Below are positions 1-39,832 of a stretch of DNA of 39,832 nt, one piece after another; position 1 is the first letter of the stretch; every line of letters starts with the position of its first letter. The DNA is from Nitrosospira sp. (GTDB lineage Bacteria > Pseudomonadota > Gammaproteobacteria > Burkholderiales > Nitrosomonadaceae), in contig JACCWK010000196.1 in the NCBI GenBank assembly GCA_013697655.1, positions 1 through 39,832 of the forward strand. The letters run 5' to 3'. The translations under genes were made by a program, and so were the position numbers. The notes beneath the pieces were generated by a model, which made no database searches, was not told the origin of the DNA, and worked only from the letters and a program-made list of their open reading frames with translations.

Positions 1-1
1 A

Positions 2-127
2 TACATCGCCATGCATAACCAATCCCCCGCACCTTTCGTCTGGACTGCCAAGGCTAATGACATCCTGCAAAAAGTCATCCGCGCCAATCGCCGCTTAAGT
101 TCCAAACAGAATGGCGCACTACACTAG
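2..127 (+). CDS. C-terminal fragment of an IS630-type transposase (cut by window edge)
   Basis: Frame 2 reads YIAMHNQSPAPFVWTAKANDILQKVIRANRRLSSKQNGALH-stop, resembling the IS630-family C-terminus (Y-I-x-x-HN-x-x-P-x-PF-x-WT-x-x-A-x-x-IL). Confidence 0.7.
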   Translation, partial: YIAMHNQSPAPFVWTAKANDILQKVIRANRRLSSKQNGALH

Positions 128-392
128 ACCGAGAACTGCCACCTTAAATGAACCAGGATAATGGTAACGTTACCCGTCGCCGAGCCAAGGAAATGTGCAT
201 TAGCTTAACTTTGCTTTGGCAACCTTGGATGACGGGTACGGTACGTTCCGATCAGAAACCAAACCCAACTTCACCAGACGTAGGAAATCTCTTGCTTATT
301 TGATGCTACAGACAGCATAAACCCATCGACACTGAGGTGAAAATCGACGGGAGTTTTTAATATGAAGTTACCCCTGCGTTACCCTGAAAAGA

Positions 393-428
393 AAAAGGGA
401 TTAGGCTAGTAACCTAATCCCTTGTTTT
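393..428 (-). terminator. Rho-independent terminator downstream of tRNA-Arg
   Basis: Perfect 11-bp stem AAGGGATTAGG/CCTAATCCCTT (395-405/413-423) followed by a T-rich run on the minus strand. Confidence 0.8.
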
Positions 429-430
429 AG

Positions 431-507
431 TGGCGCGCCCGGCAGGAATCGAACCCACGACCCCTTGGTTCGTAGCCAAGTACTCTATCCAACTGAGCTA
501 CGGGCGC
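431..507 (-). tRNA. tRNA-Arg (anticodon ACG)
   Basis: Reverse complement GCGCCCGTAGCTCAGTTGGATAGAGTACTTGGCTACGAACCAAGGGGTCGTGGGTTCGAATCCTGCCGGGCGCGCCA folds as a cloverleaf; loop CTACGAA; CCA encoded. Confidence 0.97.
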
Positions 508-867
508 TAACGCTGGGCAATTTCCTCGGTATTATTTAAAATTGCTCTGCAATTATAGCAGACTGGCGGACAACCAAGTCAAAGCGAACTCTTCTCAAAT
601 CAAAAATATTCCAGAGACTTGCCGCTGGATGTTAAATAACTGCTAGCAGCCTGCCGGACTTGAAGAACAAACTCATGCATCGCCGAAAATACCAGACGGG
701 GAGAATCTACGCATCTGATGCGGAATATATGAGATTATTCTAAAGTGCTGGGGAAGAGCATGGCCCGACTCATAAGGTATTATCAGAAGGGCCCGCCCCC
801 CCAAACTACTGGACGCTATCCGTCACTTCAATTGCCACCAACTGTCCACTATAAAGAGGATACCACT

Positions 868-1224
868 ATGCAATTCATTATTTCCGGAAGCCGAGGAACA
901 GACGATCCAACCATGGCAACACTGCCTTTCATGGCTGCGAAAGTCGCACGGGAGCAAGGCCACGATGTCGTTCTTTTTCTATGGAATGAAGCGGTAACGC
1001 TTGCCCGTCCCGGAATTGGCGATCATGTAACAGGCGTAAACTTACCCCCGTTAAAAGATATACTGACGGCTATTCAGGCTGCGGGTATTCCAATATGGGT
1101 TTGCGGTGCGTGTGCTGTGGCGAGAAAGATTGGAGAACCTGATCTCGTACCCGGCGCGGCGATCAAGACCATGGGAGACTATATCAAGGCGGTGGCTGAG
1201 CGGGAGAAGTGCGTTGCTTTCTAA
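868..1224 (+). CDS. DsrE/DsrF-like family protein
   Basis: The ORF's internal ATG at 868 has an upstream AAAGAGGA RBS. Protein MQFIISGSRGTDDPTMATLPFMAAKVAREQGHDVVLFLWNEAV...VWVCGACA-type DsrE fold signature. Confidence 0.75.
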   Translation: MQFIISGSRGTDDPTMATLPFMAAKVAREQGHDVVLFLWNEAVTLARPGIGDHVTGVNLPPLKDILTAIQAAGIPIWVCGACAVARKIGEPDLVPGAAIKTMGDYIKAVAEREKCVAF

Positions 1225-1327
1225 TTCTACACATGATTAGCCTGGAGCAAACCGGCACCAGATTGAATACCTCCCTAAGGTTTCAGTATGGCAACATGTA
1301 AAACGGTCAACGCAATGCCAGGCAAGC

Positions 1328-2337
1328 CTAAAGATCGGGGATGAGCACCGCCGCGCCGGTCAGTTTTCCTTCCCGCAGCCTTGTCAAAGCGGTATTGGCC
1401 TCGCTTAGCGGCAGGGACTCCGTCGTAACCCTGATTGGTATTTTCGGCGCCAATGCCAGAAATTCCTCAGCATCCCGGCGGGTGAGATTGGCCACCGAGA
1501 CCAGGCGTTTTTCGCGCCATAAAATGTCGTAGGAAAAAGCAGGAATGTCGCTCATGTGAATGCCGCCACAGATTACGATTCCACCAGGACGGATGGTGCG
1601 TAGCGCGGCAGGCACCAAAGCGCCTATCGGCGCAAAGATAATGGCAGCGTCGAGTTCTTCAGGTGGTATCGCATCTGATCCCCCTACCCACATCGCCCCA
1701 TTCTGCCGGCGAGATCCTGTGCCGCTGTATCGCCGGCACGCGTAAACGCAAATAATTTTTTCCCCTGATAGCGCAGAATCTGGGCCAAGATATGAGCTGC
1801 GGCGCCGAAACCGTAAATACCAACCCGATCGGCGTCCCCGGCCATTTTAAGTGCCCGATAACCAATGAGTCCGGCGCATAACAAAGGTGCCGCCTCGACG
1901 TCACTATAATTGCCGGGAATGCGGAAACAATAGCGCGCGTCAGCAACAGTATATTCGGCATAGCCGCCATCGATTTGATAACCGGTAAATTTGGCGTTTG
2001 CACATAAATTTTCATGGCCGCTACGGCAGTAGCCGCATTGACCACAGGTCCAGCCCAGCCAGGGAATACCAATCCGCTCCCCAATTGAAAAATCGCGGAC
2101 ATTTGCTCCGCAAGATACCACGCGGCCCACAATTTCATGGCCAGGAATAATGGGCAGCTTTGGTTTGGGCAATTCGCCGTCAACAACGTGTAAGTCCGTG
2201 CGGCATACGGCGCAGGCTGCGATCTTGACCAATAACTGATTCGGGCCCGGCTGTGGACGAGGTAAGCAGCGCATATTTAGCGCTTGTCCCGGCTTATCCA
2301 GCACCATCGCGTGCATGGAATTATTTAATTGGGACAT
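1328..2337 (-). pseudogene. Zinc-dependent alcohol dehydrogenase, interrupted by one frameshift near 1684-1695
   Basis: 1684-2337 encodes the N-terminal GroES-like/Zn-binding part (GHEIVGRV, CGQCGYCRSGHENLC). 1328-1693 in another frame continues with MWVGGSDAIPPEELDAAIIFAPIGALVPAAL...GGIHMSDIPAF. One added G in the G4 tract (GGGG to GGGGG) would fuse them. Confidence 0.85.
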
Positions 2338-2570
2338 GGCACCACCGATGGTCTACGGGAGGCAATCGAGAAGATGATTATCTGGAATCCTGAACACGCA
2401 TAATTCAACACGCATAATTCTTGCGTACAGTCAATGATATGTTCAGCAGTCACGAAAAAGTCAAACGCTGCGTATTGGTCTTGAGGGGACATTTTCATCC
2501 GCTCGAAGTCGTGCCTCAGCTTGCGCAGTAGGTCCGCCGGTAGTCTTAATTCACCGAATCCTTGATGCAT
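2325..2570 (-). CDS. Small hypothetical protein, apparently C-terminally truncated; companion ORF downstream of the reverse transcriptase
   Basis: ATG at 2570 with upstream AAGGA, 38 bp after the RT stop on the same strand (ORF track starts at an alternative TTG, 2576). N-terminal half is protein-like (LPADLLRKLRHDFERMKMSPQDQYAAFDFFVTAEHIID); the sequence becomes low-quality after that. Confidence 0.5.
   Translation of the reverse strand: MHQGFGELRLPADLLRKLRHDFERMKMSPQDQYAAFDFFVTAEHIIDCTQELCVLNYACSGFQIIIFSIASRRPSVVPCPN
2393..2420. repeat. Perfect 14-bp tandem duplication AACACGCATAATTC x2
   Basis: Read directly: AACACGCATAATTC AACACGCATAATTC, adjacent to where the small companion ORF loses protein-like character. 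Confidence 0.95.
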
Positions 2571-2608
2571 GCCCAATCCTTTTCTCTTGTCTGCCTGGCA
2601 CTTTGCTA

Positions 2609-4357
2609 CTAATCGACGGGGAAATGGAGGCCCCTAAGAAACGCATCGACATCCTCAAGCGAGTTTTCGCCTCCTTCAGTGCCATGATCAGGGTCATCGT
2701 CGGCGGACTCATCCGAATCGGAGACCTTATCGAAATACTCGTCATCCATTTCGTCGAATTCAAATTTGTCTTTTATCAACTCGTCAGTATCAAAGTCAAA
2801 CTCTTCGCTTACTTTCAAAGCCACCTTGAAGTCAAATATAGGATGGCTCTGTTTGCTGTCATCATAAAGGGCGACTCCTCCTGCTTTTAAAGGCCCGAAG
2901 AACTTATGATTATCGATAAAGGAAGTATTACCAACACCAAGCCAGTCGCGGCGCCCTGCTTCATACGCAAGCAGCCATTTTGAATCGGAAAGCGCGCTTT
3001 CCTGAGCATAAGCAGTAAGGGCTGCAGCATTGGCCATCTCGGTCACTAATCTATGCTTAAGCAAGTCTAGAAGAATCAATGTACAGACAGAGCTTCCCAT
3101 TCGCTCGACCTCATGCGCAGCATCAGAATCCAACTCAATTTGTAATTCCTTGCAGGCCCACAAGAGCCAAGCCACTTCTCCATGGTGATTACTAGCGGCA
3201 GCGGATGTGATAATATTGTTACAGAAACGCCTAATGGCGTCCTTGTTCAGTTCATAATGATGGTAATGGTAAGTGAAAAGAATGTGGGTAATAACCTGAA
3301 TAGTATTGGGAAAGCCGTAACCACACTTCAATAAATAGGCCTCAAAGACAGGCCAATTGGATTTCTTGATAATGATCGACGAGATCTGTCTTAGTCCATA
3401 TTTGATCAAACTTTCGTCCCTATACTTTTTCTCTAAAGAAAACAATACTTCGAAATAGTGATGGATGTCGTCGCCCTGAGCTTTACGACGGGGTGAAATT
3501 TGCAGCCTCTTTACGGCGTATTTCCATGACTCCTCAATCATATCACTGACCTTGGTGATTCTTGTTTTAGCTGCGTTAATTTGTAACTCGAAGCTATTAA
3601 CTGCCTTAATTACTGCTGCAAGCCCGCGCTCGGCCTCCTCTCTGGTGTTGAAGAACAAAAAGAAATCATCCACATAACGGAAGCCTGCGGGCCAAGCTCC
3701 TAGCTCCTTATATAATTGAAGATCTACTGCGATTCCAATGATTTCGGCAAGGATATGAGAAGTATCGGGACCGATTGGAAGACCGATGGTTTGCCCATCC
3801 TGCACCGCCATAGATCGCCTATCGAGATCATTGCCGTAAATACCCCTCGCGCCAGGTCTCCGGTTGCTCTTGGCTACAGTCTTTCCATGGAGTGCCCAAG
3901 GAATTGTATGGGTATATAACGTCGGGAAATAGTTGGTGACGTCAGTTATAACAGCATATTGATATCCGGCTCCTGCAAGTACCTTTTCTTCATACAATTC
4001 GCTGAACTTCGTTAGGTTTATTGCGCGAAGGGAATCCTCAAATTTGGGTATGCTGCGGGATAGAGGGCTTTTACAGTAGTGAGATTCTATTAGCGACCAA
4101 TGCTTTGCAATGTCTCTCGATAGAAAATAGTAACCAACCGGATTGACAATGGAGATGTTGCGCCTGCAGTACGACGACCGAGGGACCGAAAACTTTTCGG
4201 GCAAACAGGCATAAGGCTTTTTTCCCTTGTCCAACGCTTCCCACTTTTCTTTAAAGTCGGACAACGCTGACGCAAATGTCGTCGAGGTAAAGCCTGGAGG
4301 TAGCTGGATCGGAAGCATGCCTTTCTCCAAGAGCTTCGTCAGCACCTCATCTTCCAT
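2609..4357 (-). CDS. Stand-alone reverse transcriptase (UG/Abi, defence-associated type candidate)
   Basis: 582 aa. RT motif A VITDVTNYFPTLYTHTIPWALHGK; motif B-like GQTIGLPIGPDTSHILAEIIG; catalytic box FRYVDDFFLFF; then about 330 aa without a recognised maturase, X/Zn or endonuclease domain and a D/E-rich tail. RBS GAGGAGGG before the ATG. Confidence 0.93.
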   Translation of the reverse strand: MEDEVLTKLLEKGMLPIQLPPGFTSTTFASALSDFKEKWEALDKGKKPYACLPEKFSVPRSSYCRRNISIVNPVGYYFLSRDIAKHWSLIESHYCKSPLSRSIPKFEDSLRAINLTKFSELYEEKVLAGAGYQYAVITDVTNYFPTLYTHTIPWALHGKTVAKSNRRPGARGIYGNDLDRRSMAVQDGQTIGLPIGPDTSHILAEIIGIAVDLQLYKELGAWPAGFRYVDDFFLFFNTREEAERGLAAVIKAVNSFELQINAAKTRITKVSDMIEESWKYAVKRLQISPRRKAQGDDIHHYFEVLFSLEKKYRDESLIKYGLRQISSIIIKKSNWPVFEAYLLKCGYGFPNTIQVITHILFTYHYHHYELNKDAIRRFCNNIITSAAASNHHGEVAWLLWACKELQIELDSDAAHEVERMGSSVCTLILLDLLKHRLVTEMANAAALTAYAQESALSDSKWLLAYEAGRRDWLGVGNTSFIDNHKFFGPLKAGGVALYDDSKQSHPIFDFKVALKVSEEFDFDTDELIKDKFEFDEMDDEYFDKVSDSDESADDDPDHGTEGGENSLEDVDAFLRGLHFPVD

Positions 4358-4697
4358 TTACCCTCCTCATACTGATGAGTGCATTGCTTTGGTTATCGAT
4401 CATAGCCGTGTGGCTTGTACGCCCAGTGAGGACCATAGACACAAGCGTTTTTTTTCATGCTAGTTGGTTAGAGCAGCTTAAAACCCTTGACCAGTCTTTG
4501 TTTTTCACAGTCAGGTTAGCGTCTAACTTGCCATTAACTTGGGATTTTACAACTGATGGGAGAAGAACACTTCAGCTTCTCTTCGAGCTTAAAGGGGAGT
4601 CTACGACCTTGCGCCGTTTGAAGATGTAGGTGAAAATGTATGTAGTATTTTAAACTACACTATAAATTCTTACCTATCAGTAACTTGGCTTTAAATC

Positions 4698-4790
4698 TGG
4701 CGGAGAGAGAGGGATTCGAACCCTCGATAAGCTTTTTGAGCCTATACTCCCTTAGCAGGGGAGCGCCTTCGACCACTCGGCCATCTCTCC
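4698..4790 (-). tRNA. tRNA-Ser (anticodon GCU)
   Basis: Minus strand GGAGAGATGGCCGAGTGGTCGAAGGCGCTCCCCTGCTAAGGGAGTATAG...CGAGGGTTCGAATCCCTCTCTCTCCGCCA, type II tRNA with long variable arm. Confidence 0.96.
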
Positions 4791-4871
4791 ATAGAAGAAG
4801 CATTAGGATATCGGTTTACAGCTCCCCGGTCAAACAATGGCTCGTAGTGCTCCAATGTTTCTTGCAAGTTT

Positions 4872-6101
4872 TCAAGATACCTGGTCCAGTTCAAAAACCT
4901 TATGCAATACCCGTACCGCGAGTTCCATGTATTTCTCCTCCACCACCACGGAAATCTTTATCTCGGAGGTAGAAATCATCTGGATATTGATACCTTCTTC
5001 TGCCAGGGCACGAAACATTTTGCTGGCAATCCCGACATGCGAACGCATTCCCACCCCCACTACCGACACCTTGGCTATTCTGTTGCCGCCAATTACACCC
5101 CGTGCACCAATATGAGGTTGCACCTGATTCTTCAGGATATCCATAGTTCTGACAAATTCATTACGATTTATGGTAAATGAGAAATCTGTCATGCCATCGT
5201 GGCCTACATTCTGAATAATCATGTCGACATCGATATTCGCGTCGGCTACCGGGCCAAGGATTTGATAAGCAATACCGGGACGATCGGGCACGCCCAACAC
5301 GGTAATTTTCGCCTCATCATGGTTAAAAGCAATGCCTGAAATAATAGCCTGTTCCATATTTTTACCTTCCTCGAAAGTTATCAGAGTCCCCTCGCCTTCT
5401 TCCTCGAAACTGGAAAGCACCCGCAACCTGACCTTATATTTACCAGCGAATTCGACTGAGCGAATTTGCAATACCTTAGACCCTAAGCTTGCCATTTCAA
5501 GCATTTCCTCAAAGGTGATGGTTTTGAGCTTTCGGGCCTCAGGAACAATGCGCGGGTCGGTGGTATAAATGCCATCAACGTCGGTATAGATCTGGCATTC
5601 TTCGGCTTTAAGCGCCGCCGCTAATGCCACACCAGTTGTGTCAGATCCGCCGCGGCCCAATGTAGTAATATTGCCGGTTTCATCGACTCCCTGAAATCCG
5701 GCTACCGCCACGACATAGCCAGCATCAAGATCGGCGCGTATTTTATCCTCATCAATTTTTAGTATGCGCGCCTTTGTAAAGGCGTTGTTGGTAAGTATTC
5801 TAACTTGAGCACCGGTATAACTCTTTGCCTTGATGCCAAGATCCATAAGCGCCATGGACAGTAGAGCCACGGAAACCTGCTCACCGGTAGAAATCATGAC
5901 ATCCAGCTCACGCGGCGCGGGATGAACCTGAAATTCTTTGGCCAAGGCAATAAGGCGATTGGTCTCTCCACTCATAGCAGAAACCACCACTACAATCTGG
6001 TAGCCGCGAGATTGAAATTTTGCTATTCGGCGTGCAACATTTTTAATGCGCTCAGTACTGCCCACCGATGTTCCACCGTATTTTTGTATAATGAGTGTCA
6101 C
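4872..6101 (-). CDS. lysC: Aspartate kinase
   Basis: 409 aa, MTLIIQKYGGTSVGSTERIKNVARRI (KYGGTSVG), ACT domains at C-terminus. Confidence 0.97.
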   Translation of the reverse strand: MTLIIQKYGGTSVGSTERIKNVARRIAKFQSRGYQIVVVVSAMSGETNRLIALAKEFQVHPAPRELDVMISTGEQVSVALLSMALMDLGIKAKSYTGAQVRILTNNAFTKARILKIDEDKIRADLDAGYVVAVAGFQGVDETGNITTLGRGGSDTTGVALAAALKAEECQIYTDVDGIYTTDPRIVPEARKLKTITFEEMLEMASLGSKVLQIRSVEFAGKYKVRLRVLSSFEEEGEGTLITFEEGKNMEQAIISGIAFNHDEAKITVLGVPDRPGIAYQILGPVADANIDVDMIIQNVGHDGMTDFSFTINRNEFVRTMDILKNQVQPHIGARGVIGGNRIAKVSVVGVGMRSHVGIASKMFRALAEEGINIQMISTSEIKISVVVEEKYMELAVRVLHKVFELDQVS

Positions 6102-6394
6102 GTTATCTATTCTTTATGTTCAGGATAAGGAACTTTGATGCAAATGAAGAAGTCTCATATGTTAAATCAATTACGACGCTGCGAGCGGCCCTCAGATTCA
6201 GATTTAACCTTCAGAAAATAAGAATTTTACCCGATTACCGTAAGGAAAATTGAGTATATGATAATCAGGTAACCATAATAAATGTCAAACAGGATGCACT
6301 TAATACTTGCAATGAATAGCAAAACAAATTAAATTTATGAATGCGCAATAATCCGATAACATAACTCATACCATAACCTATAGAGAGCTGACTC

Positions 6395-6679
6395 ATGAAA
6401 CTCTTTGAAGAAATATCCAATCCTCGTGACATCCGGCGTAAGCTTGGTCTTAATCAGCATGATTTCTGGAGCAAGGTCGGCGTCACTCAAAGTGGTGGCT
6501 CCCGTTATGAAAGTGGGCGGAATATGCCCAGACCCGTGAGAGAACTTGTACGACTCGTACATATCGAGCATATCGATCTGTCCAAGATTAGAAAAGATGA
6601 TCTGGCTGTGGCCGCATTACTGAAAAGCCAGGATCCTGATTTGTACAAAAGCCTGAAAAAGGCTGGAAAATCAAAATAA
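6395..6679 (+). CDS. XRE-type helix-turn-helix regulator
   Basis: 94 aa, RRKLGLNQHDFWSKVGVTQSGGSRYESGRNMP resembles an HTH_XRE domain. Confidence 0.8.
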   Translation: MKLFEEISNPRDIRRKLGLNQHDFWSKVGVTQSGGSRYESGRNMPRPVRELVRLVHIEHIDLSKIRKDDLAVAALLKSQDPDLYKSLKKAGKSK

Positions 6680-6708
6680 CCGGACTCCAAACAACTTCAG
6701 TGCCACTG

Positions 6709-7584
6709 TCAAGGATTGAGCTTGACGGCGAGTCCCAGATCCTGGATTTTTTTACCAAACGTCTCCATCCACGCTTGACTAGCTTTTGTAAGTCGCGAGG
6801 CTTCGGGTTGCGTGGATGGACGAGCAAGACCGTATAGTAGCGCTCCCTTGAGCGCTACACCTTCCCGTAGCAAGTCCTCTATAAAACCCAGATATGCGTC
6901 TGTTTCCTCCTTTACCGGCGGTTTGCCGTCCATTTGAAACACACAGGTCTGAAGCCAGGTAGGGCACAATACTGCAGCCAACCGCAAGTTCTCACCCATC
7001 CGCTTCAAGCTCATTCGTGTGTTATTGATGCGCTGTCTGCCCTCGCGCGTGACACTGTCCAGCTTGAACCAGACCTCGCCATTAAGCTCCGCCATTCGAC
7101 GCAACCCTGCCTGCACACCAGGGCGGTCGATCAAGCTGCCGTTCGTAATCAACACCAATTTAAGTTCTTCTGGCAAATCGTATTCGTACTTTACCTTTCC
7201 AATCACCTCGATCACCTGCTCAAATTCTCTGGCGCTGGTGGGTTCGCCATTGCCCGACAAAGCGATATCATTAATGCGTCGCGCTTCCAAGGGCACCTGC
7301 GTCTGCATGAAAGATCCATATTGAATTTCATGCAAAAATACGCGCAACTCCTTTTCTAGCCTAGCCACATCAATCACCGGCGCGGCGCCACGTTTAAGTT
7401 CCGGCACCTGGCAATAAATACAACGCCAGTTGCAAGCATTGTTGGGATTGAGATTGATGCCTACCGATACGCCGCCAGCGCGGCGCGACACGACCGGATA
7501 TACGTAAGTCATCCCCGCACTGTCGCGACTGTGATCCGCAATATTCAATCGTTTGAAGGTCCGCTGCAATGCTACAATTCCCAT
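6709..7584 (-). CDS. Radical SAM protein
   Basis: CNWRCIYCQ matches the CxxxCxxC 4Fe-4S motif; ALSGNGEPTSAREFEQVIEVI. Start uncertain: candidates at 7629, 7584 or 7512. Confidence 0.85.
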   Translation of the reverse strand: MGIVALQRTFKRLNIADHSRDSAGMTYVYPVVSRRAGGVSVGINLNPNNACNWRCIYCQVPELKRGAAPVIDVARLEKELRVFLHEIQYGSFMQTQVPLEARRINDIALSGNGEPTSAREFEQVIEVIGKVKYEYDLPEELKLVLITNGSLIDRPGVQAGLRRMAELNGEVWFKLDSVTREGRQRINNTRMSLKRMGENLRLAAVLCPTWLQTCVFQMDGKPPVKEETDAYLGFIEDLLREGVALKGALLYGLARPSTQPEASRLTKASQAWMETFGKKIQDLGLAVKLNP

Positions 7585-7585
7585 A

Positions 7586-8053
7586 ATGTTAATCACACGC
7601 AGGCTGGAATTCGATGCCGGCCACCGCATACCATTTCACAATAGCAAATGCCGACACCTGCACGGTCATCGTTATGCTATTGAAATTACCTTGTCTGGCG
7701 ACATTATTACTGACACAGGCGTCGCCGAGCAAGGGATGGTGATGGATTATTCAGAAGTGAAACGTATTGCCAATACTGTGCTGGTAGATAAATGGGATCA
7801 CGCCTTCCTTGTGCATTCGGAAGATATTCCGGTATTGCAATTTCTTCAGTCCCTCGAAGACCATAGAACAATAGTGCTGGATGCGCCGCCAACAGCGGAA
7901 AATCTCGCTCTCGCCGCATTCCGCATACTCGACGCGGCCTATCAGGATAGCTATGGCAATCACCTTAGACTGGAACAAGTGCGTTTGTTTGAAACACCCA
8001 ATTGCTGGGCAGATGCAACGCGAGGGCAAATGCTGGGCACCTCGGGCTTATAA
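7586..8053 (+). CDS. queD: 6-carboxytetrahydropterin synthase / PTPS family
   Basis: MLITRRLEFDAGHRIPFHNSKCRHLHGHRYAIEITLSG (zinc-binding HxnHGH), ...VRLFETPNCWA. Confidence 0.88.
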   Translation: MLITRRLEFDAGHRIPFHNSKCRHLHGHRYAIEITLSGDIITDTGVAEQGMVMDYSEVKRIANTVLVDKWDHAFLVHSEDIPVLQFLQSLEDHRTIVLDAPPTAENLALAAFRILDAAYQDSYGNHLRLEQVRLFETPNCWADATRGQMLGTSGL

Positions 8054-8179
8054 AAGTCCCCGGTCTACAATACTCGGGGTCCCCTCTGACTCACGGCGCC
8101 CGTTTTGCTTTACGTCATCTTTTTGTTACCATGCAAAACCAAAGGGTCCATAAGCCAATTTCTTAGCGAGTCATTTAAA

Positions 8180-8665
8180 ATGAGCTCCTCTACCATGTTA
8201 ACACAGCCTATTCCCGATTTTGAGGTTCCCTCCACCGGCAATAAGCTATTCCGTCTATCCGAAACCTCAGGAAAGTATCTGGTAATTTATTTCTACCCCA
8301 AAGACGACACGCCCGGCTGTACTACGGAGGGCCAACAATTCCGAGACGCTTATAGCGAATTCGCCAAGCTCGACTGCGATATTGTGGGAATCTCGCGCGA
8401 TAGCGTTAAATCGCATGAAAGTTTCAAGACAAAAATGGGATTCCCCTTCGAGCTCTTGAGCGACACTGACGAAACTACCTGTAAGCTGTTCAACGTCATC
8501 AAAATGAAAGATATGTATGGGAAGCAGGTTCGTGGCATAGAACGCAGTACTTTCGTGCTGGACCCGAAAGGAATATTGCAGCGGGAATGGCGGGGGGTCA
8601 AGGTCCCTGGTCATGTTCAGGAAGTGTTGGAGTTCGTAGAGACCTTACCCAGAGGGGAGTCATGA
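8180..8665 (+). CDS. bcp: Thioredoxin-dependent peroxiredoxin, Bcp type
   Basis: FYPKDDTPGCTTEGQQFRDAYSEF signature; start chosen at the internal ATG (MSSSTMLTQPIPDF). Confidence 0.92.
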   Translation: MSSSTMLTQPIPDFEVPSTGNKLFRLSETSGKYLVIYFYPKDDTPGCTTEGQQFRDAYSEFAKLDCDIVGISRDSVKSHESFKTKMGFPFELLSDTDETTCKLFNVIKMKDMYGKQVRGIERSTFVLDPKGILQREWRGVKVPGHVQEVLEFVETLPRGES

Positions 8666-10095
8666 ACCCCAGGAAATCGGCTTCTCCCGTTACAGCAGTC
8701 ACGCGGTTGCGGACTAATCCGAGGTTATTTGTACTCGACAGCAATGTGCTGATGCATGACCCCACCAGCCTGTTCCATTTTCAGGAACATGACATCTACA
8801 TCCCTATGGTCACTCTCGAAGAGCTCGACAACAATAAGAAGGGAATGTCGGAAGTGGCGCGCAACGCCCGTCAGACAAGCCGTTTTCTGGATGAGATTGT
8901 GTGTAGCGCAGTCGCTGATATTGACGAGGGCATTTCGCTAGCATCGCATGGCAGCAAAAGCGCCACCGGCCGGCTATTCCTTCAGACCCAGGCGATAAGT
9001 AGCGTGCTGCCCGTACGGCTGGCCAGCGGCAGTGCCGATAACCAGATCATTGGCGTGGTGAAGTTTTTGCATGAGACCTGCCTAAGTCAGAGCGTCGCGC
9101 TGGTCTCCAAAGACATTAATATGCGTATCAAGGCGCGTGCGCTAGGGCTGGCGGCAGAAGATTATTTCAACGATAAAGTACTGGAAGACACTGATCTCCT
9201 TTATTCCGGCATACAGGAATTGCCACTGGATTTCTGGGATCAGCATGGAAAAGAAATGGAATCATGGCAGCAGTCCGGGCATACGTTTTATCGAGTAAAT
9301 GGGCCGCTATGCGCAAATTTCCTGGTAAATCAGTTTGTTTATCTGGAGCACGACAAACCCTTCTACGCTCAAGTCAAGGAGCACAGTGGTAAGACGGCGG
9401 TTCTGCAGACTCTTAAAGACTATACCCATCACAAAAACAATGTGTGGGGCATTACTGCGCGCAACCGCGAGCAAAATTTTGCATTGAATTTACTGATGAA
9501 TCCGGAAGTGGATTTTGTCACTTTGTTGGGACAGGCGGGAACCGGCAAAACCCTGCTTGCGTTGGCAGCTGGCCTAATGCAAACGCTTGAGTACAAAGTA
9601 TATTCAGAAATTATCATGACCCGCGTCACCGTGCCAGTGGGTGAGGATATCGGCTTTCTACCCGGAACCGAAGAAGAAAAAATGACACCGTGGATGGGTG
9701 CATTGGAAGATAACCTGGAAGTGCTCAATAAAACCGATAGCGATGCCGGCGAATGGGGACGTGCTGCCACGCGTGACCTGATTCGCTCGCGTATCAAGAT
9801 AAAATCACTCAACTTCATGCGTGGACGCACATTCATCAATAAGTTTTTGATCATTGATGAAGCACAAAACCTTACACCCAAGCAGATGAAAACACTCATC
9901 ACCCGCGCTGGCCCTGCCACAAAGGTAGTATGTCTGGGAAACATCGCACAAATAGACACGCCTTATCTATCCGAGGGAAGTTCAGGATTAACCTACGTGG
10001 TAGACCGCTTCAAAGGTTGGAATCACAACGGACATGTGACGTTACAGCGTGGCGAGCGGTCCAGATTGGCAGATTATGCGGCCGAAGTACTATAA
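8662..10095 (+). CDS. PIN-domain/PhoH-like ATPase
   Basis: N-terminal PIN (FVLDSNVLMHDP) and PhoH ATPase (LLGQAGTGKTLLALAAGL, FLIIDEAQNLTPKQMKTLITRAG). ATGA overlap with the preceding gene. Confidence 0.93.
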   Translation: MNPRKSASPVTAVTRLRTNPRLFVLDSNVLMHDPTSLFHFQEHDIYIPMVTLEELDNNKKGMSEVARNARQTSRFLDEIVCSAVADIDEGISLASHGSKSATGRLFLQTQAISSVLPVRLASGSADNQIIGVVKFLHETCLSQSVALVSKDINMRIKARALGLAAEDYFNDKVLEDTDLLYSGIQELPLDFWDQHGKEMESWQQSGHTFYRVNGPLCANFLVNQFVYLEHDKPFYAQVKEHSGKTAVLQTLKDYTHHKNNVWGITARNREQNFALNLLMNPEVDFVTLLGQAGTGKTLLALAAGLMQTLEYKVYSEIIMTRVTVPVGEDIGFLPGTEEEKMTPWMGALEDNLEVLNKTDSDAGEWGRAATRDLIRSRIKIKSLNFMRGRTFINKFLIIDEAQNLTPKQMKTLITRAGPATKVVCLGNIAQIDTPYLSEGSSGLTYVVDRFKGWNHNGHVTLQRGERSRLADYAAEVL

Positions 10096-10214
10096 AGGAT
10101 GCCCGAAATCACGTTTCCACTAGTTTAAACCTACTGTTAGATAATCTTCAAGTTTGAAACGAACTGGAGATTTATACAGGCGACCCGCGAAGCAGATGCG
10201 CGTGAATTTAATGT

Positions 10215-11621
10215 TTAGTAATGCCCGGATTTGGCATAACTCTCAAATCTTGTATATTCGCCAAGGAAGGTAAGGTCAACTTTACCTATGGGGCCGTTAC
10301 GCTGCTTGCCTATAATGATCTCGGCAATTCCTTTATCTTGTGTCTCGGGGTTATAGACTTCATCACGGTAGATAAAGAGAATTAGATCGGCATCCTGTTC
10401 GATGGCACCGGATTCGCGCAAATCTGACATTACTGGACGCTTATTCGGGCGCTGCTCCAAGCTGCGGTTCAATTGCGATAACGCGACTACGGGCACCTGC
10501 AATTCTTTTGCCAATGCTTTCAGCGACCGCGAAATTTCCGAAATTTCCGTGGCTCGGTTCTCGCCTTGGCTACTCGCGGACATCAGCTGCAAGTAGTCCA
10601 CAACGATCAATCCTAGCTCTCCATGCTGGCGATGAAGCCGCCGCGCCCGCGCCCTTAGCTCCAGTGCGTTCAATGCAGCGCTTTCATCAATGAAGAGCGG
10701 CGCGTCGCTCAGCTTTCCCAGAGCATGAGTGAGCTTCGACCAGTCTTCGTCCTGCAAACGGCCGGTGCGTACCTTGTGCTGATCTAAGCGGCCCACGGAA
10801 CCCAGCATCCGCATCGCCAGTTGCGTTCCTCCCATTTCCATGCTGAATACTGCTACCGGTTTTGTCAGTTCCAGCGCTACATGTTCGGCTATATTAAGTG
10901 CGAACGCAGTTTTACCCATGGACGGCCTGCCCGCGACAATGATCAGGTCGCCTGGCTGAAAACCGGAAGTTTTCTGATCGAGATCATGGAAACCGGTAGC
11001 AATGCCTGTCACATCACTGGGATTATCCTGATTGTAGAGCGTCTCAATACGCTCCACGACCTGCTTCAGAAGCGGCTGGATATCAACAAAACCTTGTTTT
11101 CCTCGTGCCCCCGCCTCGGCGATTTCAAATACCTTGGCCTCGGCTTCGTCCAGCAAATTGGCGGCGGAACGCCCTGCAGGATTATATGACGAGTCAGCGA
11201 TTTCGGCCCCAACCTGAGCAAGCCTGCGCATGACCGCACGCTCGCGCACAATTTCTGCGTAGCGGCGGATGTTGGCCGCGGATGGTGTATTTTGAACCAT
11301 CACCCCTACGTAAGCCAGTCCACCAACGTTTTGCAATTCTGCCGATATTTCCAGCGACTCGGCAACCGTCACTACGTCCGCCGGTTTGCTGTGCTCCACC
11401 AGCTTGCAAATGTGGCGGTAAATAAGGCGGTGATCCTGCCGGTAAAAATCCTCCTCCGTGATAACGTCGGCTACCCTATCCCAGGCATGATTGTCGAGCA
11501 TCAACCCGCCCAATACAGATTGCTCCGCCTCAACCGAGTGCGGAGGCGTTTTTAGGGATTCAAGCAACTGATCGTTGGTGGCTGCGGTGAGAAATTGAGC
11601 CATGGGATCCAGTGGTGACAT
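10215..11621 (-). CDS. dnaB: Replicative DNA helicase
   Basis: 468 aa, PPHSVEAEQSVLGGLMLDNHAWDRV, AGRPSMGKTAFALNIAEHVA, VVDYLQLM. Confidence 0.98.
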   Translation of the reverse strand: MSPLDPMAQFLTAATNDQLLESLKTPPHSVEAEQSVLGGLMLDNHAWDRVADVITEEDFYRQDHRLIYRHICKLVEHSKPADVVTVAESLEISAELQNVGGLAYVGVMVQNTPSAANIRRYAEIVRERAVMRRLAQVGAEIADSSYNPAGRSAANLLDEAEAKVFEIAEAGARGKQGFVDIQPLLKQVVERIETLYNQDNPSDVTGIATGFHDLDQKTSGFQPGDLIIVAGRPSMGKTAFALNIAEHVALELTKPVAVFSMEMGGTQLAMRMLGSVGRLDQHKVRTGRLQDEDWSKLTHALGKLSDAPLFIDESAALNALELRARARRLHRQHGELGLIVVDYLQLMSASSQGENRATEISEISRSLKALAKELQVPVVALSQLNRSLEQRPNKRPVMSDLRESGAIEQDADLILFIYRDEVYNPETQDKGIAEIIIGKQRNGPIGKVDLTFLGEYTRFESYAKSGHY

Positions 11622-11663
11622 TACAAAACAACAGAGATTTTACCACCGGACGATATGGAAAAA

Positions 11664-11687
11664 TAAAAAGAGCTGTCAACAGCTCTT
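11664..11687 (-). terminator. Putative Rho-independent terminator after the rpsF-priB-rpsR-rplI cluster
   Basis: Stem AAGAGCTG/CAGCTCTT followed on the minus strand by TTTTTATTTTT. Confidence 0.7.
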
Positions 11688-11936
11688 ATATGAGCTCTAA
11701 ATAGCGCCTCTGCGGAGTGACTGAGGAGTCAGTCAAGAGACGCGGAAAACACATGATTTACTGCACTCTGGGTGCTGGTCCCGGATTGCCGGGCGGCGAG
11801 GTATACTTGTGACATTCCACAGCGAAGGGAAATGCCTATTCACCTGTTACGTATTCACAAATCGCCCTTGCGTGCCTGGCAGGCCAGGACTTCTATTCAG
11901 AAGGTCCCGCACTTCAGTTTCACAGCGAAAAACGTC

Positions 11937-12392
11937 TCAGGAGCCTTCTTCACCCAGAACTGATACCACGATATGCGCCAATACCTCACTTTGCAGCGCA
12001 ATAGTCAACGGATGGTCGCCCACTTGCTTCAACGATCCTTGAGGCATACGTATCATTGATCGCTCAATATCAAAACCCAAGACTTTGAGTGCCTCCTCGA
12101 TGTCAGCGTTGGTGACCGAACCGAATAGCTTGCCATCCACCCCAGCTTTCTGGGTTATCTGCACCATTAATCCATCCAGCTTGGCTGCCTCGGCCTGGGC
12201 TGCAGCCAGGATCTCCGCCTGTGTTTTTTCCAATTCGGCGCGCTTTGCCTCGAACTCGGCAATGGCGGTCTGGGTTGCCCGCTTTGCCTTGCCCTGCGGG
12301 ATCAAAAAATTCCGCGCATAACCGTTCTTTACTTTGACAACATCACCCAACTGGCCGAGGTTGACAACTTTTTCCATAAGTATGATTTGCAT
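11937..12392 (-). CDS. rplI: 50S ribosomal protein L9
   Basis: [36 protein letters not shown]. Confidence 0.98.
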
Positions 12393-12403
12393 GCTCTCGC
12401 TCC

Positions 12404-12688
12404 TCAGTGCAAATCAGTGTAAGGAAGCAGCGCCAGAAAACGGGCGCGCTCAATGGCAATACCCAGCTGGCGCTGGTACCGGGATTTAGTGCCGGTAATA
12501 CGGGCGGGAATGATCCTGCCATTTTCGTTGATAAAGTCTTTCAATATCTCAATATCCTTATAATCTACCCTTTGGATACCTTCTGCGGTGAAGCGACAAA
12601 ATTTCCGGCGCTTGAACAAGGGGCGATTGGCTTTCTTGTCCTTCTCTTTATCCTTGCTATCTTTACGTCTTGAAGTAAAACGAGCCAT
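12404..12688 (-). CDS. rpsR: 30S ribosomal protein S18
   Basis: [49 protein letters not shown], with a charged N-terminal extension. Confidence 0.98.
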
Positions 12689-12707
12689 AATTTTTTCCTA
12701 TTTCCAA

Positions 12708-13004
12708 CTAAATGAAATCCATGTTGTTTACGTGCAACACCAATTGCAGACTCATGCGGCTTTTTTTTGCCAAAAAACCAATCAACTTCATCTTGGTACC
12801 CGGCGTTATATCCACGATGGTTTCAGCTACCTTCGCCAGCGCAATCGCAGAAATTTCACACTCTACCTGGCGCGGCTTACCTGCTTCGATTTGACGTGAG
12901 ACATGGCTGATTCTAAATTCTGCCACAGCCACTCCCGCTGGGGTATAACGCAAGCTATTGATGTCGAAAATCTTTCCGCAAATTACAATTTGGTTGCAAT
13001 TCAA
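12708..13004 (-). CDS. priB: Primosomal replication protein N (PriB)
   Basis: OB-fold protein between rpsF and rpsR: NQIVICGKIFDINSLRYTPAGVAVAEFRISHVS. Confidence 0.9.
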   Translation of the reverse strand: MNCNQIVICGKIFDINSLRYTPAGVAVAEFRISHVSRQIEAGKPRQVECEISAIALAKVAETIVDITPGTKMKLIGFLAKKSRMSLQLVLHVNNMDFI

Positions 13005-13020
13005 TTAACTTGTCTTGGCC

Positions 13021-13395
13021 TTATGCTATGGAGGTCTCTCTGAGCTCATCCACCGCAGGCGAAGCGGACCTTGACTTTTCTTCGCGCATCATCGGCGAAG
13101 GCGTAGTCACCGGTCCGTCCATCCTGATGGTCAGGTGACGTAATATAGCATCGTTGAATTTGAATGCATGATCCAGCTCATCCAGCGTTTCCTGATCGCA
13201 TTCGATGTTCATCAGCACATAATGTGCCTTGTGAACTTTCTGAATCAGATAGGTAAGCTGGCGGCGGCCCCAATCTTCCAGGCGATGAATTTGCCCATTC
13301 TTGGCGGTTACTATGCCTCGATACCGCTCAATCATTGCGGGCACTTGCTCGCTCTGATCGGGGTGGACGATGAAAACGATTTCGTAATGTCGCAT
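13021..13395 (-). CDS. rpsF: 30S ribosomal protein S6
   Basis: [29 protein letters not shown]...[26 protein letters not shown]; start at the internal ATG. Confidence 0.97.
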
Positions 13396-13728
13396 GCAGG
13401 TCTCCTTATGGATAGAGCCCCCCGCAATGCGGATACGGTGGGACAAGGGTTGAAGAGGTCGGTACTATACTGAACAAGGCGAAAAATATCAATCAGGAAA
13501 AGAACTTAAAGCTTAAAACCATAAGAAATAAATAAATCGAAAATCAAAACTCTATTTTCTTCCGGCGTTTTCAAGGAAATGATTCATCAGGAATATCGCA
13601 TATACAGAATGGGTAGGATAGAGGCCGGAAGATTACATTGTTCGATAGGTATCGGCGGCACCGCACATTGGCTTGGTTCTAGTAGTCGTTCTTTTTTTGC
13701 CAACAACAATAATTGGAGCACTTCTTAT

Positions 13729-14487
13729 TCAGAGAATTCCTGCTGTTTTAACCCCTGCGCGTTGGCGGCGCGTCTCAAACAAGCAAATACCGGCACTGAC
13801 AGAGACATTCAGGCTTTCGACACTTCCCAGCATGGGAATGGAAACGAGCCGGTCACAGGTATCGCGCGTAAGCCTGCGCATGCCTTTCCCCTCGCCTCCC
13901 AGCACCCATGCAATGGGTCCCTCCAATCTTGTGAAATTAAGGTCGTTGTCCGCTTCAGCTGTGGCTCCAATTACCGAAATGCCGCGGTCCTTCAGTTCCC
14001 GTAAAGTACGGGCGAGATTTGTGACGGAAATATAAGGCACCGAATCGACAGCGCCACTCGCTACTTTATGGACGGCGGCGGTGAGTCCGACCGCGCGGTC
14101 TTTGGGTGCGACCACGGCGTGAACACCAAAAGCATCGGCCACACGCAGACATGCGCCCAGGTTATGCGGATCATGTATACCGTCAAGCACAAGAAGCAGT
14201 GCTGGTTCGGTGAGAGTGTCCAGCACATCGTCCAAGTCCACGTAACTGCGCGACGCATCGATATTTGCTGCCACACCCTGATGACGAGCACTACCTGCCA
14301 TGCTCGTGAGCCTTGCGTTATCACAGGAGATCAACCGGACTCCCTGCTCCTCGGCAAGTTTCGCCAAATCACGCGCGCGCTCGTCGCGACGGGCAGAATC
14401 AAGAAAGATTTCCTTGACGCTGGCAGGATTCTGCCGTAAGCGGCTGATGATGGCGTGGAAACCGAATATGAGGCGAATGTTAGACAT
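13729..14487 (-). CDS. rlmB: 23S rRNA (guanosine-2'-O-)-methyltransferase, SpoU family
   Basis: [70 protein letters not shown]. Confidence 0.95.
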
Positions 14488-14589
14488 CTTATAGCCAAGT
14501 AAACGTAAAGATAGGATGGACGTCGCGCGATACTCTACTGGCCGATAAGAGTCAGGTATTACCCGGCGCCTTTAGGCAAACCTTGAGCC

Positions 14590-16764
14590 TTATTCACCGT
14601 TTCCAGCCAACACGAAATCAATCTTGCTGGTTTCGAGATCGACCCGAACAACCTTGACCCGGAGCCGGTCGCCAAGACGATACCGCTTGCCGCCGCGCTC
14701 TCCTAGCAGCATGTGCTTGGCGGCATCGAAATGGAAATAATCGCTGGGTAACTCGGAAATATGCACCAATCCTTCCACATACACACCATGTAACGCCACG
14801 AAAAGGCCGAAGCCGGTTACGCCGCTTATAACCCCATCAAAACATTCACCTATTTTGTCCTGCATGTAATAACATTTGAGCCATGCCTCAACGTCCCGAG
14901 TGGCATCGTCCGCGCGACGCTCTGTCTGCGAGCAATGTATGCCCAGTTCATGCCAATCGCCGGGGGAGTAAACAGTGCCGGTCAGTACTGCCTTGATAGC
15001 ACGGTGCACCAGCAGATCGGGATAGCGCCGGATGGGTGATGTGAAATGAGTATAGGATTCATACGCTAGCCCAAAATGACCGACGTTATCCGGACTGTAA
15101 ACCGCCTGACGTAAAGATCGGAGCATTACAGTCTGCAGCAACTGCGCATCAAGCCTGTCTTTAATTTTAGTCAACGTCCTGGCATAATCCTTGGCGCTGG
15201 GCGCGTCGCCACCACCTAGTTGCAAACCGAATTCTTTGAGAAAGTCACGTAGCGCGACAAGCTTTTCCGGCGTAGGGCCTTCATGGATGCGATAGACCGT
15301 GGGCTGCTTATGCTTTTTTAAAAAATCCGATGCACATACGTTGGCTGCCAGCATGCATTCTTCTATGAGACGGTGGGCATCGTTTCGTTTTACCGGCAGA
15401 ATACACTCGATTTTGCCCTGATCATTGAATATCATCTGGGTTTCAATGGTTTCAAAATCGATCGCCCCCCGTTTCTCCCTTGCTTTCAATAGCACCTTGA
15501 ATAACTTGTACAGCAACTGGATATGCGGCAGAAGGTTTTTGTATTCTTTCGCGTCCTCTCCCTTGGGGTCCTCAAGCATGGACGCCACTTTGGTGTAGGT
15601 CAACCGGGCATGGGAATACATCACCGCCGGATAAAAACGATACTCGCTAAAATCGCCCGTACCGTCGAGACTCATCTCGCACACCATGCACAAACGCTCC
15701 ACTTGCGAGTTTAGCGAGCATAGCCCGTTGGAAAGCACCTCCGGTAACATCGGAATCACGCGGCGCGGGAAATAGACCGAGTTGCCGCGAGTGAGCGCCT
15801 CGCGATCGAGCGCATCATGCGGATGCACGTAATGACTGACATCAGCAATGGCCACATATAACTTGTAACCCTTTCCATCGCGCTCGCAATATACCGCATC
15901 GTCAAAGTCTCGCGCGGTTTCGCCATCGATGGTCACCAGTGGAAGATGGCGGATATCCTCTCTTTCCATCAACTCTGTTTTCAGCACATTGGCCGGAAAT
16001 TTCGTGGAAAGTTTCTCTACTTCCGGCGGAAACTGATAAGGCAAATCGTGCTTGCGCAGGGCAATTTCTATTTCCATTCCCGGCGCGGTATATTCACCCA
16101 GAATCTCGACGATGCGGCCGATGGGCTGCGCATTTTTACTGGGTTGCTGGATGATATTTACCATCACCACCTGGCCTGCCCTTGCATCCAAGGATTCTTC
16201 TCTAGGTATCAGAATGTCCTGGCTGATACGCCTGTTTTCCGCTTCCACAAAAAGAATTCCATGATCCGCGTGCAGCCGTCCTACCAAGTGCGTCACAGCA
16301 CGCTCTAGCACCTCCACAATAGTTCCTTCTCTCCGCCCTCGCCGGTCCACGCCAATTTCGCGCACCATTACCCGGTCGCCGTGCAATGCCTTGTGCATTT
16401 CCTTGGCGCTCAAAAATAAATCGGGACTGCCGTCGTCGGGTATCAGGAATCCGAAACCATCCGCGTGACCCTGTACCTTGCCCTTGATAAGATCAAGCTT
16501 CTCCACCACGCAGATATCGCCCTTGCGGTTACGCATGAGCTGGCCTTCCCGTAGCATCGCGGAAACACGCCGGCCAAAAATTTCATTTTCTTCTTCCGTG
16601 ATCTCGAGCAGGTTCTGCAATGCTTTCTCATTCATGGGAATGCCCTGCTCTTTCAGGATTTGCAGCATGAACTCCCGGCTCGGCACCGCATGGCCGTAAC
16701 GCTCTTTTTCACGCTCAAGATGAGGGTCCAGATTGCGGAGTTTGGGTTTCTTCTTGATTGACAA
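14590..16764 (-). CDS. rnr: Ribonuclease R
   Basis: 724 aa RNB/S1 protein: TIDGETARDFDDAVYCE, HFTSPIRRYPDLLVHRAIK. Confidence 0.97.
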   Translation of the reverse strand: MSIKKKPKLRNLDPHLEREKERYGHAVPSREFMLQILKEQGIPMNEKALQNLLEITEEENEIFGRRVSAMLREGQLMRNRKGDICVVEKLDLIKGKVQGHADGFGFLIPDDGSPDLFLSAKEMHKALHGDRVMVREIGVDRRGRREGTIVEVLERAVTHLVGRLHADHGILFVEAENRRISQDILIPREESLDARAGQVVMVNIIQQPSKNAQPIGRIVEILGEYTAPGMEIEIALRKHDLPYQFPPEVEKLSTKFPANVLKTELMEREDIRHLPLVTIDGETARDFDDAVYCERDGKGYKLYVAIADVSHYVHPHDALDREALTRGNSVYFPRRVIPMLPEVLSNGLCSLNSQVERLCMVCEMSLDGTGDFSEYRFYPAVMYSHARLTYTKVASMLEDPKGEDAKEYKNLLPHIQLLYKLFKVLLKAREKRGAIDFETIETQMIFNDQGKIECILPVKRNDAHRLIEECMLAANVCASDFLKKHKQPTVYRIHEGPTPEKLVALRDFLKEFGLQLGGGDAPSAKDYARTLTKIKDRLDAQLLQTVMLRSLRQAVYSPDNVGHFGLAYESYTHFTSPIRRYPDLLVHRAIKAVLTGTVYSPGDWHELGIHCSQTERRADDATRDVEAWLKCYYMQDKIGECFDGVISGVTGFGLFVALHGVYVEGLVHISELPSDYFHFDAAKHMLLGERGGKRYRLGDRLRVKVVRVDLETSKIDFVLAGNGE

Positions 16765-16828
16765 AGCAATGATTTCCTATAAAATTGCGCCTCTAGTCCA
16801 CGCATCTGTCTAAGACATATGCGGGCAT

Positions 16829-16915
16829 GCCCAGATGGCGGAATTGGTAGACGCACTAGGTTCAGGTCCTAGCGGTGGCAACACTGTGGAGGTTCGAGTC
16901 CTCTTCTGGGCACCA
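16829..16915 (+). tRNA. tRNA-Leu (anticodon CAG)
   Basis: GCCCAGATGGCGGAATTGGTAGACGCACTAGGTTCAGGTCCTAGCGGTGGCAACACTGTGGAGGTTCGAGTCCTCTTCTGGGCACCA. Confidence 0.97.
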
Positions 16916-17924
16916 CGTAACATCCTCAATAGCCACCGCATTCCTGTTTTTTTTGGCGTGGTTGCTGGCTTCAGCCCCATCACGCGTTCCACTTCTTTTA
17001 ATCTTTCCTGATCAAGCCACTCAATTTTCTCCCGTTCTCGCCATTCTCCGTGACGAACTCCGGCATGGCGCATATCAGAAAACGGGCACATCGAATGATG
17101 TCGAGATAGATAAAAAAGCGTACAGAAATGCGGTACTTTTTACCCTAAAGCCCAAGCCACTCAATGGGCTGCGAATATAGCGTTTACAATTGTAGCAGGC
17201 AAAACAAACGGCGTACCCGATATTACTCTTGGACAACCTCTTGCCCGATGCATTGAAAGGTTAGCACAAAGAAGCGCGAGGAGAAATGGGGACGCACCCG
17301 GATAAGACTTCTTTAAGAGCGATTTTGGAGCCGACGTAGAGCTTGCTCTTTTGGCGGAGCGCTACATCTCAGCATTGCAAGGATCGCTGGCTTGGGATTT
17401 CCCCTGCAGCAGGTGTGGGGTGGAAATACACCTTCTCTGCTGCGGCCCCGATAGCGGTTTAAAATGAGACGTCGTTTTCCACTCATCCGATAAAAATTGT
17501 CGTCAAAAGACGACAGCCAAGCCCCGGAGTCATGATAGAATGTTATTTATAGCACTTAAGAACTAGGTCGTTTTCTGTCATTCACCCGGGAATTGGCATG
17601 GATAGAAGGCAAAAGGTTCTCCTCGGCCCTAAGATCCAAACACAGCTCTTCATATCGCGGCGTAACACATTTTCCGAGCGCTGGTTAAATAGAATATAGT
17701 TCGACGTGTGAGTTATCGCAAGCATTACTGCGCGGGATTGGCAATTTGCCGCACCATATTGTTGATAGACAAATCAATGATCCGTGAGGCCAATGCGTAC
17801 TGGCGAAAGTGGATAGATGTACCAGTTTGTTTCACAATGATTTCCGTAACGGCTGCGACCAACGCTGGCCTCATTCTTTTAGATCAGCCCCAGTTATTGA
17901 TTATCGCCGATTTTTATAATTTCC

Positions 17925-17944
17925 AGCTGTAAAATCTTACAGCT
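17925..17944. promoter_or_regulatory. lux-box-like 20-bp palindrome
   Basis: AGCTGTAAAATCTTACAGCT: perfect 8-bp arms, CTG-N10-CAG layout, no adjoining T-tract on either side. Confidence 0.45.
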
Positions 17945-18367
17945 ATCCATGATTCCCAATCCGTTGTCTCATAGCACCGCTCTCAATCAATAAATAGGTC
18001 GGCGAAATATGCTTCCTCCGGCAATAGAAAGCTTATGGCATCCAGTGCGACGGCCCATTTTAACGCGCCCCAAAACAATGAAGCAGGCTCCGCGCAATTG
18101 CGCTTCCTCCCACTGCTTCTACTGCCCAATATCAAAGAACCAAATTTTCCACGTAAGCAGCGGCACCCGTGCTGTCCGGTCTAAATTTTCTATGTTCATG
18201 GATAATCAAAGACGCGTCCTCCCCATCATATGCGCACATCGCCATTGCTTGACCGGTAACAGAGGGTGCTCAAATAGGTTAGCCAGCATGCAACAATTAG
18301 CGGACTGCCAACAAAGCTTTTCAAAACCCGCCTATCTGTTTAAAGCTACTATTAGAGTTTCATTCTC

Positions 18368-19147
18368 ATGAATGACGTGGTTGCCGCCTTTCACGAATAT
18401 TTCGAAGTTATCGATGCCCATTCCCCGGAATTATTGCGCGCTGTATTTCGCCTCCGCTACCAAGTGTATTGTATCGAACAACGTGCTCCAGGATTTGAGG
18501 CGTCCAATTATCCCACCGAGATGGAAAGCGATGAATATGACCGCCACTCAGCTCATATCATTCTGCGGCATCGTCCTTCTGGTGAATTTGTCGGAACGGC
18601 CCGGCTGATACTCCACGATCCGTTGAACCCGGAAAAACTTTTTCCCACCGAAAAGCATACTCAACTTGACCCTGCCCTGATTGATACTAGCAGGCTCTCA
18701 CGGCAAAACATCGGGGAAATATCCCGCTTAGTCGTTATACGTCGGTTCAGCAGACGGGGACATGAATTAATCCAAGCCATTGAGAATGACCAGAGTATTG
18801 AAAAATGGGTCCCGACAAAGCAACGGCGCTTTCCTCACCCTATGCTCGCGCTTGCGGTCGGCATAATTCGTATGTCGGTTCAACACAATATCACCCACTG
18901 GTTCTCAGTCATGGAGCCTGCGCTGAATAGATTGTTGGGGTTCTATGGGTTACAACTTGATCCTGTTGGGCCGGTAATAGACCATCATGGCCCACGCCGT
19001 CCTTATTATGTCGATCTAATCAAGATGCTGGACAAGATGCACCAAAACCATAAGCAATTTTGGGAGCTCGTTACTGATTACGGCAATGTCACCCCACCAT
19101 CCAGCGAACGAGTGCCTGGTTCCTCGTCAAGTTCCGAACACTGCTGA
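18368..19147 (+). CDS. PEP-CTERM/exosortase system-associated acyltransferase (GNAT, distantly LuxI-like)
   Basis: LLRAVFRLRYQVYCIEQRAPGFEASNYPTEMESDEYDRHSAHIILRHRPSGEFVGTARLIL...IGEISRLVVIRRFSRR matches my memory of that family. Confidence 0.85.
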   Translation: MNDVVAAFHEYFEVIDAHSPELLRAVFRLRYQVYCIEQRAPGFEASNYPTEMESDEYDRHSAHIILRHRPSGEFVGTARLILHDPLNPEKLFPTEKHTQLDPALIDTSRLSRQNIGEISRLVVIRRFSRRGHELIQAIENDQSIEKWVPTKQRRFPHPMLALAVGIIRMSVQHNITHWFSVMEPALNRLLGFYGLQLDPVGPVIDHHGPRRPYYVDLIKMLDKMHQNHKQFWELVTDYGNVTPPSSERVPGSSSSSEHC

Positions 19148-19355
19148 TGAAGAGCGAACGATAAAACCTTGGATGATTTCTACAGTTTTTACCTTAGCAT
19201 CCATTATCAACGTTGTTGAAGAACGCTGCATGAAAAAAATATGGCTCGCACATAACGCTGCGCTGCCAAGACCCGATTGATTTCACGGTGCCGTTTATTT
19301 CTATTTTACTAACTTTAACCTTGACTTGCTTTAGCAGGTATCACGGATATAAATC

Positions 19356-19802
19356 GTGACCATTAGAAAAAATATCGCCCGCTACAGTCTATTTGTATGC
19401 CTCCTGTTCGCTACAAGCTATGCCGGCATTGCGCGGGCAGTGGAGCCGTATGAGATCGTCACTCACCCAAGCGTCAACGAGAAAACGCTCTCCAAGAGTT
19501 CTCTGCGAGCAATCTTTGGCATGCGCCTGCACGCTTGGCCGGACGGCACCGCAATCAGAGTATTTGTGATGCGCGATGACGCGCCCCTGCACGCTTCCTT
19601 CTCTAAAGAACAGTTGAATGTTTTTCCGTATCAATTGCGCCTTGCCTGGGATCGACTGGTGTTTTCCGGGACCGGCCAAGCCCCTGATACAGTGGCCTCC
19701 CCGGAGGAAATGCTGTCCAAGGTTGCCAGTACTCCTGGGGCAATCGGCTATTTAACGAAATCCAAGACGGATGGCAGAGTCAATGTACCTGAGATCAAAT
19801 AA
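19356..19802 (+). CDS. Small secreted PBP/PstS-like substrate-binding domain protein
   Basis: Signal peptide (SLFVCLLFATSYAGIARA), then EIVTHPSVNEKTLSKSSLRAIFGMRLHAWPDGTAIRVFVMRDD...GAIGYLTKSK. Confidence 0.75.
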   Translation: MTIRKNIARYSLFVCLLFATSYAGIARAVEPYEIVTHPSVNEKTLSKSSLRAIFGMRLHAWPDGTAIRVFVMRDDAPLHASFSKEQLNVFPYQLRLAWDRLVFSGTGQAPDTVASPEEMLSKVASTPGAIGYLTKSKTDGRVNVPEIK

Positions 19803-19806
19803 CGGC

Positions 19807-21066
19807 ATGGGTAAGCGTGCTCCTTGGGCTGCCAGCGTCTTTGCCTTGTCGGCCCTCGTCTGCAGTTTATCTGTGCAGGCTCAAGCGCTGTCGAAGCTGC
19901 TGCAATTGCCGGAAATGCCAAAACTGCCTCATAACTTGCAAATTCACGGCTTCGCGAGCCAGTCCTGGTTAATGAGTTCGGGCAACAATAACTTCTTTGG
20001 GCCGAGTAGTTCTGGTAGCGGCAGTTTCGATTTCAGGGAACTTGGATTAAATGCTTCCATGCGGCCTTTGAGCAGACTGCAATTTTCGGCACAAATGCTA
20101 TCGCGCACCGCGGGCCAGGGCAGTCCCGGCAACGTGCGTCTAGATTATGGGTTTATGGATTACACATATTTTTCAGGCGAAACCAGCCAGCTCGGAATAC
20201 GTCTCGGCAGAATGAAAAATCCTCTTGGCTTCTACAATGACACGCGCGATGTTCCCTTCACGCGGCCAAGCATTTTATTGCCGCAATCCATTTACTTCGA
20301 TCGAACCCGCAAGCTGGCTATTGCTGCAGATGGCGTGCATTTGTACGGAGAGTATCGTTCCGATCTGGGGGATATTTCCTTTCAGGCGGGCGTAGTGCGC
20401 CCACTGGTCCGTGGTGACGAAACCGAAGCCGCCGTATTTGGCGGACAGCGACCGGGTCACCTGGCACCAGAAATCTCCTACGTCGGCCGCGTGAATTATG
20501 AACTCGATGGCGGACGAGTCCGCCTCGCCATCAGCGCGACCCAGCTAAATGTTGACTATGCGCCCAATTCCGATAATCTACTTCAAGCAGGTTCGCTTCG
20601 TTTTACTCCCCTCGTTTTTTCCGCCCAATACAATGCCGAACGCTGGAGCATCACCTCGGAATATGCGCTGCGCCACCTTCAATTAAACAATTTCGGCGCG
20701 ATTAGGGATATGGACTACTACGGAGAAAGTTATTATTTCCAAGGTGCCTACCGCTTTACCCCCGCATGGGAAGGATTTGTCCGTTACGATGTATTGCTCA
20801 CGGACAAGGACGACCCGTATGGGAAAAAATGGGTTGCCGAGAATCCACGCGCCAGAACGGGTCTCGCAGATACACGCTTCGCCAAGGATATGACTGTGGG
20901 CTTACGCTGGAATGTCACGCCGGAGTTCATGCTGCGCGTGGAATATCACCATGTAAACGGTAACGGCTGGCTCTCGACTCTCGATAATCCGAATCTTAAT
21001 AATCATTCTCGCGACGTGTCTCAGCGCTGGGATCTGTTCTCGATCCTTGGTTCCTATCGGTTCTAG
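19807..21066 (+). CDS. Outer-membrane beta-barrel (porin-like) protein
   Basis: Signal peptide, amphipathic strand pattern, aromatic C-terminus (ILGSYRF). Start probably ATG 19807; ORF track start is 19771. Confidence 0.75.
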   Translation: MGKRAPWAASVFALSALVCSLSVQAQALSKLLQLPEMPKLPHNLQIHGFASQSWLMSSGNNNFFGPSSSGSGSFDFRELGLNASMRPLSRLQFSAQMLSRTAGQGSPGNVRLDYGFMDYTYFSGETSQLGIRLGRMKNPLGFYNDTRDVPFTRPSILLPQSIYFDRTRKLAIAADGVHLYGEYRSDLGDISFQAGVVRPLVRGDETEAAVFGGQRPGHLAPEISYVGRVNYELDGGRVRLAISATQLNVDYAPNSDNLLQAGSLRFTPLVFSAQYNAERWSITSEYALRHLQLNNFGAIRDMDYYGESYYFQGAYRFTPAWEGFVRYDVLLTDKDDPYGKKWVAENPRARTGLADTRFAKDMTVGLRWNVTPEFMLRVEYHHVNGNGWLSTLDNPNLNNHSRDVSQRWDLFSILGSYRF

Positions 21067-21077
21067 CAACGATACGC

Positions 21078-23996
21078 ATGCAGAAAACCCCCCATCGAGG
21101 CACGGTACAGCGCGTCGGCACCGCCAAAGGGGGGCCGCGCCAATTTCCACTTAAGTGGAAAGTCTTGTTTCTGAGCAGCTTGATATTGCTTGCTATTGTA
21201 GGTTCGTTCACTGCAATCACCTACTCAAGCCTGATAGATAATTTCGAACAGCAACGGGATGTACAACACCACCGCTATGGCAGCGAAGTTGAAGGTCTAA
21301 TCAAACAGGTCTCGCAAGATTTGCATCAGCTTGCCGACTTGGTACCTTTTCTGGAAGGAATGGGTGACGAGTTGCTCGCAAGCGACGGAAAAAATATTGC
21401 TGAAACATTTGACCAGCACTGGGCAACTTTGCAGCTGAATAAGGGCATTGAGGTTGTACGTTTCTATGATAAATCGAATCAGCTTCTGGCGAGTTGGGGG
21501 GGATACGGATCTGATATTCATGTAAACAATTTGATAAAGGATTGGGTTCGCGAAGCCAACGCACGCGAACAGCCCACAAGTCCTCTCAGCTGCGAAAAAA
21601 CATGTATGCAATTCGCAGTCGCGCCCCTGCTTGTGGAGGGTAGAAGTGTCGGCGTTGTAGTCATTGGCGCCCCTTTGGTTGATGCCATTTTAGGGTTCAA
21701 TGATATCTCAGGCGCCGATATTGGGTTACTTATCAAAGAACATGAGGATACTCCGAAGAATAACGACATAAGAATTCCGAATTGGAGCGTGCGGATCACC
21801 GCGCTCACAAATCGTGAAAGAAATCTTTCTATTCTCAACGAGGTTGCGCAGAAATACCCCAGTCTTAGCAGCCTGGAAAAAGGTGTTCAGGGTTTTTGGG
21901 GCAACGGGTACCAGCAAATAAAACTGCTTCCCCTCGGCAAGGCAAATGTTTCCAACAGGGCACAGTTGATCGTTATCACCGACATCACTTCTACTATCGA
22001 TACCATCCGAAGTTCGACACGACAGAATATGGTTATTGGCTTGGTGGGGCTTTTGCTCTCCGTAATACTGTTGTTTGTAATTCTCACGAAGCCGCTGTCG
22101 CGGCTCAAACGCATTGTCTCTGCTCTACCGCTCTTGGCTAATAGTAAATTCGAAAATTTTCGCTCATCGGTCCATTCATCCGGTAGGAAACAATGGTTAA
22201 TGGATGAGATTGACATGCTCGATGAAAAATCAGTCGTCTTGTCGTATCAGCTAGAAAAACTCGAAGGTCAGGTCGCCGACCGAACGCTTAATCTAGCCAG
22301 GAAAATGGATGAACTGAGCAAAGAGATGAATTTTAGTAAAAACTTGCTTGATATCGCGCAGGTGATTGTGCTTACCCAAAATGCCAATGGTGAAATTCTC
22401 ACGCTTAACGCGCATGGCGAAACGCTTATCCAATATACAAACAAAGAATTGCAGGGAAAGCCCTTCATCGAACTTCTTGCTCTGGAGAATGATCTGCAGG
22501 ACTTGCCTGCTCACCTTGAGAAAGTGCGGTCAGAACAAAGAGACCAACTGCGTCATGAGGCCAATGTTTTGTGTAAGGACCGGTCAGTACGACACATTCT
22601 CTGGCTTCATTCTCATCTAAATGCGATCAACGCAGATGACCCGGCAATATTATCCGTAGGTCTCGACATGACGGAGCACAAACGGGCGGAGGGCCGGTTA
22701 GCTTGGCTGGCCGATCATGATCCCCTCACGGATTTATTTAATCGGCGGCGTTTCCAGGAAGAATTGGAGCAAATGCTCAATTTGGCTGCACGTTACGACT
22801 ATTCGGGTGCATTACTCTTTTTCGACCTGGATCAGTTCAAGTATATAAATGATACGAGCGGACATCAGACGGGTGACGCTTTACTGAAAATGATTGCGCG
22901 TTTGTTACTTGGCAGTATTCGCAGCGTCGACATTCTTGGACGCTTGGGGGGAGACGAGTTTGCAGTTATTTTGCCGCAAACTACCGCAGCAGGGGCAATA
23001 GAAGTAGCAAAAAATGCGCTTGCATGCCTGAGCGAAGGAAAATTAACCGTAAATGGTCGAACTCATAAAGCTTCGGCAAGTATTGGTATCGCACTTTTTC
23101 CAGAACATGGGAACAATGTTCATGATCTGTTAGCTGCGGCGGATCTCGCCATGTATCAGGCAAAGGAAGCGGGGCGCGGTGGTTGGCATTTATTTTCCGA
23201 TGAAGAGAAAACCCGCGAACGCATGTATACCCTTGTATATTGGAAAGAGAAGATTGAATACGCTCTTTTACACGAGAGATTCCTGTTCCACTTCCAGCCT
23301 ATTATGCATATACGGGACAAAACTATTGATCATTACGAAGTGCTGCTGCGCATGCTCGATGATGATGGAACAATACTCGCTCCCCACCTTTTCATCCCCG
23401 CGGCAGAACAAACCGGTCTTATTCATGCCATTGATCATATGGTGTTACGAAAATCCATTGCCCTGTCAGCTGAAATCCAGCATCGGGGACCCTCGGTCCG
23501 TTTCTCGATAAATTTATCGGCTCATGCCTTTCATGACCCGGAGTTGCTACTTATCTTGACGGAAGCCTTCGCTCGCTACGATGCCAATCCGTCAAATTTC
23601 ATGTTTGAAATCACCGAGACGGCAGCTTTGGAGGACTTGCCAGGCGCGCGCAAACTCATGGAAACGATTAAAGCACTTGGTTGCAGTTTTACGCTGGATG
23701 ATTTTGGCGTTGGGTTTTCGTCTTTTTATTACATCAGGCAACTCCCTATTGATGTGGTAAAGATCGATGGTTCGTTTATACGGAATTTGGCCGACAGTCC
23801 TGACGATCAAATTCTGGTAAAAGCTTTATGCGACGTAGCAAGGGGGTTCGGAAAGAAGACAACAGCCGAGTTCGTGGAAAATGCTGCGACGCTCGCCCTG
23901 TTAGAGAAAATGGATGTCGACTATGCGCAAGGTTTCTTAATAGGAAGGCCTGCCCCGGCGGAGGAATGGCCCTTCAAGGAGTTCCTTCAGCCCTAG
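21078..23996 (+). CDS. Membrane GGDEF/EAL c-di-GMP signalling protein with periplasmic sensor and PAS domains
   Basis: Two TM segments flank about 270 aa; RLGGDEFAVILPQ (GGDEF). EAL domain with EVLLR, FEITETAALED, DDFGVGFSS, KIDGSFI, AEFVE, QGFLIGRP. Confidence 0.93.
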   Translation: MQKTPHRGTVQRVGTAKGGPRQFPLKWKVLFLSSLILLAIVGSFTAITYSSLIDNFEQQRDVQHHRYGSEVEGLIKQVSQDLHQLADLVPFLEGMGDELLASDGKNIAETFDQHWATLQLNKGIEVVRFYDKSNQLLASWGGYGSDIHVNNLIKDWVREANAREQPTSPLSCEKTCMQFAVAPLLVEGRSVGVVVIGAPLVDAILGFNDISGADIGLLIKEHEDTPKNNDIRIPNWSVRITALTNRERNLSILNEVAQKYPSLSSLEKGVQGFWGNGYQQIKLLPLGKANVSNRAQLIVITDITSTIDTIRSSTRQNMVIGLVGLLLSVILLFVILTKPLSRLKRIVSALPLLANSKFENFRSSVHSSGRKQWLMDEIDMLDEKSVVLSYQLEKLEGQVADRTLNLARKMDELSKEMNFSKNLLDIAQVIVLTQNANGEILTLNAHGETLIQYTNKELQGKPFIELLALENDLQDLPAHLEKVRSEQRDQLRHEANVLCKDRSVRHILWLHSHLNAINADDPAILSVGLDMTEHKRAEGRLAWLADHDPLTDLFNRRRFQEELEQMLNLAARYDYSGALLFFDLDQFKYINDTSGHQTGDALLKMIARLLLGSIRSVDILGRLGGDEFAVILPQTTAAGAIEVAKNALACLSEGKLTVNGRTHKASASIGIALFPEHGNNVHDLLAAADLAMYQAKEAGRGGWHLFSDEEKTRERMYTLVYWKEKIEYALLHERFLFHFQPIMHIRDKTIDHYEVLLRMLDDDGTILAPHLFIPAAEQTGLIHAIDHMVLRKSIALSAEIQHRGPSVRFSINLSAHAFHDPELLLILTEAFARYDANPSNFMFEITETAALEDLPGARKLMETIKALGCSFTLDDFGVGFSSFYYIRQLPIDVVKIDGSFIRNLADSPDDQILVKALCDVARGFGKKTTAEFVENAATLALLEKMDVDYAQGFLIGRPAPAEEWPFKEFLQP

Positions 23997-24280
23997 ATCA
24001 AAAATATGCAGATGAGATATGTGGTGGAACGGCATCAGAGCGATTGGCTTCGCTACTATCGCACACGGGTGGATGCGTGGCTGGATTGGCGTCGACGGGC
24101 GCATCGGCAGCCGGAATTGCTGTAGCTGCAAGTCTGCGAGGATAAATTGGCACCATGCTATTTTTGAGGTCTCCTGCGTCGAACTACGCGGTATCTCCTT
24201 CGTAATTTAGCGCAACGCCGCCCGTGGGCATTTCCCAGCCTCATTTTTGCTGGTGGCAAATCCAGGCAAATTCCCGGTAT

Positions 24281-25456
24281 TCACGCCTCATCCGGTTCCG
24301 GGTTCTCCGTAAATTTAGGCTCTGCCTCAAGAAGGGGGGAAGCAGCCTCTTTTTTCCTGATGGCTTTGGCAGGAATTTTTGGCATTGTGCACTTTACATC
24401 TGCGTTTTGCGCACGATGACGCAGCGCGTGGTCCATCAGTACCAATGCCAGCATCGCTTCCGCAATGGGGGTGGCGCGAATGCCCACGCAAGGATCGTGT
24501 CTGCCGTGAGTGACCACTATCACCGGTTTACCGGTCTTATCTACCGAGTGGCGTTCCAACCGGATGCTTGAAGTAGGTTTGATGGCAATATTAACGACGA
24601 TATCCTGACCGGTGGAAATACCTCCCACAATACCGCCAGCGTTGTTGCTCAAAAATCCTTCCGAAGTAATCTCATCGGAGTGTTCGGTGCCTTTCTGCGT
24701 TACCGCGCTAAATCCTGCGCCAATTTCCACCCCTTTTACCGCATTGATACTCATCATGCCATAGGCAATTTCTGCATCCAGCCTATCGTATACCGGTTCA
24801 CCCCAGCCAACTGGCACGCCCTCCGCGACTACGCTGATTTTCGCGCCGACCGAATCACCGGATTTGCGCAGCTTATCCATGAACTCTTCCAAACGGGGTA
24901 CCAGATCAGCATCAGCGGCGAAAAATGGATTCTGGTTAACCACTTCCCACTGTTTGAACGGAACCTTTATTGGACCCAACTGTGCCATAAAGCCGCGTAT
25001 TACCACGCCATATTTCGCCAGTAGCCATTTTTTGGCGATTGCCGCTGCCGCAACCCGCACCGCAGTTTCGCGAGCGGAGGAACGTCCGCCCCCCCGATAA
25101 TCGCGTATTCCATATTTCTGCCAGTAGACATAGTCTGCATGCCCCGGGCGGAAAGTATCCATTATTTTGCTGTAATCCTTGCTGCGCTGATCTTCGTTAC
25201 GTATCAGTAGCGCGATAGGTGTGCCGGTAGTCCTGCCCTCGAACACCCCCGAAAGGATTTCCACGGTATCGGATTCGCGGCGCTGGGTTACGTGGCGGGA
25301 AGTACCGGGCTTACGCCGGTCCAGGTCCTGCTGGATATCTTCGATGGATAATTCCATTCCCGGCGGGCAGCCATCGACTACGCAACCAATAGCGGGACCA
25401 TGAGATTCACCGAAGGAAGTAACGCAGAAAAGTTTTCCAAGAGTATTGCCGGACAT
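24281..25456 (-). CDS. aroC: Chorismate synthase
   Basis: [55 protein letters not shown]. Confidence 0.98.
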
Positions 25457-25523
25457 TTTATTTTCTCGCTAAATCAAGGTCTCAAGTTTAACATATCCCT
25501 CTGCACCGCTATTACACTACCCT

Positions 25524-25727
25524 TTGCTAACAGCTCTGACTATGACTGAACCTGATCCCGACAAGCTCAAAGGTCCCGGCGGTTTAACTCTACGCCAGAT
25601 TCATGAGGAGGTGAAACGAAGCGTAGCCCGTGACCGGCAGACGCATGCACAGAATAAGCCTGCGCAAAAGCTCAATCGGTGGCAGCGGTTTGTCCGTTAT
25701 GTATGCGAAAAAAAAGGAAAATCATAA
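25524..25727 (+). CDS. Hypothetical 67-aa basic protein
   Basis: Short charged ORF 10 bp upstream of the quinone reductase; no recognised family. Alternative ATG at 25542. Confidence 0.4.
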   Translation: MLTALTMTEPDPDKLKGPGGLTLRQIHEEVKRSVARDRQTHAQNKPAQKLNRWQRFVRYVCEKKGKS

Positions 25728-25736
25728 AACTATTCT

Positions 25737-26737
25737 ATGAAGGCCATACAAATGAACGCGCCGGGCGAACCGGATGTGCTGGTAGTCACCGATATTCCCA
25801 TACCAGTCCTAACCCACCCATCCAGCGTGCTGGTAAAGCTGTATGCAGCGGGCGTGAACCCGATAGATACCAAGGTACGCAAGCTCAACATATACTATCC
25901 CGACAAGCTGCCTTCAATCCTCGGCTGCGATGGCGCGGGTGTGGTGGAAACGGTTGGCAGTTCAGTGACTCGTGTGCGCCCGGGTGATGAAGTGTTTTTT
26001 TTCAACAATGGCTTGGGCTACCCAGCGGGAACCTATGCAGAATATACAGTTGTGCGGGAAGACTATCTGGCATTGAAACCAAAGAATCTCTCCATGCTGG
26101 AAGCTGCCGGCATACCGCTGGCGCTGATTACGGCATGGGAGGCTCTGATAAATCGCGGCGATTTGAGGGAGGGTAATTCAACCCTGATCCATGCTGGCGC
26201 AGGGGGTGTGGGCCACATTGCGATTCAGCTCGCCCATTATTTCAATGCATTAATTGCCACTACCATTTCAAGTCCACAGAAGGCGGAGCTTGTGCAATCG
26301 CTAGGTGCCGACCTGGCGATTAATTATAGTCAGCAGGATTTTGTTGAAGCAACCCTGAATTGGACGAACGGCCTGGGTGCGAGACTCATCGTGGATACAG
26401 TGGGCGGCGTTACTTTCTGCAAATCCTTTGCTGCAACCCGGCTGTATGGCCGTGTAGTAACGTTGCTCTCGACCACGTGCGATATTAAATTTACCAACAT
26501 GGCGCGGTTGCGCAACCTGAGCATTGGGTACGTGCAAATAACCGCCCCGCTCTATTTCGGATTGCACGCGGCGCGCGTCGCGCAGACTCGCATACTTGAA
26601 CGCGGCGCAAAACTGTTCGAGCAGGGCAACTCAAGGTGCACATCGGCTTGGAACTGCCGCTGGAGCAAGCCGCCGCAGCCCACCGACTGATCGAAGCGGG
26701 ACATACCGCAGGTAAAACAGTACTAAGGATTGTTTGA
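25737..26737 (+). pseudogene. NADPH:quinone reductase-like MDR protein with C-terminal frameshift
   Basis: Main ORF 25737-26690 ends out of frame. After about 26632 another frame continues as KVHIGLELPLEQAAAAHRLIEAGHTAGKTVLRIV-stop (26737). One added A (GGCAACTC to GGCAAACTC) restores the frame. Confidence 0.8.
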
Positions 26738-26845
26738 ATCGGCGATAAATTAACTGCAATTCCCGCACGCTGAGCCCTGCACTGTATTTTCTGGATTCTG
26801 CTTCCGGGAAAATATCTTAATAGTTCACGAGGGCGTCATAGTTAC

Positions 26846-28264
26846 TCAGAGATTTTCCAGCATCTCAACTCCCCACGCCACGCCAAAGCCAGTAACGTCG
26901 CTGCTCACAGCGCCCAGCCCCCCTTTACTGCTACATGCGGAAAGATCCATATGAAGCCAAGGGATATCGTCCACAAACTTGTTAAGAAATCGGGCGGCAA
27001 GGATGTGATCCACTTCGCCTTCGAGGGTACACTGCTTGATGTCCGCGATCTTGCTTTCAAGCTCGGTATCGTAATCAGCCTCCATCGGAAAAGCCCAGAC
27101 TCGTTCCCCACTTGATTTTCCCGCTATCAGCGCCTTTTGCAGCAGATTCTCCCGATTGCTGAGAATACCGCTGTAATGCGAGCCGAGCGCTGTATGCATG
27201 CTGCCGGTCAGCGTCGCAAAATCCATCATCACATCGGGCTTCTGCTTCGCGGCAAGAGTCAACGTGTCGGCCAGCACCATCCGGCCTTCTGCGTCAGTAT
27301 GGATTATCTCGACAGTTGTACCATTCAGTGAGACTATGACATCATTTTGCTTATAAGCACGAGGGCTGATGTGATTCTGGGCGATGGCAAGCCAGCAATC
27401 GATATTCACCGGTAAATTGGCCCGGGTCGCGGCTAATAAAAGACCCAGCGCCACAGCCGAACCATTCATATCTTCATGCATGCCGTGCATGTGGCGAGCA
27501 GGCTTTAAATTATGGCCCCCGGTATCGAAACAGATACCTTTACCCACCAGCGCGACAGTTTTGACTGCGTGCTTAACGCGCCGTCGCAAATGTACAATGG
27601 CCGCATCTTCGGGATCGCTGCCCTGCGCCACGGCAACAAACGCGCCCGCACCCATTTTTCGCAGTGTTTTGACATCGAATTCCTCATGCTTCCAGCCTTC
27701 AGTGGCCGCAAGTTTCTTGACGTGCTTGCGATAAATTCCCGGAGTCAGTTCGTTGGGTGGAAGTACCGTAAGTTCACGTGCAAGCAGATTACCTTCAGCT
27801 TTGGCATGCAGCAACGCAAAATTGTCCGTTTCCTGATGTCCGTGCAACACGATTCTAGCCAACGGCTTCCTGCCGGATTCTTTCTTTCCGGTTTTTCGCA
27901 GCGGCAGCGCTGCACTGTTGATCCATGTGGCATATATGGATAGTCCAGAGAATGCTCGCTTCTCGTCCAGGCCCCCATAAACCGCAAGATGTATTTCCGA
28001 GGGATTCTCATCCAGCAGCACTTGCACGGCTTTGCGAATGGAAGTTTGCTGCTCGAATACGGATTTATCGGGATCAACCATGACCCAAACGCACAAGGCG
28101 CCATTACGAAGATTGGCAGTCATCGGAGCATCGCCGATTTCCCCAAGCTGAATTTTTCGCCGCGACAATATAATTTTCAGTACCGCCTTACCCAAAAAAT
28201 CAGGCATGCTTTGAAGCTTATCTGATGACTTTTTCGGCTTTGGCAGTACCACCAGGATATGCAT
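26846..28264 (-). CDS. Leucyl aminopeptidase family (M17)
   Basis: VGKGICFDTGGHNLKP, NTDAEGRMVLADTL-like signature (HTDAEGRMVLADTL); start at internal ATG. Confidence 0.92.
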   Translation of the reverse strand: MHILVVLPKPKKSSDKLQSMPDFLGKAVLKIILSRRKIQLGEIGDAPMTANLRNGALCVWVMVDPDKSVFEQQTSIRKAVQVLLDENPSEIHLAVYGGLDEKRAFSGLSIYATWINSAALPLRKTGKKESGRKPLARIVLHGHQETDNFALLHAKAEGNLLARELTVLPPNELTPGIYRKHVKKLAATEGWKHEEFDVKTLRKMGAGAFVAVAQGSDPEDAAIVHLRRRVKHAVKTVALVGKGICFDTGGHNLKPARHMHGMHEDMNGSAVALGLLLAATRANLPVNIDCWLAIAQNHISPRAYKQNDVIVSLNGTTVEIIHTDAEGRMVLADTLTLAAKQKPDVMMDFATLTGSMHTALGSHYSGILSNRENLLQKALIAGKSSGERVWAFPMEADYDTELESKIADIKQCTLEGEVDHILAARFLNKFVDDIPWLHMDLSACSSKGGLGAVSSDVTGFGVAWGVEMLENL

Positions 28265-28421
28265 TGCGTTTCCTGATTCGCTCAGGGGCGACGCGTTCTG
28301 TGTCAATGTAGCAAACATATGGGCAGCTATCCTGTAAAATGTAGGCACATTATTATATACGCCACACTTCTACTCTGCCTGTTGCAGCTTAAATCCCGGC
28401 CTTTTTCATGTCTGATTTCCT

Positions 28422-29216
28422 ATGCAGCAATATCTCGAGTTAATGCAACACGTGCTCAAGCACGGGCACAAGAAATCCGATCGCACCGGGACGGGGACAC
28501 TGTCCGTATTCGGCTACCAGATGCGTTTCGACCTCGCCGGGGGCTTTCCACTAGTTACCACCAAGAAATGCCATCTGAGATCCATCATCTATGAATTACT
28601 ATGGTTTCTGCGAGGCGATACCAACATCAGGTATCTCAATGACAACGGCGTTTCCATCTGGAATGAATGGGCCGACGAGGATGGTGATCTGGGTCCGATA
28701 TATGGCCGGCAGTGGCGATCCTGGCCAAGCGTCAAAGGTCAGAAAATTGATCAGATCACCCAGGTAATCGAGCAAATCAGAAACACACCTGACTCACGGC
28801 GCATGGTGGTTTCATCCTGGAATGTGGGCGAATTGCGGGAAATGAAATTACCGCCGTGTCATGCTTTATTTCAGTTCTACGTTGCCGGCGGCAAACTTTC
28901 ATGCCAGCTTTATCAGCGCAGCGCAGATATCTTCCTGGGGGTGCCCTTCAATATTGCCTCTTATGCATTGCTCACGTTAATGGTGGCACAAAATTGCAAT
29001 CTGACACCAGGAGATTTCGTGCATACCCTTGGTGATGCCCATCTCTACCTTAATCATCAGCCACAGGCCCGGGAACAGCTGAGCCGAGTACCGAGAGAAC
29101 TACCGGTAATGAAATTGAACCCCTCAATAACCAGTATATTTGATTTCAGGTACGAAGATTTCGAACTCGAAGGCTATCATCCCTACCCGGCAATCAAGGC
29201 GCCGGTCGCAGTATGA
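28422..29216 (+). CDS. thyA: Thymidylate synthase
   Basis: 264 aa, [12 protein letters not shown] catalytic region, [20 protein letters not shown]. Confidence 0.98.
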
Positions 29217-29728
29217 CTCCTCGACGCCTATCCATTCTGGTAGCGATGGCTCAGAATCGGGTCATCGGAAAAGACAACGCATTACCGTGGCGGCTACCAC
29301 CCGATCTGAAACGCTTCAAAGCGCTGACCATGGGACACCCCGTAATCATGGGACGTAAAACTTACGAATCCATCGGCAGGCCATTGCCTGGCCGCACCTG
29401 TATTGTCGTTACGCATCAACCGAGGTATAAAATCGAAGACGCTATCGTAGTGCATTCGGTAGCCACGGCGCTGAGAACCTGCTACAACAACAAAGATACG
29501 GCAGAAAGCTTTATCATCGGCGGCGCTGAAATATTCCGGCAAACTTTACCGGTATGCGATCGTTTGTATATTACCGAGATTCAGAGAGATTTCGCCGGTG
29601 ATGTATTCTTCCCCGAATTCAGTCGTGGCGAATGGCGTGAAACTTCACGGGAGAAACATCTCGTGGACGAAGATGATGGGCTGGAATACCATTTTGTGGT
29701 GTATGACCGCAAGATGGCTGGCCGCTAG
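29213..29728 (+). CDS. folA: Dihydrofolate reductase
   Basis: [60 protein letters not shown] overlap with thyA. Confidence 0.97.
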
Positions 29729-29759
29729 TTTAAAATCGGAATCAGCCCTAAAAAATAAA

Positions 29760-29800
29760 ATGGCGGGGCGATAACGTATTGTTATTTCAGCCCCGCCATC
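29760..29800. terminator. Bidirectional terminator between convergent folA and the decarboxylase
   Basis: Stem ATGGCGGGGC/GCCCCGCCAT, A-rich on one side and T-rich on the other. Confidence 0.75.
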
Positions 29801-29837
29801 TTAATTCCACGAATTCTTCTTTAGCTTGCTCTCACAA

Positions 29838-31013
29838 TCACAATACGATCACATCCGGTAACGGAAAACCGTTGAAATTGCTGGCATAGGCAGTGGTGTA
29901 GGCACCAGCATTGGGAAGATAGATAAAATCGCCTTCCTGGATATCTGCAGGAAGCATTTCATCATGCATAAGGATGTCCACGGAATCACACGTCGGACCA
30001 GCAATGGACCAAGGAATACTGTGCCCAGTACGATCGGAAAGGATTTCGTAGCGCAGACCTTCCGTAACTTCGATCACACCGCCAAACATGCCCGCATCCC
30101 AGTACATCCAGCGCTTGCCATTGCGGGTGGCGGTGCCCACTACGCGGCAAACAAAGTAAGCCGTGTCCGAAACCAGGTAGCGCCCCGGTTCGGCCATGAT
30201 TCGAATATCCTTCGGCAAGTCCGCAATAGCCGCGTTGATCACTTCTCCTATTACTTCAATCGAAGGAATGGGCTTGACGTGCCGTACTGGATAGCCACCG
30301 CCAATATTGAGCAAGCGTGGAGTCAGTCCAACACGGCGCATATCGGCAAAAACTTTTTTGGCCCGCTCGATACCGACTCGCCAGTTCTGCGGATTGCGGC
30401 ACTGTGAGCCCACATGAAAGGTCACACCCGCAAGATCGGCTTTAAGTTTGACTGCTTCGTTAATGATGGCTTGGATCTCACTAGCATGCGTACCAAATTT
30501 GCCTGCCAGAGGCCAATCACTGCCAATGTTGGGAGTATCTATACGCAAATACATTTTCGCGTCCGGCTTTACACTCACGATTTTACGTAGCTCTTCGATA
30601 CTATCCAACACGTACCATTCGACGCCCTTGGACGCCGCATATTCCAGATAAGCCCGTGCCTTCATTGGATTGCTGTAATAAACCTCCGCAGCGGGCACGC
30701 CCAGGCTGAGCAGGAGATCCAGCTCTGAAATGGAGGCGATTTCAAATCCAACGCCTTCCTCGATCATAGTTCTGAGAACGCGCGGGTCTGGATTTGCCTT
30801 GACTGCATAGTGCGGATGCACCAACGGCATGGTAGCTTTGAAACGACGGGCTTTATTTCGAATGAGGTTGCTGTCGACCAGCAGAAAAGGTTTGGTGTAG
30901 CCCTCTTTCAGGGCTGCCTGGACGTATTTAAAATCCAGACTGACTTCGGGGTGGGTGTCGAATACAGCTTCAGCTTCTACTTTTTTTTGTAGAGCAGCGG
31001 TGCGCATTTGCAT
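29838..31013 (-). CDS. PLP-dependent ornithine/arginine-type decarboxylase (fold III)
   Basis: HYAVKANPDPRVLRTM, GVTFHVGSQCRNP, LNIGGGYP, EPGRYLV, GPTCDSVD. Confidence 0.92.
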   Translation of the reverse strand: MQMRTAALQKKVEAEAVFDTHPEVSLDFKYVQAALKEGYTKPFLLVDSNLIRNKARRFKATMPLVHPHYAVKANPDPRVLRTMIEEGVGFEIASISELDLLLSLGVPAAEVYYSNPMKARAYLEYAASKGVEWYVLDSIEELRKIVSVKPDAKMYLRIDTPNIGSDWPLAGKFGTHASEIQAIINEAVKLKADLAGVTFHVGSQCRNPQNWRVGIERAKKVFADMRRVGLTPRLLNIGGGYPVRHVKPIPSIEVIGEVINAAIADLPKDIRIMAEPGRYLVSDTAYFVCRVVGTATRNGKRWMYWDAGMFGGVIEVTEGLRYEILSDRTGHSIPWSIAGPTCDSVDILMHDEMLPADIQEGDFIYLPNAGAYTTAYASNFNGFPLPDVIVL

Positions 31014-31034
31014 GAGAGTCTCCTTGTGGAGGCG

Positions 31035-31100
31035 CTACGTTACGGGAATATGGATATTTACCAGATCTGCCGAGTCGAAATAGTTTGCTTTGCTTTTCAT
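31035..31100 (-). CDS. Candidate 21-aa leader peptide/sORF upstream of the decarboxylase
   Basis: MKSKANYFDSADLVNIHIPVT-stop. Perfect AGGAGG (31106-31111) 5 nt from ATG; ends 21 nt before the decarboxylase ATG. Confidence 0.6.
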   Translation of the reverse strand: MKSKANYFDSADLVNIHIPVT

Positions 31101-31143
31101 GATGACCTCCTGTCCTCTATTTAATGCGTCGGAAAAAAAGCGG

Positions 31144-31171
31144 ATTATAGACTTCATTCCGCGGGAATCAA
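31144..31171 (-). promoter_or_regulatory. Predicted sigma70 promoter for the sORF-decarboxylase transcript
   Basis: Minus strand TTGATT (31166-31171), 16-bp spacer, TATAAT (31144-31149). Confidence 0.65.
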
Positions 31172-31328
31172 GCGTTTTTTGGGGGGGGAAGAAAAAAAAA
31201 GCCCGTACGCCGGAAATCCCGTCAAAAAACCTACCCCACACCACTTTACCGGTACCCCGCCGCGGGAAAATATTGAGATAAAAGCGTACGGCAAACTATA
31301 TTTATGGCATGTCTAACCGGCACTGAAT

Positions 31329-31895
31329 TCAAATTTTCGGCAAAGTCACGCCGCGCTGACCTTGATACTTTCCATCGCGATCCTTGTAGGAAATTTCGCA
31401 TACTTCGTCAGACTCAAAGAAAATCACCTGAGCCACTCCTTCATTCGCATAAATCTTTGCGGGAAGCGGCGTAGTGTTGGAAAACTCCAGTGTGACGTAA
31501 CCCTCCCACTCCGGTTCAAACGGAGTGACATTGACAATAATACCGCAGCGGGCATAGGTGGACTTGCCAAGACAAATGGTAAGCACATTGCGGGGGATGC
31601 GAAAATACTCAACCGTGCGCGCCAGCGCGAACGAATTCGGTGGAATAATGCAAACGTCGTTCTTAACATCAACAAAAGAATTGGAATCGAAATTCTTGGG
31701 ATCCACGATAGTGGAGTTTATATTAGTGAATAACTTGAATTCATCCGAACAGCGGATATCGTAACCATAACTTGAGGTGCCGTATGAAACAATCTTATTG
31801 CCATTCGCATACTTGACCTGTTTCGGCTCGAAGGGCTCGATCATGCGGTACTCCGCCGCCATACGGCGAATCCACTTATCAGACTTTATTGTCAT
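31329..31895 (-). CDS. dcd: dCTP deaminase
   Basis: [13 protein letters not shown]...[57 protein letters not shown]; start at internal ATG. Confidence 0.96.
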
Positions 31896-32148
31896 TTTTG
31901 AAAGGTGTGAATGCCCGGCAAGGGTAAGCGCGAATAGGCTGGACACAGGCTAGCACCACGAGCGCTTGTGGTTGCCGGTTCTTTCGAGGCATCAAACATG
32001 GTGCGGCAGAATATTGTGCATAGCAGTTTCAAATGAGAAAGCCTGGATAGCAGGTTAAAACGACAGGATGGTGTCATACCAACCACTCCCCCGCATTGCG
32101 AAAATAAATTCATTTTCAGGTTAGTAGCGATACTTCCGACACTCTATA

Positions 32149-33237
32149 TTAAGTATCCTGAATCACTATCTTTGCAAATAACGCGGAGTGATCCAGGGAT
32201 AGGTCATCGATCTTGACAGCGAGGCGGCGAGCAATACTGCGATAAATCTCCGCTATGCGCCCGTCGGGATCTGCTACAACCGTGGGAATACCGGAATCCG
32301 TGTGTTCACGGATTTTGATGTCGAGCGGCAACGCGCCGAGAAATTCCACATCGTAATCCGCGCACATTTTCTCACCGCCGCCCACACCAAAAACATGTTC
32401 TTCGTGCCCACACTTTGAACAAACATGGGTGCTCATGTTTTCAACGATCCCGACAATCGGAATACCCACTTTCTGAAACATCTTGAGTCCCTTGCGAGCA
32501 TCCAGTAGTGCGATATCCTGCGGGGTCGTGACGATCACCGCGCCGGTGACCGGCACTTTCTGCGCGAGCGTTAGCTGGATATCACCCGTTCCGGGCGGCA
32601 TATCCACAATAAGATAGTCCACATCATTCCAGCGCGTATCGTTCACTAATTGCTGCAATGCCTGAGTAACCATTGGTCCGCGCCATACCATGGGAGTTTC
32701 CACATCGATCAGAAAACCAATGGACATCGCCTGTATGCCATGCGCTTTCATCGGCTCAATGCTCTTGCCATCAGGTGATTCGGGGCGACCTGTGATGCCG
32801 AGCATCTGAGGTTGCGAAGGGCCATAAATATCGGCATCGAGAATGCCGACGGAGGCACCTTCCGCAGCCAGCGCCAATGCCAGATTTACCGCAGTGGCAG
32901 ACTTCCCCACGCCGCCCTTTCCAGAAGCCACAGCGATAATGTTCTTCACTCCCGGGATGAGTTTAACGCCACGTTGCACACTGTGAGAAACAACTTTGCT
33001 CGTGATATCGACGTTCAGGCTGCCAATACCTGGAATGCTTTTGAGCTTGTCAACAACCTGTTTGTGGATACTGTCGACCACGCTTTTTGCGGGATAGCCC
33101 AGCACAATGTCCAGCGACACGTTATCACCATTTATTTTAATGTTGCGTGCTTCATTGCTGGTCACATAGTCCTTGCCGGTGTTGAGATCGGTAATTTCCT
33201 TAAGGGCTGACTGTACTTGCTGTTCTGAAATAGCCAC
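32149..33237 (-). CDS. apbC: Mrp/ApbC-type Fe-S cluster carrier ATPase
   Basis: Deviant Walker A ASGKGGVGKSATAVNLALALA; LIVDMPPGTGDIQLTL; CSKCGHEEHVFG. Confidence 0.95.
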   Translation of the reverse strand: MAISEQQVQSALKEITDLNTGKDYVTSNEARNIKINGDNVSLDIVLGYPAKSVVDSIHKQVVDKLKSIPGIGSLNVDITSKVVSHSVQRGVKLIPGVKNIIAVASGKGGVGKSATAVNLALALAAEGASVGILDADIYGPSQPQMLGITGRPESPDGKSIEPMKAHGIQAMSIGFLIDVETPMVWRGPMVTQALQQLVNDTRWNDVDYLIVDMPPGTGDIQLTLAQKVPVTGAVIVTTPQDIALLDARKGLKMFQKVGIPIVGIVENMSTHVCSKCGHEEHVFGVGGGEKMCADYDVEFLGALPLDIKIREHTDSGIPTVVADPDGRIAEIYRSIARRLAVKIDDLSLDHSALFAKIVIQDT

Positions 33238-33518
33238 TTTGCAACTCCTTTATCTGCGGCACAAATAAACCGTGATGACCTCGAATATTAACAAAATATT
33301 GGACCAGAGTCTGGACCTGAAGGATAAAACGGGCACAAAATGAAAAGCGAATACGCCGAATGGAGTCTCGCGAATATGAGCGGAAATTGCTTATTGTCCG
33401 GAAAGTAACAAAAAACGGGGGGTCACACGCACGGCAGCCATCCTTCTGCCTCAGTTCTGCAAGCCCGCCGAGCCCACAGTTTGTTACAATCACGTTTGGC
33501 TATTTCCATAGAGAATTG

Positions 33519-35708
33519 ATGAACAAGCGAAAAATTCTGGTTACTTCTGCCTTGCCTTACGCCAACGGCAGCATCCATCTCGGCCATCTGGTGGAGTACG
33601 TCCAGACGGATATCTGGGTACGTTTCCAGAAAATGCAAATGCACGAGGTGCATTACGTGTGCGCTGATGATACGCACGGCACGCCCATTATGCTTCGCGC
33701 CGAGCAGGAAGGTATTACGCCTCAGCAATTGATAGAGCGTGTATGGCATGAGCATAAGGCTGATTTCGATGGCTTTCATATCGAGTTTGACAATTTTTAC
33801 ACCACCGATTCGCCTGAAAATCAGGAATATTGCGAGGATATCTACCGGCAGCTCCAGGCAAAGAATTTGATTGCCGAACGCTCCGTGGAGCAATTCTATG
33901 ATCCTGTTAAGAAGATGTTTTTGCCAGACCGGTATATCAAGGGCGAATGCCCAAATTGCCATTCCAAGGACCAGTATGGCGACTCCTGCGAAACATGTGG
34001 GACCACTTATTCACCGACTGATCTACTTAACCCGTACTCCGCTGTTTCCGGGGTGAAACCGGAACGTCGGAGTTCAAAACACTACTTCTTCAAACTCTCG
34101 GATCTACGCTGCAGGACATTCCTGAAAGAATGGATTTTTGAATCGTTGCCGAGCCAATCCGGTATCGCCCTGGAAATGAAGCCGCGGCTTCAATCCGAAG
34201 CTGCCAATAAAATGAATGAGTGGCTTTCAAGCGGACTGACGGACTGGGACATCTCCCGCGATGCTCCCTATTTCGGCTTTCCGATTCCCGGTACCGCGGG
34301 CAAGAAATTTTTCTATGTCTGGCTGGATGCACCCGTGGGCTACTTCGGCAGTTTCAGGAATTACTTCAAAAACAAGCGGCGGTCTCAAACAGGAATCGAA
34401 GAATTTTTGCGGCCCGGCGGCAAGACCGAAATGGTACATTTCATCGGAAAAGACATTCTTTACTTTCACGCCCTTTTTTGGCCGGCAATGCTCCAATTTT
34501 CCGGCTATCGCACGCCAACCCAGATTTACGCTCATGGATTCCTCACCATCAACGGGCAGAAAATGTCTAAGTCCCGCGGTACATTCATCACCGCAGCGAG
34601 TTATTTGAAACAAGGTTTGAATCCCGAATGGTTGCGCTACTATTACGCAGCCAAGCTTAACGACACCATGGAAGATATTGATCTTAATTTTGATGATTTT
34701 ATCGCACGCGTTAACAGCGACCTGATTGGAAAGTACATCAATATAGCGAGCCGCTGCTCGGGTTTCATCAATAAGAAATTTGATGGCAAGCTTACAGACG
34801 CTATCTCGGAGACAAACAGGAAATGGTTCAATCAATTTCTTTTTTGCCAACTTGGTGAAGGTGATACTTTTCTTGGCCGCCACGTCTCAATCGCCAACTT
34901 TTATGATCGCAGGGAATATGGCAAGGCAATAAAGGAAATAATGCTTGCGGCGGATGTTGCCAATCAATATGTGGATCGAATGAAACCCTGGGAATTGGCG
35001 AAGAGCCGTGAGAATGACGCTGAACTGCATGAAGTATGCAGCGTGGCGTTGAATATGTTCCGAATTTTGACAGTTTATTTAAAACCCGTACTGCCAAAAC
35101 TCGCAGCGGAAGCTGAACAGTTCCTGAAGGTTAACCCGCTCACCTGGAGGGACGCGAATTCTCAGAATAGATTATTGGCTGATGGTCACCAAATCAATGG
35201 TTACGAGCATCTTATAACCCGCGTCGACCCTAACCAGGTCGAGAAACTGATCAAAGCCAACCAGGAAAGCCTGCAACCGACAACACAGCAATCACCCACC
35301 ACACAGGATGTGCAGACTATGGAAAAAGACCCCTCCACTCTTTCTCAAGATATTAAAGAGAATGTAAAAAGAACTACCGCCGAACTGGCCACAGTTGATG
35401 ATTTTGCCAAGATCGATCTTAGAGTAGCAAAGATCATTGATGCCGAGCAGGTAGAAGGCGCGGATAAATTGCTGAAGCTCACCCTTGATCTCGGGTCAGA
35501 GCAGCGCATCGTGTTTGCCGGCATAAAATCCGCCTACAGCCCTGAACGACTCAAGGGACGCCTGACTGTCATGGTAGCTAATCTTGCACCGCGCAAGATG
35601 AAATTTGGAGTCTCCGATGGGATGGTGCTGGCCGCGGGGGATGGTAACGATGGGCCTTATCTGCTTGCTCCCGATAGCGGAGCGCTGCCAGGAATGAAAG
35701 TCAAATAG
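33519..35708 (+). CDS. metG: Methionyl-tRNA synthetase with C-terminal tRNA-binding domain
   Basis: [42 protein letters not shown]-terminal [27 protein letters not shown]. Confidence 0.98.
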
Positions 35709-36101
35709 CCTTTGATAACGCCTTCAGCATATCCAGATTTAATAAAGGTTTAGGCAATAGGCAATTTATGTGTAGTAAATAAATTTGAAATCAAGATCCG
35801 CTGATGAGCTGTTAGCGCTAGCATTGCATTGATTCCGATTCGTTCATCTGACGAAAAAATCAGCTCTTATCTTTTTAGGGTGCATAAGTCTGAATGATCG
35901 GCTTCCATGTGGCCATGGATGCGGAAAGATGCATGACAAGGTACTGGAGCAATTCCTCTACGCCTCACCCTGGTTGTGTACTGGTTTTTTAACTTACGGA
36001 AGTAATAACGTAACTTTCATTTTGCAATACATAAGGATAAGCTATGGTCACTGGTTGATTGCAAGTTAGCAATAGGCCAAATAAATCTGCGGAGTTTGAT
36101 A

Positions 36102-36809
36102 ATGATACTGTACCAGTTAGAACGTACTTGGGGCATCCCGAATCTCAGTCATTTCTGCTGCAAGACGGAAACCTATCTAAGAATGGCAGGTATTGAATAC
36201 ACTATTAAAGCAACGCTTCCGTTGTTTGCGCCGAAGGGCAAAGTACCTTATATCGAAGATGGGGATCTCAAATTAGCGGACTCGCGATTTATCGTACAGC
36301 ACCTCAAAGCCAAATATAAAGATCTGGACGAAGGATTAACTCCGGCAGAGTCAGCACTGTCGCTGGCGATGCAGCGTTTACTCGAGGAGCATCTGTTTTG
36401 GGCGACGATGTATTCGAGATGGCAGTATACGGACGCAAACTGGCAAACGAATAAAAAAGCGATTTTTAGTGTACTACCTCCTGTTATTCGCGATGTGGCG
36501 GCAACCTATTATCGCAATAAGATTCAGCGGCAGATTATGGGACATGGAACGGGGCGGCACCGCGCCGAAGAGATTTTTGAGCTCGGTATGCAGGACCTCG
36601 ATGCATTGTCCGCGTGCCTGGGGGACAAAAACTATTTCCTGGGTGATAAACCGACCAGCCTGGATGCCAGTGCTTTCGGATTCCTGATCAATATTTTCGG
36701 TTGCCCGATCGAGTCGCCCCTCAAGGAACACGGTTTATCAAAGGAAAATCTGAGAAATTACGTTGAGCGAATCAAGCTGCAATATTATTCCGACTTACAG
36801 GCAGCGTGA
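36102..36809 (+). CDS. Glutathione S-transferase family, metaxin/FAX-like
   Basis: MILYQLERTWGIPNLSHFCCKTETYLRMAGIEYTIK...KGKVPYIEDGDLKLADSRFIVQHL. Start 36096 or 36102. Confidence 0.82.
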   Translation: MILYQLERTWGIPNLSHFCCKTETYLRMAGIEYTIKATLPLFAPKGKVPYIEDGDLKLADSRFIVQHLKAKYKDLDEGLTPAESALSLAMQRLLEEHLFWATMYSRWQYTDANWQTNKKAIFSVLPPVIRDVAATYYRNKIQRQIMGHGTGRHRAEEIFELGMQDLDALSACLGDKNYFLGDKPTSLDASAFGFLINIFGCPIESPLKEHGLSKENLRNYVERIKLQYYSDLQAA

Positions 36810-37030
36810 TGCAGGGTGTGAGGTTTCCTATCCTACTCAATCCGTGAATATCTTCTTTTAAGGCGACACAGAAACTGGAACAGCGATATGGATGTGCTAC
36901 GCCGCTATCTTGTAGTTAAAACCTCAGGATAAATCTGTCATCCAGTGATTCCACGGCTTTACCGAAATAACTTGATCCATCTCAGCAGTATTATGCTCCC
37001 TGCCAGTTACCTAATGATTAACCACAACCA

Positions 37031-37987
37031 ATGAAACTTGCATTCATTCTCGATCAACTGGATTCCATCAAGACTTACAAGGACTCCAGCTTTGCCATGA
37101 TGCGGGAAGCGGCTTCTCGCGATCATCAGTTGTTTTCGCTGCAACAGGGTGACTTGGCGTGGAAGGGCGATCAGACCGTCGGGTTTGCGCGTGCGCTGCA
37201 GTTGACCGATAGAACACAGGGGGGAAATGAGCCTCGCTGGTATCGGACGGGAGAACCGGAGGAAATCCCTCTGCAGGAATTCGACGCCGTGTTGATGCGC
37301 AAGGATCCGCCGTTCGACATGGAGTATGTCTATACCACTTATCTGCTGGAACTGGCGGAAAGCCAGGGTGCGCGCGTCATTAATAGCCCACGGGCAGTGC
37401 GCGATCATAATGAGAAACTCGCCATAGCCAAGTTTCCGCAATTTACTCCCCCTACCCTGGTGACCCGTCAAGAATCCCTGATTCGCGATTTCCTGGCCGA
37501 ACATCGCGACATCGTCCTCAAACCGCTGGACGGTATGGGCGGAGCTAGCGTATTTCGCATTCACAGTGCTGATCACAACATCAGTGTGATCATGGAAACG
37601 CTTACACATTACGGCACACGTACGATTATGGCTCAGCGCTACATTCCTGAAATCGCTCAGGGTGATAAACGCATTCTACTGATCGCTGGAGATCCCGTAC
37701 CTTATTCGCTTGCCCGTATTCCCAAACCAGGCGAAACACGCGGCAATCTTAACGCAGGGGCCACCGGAGTGGCGCAGCCGTTAACGGCTCGTGATCGAGA
37801 AATCGCTCAAGCGCTGGGTCCCACATTACACGACAAGGGCTTGATGTTGGTCGGGCTGGATGTGATTGGCGACTATCTCACCGAAATTAACGTTACCAGT
37901 CCAACCTGCGTGCAGGAAATCGCTGATCAGACAGGCTTCAACTCCGCTGAAATGATAATTAATGCGCTCGAAAATGCGCGCAACTGA
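37031..37987 (+). CDS. gshB: Glutathione synthetase
   Basis: MKLAFILDQLDSIKTYKDSSFAMMREAASR, KPLDGMGGASVFRI, INVTSPTCVQEI. Confidence 0.97.
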   Translation: MKLAFILDQLDSIKTYKDSSFAMMREAASRDHQLFSLQQGDLAWKGDQTVGFARALQLTDRTQGGNEPRWYRTGEPEEIPLQEFDAVLMRKDPPFDMEYVYTTYLLELAESQGARVINSPRAVRDHNEKLAIAKFPQFTPPTLVTRQESLIRDFLAEHRDIVLKPLDGMGGASVFRIHSADHNISVIMETLTHYGTRTIMAQRYIPEIAQGDKRILLIAGDPVPYSLARIPKPGETRGNLNAGATGVAQPLTARDREIAQALGPTLHDKGLMLVGLDVIGDYLTEINVTSPTCVQEIADQTGFNSAEMIINALENARN

Positions 37988-38032
37988 GCGATATGCAGCT
38001 GTAGCTCATCGCTTTGAAACAGAGCTTCTCGC

Positions 38033-38962
38033 ATGACTGCGGCAATCGAAGTCCGGCAGGTGCACAAGCGCTTCGGTGCATTACAAGCATTAGGCGGCGT
38101 CGATCTTGAAATCGATACTGGTGAATTCTTCGCGCTGCTCGGCCCCAACGGTGCAGGCAAGACCACGCTGATCAACATTATTGCCGGTCTTACCCTCGCC
38201 AGCAGCGGTTGCGTGAGGGTAATGGGACACGATGTCGTCGCCGACTATCGTGAAGCGCGCCGCGTGTTGGGCGTGGTGCCGCAGGAACTGGTGTTCGATC
38301 CCTTCTTCACCGTTCGGGAAACGCTGGTGTTTCAATCCGGATACTACGGCCTGAAGAAAAATGGCGACTGGATCGATGAGATCATCCACCATCTGGACCT
38401 AGCCGACAAGGTAGACACCAACATGCGTTCGTTGTCTGGCGGCATGAAGCGGCGCGTACTGGTGGCGCAGGCATTGGTTCACAAGCCCCCGGTGATCGTT
38501 CTGGACGAACCTACTGCGGGCGTGGATGTGGAATTACGTCAGGCACTCTGGCGTTTCATTAAACAATTGAACCGTAACGGCCATACCATTGTGCTCACTA
38601 CGCATTACCTTGAGGAAGCGGAGGCTTTGTGCAACCGCGTGGCGATGCTTAAAAAAGGTAACATCGTCGCGCTCGACAGTATCCGGAATCTCATTAACGG
38701 TATTTCAGGATACCTGATACGGCTCCGGTTATCCCCCGATACGCTGCCTGCCGCATTGCAGCCGCTGATGAGTAGCCGCGACGACGTATATTTCTTTCTG
38801 GCGATCAAGGAATATTCCCAGCTTGAAATCGTGATGGCGGCACTGCGCGTCGCGCAGGCGCAGATCCTTGAACTGCAGGTGTTGCAACCTGACCTGGAAG
38901 AAGCGTTCGTGAAGATTACCGGTAACGCGGGAAGCCCGGAATTCTTACCGGTATCCGCATGA
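38033..38962 (+). CDS. ABC transporter ATP-binding protein (ABC-2 type exporter)
   Basis: LLGPNGAGKTTLINIIAGL, LSGGMKRRVLVAQALVHKPPVIVLDEPTAGVD. Confidence 0.95.
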   Translation: MTAAIEVRQVHKRFGALQALGGVDLEIDTGEFFALLGPNGAGKTTLINIIAGLTLASSGCVRVMGHDVVADYREARRVLGVVPQELVFDPFFTVRETLVFQSGYYGLKKNGDWIDEIIHHLDLADKVDTNMRSLSGGMKRRVLVAQALVHKPPVIVLDEPTAGVDVELRQALWRFIKQLNRNGHTIVLTTHYLEEAEALCNRVAMLKKGNIVALDSIRNLINGISGYLIRLRLSPDTLPAALQPLMSSRDDVYFFLAIKEYSQLEIVMAALRVAQAQILELQVLQPDLEEAFVKITGNAGSPEFLPVSA

Positions 38963-39714
38963 CTGGATTTCTTACCCTGCTTTATAAGGAATTGCTGCGA
39001 TTCTGGAAAGTAGGGTTCCAGACAGTATTTGCGCCGATGCTGTCTACGCTGCTCTACCTGCTGATTTTTTCCCACGCCCTGGCAGAACATGTGCAGGCCT
39101 ATCCCGGTGTGCCCTATACGGTTTTCCTGATTCCGGGCCTGGTGATCATGGCTATGCTACAAAACGCTTTCGCTAACTCTTCCTCCAGCCTGATTCAATC
39201 GAAGGTCTCGGGCAATCTCGTCTTTATTCTGCTGTCGCCACTTTCTTACCAGGAAATATTCATTGCCTACGTACTGGCTTCGGTTGCCCGGGGTCTGGCA
39301 GTAGGACTAGGTGTCTATGTGGTGACGCTCGTTTTTTTTGAGCTGCCCCTGTATTCGTTTCTTTGGGTATTCATATTTGCCTTGATGGGCACCGCATTGC
39401 TGGGCGCCTTAGGCATTATCGCGGGTATCTGGGCGGAAAAATTTGATCAGCTTGCGGCGTTTCAGAACTTTGTCATCCTGCCGCTGACGTTTCTATCCGG
39501 CGTGTTCTATACGATTCATTCATTGCCACCGTTCTGGCAGGGATTGTCGCATCTCAATCCTTTCTTCTATATGATTGACGGGTTTCGCTATGGCTTCTTC
39601 CGCATCTCCGATGTTTCACCCTACTTGAGCCTTGGGATCCTGGTGGCATGCTTCCTGGGTGTGTCCTGGGCGACACTGCACATGCTGAAGAACGGTTACA
39701 AAATCCGCCATTGA
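38959..39714 (+). CDS. ABC-2 type transporter permease
   Basis: 251 aa hydrophobic protein, ATGA overlap with ATPase; LPLTFLSGVFYTIHSLPPFWQGLSHLNPFFYMIDGFRYGFF. Confidence 0.95.
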   Translation: MTGFLTLLYKELLRFWKVGFQTVFAPMLSTLLYLLIFSHALAEHVQAYPGVPYTVFLIPGLVIMAMLQNAFANSSSSLIQSKVSGNLVFILLSPLSYQEIFIAYVLASVARGLAVGLGVYVVTLVFFELPLYSFLWVFIFALMGTALLGALGIIAGIWAEKFDQLAAFQNFVILPLTFLSGVFYTIHSLPPFWQGLSHLNPFFYMIDGFRYGFFRISDVSPYLSLGILVACFLGVSWATLHMLKNGYKIRH

Positions 39715-39832
39715 AGTGGCTCAATCGCAGATTCTGCTGTTCAAACGCCTCCGGCGACCTTAACTGTCTGGTCGGTTGCCTGGCGTGGCCTGACCGAAGG
39801 GAATAGCTGAGTACCGGGATAGTGCTCCTGAC

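Follow-up and report, generated by a model that had tools for sequence, protein, structure and literature searches.

The window, defined as the entire stretch of 39,832 nucleotides analyzed from a Nitrosospira sp. contig, contains a single intact reverse transcriptase (RT) gene as the main content of an inserted segment next to a tRNA-Ser gene (Table 1). The gene order is lysC, followed by the tRNA-Ser on the reverse strand and then by the RT gene. The RT gene consists of 582 codons without a stop, and a search of its own genome returned one match and no second copy. Scans for promoters and terminators gave no higher yield than in shuffled sequence.

Table 1. Positions of the features at the RT locus, numbered from the first nucleotide of the window.
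Feature	Position	Strand	Basis
DRT6 (UG12) reverse transcriptase gene, 582 aa	2609..4357	-	ORF, profiles, PDB search, tree, fold
Shine-Dalgarno-like AGGAGGG, 3 nt ahead of the ATG	4361..4367	-	sequence read directly
TDVTNYF motif with first catalytic Asp, residues 138-144 (D139 invariant)	3926..3946	-	motif positions, alignment
GLPIGP motif, residues 192-197	3767..3784	-	motif positions, alignment
YVDD catalytic motif, residues 228-231 (D230 and D231 invariant)	3665..3676	-	motif positions, alignment
Helical alpha-repeat domain, ~residues 280-495, like solved DRT6/DRT4	2873..3520	-	predicted model, Foldseek
Acidic C-terminal tail, residues 505-582, end with low confidence in the model	2612..2845	-	sequence, AlphaFold2
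Conserved tail motif FEFDEMDDEYFD, residues 532-543	2729..2764	-	alignment
Tyr541 codon, candidate priming tyrosine	2735-2737	-	alignment
ORF of 83 aa behind the RT gene	2328..2576	-	ORF list, same-genome comparison
Inserted segment of ~2.36 kb with the RT gene as main content	2338..4697		comparison with same-genus genomes
tRNA-Ser (gct), 3' end abutting the inserted segment	4698..4790	-	tRNA scan, genome comparison

Analysis of the encoded protein identified RVT_1 in Pfam (E=1.7e-7) and the PADLOC models of defense-associated RTs (DRTs) with E-values down to 2e-206, far beyond chance. The complete RT motifs described in an earlier note, made from the sequence alone, were recovered at the three sites listed in Table 1, and the alignment of homologues showed that the catalytic and family-invariant residues, D139, D230 and D231 among them, are all kept. 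The same note had pointed to a helical-looking region after the palm, which agrees with the AlphaFold2 model, where helices span residues 291–492, mostly with a pLDDT of at least 90. The model was built on an alignment of 12 sequences and has a mean pLDDT of 81.9 and a pTM of 0.83; the alpha-repeat half is mostly at 90 or above and residues 538–582 are below 50. The predicted structure displays the class 1 alpha-repeat fold, and its helical domain stands where a thumb would be. The Pfam matches included neither a maturase X nor an HNH domain. The search of the whole window against Rfam returned three tRNAs but no RNA of a group II intron, a retron or any other family, and a scan at permissive thresholds around the RT gene returned the tRNA and sub-threshold matches only. 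These results bear out the description of a gene free of maturase, HNH, intron or retron context.

The protein was assigned to a subgroup by means of profiles, a phylogenetic tree and structural comparison. In the Mestre classification, DRT6 corresponds to UG12 and DRT4 to UG15, the latter in agreement with PDB entries that carry the name UG15. The highest PADLOC score was obtained for PDLC02179, named Drt4 (685 bits), followed by PDLC03748, named Drt6 (582 bits, residues 5–526), PDLC02177, named Drt4 (477 bits), and the Drt4 models PDLC03752, 02178 and 02180 (205–260 bits). Taken by the name of its best model, the protein would be a DRT4 (UG15) RT. This conflict of names was settled by scoring two solved proteins, the DRT6 chain (9wy8) and a UG15/DRT4 chain, against the same library. 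The solved DRT6 chain ranked the models in the same order as our protein, with PDLC02179 first and Drt6 second, whereas the true UG15/DRT4 chain ranked PDLC02180 and PDLC03752 first. The name of the best model was thus discarded as a guide. The score against the NCBIfam Drt4 equivalog was 235.6 bits, under the cutoff of 450, and a phmmer search of the PDB gave 684 bits for 9wy8 versus 109 bits for UG15. With both tree and fold setting DRT6 and DRT4 apart, as described below, we consider a DRT4 identity very unlikely. The Drt4 name on PDLC02179 seems to reflect lumping within the model library. PDLC02179 and PDLC02177, both named Drt4, scored proteins of the DRT6 clade best or near best, and PADLOC output may therefore call a DRT6 system DRT4.

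In the maximum likelihood tree, the protein was placed with 9wy8 in a clade with 99/99 support, which also holds proteins from Pseudomonas, Paraburkholderia/Caballeronia and viral contigs. The UG15/DRT4 reference was placed elsewhere (100/98), grouping with two other homologues (L010 and L088). Long branches outside the clade of our protein and 9wy8 make the deeper joins unsure. Foldseek aligned the model to 9wy8 ("Cryo-EM structure of the hexameric DRT6", 495 residues as compared) with an E-value of 6e-49, an rmsd of 1.7 A, a TMt of 0.96 and 57% identity over 497 columns. The corresponding rmsd values were 4.2–4.7 A for UG15/DRT4, 5.5–5.9 A for AbiK and 6.3–9.5 A for Abi-P2. An origin as a group II intron, retron or diversity-generating retroelement (DGR) RT, with which the protein has palm motifs and weak profile matches in common, is refuted at the levels of profiles, RNA and fold. 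The scores were far under the profile cutoffs (34.8 bits against 300 for group_II_RT_mat and 22.5 bits against 235 for retron St85), no partner RNA or maturase domain was found, and the likeness to group II and DGR RT structures was limited to the palm and fingers (TMq ~0.33). The earlier note had named placement in a group II or retron clade and nearby intron RNA domains as findings that would speak against its reading of a UG/Abi/DRT member or relative; neither was found. That reading is upheld by the profiles, the tree, the comparison with solved structures and the gene neighborhoods, and the PADLOC models, RT tree and structure prediction that the note had called for fix the subgroup as DRT6/UG12.

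Comparison with the known systems shows that the protein is a further member of the known DRT6 type and not a new system. It shares with 9wy8 the clade, the domain layout and an acidic tail with (D/E)EYFD, but differs in genomic site and lineage and in the length and sequence of the tail after the motif. DRT4/UG15 (9vdo, 9l9s) is likewise a single-gene class 1 DRT and shares its overall fold, but has an identity of only ~22% and falls into a separate clade. AbiK and Abi-P2, which are known for template-independent, protein-primed synthesis (PMC9508834), also combine an RT-like part with a helical domain, but the identity is 15–18% and Tyr44 of AbiK has no conserved counterpart in our protein. 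DRT3b/UG8 is a class 1 RT with a conserved tyrosine in its C-terminal tail, as in our protein, and the role of that residue as primer has been shown for DRT3b (PMC13174585). Unlike our protein, DRT3b acts in concert with DRT3a and an ncRNA, and it is distant in sequence.

Comparison with other genomes of the genus confirmed that the RT gene resides in an insertion. The stretch from lysC to the tRNA-Ser was present in 22 of the 22 other same-genus genomes searched, and in those inspected the sequence diverged straight after the CCA of the tRNA. An empty site was identified in one genome (G096), which lacks positions 2338–4694 and has 108–112 bp instead, with the same alcohol dehydrogenase gene next to it. 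The interval behind the tRNA-Ser ranged from 0.6 to 17 kb in the other genomes. By visual inspection of loci L062–L079, the site holds a galactose-type operon in many same-genus genomes, and transposase- or integrase-like, primase-like and SIR2-like ORFs elsewhere. The site behind the tRNA-Ser is an integration hotspot within the genus, and the differing content and variable interval identify the RT gene as cargo at this site. The earlier description of a housekeeping background was broadly right, but it overlooked that the gene itself belongs to a short segment inserted at a variable tRNA-Ser site.

No integrase was found in or around the 2.36-kb insert, and a search for att-type direct repeats bounding it returned no convincing pair but only short, chance-like repeats. 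A tandem duplication of 14 bp is present at positions 2393–2420, inside the 83-aa ORF. As a possible shared element end, we considered the initial 75 nt of the inserted segment, which match the sequence just behind the tRNA in another genome (G106) over 25 bp at 92%; this was too little, and the candidate was rejected. The GC content was 0.454 in the insert, 0.476 in lysC and 0.497 in the window, which is not decisive as a sign of transfer. Over its first 50 residues, the 83-aa ORF shares 72% identity with a portion of a longer frame on another contig of this genome (C253); the other family genomes searched contained no match. This ORF is probably a cargo remnant. The alcohol dehydrogenase-like gene beside the insert (1328–2337, reverse strand) is divided into two ORFs in different frames (1684–2337 and 1328–1693), while its relatives have both parts in a single frame; the split may reflect a frameshift, or else an assembly error in the vicinity of a CCCCC run (~1680–1685).

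The small size of the insert, without an integrase or intact neighbors and with a truncated-looking ORF adjoining the RT gene, could also suggest that the RT gene is a degraded, non-functional relic in the remnant of an old island. We regard this as improbable, given the stop-free reading frame, the Shine-Dalgarno-like sequence and the retention of the catalytic and family-invariant residues. Solitary genes are moreover usual for DRT4 and DRT6.

Homologues of the RT are few and scattered. A close homologue was identified in one other genome among 125 family genomes (G081, 52%), and the sampled order, class and phylum sets contained 2, 1 and 0 matches, respectively, with the own genome excluded. 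Close homologues with 54–61% identity are present in Caballeronia, Paraburkholderia and Pseudomonas, and DRT6 relatives were also found on viral contigs. This distribution is rare and patchy, and the RT gene is sporadically acquired. The homologues are associated with defense systems, a link whose absence the earlier note would have counted against its reading. At one locus (L008), a pPIWI-RE system is located ~270 bp from the RT frame together with an LmuB homologue, and the neighbors at other loci include Shedu (L006), SIR2-HerA (L004), SIR2-like SIR2_2 (L023) and GmrSD (L057). Since the neighbors vary from locus to locus, no partner gene is implied. RTs of the Drt3b type were also observed in genomes of the same genus and family (L014, positions 910–2982, and L015); the former scored 662 bits with PADLOC Drt3b and the latter grouped with it in the tree.

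The region of ~340 nt upstream of the RT gene contains no convincing gene, which would leave room for the RT to be an RNA-templated, class 2-type DRT that depends on a flanking ncRNA. However, within 400 nt upstream or downstream of the RT gene at 11 loci, conservation was observed only between close sister pairs. An upstream ncRNA was considered as a candidate and dropped, since the upstream sequence lacks conservation. With no Rfam match and a fold of the class 1 alpha-repeat type, dependence on such an RNA appears to us highly improbable. The unconserved flanks at the 11 loci, the differing neighbors and the lack of an RNA family are as expected for the single-gene organization of DRT6. Taken together, we conclude that the RT is very probably an anti-phage system of the DRT6 type (UG12, class 1 UG/Abi) with a single component, which was horizontally acquired at a variable tRNA-Ser site.

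The related systems provide a framework for its mechanism. AbiK synthesizes template-independent DNA that is attached to Tyr44 in an N-terminal loop (PMC9508834), and DRT3b synthesizes template-independent DNA from Tyr666 (Y666) in the C-terminal tail (PMC13174585). According to reviews (PMC13314766, PMC13213688), DRT4 produces random ssDNA started from a conserved tyrosine, and the phage DNA-binding protein ORF55 protects the 3' end of the ssDNA with DRT4, so that toxic ssDNA accumulates. ORF55 has been reported as an activator of DRT6 too (PMC13314766, PMC13213688), and one of these two papers calls the product chemistry of DRT6 less resolved. The start of DNA synthesis is described in secondary literature as less resolved for DRT6 than for DRT4. 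By analogy, the mechanism of the Nitrosospira RT is most likely protein-primed, template-independent ssDNA synthesis as an abortive defense. The protein would assemble as a hexamer, as is known for 9wy8. As in DRT4, AbiK, Abi-P2 and DRT3b, a tyrosine hydroxyl would serve as the primer and no nucleic acid template would be needed to polymerize the ssDNA. Infection by a phage, for example through an ORF55-type protein, would cause the ssDNA to accumulate and the growth of the infected cell to be halted. The priming residue may be Tyr541 on the acidic tail, in a position analogous to Y666 of DRT3b.

The C-terminal tail was examined in the alignment of relatives. Residues 506–582 include 28 Asp/Glu versus 6 Lys/Arg, and the otherwise variable tail contains a conserved EMD(D/E)EYFD motif, present as EMDDEYFD in our protein. 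Among 11 members of the clade, pairwise identity averaged 0.80 for residues 535–543, as compared to 0.32 for the linker (residues 500–519), 0.09 after residue 543, and 0.63 and 0.56 for the two folded domains. Of the 19 relatives, 17 retain Tyr541, some of them at ~40% identity; the two exceptions are both divergent and have Phe (L025) and Leu (L086), and the alignment of the tail is uncertain in the most divergent rows of this set. Two DRT6 relatives of ~40% identity on viral contigs (L083 and L084) were observed to have very long, Asp/Glu-rich C-terminal tails with the motif as a D/G-Y-G variant. Among the other tyrosines in the 19 relatives, Tyr148, Tyr363 and Tyr465 are invariant and Tyr498 is kept in 18, and the N-terminal Tyr49 and Tyr63 are kept in 4 and 13, respectively.

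We propose Tyr541 as a candidate primer because it is a conserved tyrosine in a flexible tail, with a precedent in DRT3b, and put its chance at somewhat less than even since Tyr465 and Tyr498 could also serve. More tentatively, it is possible that DRT6 in general primes from the tyrosine of EMD(D/E)EYFD on a mobile acidic tail, a principle that would be shared with DRT3b and not with AbiK, and that, until infection, the tail also keeps the DNA cleft occupied or closed. Alternatively, our protein, while being a DRT6, may prime from another tyrosine (for example Tyr465 in WLLAYE, Tyr498 or Tyr63), with the acidic tail mimicking DNA and closing the empty cleft. This alternative, to which we give an even chance, agrees with the high conservation of Tyr465 and Tyr498 and with the strongly acidic tail. 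However, both residues are within or beside folded elements in the predicted structure, DRT3b primes from its tail, and in the tail motif of our protein the conservation surrounds its own tyrosine. A tyrosine in an N-terminal loop, like Tyr44 of AbiK, also has no conserved counterpart at Tyr49 or Tyr63. Regarding Tyr541, the family alignment singles out one residue that bears on how DRT6 starts DNA synthesis. The RT is a compact and divergent addition to DRT6, and its locus shows how a gene of this type travels, namely alone and into a tRNA-Ser site.
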